Source of the DNA: Halichondria panicea
Taxonomy: Eukaryota > Porifera > Demospongiae > Suberitida > Halichondriidae
NCBI RefSeq assembly: GCF_963675165.1
Contig: NC_087379.1
Coordinates: 4,295,442 to 4,359,441 of the forward strand
Length of the DNA stretch: 64,000 nucleotides
Direction of reading: 5' to 3'
In this document: positions 1-64,000 of the stretch, one piece after another
Layout: every line of letters begins with the position of its first letter
Numbering within the stretch: the stretch's first letter is position 1
Notes under the pieces: model-generated
What the model was told of the DNA's origin: nothing
Database searches by the model: none
What the model saw: the letters and a program-made list of their open reading frames with translations, nothing else
Translations under genes and position numbers: made by a program

Positions 1-1223
1 GGCTGACGCGTCAAATACAGCCCTGATCTTCGTAGTCGTACTGTGCTCCTTGTGAACAGCATGCATTGGCAAATAAAACACATCTTCATTTTGTTTCTGT
101 AAATCAGCAACTGGAACAATTTCAGCATGATTCAGGTCCATATATTCTTCCATGACAGCAGCAAATTGTGAGAATTGTTCCTTGGAGCGTAAGGTCTTTT
201 CTAGGGATAGAAATCTGCGGACGGCTTGTGCTCTGGATTCTCTAATCGATTTGGCATGTAGATCCTTGGGAAGTGGGACAATAAATCGACCAGTTTCTCT
301 ACGAGAGTGGTTTCTTTCAAATTGGTGAACAACAGTGCGTTCTTGTGGGGAGAAGTTTGATCCAGTTTTGGTGCTTTCTTCTATTTCCCAGAACTTTCTC
401 AGGATGTCATCACCAGAGGTAACAGATACATGGTAATTAGTGATCTTGTCAGGAGTAGTGGAGAGTTTTCCTGTCTTTCCAGCAAGTACCCAGCCGAATG
501 CCGTTTCAAATGCCACAGGGGATATTGATCCAGTTGGTCCCTTCCGCCGGCCCTGCAGTAACACCTCAGTGTAAATATCAACTCCAAGAAGTATGTCAAT
601 TCTTCCAGGTTGGCCAAAGTCTGGGTCAGAGAGGTTCAAATCGGATAGGTGCTCCCATTTCGAATCAAATGGAGTGGGTTGCACTGGTAAGTCACAGGTG
701 ACCCTTGGGACCACTATCGCAGTGACTGGCATCTTTTCATTTGGTGAATCAGTCGGTGAGATATAGAAAGTGGAGACTGAGTGCAGTGGGGAGTTGTGAG
801 ATATTCCCGCTATTCCAGTGATCTCAAGATTCTTCGATGATCTTTGTAAGTTGAGAGATTGCACCAATCGTTGCGACACAAACGAGATTGATGAACCAGT
901 GTCCAGTAGACCACGTGCTCTGATCTGAGAACCATTGGGAGCATGGATTAACACTTGGCAGGTCATTAAAAGCGTATGTGAGCCCGATCCAACCTGTCCA
1001 ACATTAGTAGATACAACGCTGGCTGTGAGAGATTGCTCGATCGTTGGAGGGTCCTTGGTGGTTGACTGTGAGTCAGGAGGTTTAGCATCAGGAGGTTTAG
1101 CATCAGTGTGCAACAAAGTATGATGAGTTTTTTGACACTTTTTACACCGATGAATACTTGTGCAGTTTCTCGCCATGTGTCCTGTTCTGAAGCAGTTCAG
1201 GCATAAGTTGTTGGAACGGATAG
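1..1223 (-). pseudogene. BEL/Pao pol, 5' part (zinc knuckles, aspartic protease, start of RT), runs off window edge
   Basis: The minus-strand frame reads, in order, two zinc knuckles (CLNCFRTGHMARNC, then CKKCQKTHHTLLH), a protease site LLDTGSSISFVSQRL near 903, the conserved GVDIYTEVL segment near 580, and at the window edge the RT entry block KIRAVFDASA. This order (CCHC, retropepsin A16-like, RT) is diagnostic of BEL/Pao elements. The reading frame differs by one from the gag core to its right. The break lies near 1247, so gag and pol are out of register in this copy. The rest of RT, RNase H and integrase would lie left of the window. The identification is firm; activity is not expected because of the frame break here and further damage in gag. 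Confidence 0.85.
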
Positions 1224-2303
1224 TTAGCAGCATTTTGTCATGGGGTATAGGTTCTTGAACTTGGGGCAAGTGTATAAAGGATGTTTCTCAGTCTTGCACA
1301 CGACACAAACAGTAGCATTCACCTCAGACACATGTCCGATATGAGATGGAATCAATCTGGGTGGTTTTCTTGAGTCGTTTCGAACATGTTTTCTTTCTTG
1401 GGTAGAGCAGGTCTCTGCAGCTTGGGCATGGAGGTTGAGAAATTCCAATATAGCCTGGTAATGAGGTACGCTTTTTGTGGCTTGGCTAGTCTTTTGCCAT
1501 TCAAACATGGTAGTTTGGTCGAGCTTTAGTTCCATCATGGATGTGATGAAGGCTCCAGAGGGATCTTGGTCCATCGCCTTGAGGGCGCGCAGATGTTGTT
1601 GAACGGTATCGTGAAGACGTCTCAATTCTTTGCCAGAACCATCTTTAAGACTTGGGGCTTCACATATCTTCTGGACGTGGGTTTGATGAATTAGCCTTGG
1701 TCGGTCGTATCTCGCCTTGAGCGATGCAATTGCTTCCAAGTACTGATCACCCGATTGCGACAATCCTTCTATGACTGCCTTTGCAGATCCATCCTTCAGG
1801 GAATGGCGAAGATAGGCCAGTTTCTCAGCATTGCTAACGTCCCTGCGGCTGTGTATGGACACATCAAACTGTTCCCAGAATGTTTGCCAACTGAGCAGGT
1901 CACCATTGAATGTAGCTATTTCAATTTTGGGAAGATTGACTCCACGAGTCGGAGTTTCTGGTGTGGTAGGGACGAGAGCTTCTGTACTAGGGCTGTAGAG
2001 AAGCCTCTTCACGGTGACAGACATGTCAAATATCAATTTCTCCTGCCTCTTGATAGTATCATTTAGGGGGTCAGAGTCGTCCACGGTGATCGATATCACG
2101 TTGTTGCGAATGTCAAATAGTTCTCGCTTGAATTCCATGAGTTGTTCTTGGTAGAGGTGCACTAACGGTACGTCATTTGGGTCGGCAGCGAGTGTAGAGA
2201 TATCGTCTCCTATGGCAGTGAGTTTTGCCTGCAGTTGTGCCAACTGGCGTAGAGCCAAAGTACGTCCATCAGTGACAGCCGAGATTGGTGCCGTTGACAG
2301 CAC
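1224..2303 (-). pseudogene. BEL/Pao gag core (DUF1759-like)
   Basis: A 359-codon open stretch with the typical BEL gag core: LPKIEIATFNGDLLSWQTFW at about residues 124-143, then DVSNAEKLAYLRHSL, ending in a cysteine motif CVVCKTEKHPLYTC before a stop caused by a small indel. In this family the core packages element RNA and precedes the zinc knuckles. The first residues abut a 663-bp insertion, so the true start is not here but at 3257. The stop at 1224 comes from the frame break near 1247, since the expected continuation lies in the pol frame. Confidence 0.85.
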
Positions 2304-2315
2304 TTGTAGCCTAAT

Positions 2316-2978
2316 CAGTGGCGTAGCCAGAGGGGGGCAGAGGGTGCTCCAGCACCCCCCTCTGGCCTCAGACTCTGCTCCACAAGTTCCTTAGCTAAGC
2401 TATACATGTAGCTAGCTAGCTAGCTGATATGAGCTCTTATGTTGCGATCAACTCAAAACTCCACCTCCAACTAGCTAGCTCCACCTCCAAATTTCATTCC
2501 AGCCAGTGCACATGCGCAAAGCCACGTGGGCTGAGCAGACCAAGGTCCCCCACAGAGTTGCAGACTATTCAGCAGCTATCACCATCATCATCATGTCACT
2601 CTTTCAGTTGAGCCCAGTTCACAGAGCAGCACTGCAAAACTGCAAGTGGCTTGCCACCCTGTCCTGCTAATTCACAAGCAGAACCTGGTTAGCAGCTGCA
2701 TGATTTAATTGTCACAACTCAAAACAATGCATTTTATAGGACATAATTCAGATGAAGATGTGGCTTAACCACCAGTACCCTCAAAGCAGCAGTACCCTCA
2801 TTTCTTTAGCCAGATTGCGTTAGAATCAATCTCAGAGCATGTAACAACAAAAATTTTCTGGGGGAGTGCCCCCAGACCCCCCCCGTTGGGGCGTATTTTG
2901 CACCGCCGGAGCGCACTGGTAATTCAGACAATCCATTCATCCAGCACCCCCCTCTCTCAAATCCTGGCTACGCCCCTG
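2316..2978. mobile_element. CAG..CTG element (TIR CAGTGGCGTAGCCAG), 663 bp, TSD CTAAT
   Basis: Starts CAGTGGCGTAGCCAG and ends CTGGCTACGCCCCTG, with the 5-bp duplication CTAAT at 2311-2315 and 2979-2983. It has no coding capacity and interrupts the BEL gag. A second, inverted copy forms the outer shell of the nest at 8174-18998. The superfamily is not certain: 5-bp duplications with these ends do not let me name one. Confidence 0.85.
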
Positions 2979-2983
2979 CTAAT

Positions 2984-3257
2984 AGTCAAGTCAGTTACAT
3001 CTTCATCGTGACGGTCCAGTTCTTCTTGTTCAGGTACTGTAGCTTCGTCACTTTCCAAGGCATCAATAATGGCCATGTGATGACTTCTGTAGTCAGCATC
3101 GTAGGTCTCTAGCCTTTTCAAAAGTTGTGCAGCATGGCTCACAACAATAATTATGATCGTGTTCTGCTGCCTCCAAATCATTGGTCTTGTTTCCAAGCTT
3201 AGTTATGGACGATTTTGTTACTCCTCTTCTTCGTCGAAGGGTTGGTAAGTCAGCCAT
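2984..3257 (-). pseudogene. BEL/Pao gag N-terminus
   Basis: On the minus strand an ATG at 3257 opens MADLPTLRRRRGVTKSSITK. The reading then needs one frame change to continue as RLETYDADYRSHHMAIIDAL and EELDRHDEDVTDLTI up to the 2316-2978 insertion. This is the helical N-terminal region usual in BEL gag. The frame break lies near 3140. Together with 1224-2303 and 1-1223 it forms one decayed element. Confidence 0.75.
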
Positions 3258-3638
3258 TGCAGTGAAAGGCTGGTGTGGTTTGAGTCTGAGAATGAGTTTG
3301 TATCACTGTTCGTATCAACGTAGTGCACCTTTGTGCAGCTAGACAAATGAGCACCTTTGTGCAGTGGATTTGCACCTGTGTGCTAGTCGAACAAATCAAT
3401 GCACCCTTGTGCAGTCGATAGATGAACACCTTTGTGTAGTGGATTACACCTTTGTGTTAGTCGAACAAATCGAACAAATCAAAACAAATCGATGCACCTT
3501 TGTGCAGTTAGACAGACAAGCACCCTTGTGCAGTGGATTGCAGCTGGTCGAGTCGTCGAAGTCAATAGAGAAGATTGCAACGAAGAACCAGTGATAAACA
3601 GCTTGATTCTCTGCGTATCCGGTTCGAAGGACCATAAA
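3258..3638 (-). other. BEL/Pao untranslated leader with tandem repeat and primer-binding-like site
   Basis: Between the gag ATG and the LTR edge lies a leader with about six degenerate copies of a CACCTTTGTGCAG-type unit (3328-3540). Next to 3639 the minus strand reads TGGTCCTTCGAACCGG (3621-3635), which resembles the tRNA-derived primer site seen next to BEL LTRs. The LTR itself would begin at 3639 (minus-strand end in CA) and extend right for an unknown length. No partner LTR is in the window. Confidence 0.5.
3328..3540. repeat. Degenerate tandem repeat (CACCTTTGTGCAG units)
   Basis: Repeated GCACCTTTGTGCAG-like words alternate with TAGTCGAACAAATC-like words, six or more times. It lies in the leader of the BEL element and shows no coding meaning in either strand. 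Confidence 0.7.
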
Positions 3639-4020
3639 TGTTGGATTCTTCTTGCAACCATACAGACTAGACTATTACTATTGTTGAGATTGACTGCCAA
3701 TAAACATTTTTATATTTCATATAGATCTAGTAAATTCACAATAAGGGGATAGTACCAGCAAACTATACAAAGACAGCAACTCAAAAACCAACAACTAAAA
3801 AGGTAATGGATGGACAACTATTTATAAGAGTCAGGTCCCAGGGGGTGATGAGAATATTTCTAGAGAAACAAGGATGCATGATCAATGTGAGAATAAACAA
3901 CCACAAAGAAAAACTGTGAATTACACAACAGCGTAAATGCATGGGTATGACACATGATAAATAGTACATCAGGATAAAACAGGATAGAACAGGATAGAAC
4001 AGGATAAATCATGAACAATC

Positions 4021-4139
4021 ACGCCAGTACACATGCCAACAGGATGCATGGCATATATTGCACTCAGCCCTCGGGGCTTACGCCCTCGTGCTTCAGTGCA
4101 ATATATTCCATACATCCCTTGTGCCCGTGTTATAACTAT
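4021..4139. repeat. Foldback element 1 with CCTCG loop
   Basis: Arms containing ATATTGCACT and AGTGCAATAT face each other around a loop rich in CCCTCG..GCCCTCG; the right side ends in TTATAACT. It shares architecture with 4641-4781 and 6741-6853. The left edge is approximate. Confidence 0.55.
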
Positions 4140-4640
4140 AACTTAGAAAATGCTTGTAGTAATACTGCAATCTGATAGGTCACTGAGAGGTCCATTATTT
4201 CACTTATGGACCTGAGGTCTTCTAAGTAGGTCTATTATACTGATTATGCCTACAGGCAAGATGATGTCAAGATTAACTTGTATGGAACATGGCAACATCA
4301 CACAGTTTATGTTGAAGTCATAGTAACGATGATACAGTGCATCATTAAAAATTAATTTTTTTAAGTTTTGGGTTCTGCAGTGCCGCTTTGCAGCTTTTAT
4401 CTCTCTCTTGCAGCTACAATAGCTAGTGCTCTAGTGCAGAGCTAACTACTATGACAATAGCAACTTTTTATTTGCAATGCGTGATTCTCAAGAAACAGAA
4501 ACTGCCTTCATCAATGTGAGTTTTTTTATGTAGACTAGCCAGAGCAAAGCTTTAACGTTGCTTGAGGCTTGTAGAAACTCTTGGTTTCAGAGTCTTCTTT
4601 GTGTTAATATAGCCTAGCTTGCTTAGCACTATTCTAAACC

Positions 4641-4781
4641 AGTTATAGGCCTCGTCAACGGTCACTATGGAGTTTTGAGACCCTCAGGCCCTTAGTAGCA
4701 CCCTCGCTACGCTCGAGATGCTACAGCCTCGGGCCTTCAGGTCTCAAAACCCCATAGAGACCTTGGACTCAGTCTATAACT
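4641..4781. repeat. Foldback element 2 with CCTCG loop, 141 bp
   Basis: Starts AGTTATAGGCCTC and ends AGTCTATAACT. Arms GTTTTGAGACC.TCAGGCCC and GGGCCTTCAGGTCTCAAAAC pair around a loop with CCCTCGCTACGCTCG. It has no coding content. Confidence 0.7.
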
Positions 4782-6740
4782 ATTATATAATTACTTCCCC
4801 CAGGCACTATTCTTATAATCTACTTCCAGCAGATTTGAATTGATATGATGCATTTTGACAAAATTTGGTACATTGCACGCAATAAAATTCAAAAATGTTG
4901 TGTAAGCTTGACAGTATTGAAGACTGAACTAGCTGAAGCCTGTAGTCAAATTCTTGCTCTGTGCTTTCTCAGTAGTTATGGCTGTGGCTCAGAAGTAGAG
5001 GATTACAAGTAGACTGTGGTGTTGTTGACAATAACAGACTAGTTCAGAGTTACAGTACAGGTACGTAGCTAGCTAGCTAGCTAGCTACTAGTTGGGCGGA
5101 GTCCAACCAACCAAAGATATAGGAAGGGAAGAATTGGCAACGGTAGAAAATTTGAAGCTATCTGTGACACGCTACGTCATTGGAATGTATCACTTTGCCT
5201 CTACTTTTGTTGCCTCCAAACTATGGCAATAAAAATAACAGAGAGAACAAGTCCTTATTAACTCTGAAAGAAGTCATTGATGACAGATGCAAGTTGACAT
5301 CCCAAGAATCTGCCTCATGTTAAATACTGAGAGGGATTCTCAAAGTCAACAAGAAAGAGATAAGCTCAGAAACAACACTTTAATACTTAGACAATACTGC
5401 TTGTGTTCATGTCCATTCTCACATTTGATACAAGCTCTGGGCTTGTATGCACAAGAACTAGATAACATAGATAGACTGATAGTACTGTAGCCATTATCAA
5501 TATTCTCTGTAACATGTTCTGTACGACATTTTATTAATACCAAATTTTAATAAATTATCAACATTTCACAAGTCATATAAACTGCCATAATAAGCTGCAT
5601 AATGAACTGCTACTGCTGCTACTGCATGAGGTAGAGCTGGTGCTATACAACTGTACAGGTCTTTTGCATGTAACAAAGTCTTTCATTTCGTTTTTTAATA
5701 TGTAGCCCAAAATAGTCAATCAACTCTTCCTTCTTCAGCTTCATAAATTTCTTCCAGCATACTGATTACTGTACGATGAAGATCTAATAGTATGACTGTG
5801 TATGTGGGGGGGGGGGGGGCATATGAATGAGTTAGTAAAACACTGTGGCACTGACCTGGAGCTTTCTATCCCAGTTCTGTTTCTTACTATATAAGCCGAT
5901 AATCAGGCCTTACACCTCCAGTCATATTTTCTGCAACTGACAAAAATTTGAAGCACAAAACCTGTACCAGTTGATGGACCTGACATTGATAAACACTCTC
6001 ATGAAGTCAGTATATTTTAAAAGCATGTGTGTTTCTTAAAAAGGGAGCATAAAACTTCAGATGAAATAAGCCATACTCAACACTACAACACATTCTAAAT
6101 GGTATGAATAGGCAATTTTTGCCTTTCAGTAGATCAACCTACATACATACAACCAGGAAAACTTGAAGAATAGTAATATGGATGAGTACTGTTTCTTAAA
6201 AAGGGATCAAATCTTGTAAAATTGTAGTTTTTCTGTAGTAAAAAGTCTTTGTTTCTTTAGTTTTACAAACTGGCAAGATAATCTAACTCTAAATAAAGCA
6301 CAACATCAGTGTAACACCATGAGAGGTCATGAGGCACTAAAGGAAGACCACAACAGACTTTTTCTGCTTTTTGCGGGCATTCTGGCAGGAAAACAGGCGA
6401 GTCACGGATGGTTTCATTACAAAACTGCAGAAACACATGTAAAATGATCACGTGAACCACTTCCGTTGCCAACCCTTCCCTCCTATATCTATGAACCAAC
6501 TAGCTAGCTACATGTACAAACCTCGCAGCTGCATTTAGTGGTGGGCGGGTCTGGTCAAAGTTTATGCATGGCTTCCAGCTAGCTGAACCTAGCTAGCTAG
6601 CTCATGTAGCTCCACAGTAGTACTGCTAGTTCTATGCCTGTAACTGTTCTAACTGCATAATTCTGAGGCTGTGAGAGCAAGTTTGACTGTCTCCACTGAT
6701 GTTCAAATGACTGTTTTGCTGTTTTTGCAGTAAATAAATC

Positions 6741-6853
6741 AGTTGTTGACTGGTTGCCTAGTAATTATGGTTTATAAACAACCTCATCCTCGGGCTGCGC
6801 CCTCGGTATTGGTTGTTTATAAGCAATAATTACTAGTCAACCAGTCAATAACT
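6741..6853. repeat. Foldback element 3 with CCTCG loop, 113 bp
   Basis: Starts AGTTGTTGACTGGTTG and ends CAACCAGTCAATAACT, a nearly complete stem, with the loop CCTCGGGCTGCGCCCTCGG. Third member of the foldback family in the first 7 kb. Confidence 0.75.
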
Positions 6854-7700
6854 ATAACTTCTATCTTCATGTTTTGAAGGTCCTGAGGAAAGCAATACAC
6901 GGCACATCGTTGCAGTATGCATATTTTCCTTATATGGTAGTATTTGTTTTGGAGGCTTCCAACATTCCACTTGTTGTCAGACGGATACCAGTCTCTTTCT
7001 TGATGGCCAAGTATATACTGGGAATCGCTTCCTGTATCTCGAAACAATTGCCCACATCCACAGCATCTTTTAATCCTATTGTTCAGCTGCATAATGAAAA
7101 ATGGCTTATCAGACCTGATTACAGCTGTTTTCTGGGAAAGGTGTGTTCTGCTTGTTGCCAAGCATTTGAGAGAGGATAGAGTGTAGTTAATCATCTTGAC
7201 CTAATGGGGGTTGGTTTCGTTGAGGAGCAAGTGAGTTGAGAGATGACGCAATGACATTGCTAGAATGCAGAATGATGTTGTTAGTAGTGACTGGAACAGT
7301 TGGTTTCGTCATACAGGTATTGGTAGTATTGGATTTATCACTAAACGGAATTCGATCTGTCTTCTGCTCCAATGGGATATGTACTGGAGCGCCGTACTTT
7401 CTTCTAGAAGGTTTCTTTTGACCAGCATGCTTATACGTTCCATGATAAACTGCACTTGTGAGATTTACCTTATTGGAAGTCGAACAATGAAACCATGTTA
7501 TGTAGTTCCTTAGCTGTTTGCAGTTTTCAGCCACTGCAAGACAATGTGCACAAATGTTACTATTAAAGTTTACCTATGTAAAAGGGAATCTGCTTTCTAG
7601 CAAGTCAGCTTACTTCACATTCTCCACAAAGTTGGTAAAAGGACTGTCTGACTCCGACTCCGAATAGTAGGATTCTGCCATAGCTAGCTAGCTAGCAGAG
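6854..7700 (-). pseudogene. Possible degraded protein-coding remnant, function unknown
   Basis: Two neighbouring minus-strand open stretches (7187-7534 and 6817-7194) look more protein-like than random. The downstream one has a cysteine pair in a CCGCGQLFRD context followed by ILGHQERDWYP and LQNKYYHIRKIC, suggesting a small zinc-binding module. Upstream, the minus strand opens MAESYYSESESDSPF at about 7681 before a splice-donor-like GTAAGC, with an acceptor-like TTGTCTTGCAG at 7535-7545. I could not find a splice that keeps the frame. It may be a TE-borne gene remnant. No family name can be given. Confidence 0.25.
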
Positions 7701-8173
7701 CTGTAGCAGTAGAAAATACCACGTGGATCATAATTTTATGCAGACATGTGATTGGCTACCGTAAGGCCATAAGGCCATGTTTTCAGTTCACCCCGTCTGC
7801 AATAGCCTCACGAATTAGCCGCCCCTGAGGTCTGAAATCGAGGCTAGATACATGCATGAAAAGATGAATAGATCAAGCTTGAGCCCCGCCCTGAGCCTTA
7901 GGAAATCAACTCCACAGAAGGAGCCAACGAAGGAGAGTCCCTTTAATATGTAGAGAGCTTTGTCCCTCCAGGAATCTCCAATTTGGCAAATAACTGCTAT
8001 GCGTGTATCATGCTCGCTAAACATTGTATTATGGATGTAGCCGCAACTATATGTGCGGAGCACAGTACACATCATTGTTCTCATGAAGGTAAACATATTA
8101 TAAAACAGAGATAGCCAATGGGTATCCATGCATGGTGTGTGATAGAAAAAGTGGACTGTTTGATGAGGGAGTA
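7701..8173. other. Non-coding stretch
   Basis: No gene seen. It contains a short TAGCC..GGCTA palindrome-like piece at about 7803-7848, similar to the ends of the TAGCC transposons but without a target duplication I can see. Confidence 0.4.
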
Positions 8174-8677
8174 CAGGGGCATAGCCAGGATTTGAGAGAG
8201 GGGGATGCTGGATGAAGGAATTACCAGTGCGCTCTGTGCACTGGCGGTGCAAAATGCGCCCCAACGTCTGGGGGCACTCCCCCAGAAAATTTTTGTTGTT
8301 ACATATGCTCTGAGATTGATTCTAACGCAATCTGGCTAAAGAAATGAGGGTACTGCTGCTTTGAGGGTACTTACTGGTGGTTAAGCCACATCATGTCCTA
8401 TAAAATGTTGAGTTGTGACAATTAAATCATGCAGCTGCTAATCAGGTTCTGCTTGTGAATTAGCAAGACAGGGTGGCAAGCCACTTGCAGTTGCAGTGCT
8501 GCTCTGTGAACTGGGCTCAACTGAAAAATACTCAAAGAGTGACATGATAATGATGGTGATAGCTGCTGAACAGTTCTGCAACTCTGTGGGGGCTTTGCGC
8601 ATGTGCACTGAATATTTGGAGGTGGAGCTAGCTAGTTGGAGGTGGAGTTTTAAGTTGATCATGCACAAATAGGTAGC

Positions 8678-9107
8678 CAGAGGAGGCTGGAACCACTTGA
8701 CCTTAGCTAATTAAGGTCACTAATTGGATTTATCCAAACTTTTCTTGCAGACTACTTCAAGCCTTGTTTTTAGTGTCTATCAGTTTAAAAAACGTTATTT
8801 TTCAGGGGGGTCAAATTTTATTTTTGCTAATTTTGCTCAAAAGCAGAGATACAAGTCTCAAAGCCAGCTATGCAGTGACCTCGAGAACAAGCTGCTGCTG
8901 ATATCGAGGCTAGTGCGAGCAAGACTTTTGATTGTATCTCTGCTTCTGAGCAAAATTTCCAAAAATAAAATTTGACCCCCCCTGAAAAATAACGTTTTAA
9001 ACTGATAGACACTAAAAACTAGGCTTGAAGTAGTCTGCAAGAGAAGTTTGGATAAATCCAATTAGTGACCTTAATTAGCTAAGGTCCAGTGGTTCCAGCC
9101 TCCTCTG
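8678..9107. mobile_element. Near-perfect palindromic MITE, 430 bp, TSD ATAGGTAGC
   Basis: Ends CAGAGGAGGCTGGAACC and GGTTCCAGCCTCCTCTG. Arms of about 200 bp are almost identical inverted copies, including TTGGATTTATCCAAACTT and AAGTTTGGATAAATCCAA. The 9-bp duplication ATAGGTAGC lies at 8669-8677 and 9108-9116. Fragments of the family occur near 47681 (GGACCACTTGACC) and 63380 (GGTCAAGTGGCTCCAG). Confidence 0.85.
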
Positions 9108-9112
9108 ATAGG

Positions 9113-9180
9113 TAGCCTCCTTCACCGGCACTTCCCACTTCCCTAAGTGAAGTGGGAAGTGCAGCCTGGGATCGAGGCTA
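9113..9180. mobile_element. Mini TAGCC..GGCTA element with internal hairpin, 68 bp
   Basis: Runs from TAGCCTCC to GATCGAGGCTA and contains the stem CACTTCCCACTT / AAGTGGGAAGTG. No clear target duplication. It shares its right end (GCCTGGGATCGAGGCTA) with the large TAGCC elements. Confidence 0.55.
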
Positions 9181-9310
9181 CTAGATAGCTAGCTTAGCTT
9201 AGCTAGTAAAAGGAACTTGTGGAGCAGAGTCTGAGGCCAGAGGGGGCTGCTGGAGCACCCTTAGCCTCGGTCCCAGGCCGATTTTTTTTTAAAACGAAGT
9301 TAAAAAATAC

Positions 9311-9918
9311 CAGAGGCCGAGGTACGACATAGGTTGACCTTTTTGCTAATGAGTTACTCCCGTATTGCATTCCTGCAGCATGACAGGATGTAACACCCAC
9401 ATTTACCTAGAGGAGGTGTGGCCTCGCGTCATAATTTATCATCAAGTTTCACGGAGGAATTGTGAGTGTACGGAGAAAGAAGAGAATATACGGAAGCACA
9501 ACACCAAAACTTGCTCTCCTAGCTAGCTAAAAGACTACAAACGATCATAGTACTCACAGTAGTTATAAATAATGCCTAGCTATATCCTGTGACATAAGAA
9601 AATGAATAGCAGTCATAGTTGAAGAAATGAGCTATAAACTTACAGTGTAAGAGTTTGTTGCGCTTTCTATGGCTCCTGTGTTAATGTAACACTTATAGTA
9701 GATACTAAAATTGGTAAACTAGTAGAAAATGCCTCTTGGAGAGACTCCAGAAAAGATAAACACAAAGAACAGTAAAATAGCGCTGATGGTGCATAAAATA
9801 AAAATACCTGCTGACTCAACACAAATATCATGTGGGCGTGACATCCTGTCATGCTGCAGGAATGCAATACGGGAGTAACTCATTAGCAAAAGGTCAACCT
9901 ATGTCATACCTTCTCTGG
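9311..9918. mobile_element. hAT-like MITE, 608 bp, TSD AAAAATAC
   Basis: Ends CAGAGGCCGAGGTACGACAT and ATGTCATACCTTCTCTG with long inverted arms (about 9311-9395 and 9835-9917). The 8-bp duplication AAAAATAC at 9303-9310 and 9919-9926 and the CAGAG terminus fit the hAT pattern. It splits the left terminus of copy A. ORFs here are only readings of the arms. Confidence 0.75.
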
Positions 9919-10109
9919 AAAAATACGGCCTGGTATTGATTGTATCTGGGCGTGGCAGGAACCGGAAACTAAAGCAGAGATTCTTCACATTTTGTTTCCT
10001 GCTTTTTTTCTGTAATACTAAAGGTGTACGTAGAGGCATTTTACTCCCGTAAAAGTTACAGTAATGTAGCTCCGTGTCATGTTCTCAATTTATAGCTAGC
10101 TAGCTAACT

Positions 10110-10246
10110 ATGGCATGCAACGCGTTGTCTTGTTTGAAGCAAGATGACCTCACTCTCATGGCAGAACAGGCCCAGGCTCTCAAGCTCCTGTTTGAGGGAA
10201 GGGACGTGTTTGTCTGGTTCCCAACGGGGTATGGCAAGTCCATAGA
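10110..10246 (+). pseudogene. RecQ-like helicase, N-terminal exon fragment (copy A)
   Basis: Opens MACNALSCLKQDDLTLMAEQ and reaches the ATP-binding Walker A motif FPTGYGKSI, as in SF2 RecQ helicases (DNA unwinding driven by ATP). It is cut immediately after the motif by a terminus-like CATAGATAGTAGAG sequence. The next recognisable piece of the gene is at 11061-11090, then 18580-18830. The start follows directly on a TAGC-rich stretch about 170 bp inside the transposon end, matching the RecQ position in the other copies. Confidence 0.8.
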
Positions 10247-11060
10247 TAGTAGAGGGGAGGGATTGGAAACATCTCAGGTGACCAATGTATTGCCCTAGAG
10301 AATTCTGACACTATGCGTGTTGCATTCCGCAAGTGTTGATTGCGATTGATTGCGAGCAAGCTGCAAAGACAGAGGAGAAGAAACTGAAGAAAACTGCAGC
10401 AAGCACTGGCAGAGCTAGTATGTATGTACATTATCCATAGTAAATGTATGGTTTACATCATTTACCTAATTTATTTGATCATCAGAGGTCCATCTAGCAC
10501 TATTTTACATGTATTTAGCTGGGAATTTGAAGGTATGAAACTTTGTGGGGGGATATCTTGAGCTAGGAAGTAGCCATGGTTGCTTGAGAGTGATCACAGT
10601 GTAGAGGAAGCATTGAAATATGCCTTAGGCATAGCTAAGTTGAGAATTATGCTGTTAATTGTTGAATATTAACATAAAAGTGTGAAAAGAAGAATTCGTA
10701 AGTACATTTGTTTGCGGGGGAGTTGCTGATTAACAATACATTGTACAGCACTATTGTTTAGGTCTACCTATTGCCTAATGATTCCGATGTGCCTTGAGAA
10801 AAGTTTTTCCTTGCTAACCTGTATAGTTTTGGAAATATGCTAATTCAAACTTACCCGTAAATTGCTTTTCCCAGGGTACTCAGAACATCTGAGGATCTGC
10901 CAAGACCCTTTGGAAAAGTTTGGCATGCCAATGACAGGGGGAAGGGGCACTGTTATTCATTACGATTGGTCGTGCAAAAGCTGTGTAGTGACCTGATGAC
11001 GGAAATACACCACTACCTAAACGTCACAAAAATTATGTTTTGTGTTTGTAAACATCATCC
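10247..11060. other. Insert or intron inside RecQ copy A, no gene
   Basis: Begins with a CATAGAT-family end (CATAGATAGTAGAGGGGAGG at about 10241). No opposite end is recognised before the RecQ reading resumes at about 11061. No coding content seen. Confidence 0.4.
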
Positions 11061-11090
11061 CTTTTTAATGGATTACAAGCTAGGTAGGAC
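11061..11090 (+). pseudogene. RecQ-like helicase, short internal piece (copy A)
   Basis: Reads PFLMDYKLGR directly against the CATAGAT element that starts at 11091. The same frame resumes after that element at 18580 with a TKAPPVDKSVV-type block, and the equivalent place in the third copy reads PFVFDRLLGR. The insertion therefore split one exon. Confidence 0.6.
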
Positions 11091-11167
11091 CATAGATAGA
11101 GTAGAATAGGGATTGGAATCGGAAGTGATTCACGTGATGTTTTACAATGAAGTCTACGTAGTGGCTC

Positions 11168-11927
11168 TGGTATGGAATGTTATCAGTGACAATAATACCC
11201 ACCAGAAAATTCTACCCGAAACTGCAAAAAGGCCACTGAATTTGAATTTACAGAATTAGACCCCCCACAAAAACGTACCCTCCAGAAAATCATGCCATGC
11301 ACACACGAAAACAGACCCTCGAGAAGATCTACCTGTGCACAAAACCATAACCTTGCACGCACAAAATCATACCCTCCAAACGTCACACCACCCCCCCTAG
11401 TCTTGCAAGCCACGCCCCTTCACGGAAAGAAGGGTCTGAAATAGGAATTTTACCTTTGGAATTTAGCTATCAGCACGCCAATATGTGGGTGTGGTTTTAA
11501 GATATGACTGGGTGGACGATGACGTTTCAGAAATCTACAATCTGATTGGTAACGCCAACACACTGGCACAGAGAACAACTCCTTCTTTTTGTGAAGGGGC
11601 ATGGCTTGCAACTAGGGGGTGGTAGTGTAACGTTTTGGAGGTTATGATTTTGGTATTGTTTTCTGGAGGGTCTGTTTGTGCACAGGTATGATTTGTCTGT
11701 TTTTGTGTGTGCGCAGGTATGATTTCCTCGAGGGTAATGATTTTTGTGCATGGGTGTATTTTCTCTGTTTAACTTTTGGGTATGATTTTCTGGAGGGTAA
11801 GTTTTTGTGGGGGGTCTGATTCTGCAACTTTAGCAACTTCAGTGTCCTTTTTGCAGTGTCAGCATATTTAGGGTAGCACTTTCTGGTGGGTATACGTATT
11901 ATTGTCACTGATAACATTCCATACTCT
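11168..11927. repeat. Large foldback, arms of roughly 250-350 bp with internal repeats
   Basis: The left arm starts TGGAATGTTATCAGTGACAA and the right arm ends TTGTCACTGATAACATTCCA. The arms carry several copies of a TACCCTCCAGAAAATCAT-like word, so ORFs read there (11183-11413, 11642-11917) are repeat translations rather than genes. Confidence 0.75.
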
Positions 11928-11932
11928 GGGAC

Positions 11933-12095
11933 TGTAACATTACCTGTTGTAGCTAGTTATATCTTATTATGTGACTAGGGATCAGGTGATCACACACATG
12001 GCTCATCTTATGATTTGTGTTCCACTAAGAGATTCTAGATTGTGTATCTATTTACATCGACTTTGTACTGATCACAACATTGACAATACTTTACA
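11933..12095 (+). repeat. Gypsy 5' LTR, 163 bp
   Basis: TGTAACATT...CTTTACA. Nearly identical to the 3' LTR apart from about 11 bases missing near GTAGCTAGTTA and AC in CCACAC, which indicates a young insertion. Confidence 0.95.
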
Positions 12096-12106
12096 TGGTG
12101 TCAGAG

Positions 12107-12680
12107 ATGGATCGTTTCCAACTCCCAGAAAGTTTATCTTTACAAGGCAACCTTAGTGACAACTGGCGCAAGTGGAAGCAACGGTTTGAACTATACATGG
12201 TAGCATCTGGCAAAAACGAAAAAACGGATGAAGTACAAACTGCTACTCTCCTACATCTTGCTGGACCAGATGCCCTAGAGGTTTTCAACACGTTCAGTTT
12301 TGTAACCCCAGGCGACGACAAGAAGTTGGACAAAGTGCTGGAAAAGTTTGAAGCTCATTGCATACCCCGTACAAACGTCACTTGGGAAAGGCACATATTC
12401 AACACTAGGAACCAACAATCTGATGAGACCGTTGACCACTACGTGACCGACCTCAGAAACAAAGCGAAGACTTGCGAATTTGGAGTGCTCACCGAGAGCC
12501 TGATCAAGGACAGAATAGTGTGTGGAACATCCAGCGATAAGACTAGATCACGCCTGCTCAAGCAAGCACATTAGCAACAGCCCTAGATATATGCAGGGCA
12601 GATGAGGCTACAACCACACAAATGAAGTCGATATCCTCACACACGCAGAAGCGACGTATGAACCTGATGTCAAACTACTC
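12107..12680 (+). pseudogene. Gypsy gag
   Basis: The ATG at 12107 lies 11 bp after the primer site and reads MDRFQLPESLSLQGNLSDNW, a gypsy gag start with WRKWKQRFELYM shortly after. The frame is lost near 12566 (stop at 12572-12574). The continuing sequence in the next frame reads TLATALDICRADEATTTQMK. Gag forms the virus-like particle. Confidence 0.85.
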
Positions 12681-12683
12681 AAG

Positions 12684-13000
12684 ATGAGACACAAAAAACC
12701 CAAGAGCAAACAGCAAACAGAATGCAGTTATTGCGGCGGGGAACACATTCACCAAAAATGTGGTGCCGAATGCATGAAGTGTGGTAAACGAAATCATTTC
12801 GCTAGAGTATGCCGATCAGGAAAACCGAACACCACACGTGCTGAAGTCAAAGAACTCGACTATGAAAGCTCCAGTGAAGATGACATCTTTCTATACACTA
12901 TCGACGGCCCAGACCACAAGGATTGGAGCACCGACATCAGCATCAACTCTCACGATGTTAAATTCAAAATTGACACAGGTGCACAATTGCAACGTCATGT
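12684..13000 (+). pseudogene. Gypsy nucleocapsid zinc knuckles and aspartic protease start
   Basis: Contains CSYCGGEHIHQKCGAECMKC followed by CGKRNHFARVC, then the retropepsin site KIDTGAQ. Directly after it a one-base insertion (near 12989) shifts the protease into the frame of the RT ORF. Confidence 0.85.
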
Positions 13001-13848
13001 CTACCGCAACGTACAAACTTGTTTCGAAACAAATTCTCACCAAATCCAAAGCAAAACTAACCGCGCAAAGGCTCAAATCTCGTGGCAAACTCAACCTCTT
13101 ATGCGAACACAAAAATAAGTATCGATCAATCGAATTCGAAATCCTCGATAATGTAACAAACGTACTTGGCTTGAAAACATGCGAGGAAATGAGACTTGTA
13201 AAACGAATTGACACCTTGTCAGACGATACACTGAGCAAATACGCTGACAGCTTCACTGGTTTGGGTTGCATCAAAGATATTGTCCACCACATTCAAATCG
13301 ACGAGCCAGTTGTACACCCACCACGCAAAGTTCCTGTCACAATACGGTCCAAAGTAAAAGAGGAATTACAACGTATGGAACGACTAGAAGTCATTGAGCG
13401 TGTACATGAACCTACCGACTGGGTTAACTCCATGGTAACCGTAGTAAAACCTAACGGACAGCTCCGAATCTGCATTGACCCGAAAGACCTCAACAAGGCA
13501 ATAAAGAGAGAATACTACCCCATAAAGACTATTGAAGAGATAGCTGCTCGAATGCCACATGCAACAACCTTCTCTGTTCTAGATGCCCGCGCAGGATTTT
13601 GGCAACTAAAGCTCGACAACCAAAGTGCCAAGCTCTGTACCTTCAATACTCCATTTGGGCGATACATGTTCAAACGGCTCCCATTCGGAATATTGTCAGC
13701 TCAAGATGTTTTCCAAGCTGCTATGTCGGATATCTTTGAGGACACTGAAGGTGTCGAAGTTGTTGTTGATGACATATTAGTGTGGGGCACCACCATCGAA
13801 GAACCAGGCTCGAGCAAGTCCTGCAACGTGCACAAGAGCGGAATCTAA
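13001..13848 (+). pseudogene. Gypsy protease remainder and reverse transcriptase
   Basis: The frame carries the protease tail and then a Ty3-type RT: PNGQLRICIDPKDLNKAI, FSVLDARAGFWQLKLD (motif A aspartate present), RLPFGI and VVVDDILVWG (the YxDD box, with the usual tyrosine replaced by valine). A frame break near 13800 leads into the next reading frame. The stop at 13848 is an artefact of that break. Confidence 0.9.
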
Positions 13849-15878
13849 AACTCAACAAAGACAAAAGCCAGATAAGGCTAAAAGAGATCAGCTACATAGG
13901 TCACATCCTAAGCCAAGATGGAGTCAGACCAGACCCAAAGAAAGTACGAGCAATCACCCAGTTGCAGGCCCCCACGAACAAAGAAGAGCTACAGCGATTC
14001 CTAGGTATGACAACATACCTATCAAAGTTCATTCCCAACTACTCACAAACATCAGCATCATTAAGAACGTTGCTAGAGAAGGAATCTGAGTGGCATTGGG
14101 AAGAGCAACAAAAGAGTGCACTGTCAACACTGAAAAAACTCATAACGAATGCTCCAGTGTTACAATATTTCAACCCAAGCAACCAAACTACAATCTCTGT
14201 AGATGCCAGTTCAAAAGGGATGGGTGCAGTCCTGCTACAAGACGGATACCCAATTGCTTATGCGTCCAAGTCACTAACAACCACCCAACAAAACTACGCT
14301 GCCTTCGGCTGCAAAAAATTCCATGACTATGTGTATGGTATACCGAAAATCACAGTAGAGACCGACCACAAACCACTCGAAACAATTCTAACCAAACCAT
14401 TGCACACAGCCCCCGCTCGGCTACAGAAAATGATCATGTCCATCCAAAAGCACCCGATTCATGTCATTTACAAACCAGGAAAAGAACTCCTAATAGCAGA
14501 CACACTTTCGAGAGCCCCCCTACCTGACAAAGCAACCGAGTTAGAATTCCAGCAATACGATATTAACATAATACACCTACTTCCGGTAACTGAACCAAAG
14601 CTGGCAGAAATCCAAGAACAAACAGAACGAGATACTGCTCTCCGTGACCTACACAAAACGATACAAGATGGTTGGCCAGAAACAAAATCAGATGCACTCC
14701 CTGGTGCCAAACCATATTGGAACTTTCGTGATGAAGTCACATACCACCACGGACTCCTATTCAAAGGAAACAACATTATAATACCGGCTTCAATGCAAAA
14801 AGAGATCGTCCACAACGCACACCTTGGAGTTGAAAAATGCAAGCGACGAGCCAAAGATGTAATGTTCTGGCCAGGTATGGCAGCACAAATCACAGACACA
14901 GTTCTAAGCTGCTCTACGTGCTCAACACAACAACGGAGTAATACAAAAGAACCACAGAAGTCACATCCGACTCCCTCTCGTCCATGGGAAAGAGTAGCTG
15001 CTGATTTATGCCAACTAAATGACCAACACTACCTGGTTTTGGTAGACTACTATTCAAACTTCATCAAAGTAGACAAACTCTCAGAGACTACTAGTGAAAA
15101 GATTATCGATTGTTGCAAATGTCACTTTTCCCGTCACGGAATCCCTGATGTTTTTGTTTCTGACAATGGACCACAATTTTCTAGTACCAAATTCCACGAG
15201 TTTTCCAAAACGTACCGGTTTAATCACCATACTAGCAGTCCACACTACCCGCAGTCAAATGGCAAGGCCGAGAAAGCAGTCCAGACCACCAAAAGTCTAT
15301 TACAGAAAGCCATATCTGAAAAAAAGGATTTTCAGTTAGCACTGTTGGATTTCAGAAACACACCTACAAATGACGTTCTAGGATCCCCCGCTCAACGTCT
15401 CATGGGTCGTAGAACAAAGACCTTGTTACCTACAACAGCTAAATTGTTGGCTCCGAAAACCATACAACCATCAGTTGTCAAAGCAAATCTCCTTGCACAA
15501 AAGGAAACTCAGAAGCTATATTTCGATCAACATACAAAAGTCTTACCTGTGTTAGACAAAGGAACCAAAGTCATGTTCCAATGTGGCAAAATATGGAAAC
15601 CAGCAAGTGTTAGAAACATTTCATCACATCCCCGGTCCTACATTCTTGTCACTGCTGATGGACAAACGTATCGAAGGAACAGGAGACATATTAGACCCTT
15701 GCATCATGTTTCCGAGCAGACAAACGAAGATGTCAGTGACGAAGAAGTTGACGAAGAAGTTGACGAAACACCGACTATACCTAATGAACCAAGCGATTTA
15801 AGTGGAGAACAAAACCCGAGACGACACTGGATTCGTAAACCTGTTCGATATGACCCGTCAAACCCAGAGACTGTTTAA
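13800..15878 (+). pseudogene. Gypsy RT thumb, RNase H and integrase
   Basis: A 698-codon frame. RT connection (SYIGHILSQDGVRPDPKK), RNase H (ISVDASSKGMGAVLLQDG about 138-155; TDHKPLE about 194-200), integrase HHCC (His344/His347, Cys377/Cys380), catalytic core Asp408, Asp461 (SDNGPQF) and Glu497 (NGKAEKAV), and a basic tail ending before the polypurine tract. The RNase H stretch that usually holds the catalytic glutamate between QQNYA and FGC is missing about nine residues. The integrase triad is intact. Confidence 0.92.
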
Positions 15879-15896
15879 CTGTCCCAAGAAGGGAGA

Positions 15897-16070
15897 TGTA
15901 ACATTACCTGTTGTAGCTAGTTAGTATTATTGTATCTTATCATGTGACTAGGGATCAGGTGATCACACACATGGCTCATCTTATGATTTGTGTTCCACAC
16001 TAAGAGATTCTAGATTGTGTATCTATTTACATCGACTTTGTACTGATCACAACATTGACAATACTTTACA
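15897..16070 (+). repeat. Gypsy 3' LTR, 174 bp
   Basis: Starts TGTAACATT after the polypurine tract and ends CTTTACA before GGGAC. Pairs with 11933-12095. Confidence 0.95.
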
Positions 16071-16616
16071 GGGACCATCCTAGCCGCCCCTTGAATAGTG
16101 GGCCTGGTATTTACTGTTGGCACGTGGGTGGACAATTAATTTATTATTTACCGTATTTTATCTCATTGAACGTTAAAACAGTTATTGACAGAAAAAAGAA
16201 AAAGAAGAGGCTACCTCTCTGTATATACTGTAGACAGAGACAGCTAAGTAAAACATCAGCTCTGGAGATTTATTCATTAACTTGAGGCTCGGATCGGATA
16301 CACACTCAGGCGACAAGTTAATCTCATAAGAAATTAGTTAAACCTGTGGGTAAAAAATAAATGTGGATAAGTACAGTGGCTGTGACGTAACATAATGTGA
16401 GGACAATAGATTTACCAGATTTACCATTGAAAGCACTATCCATTAATACACACTCAAGCAACAAGTCCGGATACACACTCAAGCAACAAGTCCCTCGGAT
16501 CGGATACACACAAGTCCCTCGGATTTGTAAACACATTCAGGCCACACAGTTCTCGGATCAGATACCACGTACTTACTCTGTGACCAATTTTTGGCAAATG
16601 TCACAACAATATTTCC

Positions 16617-17640
16617 TTCCAGAGAGAATGGCACTGAACGTCGAACGAAAGCGACTAAATACAGGAATATGTCCAATGTCCACCTTTGAACCTTGCTTAT
16701 AAACACACGTTTTAATGGTAAAAAACCGTTAATATTCAAACTGAGGTTCCTCGATTTTCTTCAGAGCTTGAGAGATGAGAGCTAGCCAGCTAGCTAGTTA
16801 GGGCCTGGGGCTAGAGGGAACAGACTGCAGTCGTTGCTAGCCTCCTTGTGGTGAACCATGTATCCTCTACTATCTATGGCACAAGTAAGATAAAATTAGG
16901 AAGACTCTAGTCTATAAAATTATTATATCATCTCAGTACAGTACATGCAGTATACACAATAGCTAGCTGGTACATGGTATGGTATAGATACATGTCTGAT
17001 GTAGATCTAACGCTTGTTTGTAAAGACAGACCCTTCACACCACCTTCACTCTTGTTTCGCTATATGTCCATTTACTCCACTTTAGTTTCATACTATCTCA
17101 CTTGTAATTGTTGTTTCACCATTTCCCAGGCCGTACTGTACAAGTGAAAGCAATCCTTGAGATCTGCAACGTCTTGGTCTACAAAGAGTCTGTCGTTTAC
17201 TTCTCATTTCTGGATTCTTTACCCATGTTCCTGTGCTGTGTGGCTTGTGCTACACTGAGTACATATTCAAATTTTGAGTGGAGTTCTACTGGGGCTATTG
17301 TAGCATTGTCCTTGGGACCGAGGCTATAGGACAAATCAGACTCATAAGTGAAGAGGCGAACACAAATGGCAAAATGTTCTTTCACAATAATGATTGTTTT
17401 TTGTGCAATGTTTGCTGTATTAATTTCAATAGTCATGTTGGGATGCATGGAGCACATTAATTTTAATACCCTGTATGGATCTGCACTAGATCTAGTATTA
17501 ATTGAAGATTTAAAGTTTCATGTGCTTCTTGTGCATCTTGTGCATAATCCTCTGGAGCTAGCTGCCCCCACGTCACAGACAAAAATTAATTATAAGGTCA
17601 AAGTTCATGGACATATTCCTGTCTTTAGGCTCTCGTACGT
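16617..17640. repeat. Dispersed repeat, inverted partner at 20200-20318 plus 24699-25830
   Basis: Blocks shared in inverse orientation include ACCATGTATCCTCTACTATC (with GATAGTAGAGGATACATGGT near 25605), GATTTGTCCTATAG with CTATAGGACAAATC, and CCAGAGGATTATGCACAA near 20270 with TTGTGCATAATCCTCTGG near 17550. It contains no gene I can support. ORFs 17348-17941 (+) and 17197-17457 (-) only read through it. Confidence 0.7.
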
Positions 17641-17955
17641 TGAACAGACACACCAACACTTTGAAGATGGCTTCACTCAGAGAAACAAGAGGAGAAATCA
17701 CCATCACAACACTTCTTTCAGAGAGAGGTGCACTGGTCCTGTCAAGCTTCACATCAATCGAGAAAGGGAGTGTCTGGAAAGCAGATGGACTTGCTCTGGG
17801 ACTTGCCATAGCCGGTCGGTACGATACCCAGATAAACACCAGCGTACAGACACTTCAACTCCTCCAGCTGCTTGTCTTTCAAGACTAGACCTGGTTTTCC
17901 AACACAGGATAACGCGTACGCGAGAGCAGAAGAGAAGGTAGCAGCCATTACACAA
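17641..17955 (-). pseudogene. RecQ-like helicase fragment (copy B)
   Basis: Minus strand from about 17948: MAATFSSALAYALSCVGKPG, then LVLKDKQLEELKCLYAGV and Walker A PTGYGKS, and in a shifted frame VISPLVSL (helicase motif Ia region). The residues between LYAGV and PTGYGKS are contracted compared with the other copies. It points inward from the right terminus, exactly as RecQ does in copy C. Confidence 0.7.
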
Positions 17956-18579
17956 CTTGGACTAGATTTCTTTTTTCAATGACATCATTATAAATGAAAC
18001 GGATATCAATGTTTTACAAACTAATGCGGAATAAGAATACTGATAAATATACTGCAATTTACGATTACCCAGATTCTGGGTAATTCTGGCGCATGCGTAA
18101 ACATGCGTAAACAGTGTATACCAGGCCGCCTTTCTCAGCGGCTTGGAATCGAGGCTAGGACCATCCATGTATCTCCTCATAACTCCGCAAAGGCCTGGGA
18201 AACTTATTGTGTCCAAAGCATACATCTTAGAGCTACCCCCATTACTGAATCACATGCCCCCTGATAGTAGGTATCAATTGGAAACAAAGAAAATATAATC
18301 TCGATTGTCATGAAGTAGCTAGAGGTACACAGAGCGCTTTTTCATGCTTGTGTTCCTATAGTACCTTTGATATAGCTAAGGCTTTGTAACTAAATAGTGT
18401 CCTGTGTTCTCAAGTATTAGAGAAAGTTGATGTTTAGCAGCAGAACTACAGAGAGCAAAACAATTCTCATGAATTATTCATGTTTAGCCCTCGTGTTAAA
18501 AAGTAAGCCTCGATTAAAACCGCGGAGATACACGGATGGTACTTCGAGGGTACTTCCGTTTCCAATCCCTCTTCTACTC

Positions 18580-18835
18580 GTAGGACCAAGGCTCCTCCTG
18601 TTGACAAAAGTGTTGTTCTTGTTAATTGTCTCTCCCCTTGTATCTCTCATCATGAGACTCATGATTGACCAGGTCAGGAGTCTAAACAATAGAGGTGTTT
18701 CTGCTGCCATCCTCAGTAGCAATAAAGGAATCGACAAAGATTTGGTTGGTGTCTTCTGGGAAGTATTTCCTGCTGTATACTGCCCCAGAGGCTGTTGTTG
18801 AAGACCACTGTTGGAGGATTCATTTTTTTGTTGTA
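18580..18835 (+). pseudogene. RecQ-like helicase, continuation after insertions (copy A)
   Basis: After the CATAGAT element the RecQ frame resumes: VDKSVVLV-type sequence, SPLVSL, MIDQVRSLNNRGVSAAILSS, then a broken CAPEAVVEDH-like region. A small duplication inside the LMIDQV block (IMRLMIDQV) and frame breaks near 18640 and 18760 show decay. The DEAH box and the C-terminal helicase half are absent; the sequence runs into the right transposon terminus. Confidence 0.7.
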
Positions 18836-18879
18836 CCAAGAGTCAATTTGTTTATGTATTAAAAAACCACAACCACGCC

Positions 18880-18965
18880 CAGATCACGCCCAAATACAAT
18901 CAATACCAGGCCTAGTAGGCGACCTAGCGTTCAATTGGAGACGGATCGGCCTGGGGTCGAGGCTA
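18880..18965. repeat. Right terminus of TAGCC copy A
   Basis: Contains TACAATCAATACCAGGCC, ACCTAGCGTTCAATTGGAG and GGCCTGGGGTCGAGGCTA. The same block recurs at 43383-43456 and, inverted and shortened, at 38601-38675. Confidence 0.8.
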
Positions 18966-19003
18966 GAGCACCCTCTGCACCCTCTGGCTACGCCACTGGA
19001 GTA

Positions 19004-19549
19004 TAAGTTCTCAATTAATGTCCAACAGGATCCACTCGACTCCACCGGCATCATCATAGAGTTCCTGCGAAGTAATAAATAAAGAGTCACAACAATGTAA
19101 TTGTTCACATATAGGCATATTTCCTGACATAACAAATGGTAAACAACAAGATGCGCACGAGTGAAACGAAAATATGTAGCTAACAAAACCACAAGGCACA
19201 TGCAGAAGTTTAAATCACAACAAGAAAGCACAAGAAGGCTAACATTACCAACGTGCTGAAAAATCCCTCACAGCCAAAAGTATGTGCCTCTTGTTTAATA
19301 GAAGACAATCCAGTATTGCAAGCTCTCAAACTGTAATTGAGATACAATGTAATGAGTGACATGCATGGCTACACTACTCCTGTGCAGGACTCAAAAATAT
19401 TCCAGAACAATAATAATTAACTAGATTTCTCTGTGCACCTGCTATATAGATGTTGTCAGAAGTGTATGAAGAGGAGTATCCAACTGTATAGCAGTTGTAG
19501 TGTAAACCATGTTCCGGTACAAGTATGTCATACCACGTCACTATCAGAC
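19004..19549. other. Non-coding stretch
   Basis: No gene seen. Near 19455 a GTGTATGAAGAGGAGTAT block is mirrored near 20075-20095 on the other side of the 19550-20009 MITE, so the MITE sits inside an older inverted structure. Confidence 0.4.
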
Positions 19550-20009
19550 CATAGATAGAAGAGAAAGGGATTGGCAACGGAGTGCACTTCCGGTACCCTC
19601 CGTGTTTCGCCTCGAGGCTTACTTCTAACGTGGGAGTCTAAACATGAATAATTCATAAGAATTGTTTTTGCCGTCTGTAAAAAAGTCTACAAGCAGTTCT
19701 ACTGCTAAACATCTCATTTGTGTGGACATAGCACACTATATATTATAGGTGCTATAGGAACACAAGTATGAAAAAGCCTCTGACAGAGGCAAATCATTTT
19801 ATTCATTTCTAAATTATACCTACCATCAGGGGGCATGTGTTTAAGTGTTGGAGGGGTCTTTGAGAAGTAGGCATTAGACACAATAAGTTTCCCAGGTTTT
19901 CGCGGGAGCGAAACACAACACGGATGGTTTCAGGCCCATCTGTGTATATTCAATGTAAAAGCATCACGTGAACTGCCCCCGTTGCCAATCCCTTTCTCTT
20001 CTATCTATG
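19550..20009. mobile_element. Complete CATAGAT MITE, 460 bp
   Basis: Terminal inverted repeats of about 30 bp: CATAGATAGAAGAGAAAGGG and CCCTTTCTCTTCTATCTATG, extended by ATTGGCAACGG on the inner side. No obvious target duplication. Single or split ends of this family occur at 6470, 10241, 11091/18579, 37444/45345 and 61012. Confidence 0.85.
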
Positions 20010-20318
20010 ATCTAAACGGAAGTCTGGACTACACACAAGCGGCTAGAATGGAATGTGCGTGGGAGTCGCATACTCCTCTTCATACACTCCTGATGTTGTG
20101 TTGCTTTTACACAGCATAGAATGCCTGAAGGGGGTAGGATCTCTAGGATCTAGGAGTTGCCCAAAGCCAATTTTGAAAAAATAACGTACTTGGCTACTGG
20201 GCAGGGAACGAGATCGAGAGCTTGACCTTCTAATTAAATTTTTTTGTGATGTGGGGGCGGCTCCAGAGGATTATGCACAAGCACATGAAACTTTAAAATC
20301 TCTAGTGCATGCATTTAG

Positions 20319-20513
20319 TGTTAGCAAAGCTTACAATGTGATTTAGCTAGATAGAGCAAGTTCTCAGTTTAACAAATAAGAAAGATATCATGGACTGACT
20401 AAGCACATGGTCACAATGACCTAAATACATAACACAAGAAAGTTCTAGAATGTTCCAGACTAGTCTAAACATAGATATGACATCATTATCAACTAAGTGT
20501 ACATATACTAACA
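20319..20513 (-). repeat. Copia 3' LTR (left copy), 195 bp
   Basis: Contains about 22 bases (GCAAGTTCTCAGTTTAACAA and neighbours) that the other LTR lacks. Otherwise nearly identical. The polypurine tract GAGAAGGAG abuts its right edge on the minus strand. Confidence 0.95.
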
Positions 20514-21988
20514 CTCCTTCTCAATTTGCTTGATAATGGGAACAACTCCAGCCAGGTTCTCAAACTTAACTTGGGTGTAAGTCCTTTGGTCAGCATGTCT
20601 GCTATCATCTGATCGCTGCTACAGTACTTGAGCTTCACAGTCTCAGCAACAACTTGTTCACGAACGAAGTGGTGACGTAAGTCGATATGCTTCGATCTTC
20701 CATGGAATACAGTATTCTGTGCCAGTGCAATCGCTGACTGGTTGTCCTCGTTCATAACTGTAGCTTCTTGTGGTGCACAATTTAACTCCGAAAGTAAACG
20801 TCTGAGCCACATTACTTCCTGTGTAGCACTTGAAAGTGCAATATATTCAGCCTCTGCTGTTGAAAGTGCAACTGAACTCTGCTTTCTGCTCTTCCAGCTG
20901 ATAGGAGCACCACTTAACATGAACATATATCCAGAGGTTGACTTCCTGTCGTCCAGGTCCCCAGCCCAGTCAGAATCTGAATAGCCTGTTAGCTCCTCAG
21001 CATCACTCCTTCTGTAGAGTAGTCCAAGATCAGCTGTACCCTTGAGGTATCTGAGAATTCTCTTTACACCCTGCCAGTGCTGCTTCGTTGGTTTAGAAGA
21101 GAATTTTGCAACCATACTCACTGCAAAAGCAATATCAGGCTTAGTACCAGTAGACACATATAACAAACTGCCAACAGCCGATCGATACACTTCGGAATCA
21201 AACAAATCACCCTCACCGTCACCAGCACGCACAAGCTTAGCACTCACATCAACAGGGGTTCCAACACTCTTAGCATCTTTCATTTCATACCTCACCAGCT
21301 CCTTCTCAACATACGCAGGTTGACCAATCCATACATTTCCAGACTCTTCATTCTGAATAACCTTCAACCCGAGAAAATGATGCAGCTTTCCAAGATCTTT
21401 CATGTCAAAGCCTGAACATAACTTTCTCTTGAGGTCTGTCAACTGCTCGTCCGACTTACATCCGATTACGAGATCATCTACATACACACCAACAACCATC
21501 AACTCGTCAATTGCTGCCACATAGATGCAGGGGTCACTGTTACTCTGCAGAAAGCCTAACTTCTTTAGGTGAGCATCCAGAGCCGAATTCCAACATCGTG
21601 GAGACTGTTTGAGACCATACAAACTTCGCTTCAGTCTACACACCAAGTTACCTTCTTCAACAAAACCTTCAGGCTGTCTCATATACACTTCTTCGTCCAA
21701 TTTGCCGTTTAGAAAAGCTGTGATGACATCAAGCTGATGTAGCTTCAAACCATTCCGAGCAGCCAATCCAACAATGGCCTCCATCCTAACAACAGGACAG
21801 AATGTTTCATCGTAGTCCATTCCTTTGGTCTGAGAGAAACCCTGTGCCACCAATCTAGCTTTATAACGATCCACACAACCGTCACCGTCAACTTTCACTT
21901 TAAACACCCATTTGCTACCCACGACTTTCCGATTCTCTGGCAATTTCACCAGCTCCCAAACCTTAAGTGATCTCATCTCCGATTCCAT
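20489..21988 (-). pseudogene. Copia reverse transcriptase and RNase H
   Basis: 499 codons: WVFKVKVDGDG.RYKARLVAQG at about 27-50, TAFLNGKLDEEVYMRQPEGF at 90-109, the active site YVDD at 169-172, and RNase H from GYSDSDWAGD (about 335-344) to STAEAEYIAL (376-385). All catalytic residues that I can check are present. The stop lies inside the LTR. The frame break from integrase into RT is near 21980. Confidence 0.93.
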
Positions 21989-23430
21989 GGCTTGTTTGGA
22001 CTGTTTACAGCTTCTTGGACAGAACTTGGTTCCTCAATACTGCTCGTAGCGATAGAAGCTCTTTCTAAGTAGTAGTTCGGCTTTTGTCTGACTCTCTGCG
22101 ATGTTCTAAGAACTGGCTCAGACACATCGACACCATCGGACACATCACCATCGGCAGCATCACCATCGGACACATCAACATCATCGGACACATCACCATC
22201 GGCAGCATCACCATCGGACACATCAACACCATCGGACACATCATAATCGGCAGCATCACCATCGGACACATCACCACCGGAATCGACGTCACAATCAAAC
22301 TGGACACAAAGCTCAGGTTCACTGCCCTTCTCAAATCCAAACGCTGACTCGTTAAACTTTACATCACGACTGTAGAAAACTCTGTCTCGATTTGAATCAT
22401 ACAGGCAATAGCCCTTCACCTCAGTGCCATAGCCAACAAGGACACATCTTCTAGCAACTGGATCCAACTTCTTCCTCTCATCTTTTGCTATGTGGGCATA
22501 ACAAACACATCCAAACGCACGGAGATTCTCAACACTCGGCTTTCTCCCATGATATGCCTCAAAAGGGGTCATCCCTTCCACTGCTTTGGATGGACTTCGA
22601 TTCCTCAAATACACCGCCGTAGACAACGCTTCCGCCCAAAGCCTCTGAGATAAATTACCACCAACCAACATAGACCGTGTCATCTCCACCAATGTACGAT
22701 TTAGTCGCTCGGCTGTGCCATTTTGTTGAGGAGTCTTAGGAACGGTGAGTTCATGAGTGACTCCTTCTGCCTTCAAATACTCTTTGAACCTCATTGACGT
22801 GTACTCACCGCCATTATCCGAGCGCAATACCTTCAACTTCCGATCACTTGCTTTCTCCACCATGGCTTTCCACTCCAAAAAACGAGAGAACACTTCATCT
22901 TTGCGTCTCAAAAAATACACCCACACATACCTCGTCTTGTCATCCACAAACGTTAAGAAATACTCTGCACCACCAATCGACTTAGCGTTAACCTTGCCAC
23001 ACACATCAGTGTGAACCAGTCCAAGAGGTTCTTTAGCTCGATTTCCACCACCGACGGGAAAGGGGCTCTTGTGGTGATTCCCCACAACACACGACTCACA
23101 GAAAACAATGTCCTTAGATTTGTCAAAGTTAAAACCGTCAACAAGACCATCAGCAGCCAACTGTCTCAAACTTCCAATACTTAAATGACCAAAACGTTTG
23201 TGCCAAACATCTTCAGCAACATTGGATTTTTCCAGGGACTGACAGTTGAGAAAATAAAGACTACCACACCGAACCGCCGTTGCTATAACCTTGCTATCAG
23301 CATTCAAAATCCGACAACCAGCCTCATCAAACTGAGTTACCTTCCCAGCCTCAGATGCCTTGGAAACACTGAGCAGATTGTACGATAGATCAGGAACAAA
23401 CAACACATCATGAAGCTTGAGTAGCACCAC
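21973..23430 (-). pseudogene. Copia integrase with acidic linker
   Basis: 485 codons. Zinc-binding HHCC His77/His82/Cys111/Cys114, catalytic Asp142 (HTDVCG), Asp205 (RSDNGGEY) and Glu241 (NGTAERLNR), then a copia GKNY-type C-terminal region. Residues about 385-445 are a tandem acidic linker made of DVSDGDAAD units. The N-terminus is out of frame with the protease ORF by one base near 23425. Confidence 0.93.
22108..22285. repeat. Tandem repeat encoding DVSDGDAAD units in copia
   Basis: Repeats of CACATCACCATCGGCAGCAT-like units, roughly 30-45 bp apart, on the minus strand coding the acidic linker between integrase and RT. ORFs on other frames here are shadows of this repeat. Confidence 0.85.
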
Positions 23431-24357
23431 TAGGTAACTTCATCCACAAATCTCGACCAATTGCCTCTAAGCTTCGACCATCTCCAACCGTCACCTTCTC
23501 TGGCCTCGGCAATGTACGGAAAACAACAAAATCGCGTCTGGTATTGCACATATGGCACGTAGCTCCTGAGTCAACAATCCAACTAGCCGAAGCACCTACT
23601 AAACTCGCCTCTTCATCGCTCAAATCATCAGCTATCGCACTATTAGACTTGTGCTTCTCAGACCGAGCCAACTTCAAACAATCCCTCTGATAGTGCCCAA
23701 GCTCGTGACAATAGTAACAACGTCCTTTCGGCTTATTCGACCACTTGGCTTTAGTTGTCATAGCCTTGGCATCACCATCACTTTGACCACTCAACATACC
23801 ACTCAACATCTTCCTTTCCTTGTGCACCAACCTTTCTGTCACCACCTCCATCAAGGGTACCTCAGGGCTAGCCTCGAGAGCAGTGACTAGCACACTGAAA
23901 GAGTCCGGTAAACTTGCCAACAAGTGAACTACTCAATCCTCATCAGATAGTGGAGCATCAATGCCAGCTAACGCATTGAAGAGTTCAGTCATCTTTCTGA
24001 CATGCTCCAGCACCGACTCGCCGTCCGACAAGTAGACTTTCCGCCTAAGCTCAAGCCGATTGACCCATGATTTCTTCATAAACTGCTCGCTTAACTTTTT
24101 CCAAACTTTTGCAGGAGCTCACCAATCAAATACAACAGATTCAGATCGACAGACAACACCACAATAGCCAACGCCCGATCTCGCTTCGACAAATAATTCA
24201 CATAACCAGCATCACTGTCTGCCAGGGCAGCCTCAGTACCTTCAACAATTCTCCAGAGTCCTTCCTTCATAAGCGACATCTGGCATTGTACCCTCCATGT
24301 CGCGTCATTGGCACCATTCAACGGGACAACAGCAACCATGCTCCTCGATTCGGCCAT
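23408..24357 (-). pseudogene. Copia gag and protease
   Basis: Start MAESRSMVAVVPLNGANDAT at 24357. A frame break near 24110 and an in-frame TGA near 23934 follow, then LASLPDSFSVLVTALEASPE, the zinc knuckle CYYCHELGHYQRDC and the protease site WIVDSGATCHMCNTR. Gag packages the RNA; the protease matures the polyprotein. The TGA fits a CGA to TGA change. Confidence 0.88.
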
Positions 24358-24503
24358 CTCTCCGACTAGCAACGTTACCAACAACTCCCGAACAAAACAA
24401 ACTGTACGCTCACTAATATAATTGCACCAGTCTAACCGACCAAACTACCGACACAACTCCAATCGCAACTTCAACTCTTCTTAGTAGCTACCTAGCACAA
24501 CTT

Positions 24504-24520
24504 TCACTGGGCCCATAACC
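24504..24520 (-). other. Copia primer-binding site complementary to the middle of initiator tRNA-Met
   Basis: Directly after the 5' LTR the minus strand reads GGTTATGGGCCCAG. Its complement CTGGGCCCATAACC is the anticodon arm of metazoan initiator tRNA-Met, so priming by a half-tRNA, as known for Drosophila copia, is indicated. Confidence 0.75.
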
Positions 24521-24693
24521 TGTTAGCAAAGCTTACAATGTGATTTAGCTAGATAGAAAGATATCATGGACTGACTAAGCACATGGTCACAATGACCTAA
24601 ATACATAACACAAGAAAGTTCTAGAATGTTCCAGACTAGTCTAAACATAGATATGACATCATTATCAACTAAGTGTACATATAGCTACTAACA
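24521..24693 (-). repeat. Copia 5' LTR (right copy), 173 bp
   Basis: TGTTAGCAAAGC...CTAACA, matching the left LTR. Confidence 0.95.
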
Positions 24694-24851
24694 TTTAGAT
24701 CTATGCTGCATTGCAGGGTATTAAAATTATACTCCTCCCAACATGTTGTGAGTGATTATTGCGCAAAAAACAATCATAATTATAGCCAAAGAACATTCTG
24801 CCATCTGTGTTCGCCTCTTCACTGTATATGAGCAGTCTGATTTGTCCTATA

Positions 24852-25217
24852 CAGTAGACTCTCGTTAATCCGGCCACCCTTGGGATCATGCAGCTTGGCC
24901 GGAATAGCAAGGTGGCCGTACTTCAGATAATTAGCCGCGGCTTATCGAATCTAATCACTGATTTGTAGTTCTTGTCTCGGAATCATTCTGCTCTCTATTT
25001 AAGTGTAATCCAATTTTATTTACTAAACCACACCCAAAACATATAAAATTACATTATTTGGGACAGCCAGCACTCGCCGGTAAACGGAATAGCGAGTGGC
25101 CGTACTTCAGGGTGAGTTTTGTGCAGTAAACATAGAGATAGCATTCCGTGCCAAACCAAATGGCCGGTATATCGAGGTGGCCGTACTTCAGAGAGCCGGA
25201 ATAGCGAGAGTCTACTG
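24852..25217. mobile_element. Tc1/mariner-pogo-like MITE, 366 bp, TSD TA
   Basis: Ends CAGTAGACTCTCGTTAATCC and CCGGAATAGCGAGAGTCTACTG, flanked by TA. GGTGGCCGTACTTCAG-like words recur inside. It splits the word TTGTCCTATAGTCTCGGTCCC, which is intact (inverted) in the sister repeat near 17320. Confidence 0.85.
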
Positions 25218-25872
25218 TAGTCTCGGTCCCAAGGATGATGTTAGATCTGCCCTAATAGAACTCCAATCAAAATTTGAAGATAAAATATGTACTGTAGCGC
25301 GTACAAGCCACACAGTATTAAATGATCCACTGGAACATGGGTAAAGAATCCAGAAATGAGAAGTGAAGATACTAGAGTCTGTTTCGGTAGACCGAGACGT
25401 TGCAGATCTCAAGGATCGATTGCTTTCACTTGCACAGTACGGCCTGGGAATTGCAAATGGTGAAACAAAAAGTGAGATAGTATGAAATGCATCAAGTAAA
25501 TAGATATAGTGAAACAAGAGTGGAGGTGGTGGGAAGGGTTACTGGTACTAGATATCTACATCGTCTAGAGCTAGCTATTTAATATGTATAAACTTGTGCC
25601 ATAGATAGTAGAGGATACATGGTTCATCACAAGGAGGCTAGCAGTCTGCTCTCCCTGGCCCCAGGCCCTAGTTAGCTGCTCTGAAGAAACTAATAATGAT
25701 TTGACAGTTACGGTTTTTAACCATTAAAACGAGTATTTTATATTCAAGGTTCAAAGGTCGACAATGGACATATTTCCTGTATTTTTACTCAGAGGAGGAA
25801 TGCCAGTGTCAAAAGGTATACTAATTAAAACACCACATGGCCCTATGTAAAACTGAGTTTACCCTCGCGCCC
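25218..25872. other. Continuation of the inverted repeat, then non-coding flank
   Basis: To about 25830 this is the inverted partner of 16617-17300. Then comes ordinary non-coding sequence ending in CCTCGCGCCC, the target duplication of the next element. Confidence 0.5.
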
Positions 25873-26057
25873 TAGCCTCGATCCCAGGCCGAGTTTTCGC
25901 TTTTATAACGGTTAGGCGAACAACTAGGCCTGGTACTAGTTGTCTGCGCATGCGTCGATTACCGCGGTATCTCTGCGTAAAAATAATCATCATACAGGTG
26001 TTGTACACGAAAATTCACAGTATACAAGTTGCACATGGTTGTGCATAATAGTATAGT

Positions 26058-26460
26058 ATGTCTGAAGTAGAGAGTTGCAGATTGTGCTGCAGCACAGTAA
26101 TAGTGTCCCAGCATAACTTCAGGATGGTATTTAGCACTGAATGCCTCAAGGTAGATTTTGCAGGAAGGCTTAGCAGGCTGCTGGACCTTCCAGTTCTTCA
26201 ATCTGATGGACTATCCGAGTACCTGTGCAGATCTTGCTTGAGAAAGGTTGATTCTCTTGAGGCTTTAAGTGTCTTGCACGACAGAGCTACCAGAAACAAC
26301 GAAGCAGATACACTCCAGTCCTGTAAAGTAGGGCAGGTAAAAAAAGACCTAAGGACACAAGTGGGAATGAAGCCTCACCTCACACTGTCCAGTCTCGCCC
26401 GTTAGCGAAGAGGAGCACTGTTGGAACAGCTGGAAAGAGATTGGTCTTTGCTCCTATACT
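26058..26460 (+). pseudogene. ZAD-type zinc-finger exon of the transposon's plus-strand gene
   Basis: The ATG lies about 100 bp inside the left terminus. MSEVESCRLC..., with Cys7/Cys10 and Cys57/Cys60 (YLCRSCLRKV), gives the C-x2-C ... C-x2-C spacing of zinc-finger-associated (ZAD) domains, which mediate dimerisation and DNA-linked roles. The frame is lost in a run of seven A at 26339-26345. The sequence then continues in another frame as SPHTVQSRPLAKRSTVGTAG. I read this as the first exon of the gene that continues at 26542 and 28874; the exact donor is unclear. Confidence 0.6.
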
Positions 26461-26541
26461 AGGCACTCTATTAATACATACATGCACGTACACTATACAT
26501 AATAATACATATACATAATTGAAAAAAATTGTTACATAATA

Positions 26542-26643
26542 GGTGGTCCCGAAGATACTTGTAGCCAGTCGTCTCCTGTGTTAGAAGTACTTCCTGTTCG
26601 CACTGTTGGTAGTCAAACAGATGTTGACATATCCAGTGTAATG
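26542..26643 (+). pseudogene. Second exon of the plus-strand gene
   Basis: Acceptor-like ATAATAG, then an open reading GPEDTCSQSSPVLEVLPVRT and VGSQTDVDISSVM, closed by a strong donor GTAAGC at 26644. No domain recognised. It fits between the ZAD and DUF6589-like parts. Confidence 0.5.
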
Positions 26644-26659
26644 GTAAGCAATATACACT

Positions 26660-28743
26660 ATGTAAAATACGGGTCCGGATAATATGTCACTAAAGGAAAA
26701 AAGTGCCCCAAGTATATAGGAGAGCTTTAATGCTCGTCGGCACTATATCTCTCCTATATACTATGAGGTATTTTTATAATGCATGTGCATTAAACAATTT
26801 CCCTAGGTATATAGGAGAGCATTAATGTCCATTGGCATTAAAGCTCTCCTATATACTATAGGAAACATTTAATGATCGGCACTAAATCTCTCCTATAATA
26901 ATATGGGATATGCTTTATGATTGAGGGCACTAAGTCTCTCCTATAATGATATGGGATACGCTTAATTAATGCTTGGCACTAAGTCTCCTATAAAAATATG
27001 GATAATGTGTAATGATTGAGGGCACTAAATCTCTCCTATAATAATATGGGAGGTTCTTAATGACTGAGGGCACTAATACTCTCCTATATTACTTTAGACC
27101 TTTCCTATATATCAGATATGACTATAGGAATGATATTGTGTGCCCAGCACTAAAGCTCTCCTATAATAATATGGACAATGCCTAATGTCTGGGGGCACTA
27201 AGTCGCCCACCAAAAGGTGTTAATGTAAAATGATATGAGGCGCTTACATTAGTTAATGAAGGTGCTAAATGTTGATAAATTAGTTGCTTCACTTCTTATC
27301 TTATCGAAAGAGACTGCACACAGATAATGACCCAGAAGGTCCTCCCGACAGAAAACATGCATTCAATTCAGGTGATCATACACCAACAGGTCACAAGAAA
27401 GCAAGACACAGTTTTAAGTTAGCAGACAGCAGCAACAAGAGAAAATCATGTTGGTACTAAGAAGATGGGGCAAAGTGTATTATATTTAGTAGATCGATCT
27501 AACATGATTTATAATTATGCATATAGGAGGATGTGCAAACAATTAAGAGAGTACACTTTAAATTATTTATGTATATAATTATAGGTATAGTTACATGCAT
27601 GTAGAATTCATTCAGACTGAGTTATTTTTATGCAGATAAAATTCTGATCTCGGATAGTCCTCCAACACCCACCGAGTATTGGATTTCACTTACGAGGTCG
27701 ATACTACTGAAAGGAGGCTTACTCACTGACAAGCACATGGATGCATGCTTGTCTAAACACCCCATCAAAGCAATTCCCTGGTATTCCAGATCCTCAGACA
27801 GCCCAACTTCCAGGATCTCTTAAAGCCGCCCAACAAAAATCGATGTTCTTTCACAATTTTTCTGGTCATTGGGCACTGTCAAGTCGTAGCAGTGGCATCG
27901 TCTTCCTCTTCGATTCTCTTCTGCCAAAGGAGCTCGACCTGAAGTTAAAAGAGCAGATGCTGTTGCTCTATGGAAAATGCCTGGTACAAAGACCATATGT
28001 ACAGCGCCAAAAGGGCAGCAAGGACTGTGGGTGCTTTGCAATCGCCTTTTGTGTGTTATTATTATATGGGGAAGATCCTTCGAGTTTGCTGTTTAACCAG
28101 AAGGAGATGCGAGGACACATATTCAGCTGCTTAACACAGGAAAGCTTTCTACCTTTCCCTGCATGTGCCGTGACGAAGAAAGCAAGACGTCCTCTTGAAC
28201 TATGCCTTGATTAGTTTTGACATTGATAGTTTAGTTAAATTGTCCCTTCTTCCCCATACAAATTTGAAGCATAATTAATGATTGTTGTTAGTGCAAACAG
28301 GATAAATTATCTCCTATAGTTATTTAGGAGAGACTTATAGTGCCCTCAGATATTAAGCATACCCCATATTATTATAGGAGAGACTTAGTGCTCCCAGACA
28401 TTAGGCATTGTCCATATTATTATAGGAGAGACTTAGTGCCGAGCATTAAGCGTATCCCATATCATTATAGGAGACCCTCAATCATAAAGCATATCCCATA
28501 TTACTAAGGAGAGATTTGGTGCCGAGCATTAAATGTTTCCTATAGTATATAGGAGAGCTTTAATGCCAATGGACATTAATGCTCTCCTATATACCTGGGG
28601 AAATTGTTTAATGCACATGCATTATAAAAATGCCTCATAGTATATATAGGAGAGGTATAGTGCCGACGAGCATTAAAGCTCTCTTATATACTTGGGGCAC
28701 TTTTTCCATTTAGTGACATTCTGTACGGAACCGTAAAATCCAT
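26660..28743. mobile_element. Nested transposon with long hairpin-array arms, carrying an Ulp1 protease
   Basis: Inverted ends include ATGTCACTAAA.GGAAAAA and GTGCCCCAAGTATATA at 26682-26715, mirrored at 28676-28728. The arms (about 26695-27230 and 28310-28705) are arrays of imperfect hairpins built on CTCTCCTATA / TATAGGAGAG. The outer similarity extends to TACGG.TCCG. The target duplication is not clear. The element lies wholly in an intron of the host transposon's gene. Confidence 0.7.
27636..28214 (+). pseudogene. Ulp1/SENP-like C48 cysteine protease domain
   Basis: The first part reads GGLLTDKHMDACL, the usual LTD.H entry of Ulp1 domains. One frame change near 27755 leads to QFPGIPDPQTAQLPG and then the catalytic core: histidine in GHWALSS, aspartate in FDSLLP, glutamine in QRQKGSKDCG and the nucleophilic cysteine in SKDCGCFAIAF. 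Thus the triad and the oxyanion glutamine are present. Such proteases cut SUMO- or ubiquitin-like modifiers and recur in eukaryotic DNA transposons. It is carried by the nested element. The frame break makes this copy doubtful as an active enzyme. Confidence 0.8.
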
Positions 28744-28873
28744 GACAAAGTACTAGCGTATTAAAAAGAGAGGGCATGCAACAGCTTGCGAGCAATAAAC
28801 TAAAGGGGGTGTGGAAAAGTACTGTAATACCTAAAAATAAATTCTATTAATAGATACTTATTTTAACTTACAG

Positions 28874-29322
28874 ATCACGATAGGCCCAGTGAAGAGCGTG
28901 GTGGATGAAAACTTGCACAAGGTTGTGCAGGCAATAGCAACTTGTAACTGTCCTGAGGCTGTGATGGCCGAACCTTCTCTCAAAAAGGAAGTACTGATCC
29001 GTGTTGCTAGAGTGTTGGACGACGAGTGTAGCAACATGTGCAAAACAACACCACCACTGTCACTTTTCCGGAGGTTTCCTTTGTTGAGTTGTTCTCATAC
29101 AGTAACTGCATAACAGAGCTTCAGACAAAGTGTCCAACCCTATACCAGCTTCTATGGACTGTTGTAACCAGGTCTGACAAGAGGAACACTGTGAAATGCA
29201 CAAGTCAGCATTATCCCAGCATGTGCATGGCTGTTGCTCTCGTCTTAAAAGAACGAAATCAGCACATGACAGGGCTCCAGACCTTTCTCTCACTCGTTTT
29301 GTGCAATTCTAATGTACAAAAA
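28874..29322 (+). pseudogene. Third exon of the plus-strand gene (upstream of DUF6589-like core)
   Basis: Acceptor TTAACTTACAG at 28863-28873; the reading opens ITIGPVKSVVDENLHKVVQA. A frame break near 29040 shifts it to FPEVSFVELFSYSNCITELQ and TKCPTLYQLLWTVVT, ending NSNVQKK before a GT donor at 29322. The order matches sponge and cnidarian DUF6589-type proteins as I know them. Function unknown. Confidence 0.55.
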
Positions 29323-29433
29323 AAGGTTGGTATAATTATATGCACACACGGATATTAGATATCGAGTGTCAGTAGTGTGCGTGTGTGTGTGCATTGTCTT
29401 GCTGATTGTAAAAGCCAACTTATAATTACACAG

Positions 29434-30150
29434 GTGCTTACAAGACTAAACTACATGAATGTAACTATCAGTTACACAGCAGTGATGAAACTAATCACCG
29501 GCATAAGTGAGCAACACAAGGCACCAATTGAGAAATGGGTCAACGAGGGAACAATATTTCAATTTGTAGGTGACAACGTGGACAAGACAGTGGGAGTGCG
29601 AGACATAAGAACAGACCAAAGAAGCACATTAGTACACATGTACAGCTTACTTGCTGTACGAGCCAGAGTTGATCCTCCACCTCCCATCTTTGACTTCATT
29701 CCCCCTGATTTAACCAAGATTGCGGTATCCTACTTCCTGCCAAATCAAGCAGATGTAGATGCTCTGAGGTCCAACTTGTCTCAAGGGTTCTCGCTGACTA
29801 CATTGGAGTTTTTAAGCCTCAAAAACGTAAGAGTAGTGGCTCACATTCAGCATGCCCACAGCAAGGAAATGAAAGAGAAATCAGGAGTTGTGGATGTCCT
29901 ACACAAGTGTGAGACAAAAACAACGGACATGATCGATATCATGAGAGAAATGATTTCTTACCTAGGAGACAGCGCTAACACATGTTTGTCGGTGGGTGAC
30001 CTACTCACGAAGGAGAGGCAGGACGGAAGCAAAAGACACGTTATTTGCTCTAACACACCCTCTGGTCGTCTCATCACCTAGAGCCATGTATAGCAGATTG
30101 GCACTGTCTCCTCAATTTCTTGATGGTATGGACTGCATGGCTAGTAATGT
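29434..30150 (+). pseudogene. DUF6589-like exon, first half
   Basis: Acceptor ATTACACAG at 29425-29433. The frame reads VLTRLNYMNVTISYTAVMKL, FQFVGDNVDKTVGVRDIRTD (a conserved GDN block with aspartates that could be catalytic) and VGDLLTKERQDGSKR. After a frame break near 30070 the next frame reads LEPCIADWHCLLNFLMVWTA. The D/W-rich blocks are what I rely on for the DUF6589 call. In the family the activity is not established; a transposase role is my inference from its position. Confidence 0.6.
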
Positions 30151-30323
30151 GACCTATAGGGTGTTACTTTAATAGAATAAAATAGACATACGTATCCTAA
30201 TGTTACATGTACATAAAACTGCAGGTAACCGGCTGAGGTACGTACGTATCTTACTGTAACTATGTTACTGTACGTATACTACACACAAAAGTATACCGTT
30301 TATAATACATCTCACCATTGCAG

Positions 30324-30856
30324 CTTGTTTGGAAACACCTCTTTAAGACCAGCCCAAGAGATCACGGCACACTTCGGCACAAGATCGGTCGACTCCCTGA
30401 TGCAAACAAACCAAAGAAGAATCTCCACGCAGGTCTTCTTACAGCGTTTTATGGGCATCTAGTGGAAGCTGCTCGTTTGGAACTTGGCATAAAGAGTGTA
30501 GACGACTTTCCACTTGACAGCACTGGAGCTAAGGTTAAAGTCAAACTTTCAGACGTTGCCAGTGCAATTGTTGACAAGTGGACTATAGTACCAGAAGCGA
30601 TTCTTGGACAGCCCCTTAATGACAGTAGTGATGTTGTCAACAATTATGCGCATGTTCTTTGTCACTTTCCTGCTCTTGTTTCAGAGTTCTACAATGGTTG
30701 GCACGAAGGTGATGGACTACGAATGCTAAGATGTTGGAAAATCCACTTCTTTGCGAATAGGAATACGAAGTATGCACTCGAATCGCTTAAGCTTCAATTT
30801 CAACTTGCTTCTCTGCCACCTGACTTAGTCCACCAGCTCACATGGGGTCGTTTTGT
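30324..30856 (+). pseudogene. DUF6589-like exon, second half, truncated
   Basis: Acceptor CCATTGCAG, then LVWKHLFKTSPRDHGTLRHK, FYGHLVEAARLELG, FYNGWHEGDGLRMLRCWKIH and NTKYALESLKLQFQLASLPP, the last three blocks being the best recognised for the family. The reading reaches LTWGRFV and is then cut by minus-strand RecQ sequence at about 30855, removing the usual C-terminal end. Confidence 0.65.
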
Positions 30857-31857
30857 CTTTCCTATTGGGGACATCTGATGGTGACCAGTATATGGTAGAC
30901 GTGGACAATTCTCCTCCCCGACCACTTTCTTGAAAGTAGTCTTCAAGTGATCTTGGAGCTCCATAGTGGACAATAGAAGTCAAATCCTTAAAGTTCATAC
31001 CCATACCGAGGGCCATAGTAGCGAACAAATTTGCACCCTCGCATGTCAAGAGTTCCGACAATCTGCCTTCTCATCTTCTCTGTTACTGTTGCAGTGGCTG
31101 CAAGCATCGGCGTACCCGGTGGAGCATAGGCTCTCAAGTCACAAATACGACCATAACAGGGACGGAAATAAGAACTCCTATTGTGGTGTATGTGTGTGTG
31201 TGTGGTTTGTAATCGTGACGTATACTAATTAAAGCACTATACATGTATAATTATTTTCTTACCATTTGTAAACACAGTGAGCCTGCCTCGTCTACAGCAA
31301 TATATAGCAACCAAAGTGTTGCAGACAGGAGGAGACAGTAACACTTTGGTCCAACTCGAGCCATGATCACCAACTAGAGCCTCAGGGGCTGAGTAAAGAA
31401 TCCTATAGCTCCCACTGCCAATACCACAGTCAGTAGCCACCAGGCTACGGTCTATCCCTCTGTTGGAGCTGATAATGGCAGCACCAACTCCTCTAGCTCG
31501 CAAACTCTTCACTTGGTCCACCATCAGAGAAACCAACGGCAACACTACCAGCACAACACTCTGATCAACGCTTGGAGATTCAGATCTACCTAGCAGCCTA
31601 TCAAACACAAATGGGAGCACTTGATAGCATATGGATTTGCCATAACCAGTCGGGAACCACACAAAGACATCATGACCTTGAGAAAGCAGGTTTATAGCCT
31701 TTACTTGCTCTGACTTTAGAATAAGATCTCCAAGTTTCAGGGAAGATAGAGCGTCAGCTATAGCACTGTCTAACACAATACAACTTAACTTGCAGTAGCC
31801 ATTCCAAATTGATAGTATACGAATATAAATGTCACAAAAGTGAACGAGAATATCCAT
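30855..31857 (-). pseudogene. RecQ-like SF2 DNA helicase, truncated and internally deleted (copy C)
   Basis: Start at 31857, about 25 bp inside the right terminus. Motif order: Q-like LILKSEQVKAINLL, Walker A WFPTGYGKSICYQ, Ia LPLVSLMVDQVKSLRARG, RILYSAPEALVGDHG, a damaged DEAH box (reads DEAG after a 3-4 base insertion), an intron of about 90 bp from a GTAAGA donor near 31268, then YFRPCYGRICDLRA, motif III PMLAATATVTEKM, a deletion removing the motif IV region, motif V ATMALGMGMNFKDL and motif VI YFQESGRGGE, ending STIYWSPSDVP. RecQ helicases unwind DNA 3'-5' with ATP. The RQC and later domains are absent. Confidence 0.85.
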
Positions 31858-31964
31858 TCGTCAGAATCTGACTAACGATTGACGCATGCGCAGACAACTA
31901 GTACCAGGCCTAGTTGTTCGCCTAACCGTTATAAAAGCGAAAACTCGGCCTGGGATCGAGGCTA

Positions 31965-32580
31965 CCTCGCGCCCCTGAGTTTATACAGCTTGATCCTCTT
32001 TATAATCACAACAGAAATCGGTTGAGCTATCGCGCCCCAGAGGAATCAGCTTGAGAGAGGAGATCCAGGATTTAATTGCAACCTTTGACCTTTTATTGCA
32101 TTCTTCAAAACCACAAGATATGGAAATTAGCCTTCTGTGGCTATAGTATAAATGTTGATGCACTGGCTTGCTGCACTGGATAGATCTAGGCTTTCCAAGC
32201 AGGCAAATAAAGAACAGAAGCGCTAAGCTGCTATATGCAGCAAAGGTCAAGAACCCAGAACAAGAATGTTTGATCCTTTATTAAATGTGACCCTCCTCTG
32301 GTATTTACTAGCCTTGGCCGATTAAAATATTAAGGCCTGGTACCTATTGCAGGGGTGATAGTGCGCATGCGCTTCAAATTACCCAGAATATATTTTTTTT
32401 TTTTTTTGAAAATAAAAGTGAGTTAGAGGACAAAATTAATGATGACAAAATTAATGATTAATGAGTTAACTTAATGTGAAAAAACTAAAGTCATGTAAAA
32501 CCGAATATTCCGAGTTGGCCAAGTCCACTGAAGGGTGATTCTGGGACCTGGCTGGCTGTCCACGACTGCATGGAGCGGGA
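31965..32580. other. Non-coding stretch with a TAGCC-type end
   Basis: No gene. At 32309 starts TAGCCTTGGCCGATTAAAAT with the inner GGCCTGGTACC, another terminus of the TAGCC family; its partner was not found. An A/T tract follows at 32391-32410. Confidence 0.45.
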
Positions 32581-33080
32581 TCATTGAATGGCGGAGCGTA
32601 GGAGAGAGAAGGTAATTCGACTCCTTAGCCAGGACAGTGTTCGCTTTAATTCATTAGATTTGATTGCCAAGTTTGAGGCTAGCCTTTTGTAGAACACAGT
32701 GGCCTGGTTGGCTGTGGCTGACATCACCAAAGGAGTGAATGAGGCGTGTTGTTCATATTGTCTCTTCTTTTCAAGTTCATGCTTCCTGTAGTAGTTGGTG
32801 TGTTGGTTCGATCTTGCGTGGGGATTAAACACCAGATATGTACGTTCAAAGCGCCCACCCCAGAAGCCATTACACGCAATGTCTAATCTGGCACCGTCTT
32901 GGACGTTTGATGGCAGCCCGATTAGTTCTTCACCACTTACAGGTTGTAGTTCAGGCTCTACACAGACGTCACTGCAAATTTCAGTGAGTAAGTTGGCCGT
33001 TAAATCTCTTATTTCTGTGAAACCACCCTTAGGGCATGACAGAGCGTGATCAACTGAGAATTGTTTACCGCATGCATAAG
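32581..33080 (-). pseudogene. C-terminal fragment of a retroelement RT protein (fragment 1)
   Basis: The minus strand reads DHALSCPKGGF, QDGARLDIACNGFWGG, FNPHARSNQHTNYYRKHELE, HASFTPLVMSATANQATVFY and LRSRITFSLLRSAIQ. The same series occurs in the longer pseudogene at 34091-37424 and in the fragment at 44535-45000, so this is a third copy. It carries frame breaks. The clade of the RT is not settled from these fragments. Confidence 0.65.
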
Positions 33081-33109
33081 ATGAAGGGACTCCTGATGGT
33101 TGCTAACTG

Positions 33110-34090
33110 TAGCGAAGTGAGAGGGCATCTCGAAAAGCTAAGGCAAATTCAAATTCCCGATTACCCAGAATATGGGTAATCGTACTACGAACATAAAACC
33201 TTAGTAAATTATACCGGAAATTAGTCCGTTTACTAAGAGTATGTTTCGTAATACTTTATCTCTATGACTGAGTTCTGCTTATGCTGTCTATTGCGTTGGT
33301 CTAGAAGGCTTGAACACTAGTTTTAATAGATTTCTTTATCGGCATACCGAGTTGGAGTCTGGACGTGTTAGGTAAGTGCCATTGTTTTGTATGTGTTTGG
33401 TGATGCATTATATGCCTCATAAATAGATGAATGATAAAGAATAAGTGTTATTAGTGTACAGCTGGCGAGCTATCTCAGAGATGAAGAACGGCTCTTCAAG
33501 CTTTTCACTGACTTCATAGTAGTACGCCGGTAAGCAGGGGTGTATTTTTACCAGTCTCTTCTCCTCAGAGTCTATCTTCATGTATCTGCACAAAATAAGA
33601 CAAGAATACAGTAAGTTAGTATACTTACGTAGCGTTAGCCTACGGTTTCAACTGGTTGTTTTTATCTGCAGTGCCACCGCGGGGATGTGAAGACACAGAC
33701 GAAATGAGAGACATATATAATGTAGCTAAACAGAAATTAATATCTTGCTGTTTTCTTGTCTTCTTTGTCTTCTTTGTCTTTGAATTGTGACCTTTTGAAG
33801 CATGATACTCACAGCTTATTATTGTGCATGAGAACAGCATGATACAGGCCGTTTGTACGGGCCGTTTACAGGCTGTATCTGAGTTTATTTTTTTATTTTT
33901 TTACAATAACAAGGGTTAAGAGAGAACCATGCAGGCAAATAAGTTATGTGTAGTTAGTTCATGGGTATGGTGGGACCAAGGACTCGCTTGTCACTAGATC
34001 GATAGGCCCCCTAATACACATGATGGCTGATCTGAGGAGAGAGGACAGCCTGCATCTGATCCATCCCATGGTGGTGCTGTAGGGCTGAAC
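33110..34090. other. Non-coding stretch
   Basis: No supportable gene. It contains a GATTACCCAGAATATGGGTAATC palindrome at about 33160-33182 and CTTCTTTGT repeats near 33755. Confidence 0.4.
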
Positions 34091-37000
34091 CTATTTTGTA
34101 GATAGGAGAGACGCCAATCTCTTGTAGGTGGAGGTAGCAGCACGTCCAAGGCCCCCAGTACATGACAGGATGAGGGGAGTGAAGGTCGAGTTTTCTACAT
34201 CTCTGATTCTTTGGTCATAAGCTCTCTTCTTTATGTTTTCGTGTTTGCGGTAGCCTGTTTGAGAGTGCGTACGGGTTGAATACCTCAAAATATGCTCTCT
34301 CAAATCTGCTTCCCCAAAAACCATCTCCTGCCACGTCTAATCTGGCACCATCTTGTGTGTTGGCAGATGCACCTGATAGAATTTCGCCGGTGATGGGTTG
34401 TAGGTGTGGTTCTATGGCGACATTGTGGCAAACTTCCGACATGAGGTTGGCCGTGAAGTCTCTGATCTCGTTATTTTATGGAGGGATCAGGGGCGGATCC
34501 ATGAAAAATGAAAGGGGGGGGCTAGTAGAAAGCCCCGTACGAGGGTGGCAGAGCCACCCAGGGGGTGGGCACGGGAGGGGGAGCATCCCCCTCCCACCTC
34601 AAACTTTTTTGCTTTTTGCTCACAATTTGACCTTGGAACTTTCTTATTATTAAGTGAATACTGAATACGAAAAAGTTAATACAAAAAACTCGTTCTAATC
34701 AACAAAGGAGTATGTTACATGCACATTCATGCACTCTTGGTACATGAAAGAATCACAATGCCTATACTCAGACTGCACTGAGAGTGAGAGGAGGTAAGGC
34801 TGCTTCCTTGCAACTAGTCTGAGATCTGCTCCATGTTGCAGCTCAGCAGCATGCCTCCTTCTACAAAACATTGCACAAGGAGCTGACTCAGCAACAGACC
34901 TATGCACTTTAAATTAGTATGTAAGTCTAGCTAGCTAGGTCTAGATGGGCGTGGCCCGCCTCCAAAAAGGGAGACGGGTTGCAGCCCTATCTAGCATTCG
35001 TTCTTGCTGCAGAAAAACATGCAGCACCAATCAGATTGCAGACTGCCTACATTACGTAAGCAGTTTGCATTCAGGAATGCATATGCACCAATCAGATTGT
35101 ATAACCCTTACGTAATGCATAAGTAATAAGGTTGGTGGCAAAATTGTTGTAACCTCAGACTAGCAATACATAGGTAGTTTTTTCAAAAGGGGGGGCTTCA
35201 GCCCCTCAAAACCACCCCCTGGATCCGCCCCTGGGGATAGCCGCCTTTGCACATGATAACGCATGTTCCACTGTGAAGTTGGTGCCACAAGCACATGTGA
35301 TTGGGGTGCCATTGGGTTGCCACCCATATCGGAGTGCTAGTGCGTCTCTGAAGGCAGCCAAATTCTTCCACTCACTGGTAGCACTGTTAACCAGTTTGAG
35401 GCTCCCTTTTCCTGGGACAAGATCATAGCTCGTTGGAGGTTAGGTGGTAGATTTGACTTAAGCTGGTCGGCAGAAGTGGCGTTGAGTTCCCTTTTTCTTT
35501 TTTTGACCTCTAACTTGGCAGTAAACTGCGTGTAGTCCAGACTTCCGTTTAGTATGAGGTTGTAGAGGGGCGCAGAAATTTGTTTGGAGGCAGAGTAGGC
35601 CGAGTCTGACAGAGTTGTTGTTGGGTTGATAACCCCTATTCCACCTAGCCTAGCTGGAAGTGCCAGCAGGTCCCTTTCTGAGTCATTGGGGGCTACTCTT
35701 CCACTCAGGGCTGGTAGTAATTTTATCCTGGTGATGTTTTCCAGTGGTTGTAATAGTGGGCCTATGTTTGGGGTGGTTCTCACTAGGTAGCCTACAATGC
35801 CGTGGGTGAAAACGGCATAGGCAGCTTGAGGGTGGATGTTCGCAATAATCGATAATTTTTCCAGTTCTTCTGACCAGGTCTGCACTTTATTTCTGACGAA
35901 TGACTCTGTAAATTCCTGACTTCCAAGAGGGGATCCTAAGTGTGGTTTCCCAATTATGGTGATGTTGATCTGTGTGTCCTCGAAAGTTGTTTGGGCTTCT
36001 GAGAGTTGGCTGGCTTTTACTATCAGATGAGCGTTGACCATGTATCCATAGGCAGGGCCAATGTTGGTCAGTTCCTCCCACCATCTGTGAAGAGCAGGGA
36101 TGTTACTAGTGGCAGCAGCGTGGGTGACTACTACGGACTGGTTAACTCTATTCATTAGGGCGATGGCGTACATGGGCATTGCCAATGGGTCACCCTGGGT
36201 GGTGCCTTCCTGGGATAACAGAGTGGATCCATCGACGAACAGCCTGGCGGTAGGTATTAATGAGAATGGTTGAGATGGATGGACAGAGAACCCTGACATT
36301 TCTGAGTGCCGTCTGGCGGTTTAGAGAGTTGAATGCATTGCTAGCATTGACCAAAACTACCACATTTTCTTCTTTAGAATTAAATGCGAGGTTCATAGCA
36401 TGGACTGCAGCCTCAGTACCAGCCGTTTGGCCTGCACAAGAGCCAGCAGCATCTTGGATATCATCACTTGTGACTGTTAGTACGGCCTTGGCAACGATTC
36501 TGTGAGCTGTCTCGCAAATTCCGATAGGTCGCATTCCTGAGTTCTTGTTGAGAGCTATTAAACGACAGGCCAAGAGTGGACTGAGTCCTTCAGGGTCGAC
36601 GAAGGTCGTGCAAATCTTTCTAGTTAGAAGGGCTAATGAATGGCCAGAGGCAGACTTAAAGGAGGTACATATCCTCCTCCATCCATGTGCGTCAATCCGT
36701 TAGTGCGTAGAGCGTATGGTCTTCCCATCGATGCTGTCAAAAATAATAGGGTGGATGGCTGGTGGATCGTTCACCTTATCCACGAGGTCCACTGGTTGGT
36801 GTTTAGATTTCAGAATGTCCAGGACGGATTGTGACTCATCACCGTGTGAGAGAGCGATATCGCTCAAGTGAAGGACACGTACCCCTCGAGATAAGTCTCA
36901 GGGCCGCCTTTGTGTTCCCTTTCAACATTAAGTTTGAGAAAGCACGAGCGAGCTGGTCTGGTTCTTCTTGGGGTCTCTTCCTTGATCCTAACCGCTGCTG

Positions 37001-37424
37001 AATGGTCCTGCCTTCTAGCAAGAGGTTGTCGAAGTCCCCTGCCTTCCATGTTTTTAGGCGTCTCTCTAGGCAGGTAGTGTGATCGGAGGAGCGACTTGGT
37101 TTCTGTAAGAGCAGGATGCTCATCGTGGTAACTGCTTTCAGGGTGCAACCGATTCCAGTGCTGAGCCCTCTGCATAGCTCCTGAAAGGCGGGATAGTTCG
37201 CTTTTGCCGGCCTTTCCGGATGGAACAGAGAATATGTTTCTCTTCCAGTGTACCACCTCTGAGTAAGCCTTGTTTAGTTGGTCAATCTCCCCCCAAATGA
37301 ACTGTGGTTCAGCCATTGGGTCGTGTCTACCCAACGGTCCCGTATCAGGATGTTGTGAACGTCCTGTAACAGACATGTAACGGCCTGAAACGGACCCGTG
37401 GATTTTTGGCTGTGTAACAAGCAT
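34091..37424 (-). pseudogene. Non-LTR-like reverse transcriptase protein, split and catalytically defective
   Basis: Order on the minus strand: IDQLNKAYSEVVHWKRNIFS, an arginine-rich block with LLLEGRTIQQRL, the RT palm with PIGICETAHRIVAKAV, VVLVNASNAFNSLNRQTALR, SQEGTTQGDPLAMPMYAIAL, then GIGVINPTTTLSDSAYSAS and the C-terminal segments (EHALSC, QDGARLDVAGDGFWG, SFTPLILS). Palm motif A has asparagine where the metal-binding aspartate should be (VNASNAF), and the YADD region reads VTHAAAT, so both catalytic aspartate sites are lost. A MITE (34488-35233) splits the C-terminal part. Frame breaks near 36200 and 36900. The family occurs widely in sponge and cnidarian genomes; its exact clade I leave open. 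Confidence 0.75.
34488..35233. mobile_element. CAG..CTG element (TIR CAGGGGCGGATCCA), 746 bp, TSD GGGAT
   Basis: Ends CAGGGGCGGATCCATG and CTGGATCCGCCCCTG; GGGAT at 34483-34487 and 35234-35238. No coding content. Same 5-bp duplication size as the elements at 2316, 8174, 38469 and 60583. Confidence 0.85.
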
Positions 37425-38700
37425 TTTCTAAACCCTGTTAAAGCATAGATGAAAGAAGAGAAAGGGATTGGAAACGATGGGCGTGGTTGAATCCAGGCAC
37501 GTTACGGTGATGTAATCATTATTTAGGGAGACATTGCGCGCGAGATTGGCACCAATAAGAGAGGCTGTTGTGGCAGTGAATCAAAGCTTGTCTTCTTCTC
37601 ATCAAGGGCAGACAATCTGAATGCTGAAAAGTCAGCTCAGACCTGAAATACACTTCCATGACAATTCAAGCTGAAGAGTTTTGAGCTCAATAAAGGAAAG
37701 ATTACCATCTCTATTTTACAAGATAATAAGAATGAGAGACTGGTTCAAGTCCTACAGTTCATTATTTCATAGAATTGTAAAAGTGATTGTTTTATAATAG
37801 AAGTTATAAAAAAATGATGATGTAAGACATACGTCTGTAGTTGGTTTATGATCGGTAAAAGTTATTAATCAGAGGATATAATGACACAATGTAATCATTA
37901 GAATCACTTGAGGACTTTGTTTGCACTTCCATGCATCTTCTTGGCACACATACACCAAGCCGGTCGTTTATCTCTTGCAGCATTTTTCCCTCGTGGCATT
38001 CCTATTAAAAGTAAGTACACATTACGATACTATATACTTCCTTGCTATGAATGCCAGAAAAGTGCTAATAATAGATCAGTGTTAGAATAGAGGCATAACA
38101 GCCTTTACAGTTTTGTCTAAAGCAAACAAGAAAGGGGAAAGACTATACATTAAAGTAGTGTACATAGAGTCTAGTTCATGAGAGAAGCTATGAAAGATAG
38201 CTTTGAGTAGGGGATTAATAAGTAAAATTTGACCTTTAATAGTCCATAGCACATATTATTTCACGTTCAGACAACGTAGATCTACAGCTTTGTATTTTGT
38301 ATATTCTTTATGAAGCACATCTCATTCGCAATATCTAGCTCTTATTTTTGTGACTACAGACAAAATAGCCAGTGTTCTTCAGTAGCCTAGGCGTAACGCG
38401 CCTAGACTTCAAAGCCCACACAACGTACAAAACGTGACGTCAAATAACGTGTGTTTCCAATCCCTTTCCAGTGGCGGATCAAGGGGGAGATCCCAGGGTG
38501 CCATGGATCCCCCCTTTCAGTCTAGCTATTGTGGCTTTACTACAGCTACCAGCTAGCTAAGGTAGGTTAGCTAGTTGACTGTTCGTGGCAGCTAGCTAGC
38601 TAGCCGTATCCAATTGAACGCTAGGTCGCCTCCTCGGCCTGGTATTGATTGTATCTGGGCGTGACCGGAAACTGGTAAGTATCAAGAGGAATGCTATCAT

Positions 38701-40411
38701 TAGCCTCCTTCGCAGCCTCTCCTTTTTCTGTTCTTTGTCACACGACGGTAAGAATTGGAGGAACAAAGAAAGAAAGAACGAACCGTCCAAGAAAAAGGAG
38801 AGCCTGCCTCGCTAAGTCGCGTGACGGTGGCACAGTGAAAATGAGCGTGGGCTTTCAGTAGATGGGCAGAGCCTGACAGGCAACAAAGCCACAGGATGCC
38901 TACGCATTGCAGACTTACTGCAAGTCTGCTATCTATCATCGACGATGGATTTAGGAATTAATACCTAGCATAGTCAAGTCTGAAGACTAAAGGTCTATCT
39001 TTGAGCCTATCCTCAAGCCTCGAGTTATTATTATTATTATTATTATTGAGCTACTAGTAGTCTAGTGAGTCTAGAAACAGTGTATTTGAGACGACATGAC
39101 AATGTTGCAAGGTTGTGATCTCATGAGTACTGACAGAGTGAGACTAAACCATACTAATTTGTGTGCATGAGACAGTTTTCACAGGGGCACGAGCATCAAT
39201 GTCGAATTTTCCCTTAGTTCAATACATGTAATAGATTGTATTGATGTTAGATATATCGATAGGGTCCAGTCAATTCCATAGTCGTGCAATCCTATTGTAG
39301 TAGTTTTAGAGGTTCTGCTCCTTTTGGAAACTTTCTGGCAGCTCTATAGTGGATACGAAAATAATACCTGCAGATAAGCACTCAGGTCTACATTGTCTGC
39401 TGTAATTTGAGACACTCGACTAGGTCAAACGTGAGGTCTTGAGAGTGGGAGCACTTGATAAGGCGAGTCTTGTAGTCTGTAGTTCTGCTGTAATTATCCG
39501 AGGATAAAATTGTTGCCCTTGCCCTTCTAGTTTGGATAGTGTGATTGTGCCAGGGCAATCTATATAGCTTCTTCTTCTTTATTATGACTTGGACTAAAAC
39601 ATTCCTTCTGATGACATGAAGGGATCTGTAGGATTTTTCAATTTTGGCATGTCAAAAGTATTGCTGTGAGTTGTCCAGGATCTGGGATATCCGATATGTT
39701 CCTTCTTTGCCCAGGACAACTCACAGCAATACTTCTGACATGCCAAAATTGAAAAATCCTACAGATCCCTGTACAGCTTGAGAAACCATGAAATTTTCAA
39801 GCTGCATAAAACCCACAGAAACGGTGAGAACAACTAGATAATCATTCACAACATAGAATAGACCTACCTGTACAAGATAACCAACTGCACAGTTGTAATC
39901 TGGTGGGGAACAGAAGCAGAAGTAAAGACACCCAAAAGACACTTGATCCAGGCTTGTTGCCAAGCTCAAGCGTGATTAAAATCCACAAACTTGATATCCA
40001 CCTGTAGCTGAGATGATGCCCTTCCAGTTTGTAGTGCTATTTCCTACCGCGTGCTTTTAAACTGGCCTCAAACTCAAGCCCTCGTTTTTGTTTACTCTCT
40101 AACATGACGTAATTGGAAATGCATATTAAATTAACCGTTAGGCATTTACATAGACTTCCGGTGCCTTGGCCATTTGACTGTAAATACGCTCCAAGTACTG
40201 TGTCACAGTGTGTGGGAGGACAGATATTGCGGTTTACTCTTGCCCACGCTCAATTAAATTTGGCTACGTCAGTAGCAGATCACAAGACTTAGCAGGGCAG
40301 GCCTTCCTTTTTCTTAGTGACTTCCTTTTTTCTTTCTTTGCTCCTCCAATTATTCCAAACACAACAGAAACAAAATTATAACTGAAAAAGGAAGGCCTGC
40401 GAAGGAGGCTA
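38701..40411. mobile_element. TAGCC-type element copy E, 1.7 kb, TSD TGCTATCAT
   Basis: Ends TAGCCTCCTTCGCAGCC and GGCCTGCGAAGGAGGCTA, with arms that include CTTTGTTCCTCCAATT-like inverse blocks. TGCTATCAT at 38692-38700 and 40412-40420. No coding content. It contains the 57-bp-stem hairpin at 39620. Confidence 0.8.
39620..39770. repeat. Long hairpin, 57-bp stem with one mismatch
   Basis: Arms 39620-39676 (AGGGATCTGTAGGATTTTTC...) and 39714-39770 (...GAAAAATCCTACAGATCCCT) pair at 56 of 57 positions around a 37-base loop. It could be an inverted duplication or a small-RNA precursor. The sequence alone cannot decide. Confidence 0.85.
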
Positions 40412-40438
40412 TGCTATCATGGCCAGCAATGGTTGGAC

Positions 40439-40487
40439 TAGCCTCCTTCACAAGGCCTAAACAATTAGCGGCCTGGAATCGAGGCTA
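40439..40487. mobile_element. Minimal TAGCC element, 49 bp, TSD TGGTTGGAC
   Basis: Runs from TAGCCTCCTTCAC to TGGAATCGAGGCTA and is flanked by exact 9-bp repeats at 40430-40438 and 40488-40496. The whole element is little more than two termini sharing one hairpin. Confidence 0.8.
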
Positions 40488-41078
40488 TGGTTGGACATGC
40501 AATGATTTCCGCTTGTAATCTACTCCGTATACTTCCGCGTTATGAACACACTGTTTTACATTGAAGTGATAGTAAATTTGTTTTCTTACTGCTCTCCTTT
40601 CAACAGGTGGTGGAATATTCTTCATTTTCCGATGGATGCTGTATGGCTAGGATGCTGTATGGCTAGGGCTAATAGTGTCTAACAAAGCTCCTAACTAAGC
40701 CTATACTCGGCTCTGGAATTTTCCCACGAAGGATAACTAGACTACTATATGAACACATTGTTCTTATAATAAATGAGGTCATTTTAATTTTTTTCTGATT
40801 TCATACTGAGTCTACCCAGCTATTTTTGAACATTTCTAACATTTTCCGATGGTTTAATGATGTGTGTGTCATACTGAACCAACAAAATTTGATGAAAGTG
40901 CTCGCAAATTTTCCTGAGGCTTACAAACTTGGGAAAAAATGAGCAAAAATAATGTAGTAGTACGTCACAAATATCACGTGATATGCTTTTCCTAGGAGGA
41001 AGAAATGAAGGCCATGCATGGCATATGGCATGTAGCTTCAAGCAGCGATGCTCAAGCTCAGAGGACATTGAAATAAGC
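40488..41078. other. Non-coding stretch
   Basis: No gene seen. Short duplicated GGATGCTGTATGGCTA at 40634-40665. Confidence 0.4.
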
Positions 41079-41082
41079 TTAA

Positions 41083-41353
41083 GGTAACGCTGTCAAACGT
41101 CATTGTGACGTCACAATTGACCTTCCGAATCCGGAGAAAAACACCGCTATCTGATTCTTCAATCAATTCTTGACCGGAAACTGTATTTGAAATGAAATTA
41201 GTCTTGCTTTCCAGCGAGGTAAAATTTGTAAAGATCGTTTGTACCACTAATAAATGTCTGTGACGCCGCGTAAAATTTGTAAAGATCGTTTGTACCACTA
41301 ATAAATGTCTGTGACGCCGCGGCTAAGTTACAATGACGTTTGACAGCGTTACC
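41083..41353. mobile_element. MITE with TTAA target duplication, 271 bp
   Basis: Ends GGTAACGCTGTCAAACGTCA and TGACGTTTGACAGCGTTACC flanked by TTAA (41079-41082, 41354-41357), the pattern of piggyBac and Kolobok groups. Inside, a 51-bp unit (AAAATTTGTAAAGATCG...) is duplicated at 41220 and 41271. Confidence 0.8.
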
Positions 41354-41357
41354 TTAA

Positions 41358-42158
41358 TAAGGGAGTCTCAGCTTCCCAGGTACTAATGTTACTAAGTTTT
41401 TTTGTGGAAGCATGTGGAAGCCAGTATTATAAACGTTTTAATTACTGACTGTGATATATTTTCTCTTAGAATTTATATGTATAGGTACTAGGTAGTTGTA
41501 TGCGTTGAGCAATCAAGTAGGTTGTCCCTGTCAACCATAATTTGGTAGAGACGAATAAGGATTAGCTGTGAGTCCAACTTGGCGTGTTGATCCGTCTCTA
41601 TCAGTTATGGTTGAACTTACTTTGTTGCATATAATTATATAGGTCTACCTGGATGGTTAGCTGTAAACCCAGAGTGTGTGTTGACTATTCAGGTTGCGGT
41701 ACCCTTAGAAATGACTTTTTATCATCTTCTTACACAATTCAACGCATACAACCTAGCTCACTCAGTATAATAGTACCGTCATTATATATATAAATAACAA
41801 TATTTTGGTCTATCCCCAAGTCCAGAGTCATCACTAACGTCTGTGTGGCTGGCTATACCATCACTATAGTTGATATGGCAGCTTCAGTGACTGAGATCTT
41901 CTTCAGGGATCCACGACAACTCCGTCCAGTCTGTAAATGACTTCAACCAAAATAACAATTGTGTTTGATGCATACATGTCATAATTATAGTATAACACTT
42001 ATTTAACAACAAACTCAATGCCTTCCAAGGTATTTTTATTTTATGAATACCAGCACTAAGCTATAGTCTTCTCCATATGTGCTGTATCTAATTATATACA
42101 CAGCTAAAGAAGTGTAGAATCTCTCTAAAGATATATACTTAGACGTCGTGGAACAGGA
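41358..42158. other. Non-coding stretch
   Basis: No gene seen. AT-rich. Inverse words such as GTAGAGACGAATAAGG / CCGTCTCTATC lie near 41550-41600, without clear element borders. Confidence 0.35.
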
Positions 42159-42497
42159 TAGACTCGCTGGCCACTCCCATCATCACTATCTTGAGGATTG
42201 GGACTGGTCAACTGTCATTACCGAAATCGGTAATGACCAATCACAGTGCAGAAGCAATGTCATATGACATATTTCGCCCACGTAATTCGTTGTTGTTGGG
42301 TTGGGTCTTATGTTGTGTTAGATAAACCACGGGACATAACCCACATTCACTTGATAGTTACGCAACTTTGGTCAACCGCACAAACCACAAGATGATGTCA
42401 TGCAACTAATTAAAATTCCACAAGAACAACTCGCAGATTGGCAGTTGACCAGTCCCAATCCTCAAGATAGTGATGATGGGAGTGGCCAGCGAGTCTA
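42159..42497. mobile_element. TAGACTCG element 1, 339 bp, TSD GGAACAGGA
   Basis: TIRs over 50 bp long: TAGACTCGCTGGCCACTCCC and GGGAGTGGCCAGCGAGTCTA. GGAACAGGA at 42150-42158 and 42498-42506. The interior word GGTAATGACCAATCA is shared with 43470-44023. Confidence 0.88.
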
Positions 42498-42506
42498 GGA
42501 ACAGGA

Positions 42507-43380
42507 TATGATGGTAGGAGAATGATGTAATTCTATGAATATGATTTATAAACGTTGTATTAGAGAATATCCTGTATGTCCACAATCGTGTGTGCATTGC
42601 TGGCCATCTTCAGTTCAACAGTTAGCTAAAAATACAGTATAATGATATAATGACACTAGAAATTAATACTCTGTAGAGTGCACAGCAGTACTGCGTCCAT
42701 AATAAATGCAGATGTTTAGAAGCGAAGATCTCAAACAAGAGCTTCCAGAAAGACTTAGTAAATACTGCGTTGGATATGCCTGCTAAGCCTTCAGGTGGCA
42801 TAACAAAGATTGTGTGTTCACAGTGCATCAAGAGACAGTAGAATCCTGATGTCACTGGTCAGGATAGCAACCACAAGTGTTGAAAGAGCCATTCCACGTC
42901 AGTGCAGTAGTTCTATAAGATCGGCCCCTTGGGAAGGACACGAGTGGCACTGGGGCATCCTCTTTCAATGAGTTCGCACCCATCAGCTAGGAGGAGTACG
43001 ACGGGGGTTGGAGGGAGTCTGAGGATAGACTCTACCAAGTGTATCTGGCAATCAATGGTCTAATCACAAGCGCTTGTATTAAATTGTGTAGTCAATCAAA
43101 GGTAGCCAACTGATAGCAGAAACTTGAGAACCTAGGTCTGTTCTTTCACAAGAGTGATGCTCCTTCTTCCTTCGCACAAGACAGCTCCTCACACTCTAGC
43201 TAAGCCTATATCTCTGACTTGCAAAGAATAGACCTATGACACGGAGTTCTTTGTGATTTAACGCCCGGGTGATTTTACGGAGTAAGTATGCTTACATACA
43301 CTATTAGTGTTTCCACCTTGCTCAGGTATTCGCTCTTTTTTAGCAAATACCTGAGCAACCACAGCAACCACAGCACATGC
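42507..43380. other. Non-coding stretch
   Basis: No gene seen. It lies inside TAGCC element D. Confidence 0.35.
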
Positions 43381-43469
43381 CCAGATACAATCAATACCAG
43401 GCCGAGGAGGCGACCTAGCGTTCAATTGGAGACGGATCGGCCTGGGATCGAGGCTACTAGCTAGCTAGC

Positions 43470-44023
43470 TAGACTCGCCTTCCTCGGGGTAAGGGACTGG
43501 TGGATTGCCTATCTGAGAGTTGTGCTGTTATACCTGAATCTGGTAATGACCAATCAGAGTGCAGTATCACTGTCATGTGACATTCTTACGCCCACAGTAT
43601 TGCTTAGTTAATTTCTTTGTGGTAGAATGCATGATAATAACAAAATAATGGATAGGCAAGACTGTGCTAGTGCAACATTAAGCAACCAAGCAGAGCTTAT
43701 CAAATCAAGCTGCAATTGAGACAAATCCTTTAGTATGTAAATGATTTGCACCACTTGTCTTACATTGGAGAAAATCTTTCCAGTCTGGGGATGGAAAGGG
43801 CTTGACAGTATAGCCTTCTACCACCAGTCTCAATGTTTCTTGGTTTCTCTGCCACAAACTAAGCAAGGGGAGCTTATTTGTAATTGTGTAGCTATTTGCA
43901 ACCCACGCATATCAGACATTACAAACCACATGATAATGTCATACATGATGTCATTAAAATTCCACCGGCACAACTCTCAGATAGGCAATCCACCAGTCCC
44001 TTACCCCGAGGAAGGGCTGGCTA
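43470..44023. mobile_element. TAGACTCG element 2, 554 bp
   Basis: Ends TAGACTCGCCTTCCTCGGGG and CCCCGAGGAAGGGCTGGCTA with long arms (GATTGCCTATCTGAGAGTTG / CAACTCTCAGATAGGCAATC). Related internally to 42159-42497. Flanks are TAGC-rich, so the duplication is uncertain. Confidence 0.75.
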
Positions 44024-44048
44024 CTTAGCTAGCTAGCTCTACGCGCGC

Positions 44049-44146
44049 TAGCCTCGATCCCAGGCCGAGTTTTCGCTTTTATAACGGTAGGCTAGTTGTT
44101 CGCCTAACCGTTATAAAAGCGAAAACTCGGCCTGGGATCGAGGCTA
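44049..44146. mobile_element. Mini TAGCC element, 98 bp, termini identical to copy C
   Basis: TAGCCTCGATCCCAGGCCGA, GTTTTCGCTTTTATAACGG, then the inverse. GCTCTACGC occurs four bases before the left end and directly after the right end. Sequence identity with the termini of 25873-31964 suggests mobilisation by the same enzyme. Confidence 0.8.
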
Positions 44147-44502
44147 GCTCTACGCAAGTCTATTATGGGACTTCCCCTGGCTGAATTTTTTTTTTTTACA
44201 CACAGTATAGTTCAATGTTACAGTGTAATAATTATGCTAGTTAGTTCAATGTTCAAGGATCAGTGATCTGTTATCAGTGACTCACTGATCACTAAATCGG
44301 TTGTTCACCTAACCGTTATAAAAGCGAAAAGTCAGCCTGGGATCGAGGCTAGCTCACGCAAGTCTATTATGGGACTTCCCCTGGCTGAGTATTTTTTTTT
44401 TTTACACACACAGTATAGTTCAATGTACAGTGTAATAATTATGCTAGTTAGTTCAATGTTCAAGGATCAGTGATCTGTTATCAGTGACTCACTGATCACT
44501 AG
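44095..44502. repeat. Tandem duplication, 205-bp unit
   Basis: Unit 1 at 44095-44299 and unit 2 at 44300-44502 share a half TAGCC terminus, GACTTCCCCTGGCTGA, a T tract, ACACACAGTATAGTTCAATG and GATCAGTGATCTGTTATCAG. Few differences, so recent. Confidence 0.85.
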
Positions 44503-44534
44503 GAGGGAAGTTGCTTTTGAGGCTGATGGCTTGG

Positions 44535-45000
44535 ATTGAAGATCTTAGGAGAGAGGCGGCATCTCAGCCAATTCATTGTGGGTTGGTCCCATTTTGTGGC
44601 CAGGAGGGTGGCAAGACGCTTGTAAGTGGCCTCTTGTTGATGACATCACAAGTGGTGTGAAGGAAAAGTGCTCTATTTCTTGGATTCGACTTTCATAAGC
44701 ACGTTTCTTTACCATTTCGTGTTTTCTGTAGAGGTTGGTCTGAGGCTGCATGGGGGTTAAAGACGCGCACGTCAAAGTAGGTGCGTTCAAAGCGTCCTCC
44801 CCATAGCCCATTTGCGGCAATGTCTAGGCGAGCTCCTTCTGTGATGTTTGCTGTTGTTCCTGGGAGGTGCTCTCCTGAGATTGGCTGCAAGTGAGGTTCG
44901 ATGCATACATTGTTGCAGACTTCTGATAGGAGGTTGGCCGTTATGTCTCTGATTTCGTTGTGACGTAGTGATGGAAACCCTCCCTTGGGGCATGATTGGA
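44535..45000 (-). pseudogene. C-terminal fragment of the RT protein (fragment 3)
   Basis: The minus strand shows NEIRDITANLL-type text, LQPISGEHLPGTTANITEGA, ARLDIAANGLWGGRFERTYF, FNPHAASDQ and IEHFSFTPLVMSSTRG. Same series as 32581-33080 and 34091-34480. Frame breaks present. Confidence 0.65.
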
Positions 45001-45394
45001 TTTTCCCTAGTCACGTGTGACTGGAAGTGGGCGTAACCCCCCAAAAAGTTCGCGCTGCGCGCTCGTAGTTTGGAACCCCCTGTATGGAATTTATTGATTA
45101 GCTATGTATATCATTATATTTACGTCACCACTGACTATCATTTTACTATCTATTTGTACAACATATCTTGTGCACGTCTGGTGACTCAGTCTGCCACATG
45201 GATGATTATTAACGAAGTGAAGTGAAAGTGTTTAGTGAAGTAGCATGCAGTCAGCTAGAACACCTGTCAGAGCCAGTTGAGAATCCTATACACCCCCCTA
45301 TCATTTTTCCTGGATCCGCCACTGCTTTCTCTTCCTTCATCTATGGTTAAGATTGTAGTGTGCGTGCGAAATGAATGTATTGTATTTCTAGTCA

Positions 45395-45790
45395 ATGGCT
45401 ATCAACAAGAGTAGTTACTGCTCTACAAGACTGCTGCCAGCAATGCTGGCCAGAATAAATACAGAGATGAGCTCTCCACTAATTAAAGTGTACAAGACAA
45501 CTCTGCAGCAACAATGTTTGTATACCTGCCTGAGACAGCACTGGCATGCACAGAATGAGACGAATTGTGGGTACTCTAGTGTTTGACGAGGCCAAAATGA
45601 GAGCACATCTCATCAAGTGCTTTGGCACAAAGAAAGCCATGCCCAGGAGACCAGCACCACAAAGCATTGCCATTATAATATACTGTATGTGCAAGAGACT
45701 GGACTCTTTTGAGGATATGGCATTGTGTGACAGATGTAATAAGTGGTATATCACCATCGTTGTGCGAAAATCAGCAAAGCACCAGTATAG
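45395..45790 (+). pseudogene. Ulp1-like protease C-terminus followed by a PHD finger
   Basis: The plus strand reads CSTRLLPAMLARINTEMSSP, a decayed catalytic stretch, GTLVFDEAKMRAHLIKCFGT, PRRPAPQS and then IIYCMCKRLDSFEDMALCDR with CNKWY, the first half of a PHD finger (Cys-rich, methyl-histone reader type). Ulp1 tails joined to PHD fingers occur in transposon-borne genes of sponges and cnidarians. Two frame changes. Ends at 45796 without the rest of the finger. Confidence 0.6.
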
Positions 45791-45796
45791 GTAATT

Positions 45797-46410
45797 GGTT
45801 TTGTTCTATGATTTGTATTATACTTTATGATTTGTGCACTTTTGGTTGTTCTTAATTTCTCTTGCATTGTATTGATGTATTGACTCTGTACATATATCAG
45901 CACCTCTCAGCACCTCTCAAGGGAGACATGCAGACACTCAAGCATGCCTAAAGCAGGTTAAAGTCTTCTCATTCAAAACCTATTGATTTTTGCCCAGTCC
46001 TCAATACTATATATAGCATAGTCAGAGTGATCTGTTGCTACTTTGTAGCTAGACTACCTCTCAGATTACCTGTGGACTTCCACCGCAGCATGGGGAAGCT
46101 CTTGTCCTGGAGTAGGAGCTTTTATCCTAGGACAGAAACTCTGGGATCCTAAGGACGGAAACCCCTCGGAGCTCCTGTCCTGGGAGAGGGCCTGGTTTTT
46201 GGCTCACCTATTGCCTGGCATAAACGCGGCCAATACTGGCACGGATACCACACCATACCCTGGCACGTGTCCCAGTATTACTGTCAATAAACGCAAAACT
46301 TTTCTTGGTATTTATTCAAGGCAATACACTTTAGGGAGTGGTTAGCGCAGTGTAGATAGATGATGATGGTCACAGTTCAGAGTAGAAGCTTAGACGCCAT
46401 CCAGCTAATT
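45797..46410. other. Non-coding stretch
   Basis: No gene seen. Confidence 0.35.
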
Positions 46411-48124
46411 ATGGTGAGCCTTTTATTTCAAAATGGCGATACAAAATACCATGTGTTGGTGTGGAAGGATAAATCGACTCGATGTGTTTTATCAACTCGA
46501 TTTTATCGACTTCATCTGGTAGGGATCGACTCGATGTGTTTTATCAACTCGATTTTATCGACTTCATCTGGTAGGGATCGACTCGATGTGTTTTATCAAC
46601 TCGATTTTATCGACTTCATCTGGTTGGGATCGACTCGATGTGTTTTATCAACTTGATTTTATCGACTTCATCTGGTAGGGATCGACTCGATGTGTTTTAT
46701 CAACTCGATTTTATCGACTTCATCTGGTAAGGATTGACTCGATGTGTTTTATCAACTTGATTTAGCGACTGCTTCTGGTAAGGATCGACTCGGTTCCAGG
46801 GAAAAGGCGAGTTTCGAGGGCGGCCTGATATGGCTGTAGTCGCTGTACTCTAGCGTGCGCTAGGCTCAGACAAGACACTGAGACTCTTGAGGCCACAGGC
46901 ACGCCTACAGCAGCTCAGAGTAGCTCAGATGGGGACCTTCTGAGCCTGAGATCACACAGCAGCTACTTGCTATGTTTCATAAACTCAAGAGTCAAGTAGA
47001 CAAGCATTTAGTGAATGTACTGTGATCCAGCACAAGTAAGCTGCTGTGACCTTCTGCAGGCGTGCCTGGAAGGTCAGCTACTCTGACCTGCTGCGCCTAG
47101 CGCCTTTGTTGCAAGAGTACAGCCATAGATAGCCTCGATATCAAGCCGCCCTCGAAACTCGCCTTTTCCCCCCAGCGGCGTGAAATCGAGTCGATCCTCC
47201 TCTCACCAGAAGAAATCGAGTTGATAAAACACATCGAGTCGATCCTTACCAGATGAAATCGAGTTGATATAACACATCGAGTCGATCCCTACCAGATAAA
47301 GTCGATAAAATCGAGTTGATAAAACAAATCGAGTTGATTTTTGGGACACCAACACATGTATGAGGGGTGAGTAGTGCCAAAAGGAGGATGTTTTTAGGAG
47401 GGGGGTGTTTGTTTGGTGGCGGCGGCTTAACCTCGAAGGTGGCGGCGGGTGTTTACTTGCTGGCAGCGACTTAACTTCGAAGGTGGCGGCGGGTATTTAC
47501 TAGGTGGCGGTGGCTTAATCTCGATGTGGCGGAGACTGTTTCCTTCTATCTATGGTGGTGGCGGCTGGTGTTTTTTGGTGGAGTGTGTAGAGACTCTATC
47601 TAGTGGCGGCGGCTTAACCTCGAGGTTACGGCGGGTGTTTACTTGGTGGAGGCTCGAATATATTAATGTGGATGTGAATATGGACCACTTGACCTTTAAC
47701 TAATTAAAGTTATCTTGGCAGACTACTTCTCAAGCGTGTCTGGGAGGGATTGTGGAGTGGTCAAGACCAGTCCAGACAGTTTCTCTAGCGCTGACCTGAT
47801 ATCAGGCTGCTCATAGTCTCGAGGCTAGCTAGCACAGGAGCAACCCTCTGTTTTTCTATTAGCTCAGGTCTAGTGGTTCTAACCTCGTCTATATTCACAG
47901 CTGGCCTTTACATTTTCAAGGCTAAGCCGCCGCCACCAACCACATTGCCGTCACCAACTGACACTCGCCGCCACCAACAACTGACACCTGCCACCACCCT
48001 CGAGGTTAAGCCGCCGCCACCAAGTAAACACCGCCGCCTCCTAACACAGCAAATTCGTTTTCTTTTGGCACTATTCACCTCTCAGGTATTTTGTATCGCC
48101 ATTTTGAAACAAAAGGCTCACCAT
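46411..48124. mobile_element. TATGG-type element 1 with subterminal tandem arrays, 1.7 kb
   Basis: Ends ATGGTGAGCCTTTTATTTCA and TGAAACAAAAGGCTCACCAT with ATGGCGATACAAAATACC inside. AGCTAAT at 46403-46409 and 48125-48131. The left arm carries six 52-bp repeats, the right side (47190-47345) the inverse repeats, and the centre is a GGTGGCGGCGG-rich block (47400-47660) mirrored at 47925-48050. No protein domain found. Confidence 0.8.
46466..46790. repeat. 52-bp tandem repeat, about six copies
   Basis: Unit contains ATCGACTCGATGTGTTTTAT and CAACTCGATTTTATCGAC. Inverse units occur at 47195-47335. Reading it as protein gives only a repetitive peptide. Confidence 0.9.
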
Positions 48125-48131
48125 AGCTAAT

Positions 48132-49096
48132 AATTTGTTGTTCCCCAAGCGGTCATTTGGAAAGTCCAAACCAGTTCTGTGTTCTGCCAAATAAGTTATA
48201 GTTATTGAAACAGCCATAATTGTGCAGGATTGGTTATTTATGCATGTTATATTGACATTAGCATGACATTATAATTATGTATAATTGCATAACATGCCCA
48301 CATTACATGTAACATATAATGTTGATGACTATAAATGTGCATGCATGCACATGCACATTCATATACAAGTGATGTAATAATTATGATATTATGCATTTTA
48401 TACTTGATGTATAATTGTTATTATGCATATTGTGCATTATGTGACGCATAATGTCACATAATTATTAGTAAGTGGTGTATATTATGCATAACGTCAAATT
48501 TTATATTTGATGTATAATTGATGTCAAATAATTTTGTGTATAATATGCATAGTGTCAAATTTGTGAGATCCCAGTTGGGATGTGTTAGAGTTTGGCTACA
48601 GGTACACTTAATTGTGTATGTATAAATTATTACGCGTATAATGTGCATAATGTCGGGATTATGGGTGGTTATAGGGGTATATAAGAGGTTAGGTAAGGGT
48701 ATGGGTAAGGGGGTTAGTTAAATTATGTGTTAGGGTATAACGTTAGTGCATGTTAGCATAAGGGGTAAATGGTTAGGGATAGGGTTATATAAGTATACAT
48801 CACCTATATATATTATATTGCATCGCCCCACTGTTTCCATGGTGACTGACAACACTGGCTAGCAGCCTAGCTGGCTGTATTTGAACCGCTAGTGCGTTTG
48901 ATAGAGTGCTTATGTTGATAGTAACGCTATTGCTACTCGTACTCATTGCTGTACGTATATATGTACGTAGCTAGCTAGATGAGGATTGTCAGGATCAAAA
49001 GGTCAAGGAGGACTTTTCATGTGGAGCTAGCTGAGAGTAAAGTCCTCCGGAAGCAAGCTTTATGATTAAGACCTCTTGATCCTGGCGATCCTCCTC
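48132..49096. other. AT-rich low-complexity stretch
   Basis: Repeated ATAATTATG and TGTATAATTG words (48200-48560), then scattered TTAGGG-like words (48680-48790). No gene. A (TAGC)n remnant lies near 48968. Confidence 0.5.
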
Positions 49097-50398
49097 TACA
49101 CTGTTAAAACTGGGGCGTAAAAAATGCAAGGAGGGGTGTAAACAACAGCCCCTTATAGGGTGTAAATGTGGTACTGATGTAATGTTGAACCCTGGGGTGT
49201 AAAATAGTGAACATGGATGTAAATAATCCCACAAGAGTGTATACTTTAGCAATATTTCCTGACCAGTGCATTTTAGTTTCTGGTCGGTGTCTTTCATCAC
49301 CTGGACATAATATTATGCTTTCTATACTTTATGCTGTTAGTTTCCTCTTGTAAAAGCAGTGCTATAGCACTGCTAGAAGCAGACTCATCACATTCAATGA
49401 ACTGTGTAGCTGTGCTTCAGCAAGTACCCCCCAAAAGTCTACAGTATATACATCTGGTGTACGAAAGATCCACCTGGAGTATTTTTGTAAAGGAAAAATC
49501 TCAAGGCATTGTTACAAAGCCAATTGAAAGATATGCACAAGTTTGCAGCTAGTTATTGAAGTGGTGGGCGTGGCTGAATATAGTTGCGCATGCTCAGTAG
49601 ATTTATTAGCTGTGAAACCATGTGCTGCTCCAAAAGACAAGAACAGAGACAAGACAGGATTTGTTCACTGCATTACATGAAGTGGATGATGTTACAATGT
49701 ACTTCTATGACAGGTAAGGAACAGACAGATGACTAGTTATCTATAATTAGGTAAACACTGGTCACTGTCTATTTTTCTACTTTCTAAGTCCACCTTTTTC
49801 CTAAAGTAAATACTAACTGGCAAGTATATATGTCAATGTGAGAAAGAATAAAGCAATCTGGCCGGAACCAGGCGACCCTACTACCTATGAAGTGGTACAG
49901 TGACAAGGTGAGTATGTTGTGAAAATAGTTTTGAATAACATGATATGAACTTTCCACATGCCTAGGTGGGCGCTTCATCGTCAAGAGTGATTGGTCTTGC
50001 TATACCTGAGTTGGTTGTTGTCGAAAATGCTCATTTAACTACAAGTTCCATGGCAGTATGTTACACCAAGAAGACCTGTTCCGTAAACAATCAATTTCCT
50101 TTGTATTGTCACTGTACAATATTTTGTCTTTCCTTCTAACTGTTGTTTTGTTTATAGTTGTTTTGTTTATAGTAACTGTTGTCACTTTTCACTTAAAATT
50201 AATGTCACTGTTAACATTTTTAAGTTGTTCATAACCTATATCTGCATGTGAAAAAAAAAGTACCCTGGATGAGACTCTTTGGGGTATAGTTTACTCTTGT
50301 ATGGGTGTGCTCCAGTTTACACCCCAGGGGTAGAGTTTTTAAAGCGTGTGCAGTACCCATAATTGGGTGTAAAATTACACCCCAGTTCTAACAGTGTA
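49097..50398. mobile_element. TIR element TACACTGTTA, 1.3 kb
   Basis: Ends TACACTGTTAAAACTGGGGC and CCCCAGTTCTAACAGTGTA. Near both ends GGGTGTAAA words recur. A 73-codon ORF at 49331-49552 has no recognisable domain. Target duplication not identified. Confidence 0.65.
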
Positions 50399-50451
50399 GC
50401 TATAGCTAGCTGATAGACTATTAATACTCAAATCAGAGGAGGTCCGAGAGG

Positions 50452-50568
50452 CGCGGTGCAGCTCAAGTAATTAGTCTCTGATTACACTCAGCAAAAACAT
50501 ACGACGTGGGCGGATAATTACTCAATCAAAGGCTAATTGCTTGAGCTGTACCGCGCCTGCTTAAAATT
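50452..50568. repeat. Short inverted repeat element
   Basis: GGCGCGGTGCAGCTCAAGTA and TTGCTTGAGCTGTACCGCGCC face each other over about 117 bp. Probably a small MITE. Confidence 0.55.
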
Positions 50569-50692
50569 ACGCACGTGTGCAACATGTAAATCACGTGATA
50601 CTTTGCCTGGATTGCTTTCTGCTCGCACTAGTAAAATTCTACAACATCCTCTCCGCATTTAAAAATGCCACTTGTGTTTATCAGATTATAAT

Positions 50693-50890
50693 AACATATA
50701 CATGTACTTATATATAGGTGATGTACTTATGCATAAGTCACCCTCTTATATATATAGGTGATGTACTTATGTATAAGTCCCCCTCTTATAATTATATAGG
50801 TGATATACTTATACATAAGCTTATAATGTATAGGTGATGTACTTATGTATAAATCACCCTCTTATATATATACTTATACATAGGTGGCGT
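50693..50890. repeat. AT-rich tandem repeat, about four units of 55-60 bp
   Basis: Units contain ATATAGGTGATGTACTTATG and CATAAGTCACCCTCTTATA. Confidence 0.75.
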
Positions 50891-51660
50891 CAAATAAAAG
50901 TTATAAAACATAATTTTATGTCAATTTTAGACAAACGGCACCCATATAGCTACTTCTCCAAGCAACTAGGTTCTACTGGAAGCCATAAACTTTGACCAGA
51001 CCTTCTCACCAATATCAGCAGCTGCCGTTTTCAATTTGCATTGCACAAGTCTACCAATATACTGCACTGTACTCCTCTACCTGTACCTCTGAGCCACAGC
51101 CTTGACTAGAAACACAGAGCGAGAATTGAACTGCAGTGTTTCAGACCTCGTGAACATGTAATAAGTAGCTTAGACTGCTAGCTAGCTAGCTCAGGTCAAT
51201 ATGACAATAGCACAAACATAGTCTACAAAAACTTGTTGCGTGCTGTATTGCTAATTTACTATTTTACTGTGTACAAATTGTCAAGATGATTCAAAAGTTT
51301 TGTAGGAAGTAAAAATATGAGCCATATTCCATACCCTAGGATACGAAGTGAATCAGTAAATAAATTGGTTTAAAACTTGGCTGTTTCTCCATTATGATGA
51401 GAATCAAGATGTTGTGTTCTATGTTAGGCTATTAAAACATTCTGTCAAGTCTCGTAATCAACGATACCGGAAGTGGGCATGGTCGCAAAAAATTTCGGCG
51501 CACCGATTCATTCCACTTTATAACCGCTGACCACTCTAAAGTTGGTGTGGCTACGGCCCTGTTTAACCCAATCTGTTAAACCTTAACGTTATTAATGTAT
51601 ACTTAAAATATTACATTTGTATATCGTTTTACACGACTGAAGTGGTCTTGTATAGGCAGT
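50891..51660. other. Non-coding stretch
   Basis: No gene seen. A short (TAGC)n run lies near 51175. Confidence 0.35.
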
Positions 51661-51799
51661 TGCCTCACTAATATGGAATATGTCAGTTAAAATATTCAGT
51701 GATGGTCATAACAGCCCAGCAATTACTATACTGCATCTGCTCCAGTTCCTTGCTCCGGTCCCGGTTCATGCCCCAGCAAGTGTCCCGGTTATAGCGTGT

Positions 51800-52095
51800 A
51801 ATTTGAGTCAGTATTGTGCCGATAATTTTGCCAGGGCAAAACATTTTTACCGGGACATTTGCCGCGGCAATATTTTTACCGGGACAATTGTATGGCCTGT
51901 AATTTGAGTCAGTATTGTGCCGGCAAAACATTTACATTTGCCGCAGCAATATTTTTACCGGGATAGTTTAGCTCGGGGCGATTGCCGCGTAAATTTTGTG
52001 GATGGGTAAATACCGCTCCAGAATGTTTACTGAGCCATTTGCCGCGGCAAAAACATTTACCGGTATAGTTGCCACGGCAACAAATATTTACCAGG
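51800..52095. repeat. Repeats of the palindrome TTGCCGCGGCAA with TTTTTACCGGGAC
   Basis: At least four variants of TTGCCGCGGCAAT spaced by TTTTACCGGGAC or TTTACCGGTATAG words. ORFs read here on both strands are only the repeat. Confidence 0.75.
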
Positions 52096-52339
52096 CCAGA
52101 TCCAATCATCACGTGATCAAGTGTTTATGTTATGGATCTTGTCCTTATTGGCTGCCGTATACGTAGTCTTGTACAGCTCAAACTACCACATATCTCAAAC
52201 CACCATGAACTCTGTCATATCTCAGACTCTGTGGGGGTCCTCGGTTCGCGTCCGTACAACAAGGAAGCTTGAGTGGACTCCTGTACTGCGACTCGATACG
52301 CAAACAGAACGTAGGGGAGATGAGAATCCCAATCACGGC

Positions 52340-52960
52340 CTACCGGTAGGTGAGTGTTCCATTGAACTTTTCCACCAGTCCATCACATTGCGGGTGGCAT
52401 CCAGATGTGTTGATCCCAACCAGCTCCTGTAACAGTGTACTCCTCGATCGGATAGCAGCTGTTCATGCAGGCACTCCATGTCTTGCTATAACATGTTCTA
52501 CCAGCAAATGGGCGATAGTTTTCGCGGTTTGGTCTTAGCCACTTTGTAAAATAGTCCATGAAGACCACAGCATACTTGTTGCCATTGTGGGAAGGTTGGT
52601 GTCAATATTCTCCAACTTCCCCCATATGAAAAGGTCCACCAACAGGAATAGGTTTTAGCTAAGGTCCTTCCTCGAAGCACACACAAGACAGCTTCTGCAA
52701 TATCGCCTCACGCATCCCTATACTTGGTTCGCAAGGCTGCATAAATCTTCCGTTCTGCAAAGTGACCAGCGAATTTTCCTTCATTGTTTTCTTTCAGCAA
52801 AGTAGGTCTCAAATTTGGGACAGCAATCCGCCAACAATCAGGAAATGCAGTTCTTTCAAAGTTTGATCCTTCTAGTGCAAGCTTCCTAAATATAGCTCAC
52901 TTGGGAGAACTCAAGATAGTTGAAAATAGGTAGGAGCTCTTCATCAGCTCTCTGTAGTAA
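52340..52960 (-). pseudogene. Gypsy-2 integrase remnants
   Basis: MDYFTKWLRPNRENYRPFAG marks the start of a gypsy integrase core, and HPQCDGLVEKFNGTL, in another frame, the region with the catalytic glutamate. Multiple frame breaks and a missing middle. Confidence 0.6.
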
Positions 52961-52964
52961 TCTT

Positions 52965-53180
52965 TCACACTGACCCGGCGGCTCCGTTATGCCAGGCTGC
53001 ATGCACAGCATTGACAGTTGGAACAGACAATACGTCGGCAACTCTATTGCTTTTCCCTGATCGATGTCTAATGTCCAGGTCGTACTCTTGAGTAGCCATG
53101 GCCCATCTAGCCAACTTTAAAGAGGGTGAGTGTAGCTCAAAAGTAAAGTCCAGGCAGAATGACCTGTAAACACGATACAT
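52965..53180 (-). pseudogene. Gypsy-2 RNase H end
   Basis: LKLARWAMATQEYDLDIRHR followed by SGKSNRVADVLS is the conserved tail of gypsy RNase H. Confidence 0.75.
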
Positions 53181-53248
53181 CTACGTCCAAGAATGTATGG
53201 CTTGACAGCCCACACAAGTCCCAGCATTTCTAATTTGGTAATTCTATA

Positions 53249-53580
53249 CCGTATAATCTGGTTAGTAAGCGCATGCGCCTATAGGGAAAAGGGCAAGCCT
53301 CTATGCGCCTATTATCCAGATGCGCTTATACAGATTAACCACACCCATAACAATTAACCACGCCCATGACGTTTCAATGAAGTAACTCTCTATTAGCTAG
53401 CTCGATTGTTGTCTGCAAGAAGTCTATATAGTCATAACAGCAGTAACACAACTAGAGTGTGGAGACCAGTTTTTGGGCAGAGAACTGTGCAGAAAACAAT
53501 GCGCCTTCTATCAAGGCTCTTGGTCTGCTAACCAGTATGCGCCTATTAGTTGATGTGCGCTTATTAACCAGATTATACGG
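53249..53580. mobile_element. TA-target MITE (CCGTATAATCTGGTTA), 332 bp
   Basis: Ends CCGTATAATCTGGTTA and TAACCAGATTATACGG flanked by TA, Tc1/mariner-like. GCGCCTAT words recur inside. Inserted in the RT/RNase H region of gypsy-2. Confidence 0.85.
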
Positions 53581-53825
53581 TAGTTCTTTTCGTGGGGTGA
53601 AATAGACCGTGACGAGAACGCTATTGAATGGATTTAACCATCTTCTTGTTGTTGAGCGAGTACTGCTCCTAGACCTTCACCACTATATAGCGTCCGTTTC
53701 CAAGATGAAGGGATGATCGGAGTGAAACTGAGGGTATGAGAGCACAGGAGCACTCACAAGCAAGGTCTTCAATTGGTTGAAAGCAACATCACACTGAGGC
53801 GTACACTGAAAGGCAGCATTCTTCT

Positions 53826-54450
53826 TCAAGAGGCAGTGTAGGGAGATGCTATCTTGGAGAAATTTGGTACAAACCGACGATAATAAGATGCAAGCCCCAG
53901 GAATTGCCTCACTTCATTCACATTCGCAGGAACAGGGTAATTTCGAATCTTATCAGTCTTTGCAGTATCAGGATTGATTCCCTCATTGGTTACCACTTCT
54001 TTTATGAGGAACAAACACTTCTTGGCCTTGAGTCATAGACCTGCTTTACGCAACCTGGCCAGCACTTCGCTTAGGTGCTCAAGATGCTCTTGGAATGTTT
54101 GTGAGCAGATAAGTAGGTCGTCAATATAGGCAAAGCAATTCTTCCGGCAAGAACGATCTCGATGAGCCGTTGGAATGTTGCAGGGGCATTGCACATGCCA
54201 AAAGGCATACGTACAAACTCATGTAACCCTTGTTGGGTGATGAACACAGACTTGACACTTGACACTTGACTCGGCATCTAACTGACCAGCCAACATCCCA
54301 AAGCCAGGTCTAAGGACGTACGTAAAGTGTATCCAAAATATCATTTATTCTGGGGAGTGGATAAATATCCTTTTTCGTGATACTGTTGAGTTTCTGAAAG
54401 TCTATAATTATGCAGAATCTTGTCGTGCCATCCTTCTTGGGGACTAGTAC
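53826..54450 (-). pseudogene. Gypsy-2 reverse transcriptase
   Basis: [13 protein letters not shown]-like text near 54430, [20 protein letters not shown] near 54330, FVRMPFGMCNAPATFQRL (54210-54160) and VRQFLGLASYYRRFVPNFSK (53905-53850). The YxDD region lies in a damaged part. Three or more frame breaks. Confidence 0.8.
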
Positions 54451-54484
54451 AACGAGACTTCAAAAGGGGGGGTCAAGGGACCCC

Positions 54485-55115
54485 ATGGACCCTCCGCCAC
54501 TGCTGAAGTTTGTACAGCTGAATGGGCTGCTGTTGGGTACTCAGCCAGTTCAAGTTGAAGCCGGTCAGGTGGAGCAAGTCTCTAGCATTAATGTTATCAA
54601 CTCCACCTACATCCCAAACTCTAAGACCACCGTCTTGGAAGCTGCTATTGCTGCTTCGTTCTCAGATGGAGACATCATAATATTTGAACCAGATCAAAAA
54701 AATTTGTTTACCCGATGCGCTTATAACTCAACAAGCGGATGGACGTGTCTACATTCCTGTAGAGAACAGCTGGAGCCTGGCACTAGTCTGGGTAAAGTGT
54801 CCCATTTTCAACTAACCAAACCAACCGAGCCAGTAGAAGAAGCAGAGATACACCTGGTAGAGCAAAAGTGTTCAGTGGGACGACAAACCGACCTAGAGCA
54901 GAGCTCTACTACAGAAGAAGAAATCTAACAGTTGGAGCAGCTTGTTCATGAAAATTCTGATGTGTTTGCCTTGGACAACTCGGAGCTAGGGCATACAGAT
55001 AGCATCGTCCTATCAAGCAAGTCGTTAGGCGAGTTCCATTTGTACATTGAGAAACTGTTGCTAAGCTAGTGAAGGAAATGGAAGAAACTGGAGTGATCAA
55101 GCCATCTTATGACAC
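54485..55115 (+). pseudogene. Gypsy protease-RT linker piece in opposite orientation
   Basis: The plus strand reads LLLGTQPVQVEAGQVEQVSS, an acidic stretch, then in other frames VHENSDVFALDNSELGHTD and KEMEETGVIKPSYD, the run-up to a gypsy RT. It is bordered on the left by a CAG..CTG-family end (CCTCCGCCACTG, finishing about 54511) and on the right by another (55330-55372). Confidence 0.65.
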
Positions 55116-55392
55116 CAGCTAGTTATTTATCAGTTTTTGTAGCTATTGTAATTTGATTCAATGATTGTACCTGTTGTTTTGATGTATCAACTGCCAAAGG
55201 AGTGTTCAGGTTAGCCTAGCTAGTTGACTGTTCGTGGCAGGGCCCTGGCTGAGTATGGGATTTTCCCTAGTCACGTGTGACCGGAAGTGGGCGTAACCCC
55301 AAAAATTTCGCGCTGCGCGCTCGTTAGTTTGGAACCCCCCCTTTCATTTTTCCTGGATCCACCACTATTCAGTCCCAGCTGGGATAAGACGC

Positions 55393-55617
55393 TCATTCAT
55401 GGAATCTCGCTTTCGGGTTTAATAAAAACTGTACTTTCCACACTTGTCCACTTACTGAGATTGTAATGACACTGCTGTTATTACCAGCCCTTCCATACAG
55501 CTGTACCCCAGGTTTCTCTAATTTTGGTAAGCTATGATCATGCAATGTACTTTGGGCCAAGATAGTTGATTGGGCTCCGGTATCCACTATAGTGGGCTTT
55601 GACAGGGTGTCCTTCAA
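55393..55617 (-). pseudogene. Gypsy-2 aspartic protease
   Basis: PTIVDTGAQSTIL holds the active-site DTG; VQLYGRAGNNSSV follows. The length is about right for the N-terminal half of a retropepsin. Confidence 0.75.
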
Positions 55618-56686
55618 TGCTGATATCGAGGTACAGTACAGGTCCTACCGCATCTGTGATGTCAACCTCACTATTGGACACCTGATTGGCAGTCGTCTTG
55701 GACCTCTATTGGTGTGAAACTCAATCCTTTTCTTTTAAAAGCATTGGAGCCCTGGGGTTTATCGTTACTATAGCTCTAACATTGAACTGTTGGTCATGCC
55801 TCTCTAGTGCTCGTGCTCTAGCTTTCAGTAGCTTTTGGAGCACCTAATTTACGCTGCCATTTAGGTAGCAAGGCCTGATAAAATCTGCAATCTATCAAAT
55901 TCTTTGGGGGTACTTCCGGGAAATGCTTTCTTGGCTAATTTTTGTAAGCAAATGCCCATTTCTTCCACACTCTGTTTAGTCTGCATAAGCTCAGGGAAGA
56001 TTCATAACTACATTTCTCTGTCTCAGACAACATTTGCACAGCATGTTCTGCGTCTTATCTAAATGAGCTCTAAGCTGGAATATAGGCGTTGTTCTTCATT
56101 CCATCCCATTGCTTTGGCTTTCAAAACTGCTATCCTCACAATAGACGTCTTCTCCAGTAAACTTATTCAATGGGAGAACAGTCTGTGCTGCCATGGCCTG
56201 TACTGCCATGGCCTGTACTTAAGCAGCCATCATCATTCTCTCTACAGATAGCATCACGGGAGAAACACTACAGTCCGGGTCAGGCGGACGTGTAGATCTA
56301 GTAGACATTAGGGCATGAGTATACCCACTCTGATCGTCATTACACTAGCTGATACAGGGGTGGCATCGAGAACAACAGTGACCGTAACTGGTGTGACATC
56401 ACTAACAACACTACCCGTATCAGTACTCGTACTCGTACTTGTAACAGTTGTAATTACGTCACTAGCAATACTACCAATATCAGTACCCGTACTTGTAACA
56501 GTTGCAGGTACACTCTAAACCGGAAATAAAGTATGGTCACCTCCACTAGGCAACGTCGATTCAGGGCCTGAGTCACGGGTATCGCTCTCACGAGTATCGC
56601 TCTCCTCAGTTACATCAGTATCCATGCTCACTCTAGCATGCTCAGTATGTACAGTGCCCACCTCGTAGACTGCTCATCTCTTTCAT
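55618..56686 (-). pseudogene. Gypsy-2 gag interior, decayed
   Basis: Expected position of gag between the start at 57031 and the protease. I see only short frames and a CAGTACTCGTACTCGTACTT-type repeat (56380-56515). The assignment rests on order, not on motifs. Confidence 0.35.
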
Positions 56687-57031
56687 CTAGCAACTCTTGT
56701 CTTCACTCTCGATGTTGGGCCAGCTCGCTCTTTCCTTGCTTGTCTTCGGTCCATGTCCATTAAGGCTCTCTATTGCCCGTAGCTTGTCCAATTCAGCCTC
56801 CGTTGTACGTTCGAATTCAAGTTGTGTGACCTCTTCACATGTTCCCTCCAGTTCCGTATGAGCACTCTCCGGCTCCGCCTGAGCATTCTCCAGCTCATTT
56901 TGGAGTCGTCTAACAGTCTTCTCCATCGTCTGTGTATCTGATGTCGTCAGATCGCAGCCTACCAGCTTCCAAGGCTTGTCCTTGTAGCGCCGCTAACTCT
57001 CGTGCTGACATCCACTTGCAGTCTTTTATGT
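56687..57031 (-). pseudogene. Gypsy-2 gag N-terminus
   Basis: The ATG at about 57031 opens MSARELAALQGQALEAGRLR. After one frame break MEKTVRRLQNELENAQAEPE continues as a glutamate-rich coiled coil. Confidence 0.55.
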
Positions 57032-57549
57032 CCTGGCAGGGTTGCCAAACGTAACACCTGGCTCTTACTATAGTAGTAGATCAGGCACCACGAGACTGTT
57101 TAAGAACTGGACTCAATATAATTCTTAGTCTGATCTTGCACATGGTGAACTGACTCACATGACACAAACCAAGTATGACATAACAGAATATTATGGGGTG
57201 CCGTTTGTGTCAAAATCCAAAAACAGTCGATGTTATAAAATGGAGTCAACGTTAGAAATGAGTCGACGTTATGAAATGGAGTCGACGTCATAAAGGTCGA
57301 CCTTATAACAGAGTCGACGTCATAAAGGTCGATGTTTTATAAAGGAGTCGATGTTTACCAAGAGTCGACGTCATAAAGGTCGATGTTTTGCTGTTTGTAT
57401 TATGAAACGGAGTCGACGTTATAAAAAGAGTCGAAATGGAGTCGACGTTATGAAACGGAGTCGACGTTATAAAAAGAGTCGATGTTATGATATGGAGTCG
57501 ACGTTATGAAATGGAGTCGACGTTATAACAGAGTCGAGCCACTGTTAGG

Positions 57550-57611
57550 TAGCCTCGAGACCAGCCGTTTGTTATCTGAAAGAACATAACGAATGGCTGG
57601 TCTCGAGGCTA
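57550..57611. mobile_element. Mini TAGCC element, 62 bp, TSD CTGTTAGG
   Basis: TAGCCTCGAGACCAGCCG and CGGCTGGTCTCGAGGCTA-like ends (the inner stem is CCAGCCGTTTGTTAT / ATAACGAATGGCTGG). CTGTTAGG on both sides (8 bp). Confidence 0.75.
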
Positions 57612-58623
57612 CTGTTAGGCTGTGTCGACTCCTTTTTAAAACATCGACCTTTATGACGCAGTTTAGCTAGTTGCCAAGGATTTGTTGTTATAAAAGTCAT
57701 AAAGGTAAAAAGCAGTCAATGTTTATGATTGGCGATGCTTACGCCTAGCTGGAGGACCTTGCTCACTGGAGGAACTTGCTCACTTTTGTGAGGGTAGGAC
57801 TAGTAATGTATTGATAGCAGGTAGTCTTAGGCTAGCAGAGAGTGTGGTGTCACTGACTGACTTAAAGTACTGAGTAGCCAGATAAAGAGCCTATTATAGT
57901 GTACAAGTAGTGTACAAGTGTACTAAGCGGGTAGCAATGTAGTGTACAAGTGTACTAAGCGGGTAGCATTGCTACCCGGTACCCGTACCCAGCTTCAAGC
58001 CTGTATGGATAAATTGAAGGGCTCTTTCAGCCAAGTAAATATTAAATATGATTCTTTATAGGTCATTGTCGATAGTAAAACTCTGTCATTGGGGTCTGGA
58101 AGGCATTCTCTACATAGATTTTTCATTATGTCTTTAAAATGTCGTTCTTCGAACTTTTGTGATTCTGTGATTCTTTACTCACTAATTCTGCAGCTACCCG
58201 TCGTTTATCTATTCTCTTACCCCTGTATAGGATGACCAGTGTGGCATTCTTCTGTTGGTAGTGAAACAAAATAGAGGGTACACGTTGTTACACACTGTCA
58301 GTTTCCATCAAACATTTTCTTGTCGCGAATCGTACACTTTAGTTACCGCTCAACTTTGTATATACTCGAAGTTGTATTTCTTGATGTAATGTGTGCATAG
58401 CATGTATGCGTATGCGTATACCCTATTTCCTACTACCATTGACTAATATTCGTGTTTAATTTTTCTTTTTGTAGTAGCTATTATGACCTTGTAGTATTAT
58501 GACCAAACTGACAATTCAACTGCCAAGTTTCAGCAATGCATAACAGTGTTATTCCGTTCCATCCGTCCACGATTCCAGAAGAGTCAGTGCATGGGCGACT
58601 GTCATCTGTATCTGTGGAATTGT

Positions 58624-58721
58624 GCACTCAAAAACTAACTCCCCTCACCCCCTTTCAAATGTTCTGTTTGATGCACTCAAAAACTAACTCCCCTCACCCC
58701 CTTTCAAATGTTCTGTTTGAT
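58624..58721. repeat. 49-bp direct duplication
   Basis: GCACTCAAAAACTAACTCCC...TTCTGTTTGAT occurs twice in tandem without differences. Confidence 0.9.
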
Positions 58722-59241
58722 GTATAGTGCTCATATTTTCTTGCTGCATTAATTGCACTTACTAGAAGCTTTTGAATATAATATATCTATGTGTACCGGA
58801 CCAAGTCTAACAGTGCATGGCGTTTGGCTTTGCTTTGAGATGAGATGATAGGAGACTATCAAGGTTTTCAACCTATCCCTCAAGTCATAGTAGATTTAAT
58901 TCCCCTAGGCCTTGTGCTTGTGCCTTTGTCCATTGCCCGGCCATGCATGCAGCTCAGTCTTTAATACATGTAGTAGCTAGCTAATGGAGGGGTGGGGTCA
59001 CATGAAGGAAGTGCATCAAACACGGTGAACTTAGACCAGAGATCTCTGCTTAGACAAACCCTTTATAAAACATCGACCTTTATGACGTCGACTCTGTTAT
59101 AAGGTCGACCTTTATGACGTCGACTCCATTTCATAACGTCGACTCATTTCATAACGTCGACTCCATTTCATAACATCGACTGTTTTTGGATTTTGACACA
59201 AACGGCACCCCATAGAATATGAGGTCATTACATAATATGGC

Positions 59242-60230
59242 ATGAGATCATTACAGGTACGTGGAGCTGCTGTGCAATTCGAAACCCGATTGGACACCAG
59301 AGAGTTGGAGAGAAACGTTTGCCGGTACACTGAACACAGTCTAGTGAAATCGTCTCGGAGAATCTACAGTGCAGGACAGAAACAGTTTACAGAGTTCTGT
59401 ATGTTGTATGACCCTTCGCCAGTATGTCAGAACACTTTCTGTTTATTTGCATCTCACCTAGCTGAGGGTGGTTTATCATATGGCACATTGACAATAAAAA
59501 CGTACCTATCAGCAGTCAGAAATTTCCAAGTGACGAATGATTTTGAGGACGTTGGCCACGATGCCAAAGTTACAGCTGGTACAAGGGATCCAGACTGGGG
59601 GGATCATATGGGTCGGCTCGTGTCCAGTTGCCGGTCACACCCACCATGCGGTTTGGACCACTAGGGCAACCGACTACGAGACGATAATTTTATTGTGTGC
59701 TGTACAGCATTTTTTGGGTTTTTCAGACTGGGAGAATTACTGGAGCAATCACCGCAGCTGCGCAATGGAGTGCTGGTACAGGACGTGACAGTTGATGATC
59801 CAGGCGACCATCGATGGTCTCGATCCGGCTTAGGAAGTCAAAAACAGGCGTGGGGTAACTATCTGTTTAGGGCAGACAGGCCAAGACATCTCATTCTGTC
59901 TTGTTGACTCACTGTTGGCGTACCTGGCAGTCAGGAGAGGTCCTCTTTTCCGTTGGACTAGCGGGAATGCCTTGATAAAGCGAGTTTGTGGAGAAGTTCC
60001 GGGCCGTCTTGAAGAGTGCGGGAGTGGACGAGAGTTCCTATACGGTCCAAATTGGTGGAGCAACTACAACCACAGAGAAAGGTTTTGAGGACTCAACTAT
60101 TAAAATTTTGGGAAGGTGGCAGAGTAATGCGTTCCAGGCCTACATCCGAACACCCAATACAACTTTGGCGACAATGTCGGTGAAATTGCTGGACAGTGTA
60201 CCCTCAGGATTGTCGTGAGTCACCTGGCAA
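59242..60230 (+). pseudogene. Tyrosine recombinase (integrase) pseudogene
   Basis: SSRRIYSAGQKQFTEFC, then LFASHLAEGGLSYGTLTIKT and YLSAVRNFQV form the SAM-like core-binding domain. The catalytic domain appears in other frames: FFGFFRLGELLEQSP with the first catalytic arginine, and EDSTIKILGRWQSNAFQAYI near 60090-60140. The HxxR box reads YTVQIGG, so its histidine and arginine are both replaced. Such recombinases belong to DIRS/Crypton-type elements and are common in sponge and cnidarian genomes. At least four frame breaks; no RT nearby. Confidence 0.75.
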
Positions 60231-60582
60231 GACCACGCCTGTATAGTGGCAGAAAAATCATGTTAGTCACTTATAATTATTATTCTCATTATACATGGGT
60301 GCCCATGCACAATGTCAATGCTTGGGGGGAAAGGCAGCGCCTTTGGTTTAGGTTGTCAGGCATCCTAAATTCAGTATTGCCATAGAGAATGGATTGGTTA
60401 AACGGGCAGTAAATAGCCCACTATAGGCAGTTAGGCAATGACGATGGATGCGGCCTGAGGGATAGCTTGCAGGATCTGCAGAGACTGATGCCTATACCGG
60501 CACGCCCCCCACAATAGGAGCAATGTGGAGTGGTCCACACGACTCTTGTAGGTCAGCGTAAGGTCAGTGCATGCAACCATGC
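60231..60582. other. Non-coding stretch
   Basis: No gene seen. Confidence 0.35.
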
Positions 60583-60987
60583 TAGTGGCAGATCTAGAAA
60601 AAGTGGTATGTGGGTGCTGAGTAAAAGAGGTAAGGAGCATCCCGCGCAGCAGCGCGCAAAAATCGAGGGTTACGGCCGATTTTGACGTCATTTCCGGTGG
60701 GTGCAGCATCAAGTTCTTTTATTATAGGTGTGGTTTGCATTGCTTGCACTCCGTACTGCACTGATTTGGAGTTGATCTAGTCATTGCAGTACAGTGAGTG
60801 CAGCTAGTCAAGCTTTTATCACAGCTTTTAAATGGCACTCTCTGTAATCTACAGCTATACTCAGCTAAGTCTGAGAGTGACTTCCACAGCCAATCAATGA
60901 GCGATCATGAGACACATGGATAATTAACTTGTCCAAAGTCAGGGGGGTGCTTGAGCACCTCTGCTACCTACTATAGATCCGCTCCTG
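60583..60987. mobile_element. CAG..CTG-family element, 405 bp, TSD CATGC
   Basis: Left end TAGTGGCAGATCTAG (first base changed from C), right end ATAGATCCGCTCCTG; CATGC at 60578-60582 and 60988-60992. A CGCAGCAGCGCGC block lies inside. Confidence 0.7.
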
Positions 60988-61011
60988 CATGCAGGCATAT
61001 ATTATAGCATA

Positions 61012-61182
61012 GATTGAAGAGAGAGGGATAGGAAATGGAGTGGTGCACGTGATGATTTTACATTGAATCTGCAGTGGAGCCTCGAAAATTATCCGCGCTA
61101 CGCCCTATGAACGAGGCTATTAAGCACACTTTTGCCGGGTAACTCCCAAAGCTGTGTTTCCTCGAGACATAATCTTTTTCAG
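61012..61182. other. Single CATAGAT end and non-coding flank
   Basis: CATAGATTGAAGAGAGAGGG followed by CACGTGATGATTTTACATTG, as in the copy at 11091. No opposite end seen. Confidence 0.5.
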
Positions 61183-61650
61183 CAACTTAAAACACGCCTA
61201 GTCCATGAGCCACGTATAGTACTTGCTAATGACTGACCACACCCAGTAAAAAGAGACTTTCCAATAAAGTTATATGTTCCCAAGGCCTGTTTTAGAGCTA
61301 TTGGAACATGTAACGTGTAAGCGTGCTGGTTATGACTACTACAATAGGTATAGACCTTGAAATATAAGTGAGTTGCACGGACTAACTCTTCAATCTATGA
61401 TTATAGTAGTGATGCAACTTAAAACACGCCTAGTCCATGAGCCACGTATAGTACTTGCTAATGACTGACCACACCCAGTAAAAAGAGACTTTCCAATAAA
61501 GTTAGACTATATGTTCCCAAGGCTGTTTTAGAGCTATCGGAACATGTAACGTGTAAGCGTGCTGGTTATGGCTACTACAATAGGTATAGACCTTGAAATA
61601 TAAGTGAGTTGCACGGACTAACTCTTCAATCTATGATTATAGTAGTGATG
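61183..61650. repeat. 232-bp tandem duplication
   Basis: Two head-to-tail units starting CAACTTAAAACACGCCTAG at 61183 and 61415, differing by a few bases and a 4-base insertion. Confidence 0.88.
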
Positions 61651-64000
61651 CAACATGCCATATACAGAACACTGTTGGAAACTGAACTCTTTATTAGTGA
61701 CCTTTGGTCTTCTAGAATATTCTTGTGTTTTTGTATTTTAAGCCACGTGTGTGACCTTTACTCTTAGTTCTGTTTTGTGATTCTGTGATGTTCTAGAAAA
61801 TAACAAACACTGCATGGATTGCTTTGATCTGCCCACTCACTGGGCAATAAATTTTATACTGAGAAGTACACAGCCCAATCAGATTGCAAGATAACAAAAG
61901 TAGATATCATACATAATTATGATTATTATAGTCCAGACCACATGCAACTAGAGGGTGGATATCTCATCATTCATTACTTGTTATTCAATGTACTCTTGAG
62001 GGGCGGGTCTTCTACCTTATTCATCACACTATTATACCACGTGTCATGCATGCAATTGATCCTCTCTTTTAACACGCTGCATGCATGCATGCGTATAATG
62101 ACATTCGTGATCGAAAGTCTTTAAAAACTGACAAAACAATCCTGAAGCAAAGTCAAAGACAAACGTATAGAACATGTATTATAATAGGACAGTCTTTTTT
62201 AGGGCATATAATTTATATATACTTCAAATACAAAACCCATGGAAACTAACTATATTTGAATATCCACTTTTAAAGGATTTAGAGCATGACATCCACAACA
62301 TGCATGACTATACAATGTGCATTAGCCAATATAAAATGTCACGGTATACCGGTGTATCGCCTCACCAATCTGCATCTCATTCTCAACCATGCATGCAGAT
62401 CTACCATATAATTATAGGGGTATATTTCGAGGGTGCATGAACTTTCGCAGAAAGACCGCGTTAGAAAGATTTTTGCTTTGAAGCATGCATGCATGTGATA
62501 TTAAATGTGTGGGTGATATAAACAAAAATTAGCTTAATCAGTGAAAACCACAAACTTTACGGGTGTCAAACATGTCACAATAGTGTCTATACCCTAAAAC
62601 AGCCAAACTATCAGACACACGATGTATACATGCATGCATGCCTATATAATTATATACACGAAAAATACTTGCAGCAAATAATCATGCACACGAAGTAATC
62701 CAGACCATGCATAGCTTGGAGGGGTGGATTTCTCATCATTCATTACTTGTTTATTCATACTACATGTAAGGGGCGGGTCTCTCTACATTATTTTATTACC
62801 CCGTGCATGTGCAGCATGCAGCAGAGGTAGAGTGATTGCATGGTGTGTGTGTGTGGGCACAAAAAGGAGCTGTTTGAATCGTTGAGATTCACGATCATTT
62901 CCCGTAATGTTAAGGTCATTGCGATAAAGTTATTGTATATCTGTTTTGCCGCTGTGTAATGAAGATCAACACAGGGTGAATGCTCTATAGATGCTCAGTA
63001 TACTGAGCATTTTGTTATTACCCAGTGCGTGCGCAGCGCGCAGCAGGGGTAGTGATTGGTGTGTGTGATCTAATAGTTGTTTTATAGATTCACAATGATC
63101 CCTGATTCCCAATCAATGTTAACTTAGGGTCATTACGGTAAAAAGCAGTTGTCATATCCATTCTACTGAGCATCTTGTTTATGAAGTTAATGAAAGCACC
63201 GCAGATGCTGATACCTCAGTGGAGGTGCCAAAGCTACATAACCTACTAATAGCTAGCTTTTATACACACCTTGATCATGACCAACATTTTTAATTTTGCT
63301 ACATGCAAAATCCAGAATCACAGGGAATCTAAAGAGTGGGTAATGACCAACGATGATTGTTGTTAATTAGCTAGGGTCAAGTGGCTCCAGCCCCCTTTGC
63401 CCACTCCACGTGTGAATTTTGCACACGCTAGATTGATTGAGAGGCGTGGTCAACACCGACTCTTTAATATAATATTCATCACTATTGGCTAGCACCCACT
63501 TAGAATGATGATTTTATGATTTACTATTGCGTAACAGGCCAGAACAAAACTCTGGATATTCCGTGCAACGGTAGGCGCCCGACTAAAAAGTACTTCCATT
63601 TTCCGCATTCCACTGCCCTCCAAGATGAGGGATAGCAACAATTGTCAAGGGGCGTGCATCATCATTTCCGCTAGACTACTCCCCTTTTATTAGCAAATTA
63701 CTTATGCATTGTGTACATTGTAGATATACATGCTTCTATATCATTGAAGACAAGCCATCAGCTATTAAGCTCGATCCTCTTATAAACTTATGTGCAAATA
63801 CAACCATTAATTTTATTTCGAAACATACATTATACAAAAATTATATACCTCTTCTGTATTTTTTGAGGGAAGCAAACATGTTGCAAGGCATTAGCACAGC
63901 GCTTACAACATTAAGTTGTTGCAGAGATACAGCTATGCTAGAGATAGCAAAGTAACACAATTTGCAGTTGCACAAAAAGCATAAATAATGAGACTCACTG
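61651..64000. other. AT-rich repeats, no gene
   Basis: Related blocks near 61945 and 62718 (CTCATCATTCATTACTTG, GGGGCGGGTCT) and near 62815 and 63030 (GTGCAGCATGCAGCAG, GTGCGCAGCGCGCAGCAG) show an old dispersed duplication. A fragment of the 8678-type palindrome lies at about 63370-63395. ORFs at 62174-62440 and 63704-63955 have no recognisable domain. Confidence 0.45.

Follow-up and report, generated by a model that had tools for sequence, protein, structure and literature searches.

A decayed sponge transposon, very probably of the AcademH type, that pairs a ZAD/DUF6589 gene with a convergent gene for a RecQ helicase

The window analyzed in this work is a stretch of 64,000 nucleotides from the genome of the sponge Halichondria panicea, in which positions 25873-31964 are occupied by a single transposon with a ZAD and DUF6589 gene facing a RecQ gene in convergent orientation (Table 1). 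Both element boundaries are base-exact. The inverted termini of about 85 bp, which begin with TAGCCTCG..., match each other with 100% identity across 84 of their 85 bases, and the 10-bp target duplication CCTCGCGCCC is exact on both flanks. These features were correctly described in the original prediction, as were the plus-strand ZAD and DUF6589 gene and the convergent RecQ gene, which are recognized by Pfam matches to zf-AD, DUF6589, DEAD, and Helicase_C. The label "composite" given there was wrong, as both genes are parts of one transposon.

Table 1. Features of the transposon, its flanks, and its nested insertion (window positions)
Feature	Position	Strand	Basis
Left target-site duplication CCTCGCGCCC	25863-25872		Exact 10-bp repeat of 31965-31974
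Left terminal inverted repeat (TIR), starts TAGCCTCGATCCCAGGCC...	25873-25957	+	Terminus comparison
Left-end subterminal palindrome CCAGGCC...GGCCTGG, bp 12-61 of TIR	25884-25933		Inverted-repeat scan, 2/200 shuffles as good; DNA fold z -4.2
Transposase first exon, ZAD (zf-AD) domain, frame broken in window copy	26058-26405	+	zf-AD match, L033 comparison, ends by eye
Nested insertion, long inverted ends composed of short repeat units, not belonging to AcademH element	26671-28732		Absent from L033; limits by eye
Ulp1-like (Peptidase_C48) frame inside nested insertion	27711-28211	+	PF02902 E 0.11, under cut-off
Transposase exon of the N-terminal region, frame disrupted in window copy	28874-29325	+	ORFs 28841-29113 and 29032-29358; L033 and L034 equivalents; splice ends by eye
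Transposase exon, GDN and GD.LT blocks	29434-30125	+	Alignment A1, sequence; splice ends by eye
DUF6589 C-terminal exon, truncated before third conserved acidic residue block	30324-30878	+	PF20231, L033 comparison
RecQ C-terminal part, Helicase_C	30825-31070	-	PF00271 E 4.2e-6
RecQ middle part	30988-31224	-	ORF without own Pfam match; aligns with L033 RecQ
RecQ N-terminal part, DEAD domain	31237-31860	-	PF00270 E 9.3e-11
Right terminal inverted repeat	31880-31964	-	Terminus comparison
Right-end subterminal palindrome	31904-31953		Inverted-repeat scan, 0/200 shuffles as good
Right target-site duplication CCTCGCGCCC	31965-31974		Exact 10-bp repeat of 25863-25872

The window copy is 95% identical to the one at locus L033, relative to which it shows 19 gaps, and it is dead, with frameshifts and a missing DUF6589 C-terminus; its DUF6589 frame stops after ...GRFVFPIGDI, and that of L033 continues with GRFVNTRGGEGNNIPCDLYNEH.... 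The nested insertion accounts for 2,062 bp of the window copy and is absent from L033, so the element proper measures approximately 4.0 kb. This segment was inserted later than its host element. It is flanked by GTAAAATAC and GTAAAATCC, with a 9-bp duplication containing one mismatch (26662-26670 and 28733-28741), and its Ulp1-like frame has matches of 94% and 85% identity elsewhere.

In the window, the zf-AD match lies within 26052-26402 (E 2.1e-6, 28.3 bits versus a cut-off of 28) and the DUF6589 (PF20231) match within 30306-30875 (E 1.1e-6). The first conserved aspartate codon, in the GDN block, occupies 29572-29574, while the second, in the GD.LT block, occupies 29998-30000. A copy with uninterrupted gene models and identical TIRs is found at locus L045, where the transposase gene comprises seven exons encoding 965 aa, all with GT-AG introns, and matches DUF6589 at E 1.1e-55. 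The transposases of other families are 30-58% identical to that of L045, all eight rows of alignment A1 match DUF6589, and a homologue is also present in Ephydatia muelleri. Across the eight divergent rows, G419, D420, N421, D592, D625, E853, and other residues (L045 numbering) are invariant; the acidic residues D420 in GDN, D592 in GGDQLT, and E853 in DLHMEH form the predicted catalytic triad, with a putative, largely helical insertion separating the E from the second D.

DUF6589 had been proposed as the transposase, and it stands as the best candidate for this role, supported by the invariant acidic residues rather than proved. Alternatively, DUF6589 could be an accessory protein, with RecQ or a host enzyme performing the strand chemistry. 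Such a division of labor would agree with the partial AlphaFold models, in which no RNase H or other catalytic fold was demonstrated: P0070, which covers the C-terminal half, had a pLDDT of 77.9 with poor quality near the second D and gave no clear PDB match, and the model holding the first two D blocks was poor (48.4). Against it stand the residues invariant in the divergent alignment, as well as the scan of the sequence between the L045 ends, which yielded no open frame of at least 80 aa except those overlapping the two genes. We thus regard an accessory role as highly unlikely and DUF6589 as the candidate transposase.

The second gene of L045 comprises three exons encoding 444 aa, all with GT-AG introns. 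RecQ proteins are a family of 3'-5' DNA helicases, and among the best 60 of 103 PDB matches to this protein, the leading ones are WRN (1.6e-44), a chain named RecQ (1.2e-39), and BLM (1.3e-37), with the best RNA helicase reaching 8.8e-10.

The two genes might share termini by chance or nesting rather than form one unit, as the window itself holds one nested element and RecQ-only repeats are common. This reading is refuted by the genome-wide arrangement: a convergent RecQ match was found no more than 6 kb downstream at 31 of the 38 DUF6589 loci having an exon of at least 450 bp (36 of 54 loci overall), compared with 58 of 20,000 random placements drawn on 13 of 39 contigs, and this order is kept among transposases only 30-58% identical to that of L045. 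We therefore give chance or nesting practically no credence. Seven of the 38 larger loci are without a convergent match, and one has RecQ on the same strand. The pairing is less regular from the side of the helicase, with 31 of 70 sampled RecQ loci having a convergent DUF6589 within 6 kb and many RecQ matches standing apart; when 12 RecQ loci (L021-L032) were taken with 1.5-kb flanks, two matched the L045 transposase. L057, the one high-copy RecQ loner whose flanks were read further out, proved to be a deletion derivative of 802 bp that shares the ends described here and has a 9-bp duplication. TIR pairs spanning both genes over 5.1-6.3 kb were found in 7 of 16 regions (L034, L036, L037, L040, L041, L044, and L045), and TIRs enclose the transposase and the helicase in the window copy too. 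Copies in which termini of this kind enclose both genes and are flanked by 9-10 bp duplications, for which the original prediction had called, therefore do occur, confirming that the genes travel within one mobile element, which is present as several families in H. panicea.

The window terminus has at least 40 near-complete occurrences in the genome, the two ends of an element being counted separately, and the family ends read TAG...CTA. Exact duplications of 9-10 bp, differing in sequence among insertions, flank 10 of the 14 TAG..CTA insertions examined. The remaining ones have a 10-bp duplication with two mismatches (L005), an 8-bp duplication (L041), or no clean duplication that could be found (L037 and a 98-bp insertion at window position 44049). 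Outside this set, L040 has lost its left TAG, and no duplication was seen there. When window positions were paired at random, flank matches of 8 bp arose in 10 of 200,000 pairs. Kolobok elements duplicate TTAA, which is the target duplication at none of the 14 insertions.

The absence of TTAA bears on KolobokH, a lineage of a different superfamily which also has RecQ beside its transposase, and one rhodophyte Kolobok carries RecQ on the complementary strand (PMC9587614, available part). However, KolobokH is reported there from fungi only, with RecQ encoded downstream of the transposase domain, and the duplications here are of 9-10 bp and varied sequence; a KolobokH-like element was rejected on these duplications and is very improbable.

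The original prediction stated that no named superfamily was known for such an element, which is incorrect. In the parts of the literature available, the Academ superfamily is documented to carry a RecQ helicase (PMC3627910), and AcademH is described as its helicase-encoding lineage with duplications of 9 or 10 bp (PMC10045372), known from animals and fungi according to the title of Kojima 2020 cited therein. The sponge element shares both the helicase gene and the duplication length. AcademX, the sister lineage by name, instead has a nuclease gene and 3-4 bp duplications (PMC10045372, same part), and it was rejected because the duplications here are longer and none of the nine XPG_I matches in the genome lies near any DUF6589 locus (compared by eye). 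The XPG cluster on contig C13 was likewise rejected as AcademX, having no DUF6589 locus nearby; one RecQ match (C13:3869594) is located some 3.4 kb away from the last XPG match in this array. The 588-aa frame of the cluster (L053) presumably represents a host asteroid-type gene, which it resembles.

Taken as a whole, the locus is very probably an AcademH DNA transposon copy that has decayed, with DUF6589 as its candidate DDD/E transposase and RecQ as a putative aid. The assignment fits by every trait testable, the likeness being set by descriptions and traits rather than by comparison of transposase sequences. For that reason, and since no mention of DUF6589 was found in the literature searched, a new superfamily unrelated to Academ, with RecQ acquired independently, could be considered, but the match of the helicase gene and the 9-10 bp duplication to AcademH makes it quite unlikely.

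In an AcademH element of this kind, the N-terminal Cys-x2-Cys (ZAD-type) module and the TIR dyad would serve end recognition, and the DUF6589 protein would excise the element and insert it at a target staggered by 9-10 bp. Unwinding of the DNA, either at the ends or at the stagger, would fall to RecQ. Copies devoid of one or both genes would have moved in trans. Kojima 2023, in the part available, suggests that the helicase is linked to the duplication being longer in AcademH (9-10 bp) than in the nuclease-bearing AcademX (3-4 bp), and unwinding by RecQ would fit this difference.

Palindromic ends, previously predicted as hairpin-forming, are present in most ends examined: a palindrome starts 10-14 bp from the end in 19 of 21 TIRs, and its arms show compensatory changes between families. 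Foldback insertions of 35-72 bp consist of two ends alone, and most carry 8-9 bp duplications. A near-identical second copy (L059) of the 62-bp foldback has the same duplication and flanks, indicating one insertion that was copied, while the 35-bp foldback is found at two different sites, although its equal junctions could have arisen twice. These end-plus-end units are written as TAGCCTCG...CGAGGCTA. Prokaryotic IS200/IS605 elements use a single-strand HUH transposase and have neither TIRs nor a 9-bp duplication. They and the GTAG-tagged REP palindromes share a palindrome close to the terminus, a resemblance only (PMC6006769 and PMC3733652, available parts).

The palindrome and the foldbacks make a hairpin or cruciform model of the ends testable. 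RecQ may open hairpin-forming ends, as originally proposed. In a bolder version, which we consider doubtful, AcademH ends would not act as plain double-strand inverted repeats but in hairpin or cruciform form, with a dyad that lies at a fixed 10-14 bp from the cut and is kept by compensatory changes between families, its loop being free to vary. The RecQ of the element would extrude or resolve this dyad, allowing the DUF6589 transposase to pair both ends, and the foldbacks would be real mobilized minimal elements, too short for the two ends to come together in straight double-strand DNA, though the base of a cruciform would readily let them meet. In a competing reading, the foldbacks are what internal deletions left of longer insertions, and the dyad serves simply as a site for protein binding.

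While the element type is already described, the palindromic ends with compensatory changes and the tiny foldbacks go beyond what is known, as neither was found in the portions of AcademH descriptions searched. The results point to a likely function for DUF6589, a Pfam family of unknown function, in a helicase-bearing transposon lineage in sponges. The end palindrome offers a concrete, testable substrate for the RecQ of the element, and the intact genes and identical TIRs of L045 make ordinary assays possible. The shared hairpin-like end palindrome may show how the helicase is used.

The stretch at 25873-31964 of the window is a single transposon insertion. Its inverted repeats start TAGCCTCGATCCCAGG and are identical between the ends at 84 of 85 bases, and its target duplication, CCTCGCGCCC, is exact over 10 bp. 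By Pfam, the plus-strand gene opens with a zf-AD domain and holds DUF6589 towards its end, and the minus strand codes for DEAD and Helicase_C domains. The original prediction had described inverted termini, a 10-bp duplication, a zf-AD/DUF6589 gene and an opposite-strand helicase here, and alignment and Pfam bear this out. The copy itself is dead. Both genes are broken, with 19 gaps relative to L033, a 95% identical copy elsewhere in the assembly, and the DUF6589 frame ends upstream of the block with the third conserved acidic residue. The pattern of decay is odd: the two copies differ by 41 substitutions over 3699 aligned bases; 8 of the 19 gaps are of 8-10 bp, and six stretches missing from the window copy are of exactly 9 bp. 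Four 9-bp gaps were found in L040 relative to L041. A further stretch, missing from L033, is a nested insertion younger than its host element. Its long inverted arms are composed of ~48-bp units, and 27711-28211 is an open frame for a Ulp1-like protease, which has matches of 94% and 85% identity at other places in the genome. No transposase was recognised in this nested element, which is perhaps, at a guess, a non-autonomous Mutator-like element. Just beyond the host element lies a 173-aa open frame (32581-33102, minus strand) without a Pfam match at E 1.

The DUF6589 and RecQ genes belong together. Genome searches gave 46 matches with the window DUF6589 exon and 74 with that of L045, a copy with uninterrupted gene models, which merged into 54 loci. 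An opposite-strand RecQ match lay at most 6 kb downstream at 36 of these 54, and at 31 of the 38 that hold 450 bp or more of the exon (absent at 7); one DUF6589 locus had a same-strand match. When positions on 13 contigs were drawn at random, such a pairing arose in 58 of 20,000 cases. From the RecQ side, 31 of 70 loci had a DUF6589 partner. Among 16 fetched regions, 12 chosen because both genes had already been seen and four (L044-L047) for their transposase only, a query with the helicase of L045 matched RecQ in 15, the exception being L046; the transposase-only picks hold RecQ in three of four, where L045 is the query source and the match in L047 is weak. TIR pairs enclose both genes in L034, L036, L037, L040, L041, L044 and L045; the DNA fetched for the remaining nine showed none. 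Copies with both genes inside termini and 9-10 bp duplications, which the original prediction had proposed looking for, thus exist (e.g., L034, L036, L044 and L045). L057, the single member of a high-copy RecQ group read with longer flanks, is an 802-bp derivative with the same TAGCCTCG ends, a 9-bp duplication and a RecQ remnant.

Duplications were scored at the TAG...CTA ends of 14 insertions, leaving out L002 (the window itself), L004 (the element of L005) and L008 (fetched DNA without the right end). Ten of the 14 carry an exact 9- or 10-bp duplication: 10 bp in the window copy and L003, and 9 bp in L001, L006, L007, L034, L036, L044, L045 and L057. That of L005 is 10 bp with two mismatches and that of L041 8 bp; inspection of the ends revealed none at L037 or at window 44049, an insertion of 98 bp. 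L040, which has lost its left TAG and stands outside the 14, showed none either.

None of the nine XPG_I matches in the genome lies near a DUF6589 locus. Six of them sit on contig C13 between 3.75 and 3.87 Mb (L052-L056 plus a sixth); their frames are 588-601 aa long and mostly spaced by ~17 kb, and the array looks like an asteroid-type host gene. AcademH was reportedly defined by Kojima in 2020. Bao and Jurka 2013 (PMC3627910) credit Kapitonov et al. with reporting a RecQ helicase in Academ. Passages of Kojima 2023 (PMC10045372) give AcademH duplications of 9 or 10 bp, as in the H. panicea elements, and tie the difference in duplication length to helicase versus nuclease; AcademX has 3 or 4 bp and a nuclease there, whereas the H. 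panicea elements have 9-10 bp and no XPG. KolobokH also carries RecQ, but is reported from fungi only in the relevant passage of PMC9587614. DUF6589 is not named in the literature searched. On the traits compared, namely duplications, helicase, TIRs and lack of XPG, the element is AcademH. The earlier statement that no named superfamily with this gene set was known therefore falls, as AcademH fits on duplications, helicase and TIRs.

The L045 transposase model has seven exons, 965 aa, GT-AG introns and no stop; it begins with Cys-x2-Cys ... Cys-x2-Cys and contains DUF6589 at residues 476-904 (E 1.1e-55). The RecQ model of the same copy has three exons, 444 aa, GT-AG introns and no stop. The two termini of L045 match perfectly over 74 bp. 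When the transposase was aligned with seven more rows, 30-58% identical to it, G419, D420 and N421 (GDN), D592 (GGDQLT), D625 (EDWH) and E853 (DLHMEH) were invariant, and D420, D592 and E853 are the likely catalytic triad. The structure predicted for the homologue P0070 (80 sequences), which runs from the second D onward without the first strands of the core, had a pLDDT of 77.9, falling below 50 at residues 52-119. The stretch from its second D to the E is mostly helical, and this partial core had no clear PDB match; a model including the first D was of poor quality. Judged by its PDB matches, the L045 helicase reads as RecQ: WRN at 1.6e-44, a chain named RecQ at 1.2e-39 and BLM at 1.3e-37, with the best RNA helicase among the matches listed at 8.8e-10. 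An NCBI protein of H. panicea (P0001) belongs to the same family, Ephydatia muelleri has a homologue (P0002), and PF20231 was present in all of the best 120 of 200 proteins matching a conserved 116-residue stretch. In the homologues P0105 and P0106, long acidic inserts precede the EGDG block.

Most of the TIRs examined contain a palindrome. The best inverted repeat in the first 62 bases of 21 TIRs, counted from TAG (adjusted in L040, which lacks the first three bases), starts at bp 11-14 in 19, the exceptions being the right end of L001 and the left end of L040. Loops span 3 to 35 bases. At least the outer 7 bp are perfectly paired in 15 of the 19, with one failing pair in four. Letter shuffles reached the hairpin in 0-5 of 200 for 12 ends, in 12-13 for three (both L044 ends, L057 right) and in 132-141 for the four with a failing pair, which are no better than chance; several ends are near-copies of one another and so not independent. 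DNA folding of eight ends gave z-scores of -2.9 to -4.3. In 62 distinct 75-mers starting TAGCCTCG, picked from the fetched DNA without regard to structure, the position from which 7 bp pair perfectly is most often bp 12 (21 of 62); bp 11 has 7, bp 13 has 13 and bp 14 has 10, and no other position from 1 to 35 exceeds 6. L058, a third-family end fetched after the palindrome idea had been written down, shows this palindrome too, starting at bp 10 and with a single pair that fails. In eight distinct arm pairs without L058, three of eight base pairs changed on both sides (shuffles 39 of 500) and covariation was 0.277 against 0.065 (0 of 500); with L058 the values were four of eight (3 of 500) and 0.326 against 0.065, at most 0.056 when slid, in arms that were selected as hairpins, which favours structure, and that represent few independent families. 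In the TAGCCTCG families the letters of the arms are conserved too, so that the palindrome can be read equally well as a hairpin or as a symmetric site for protein binding.

In the mechanism considered most likely, the DUF6589 protein, a putative DDD/E transposase, would recognise the TIR, cut at TAG and join the element to a target staggered by 9-10 bp, and RecQ would unwind DNA at the element ends or at the stagger. L057 keeps the ends without the DUF6589 gene, and in the copies of about 1 kb (L001, L003, L005-L007) and the tiny units the ends enclose too little DNA for either gene. A bolder reading, in which the helicase acts on an extruded palindrome, seems improbable.

Units consisting of little beyond the two ends exist, some inside the window. 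The 18 tiny-unit rows, some picked for matching nearly the whole 62-bp query, represent at most 17 insertions: L059 repeats window 57550, and L067 and L068, which have the same left flank, may be a single insertion. Exact 8-9 bp duplications flank 8 of the 17 and duplications with one mismatch another four, these insertions being 35-72 bp long; none was found at L061, L067, L068, window 44049 and window 9113. Lengths and junctions differ, so that the units go back to many separate events; they are either remnants of longer insertions after loss of the middle or mobile as such.

Positions of the nested element and the tiny foldback units
Feature	Position	Description
Nested element	26671-28732	9-bp duplication, one mismatch; ends GGGTCCGG/GGTTCCG
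Tiny TAG..CTA foldbacks, window	40439-40487, 57550-57611, 44049-44146, 9113-9180	35-98 bp across all sites
Tiny TAG..CTA foldbacks, other loci	L001:2753-2789, L037:6883-6917, L059-L071	35-98 bp across all sites

The AcademH type was already known, and what the H. panicea elements add to it is the link to DUF6589, the palindrome and the tiny foldbacks.
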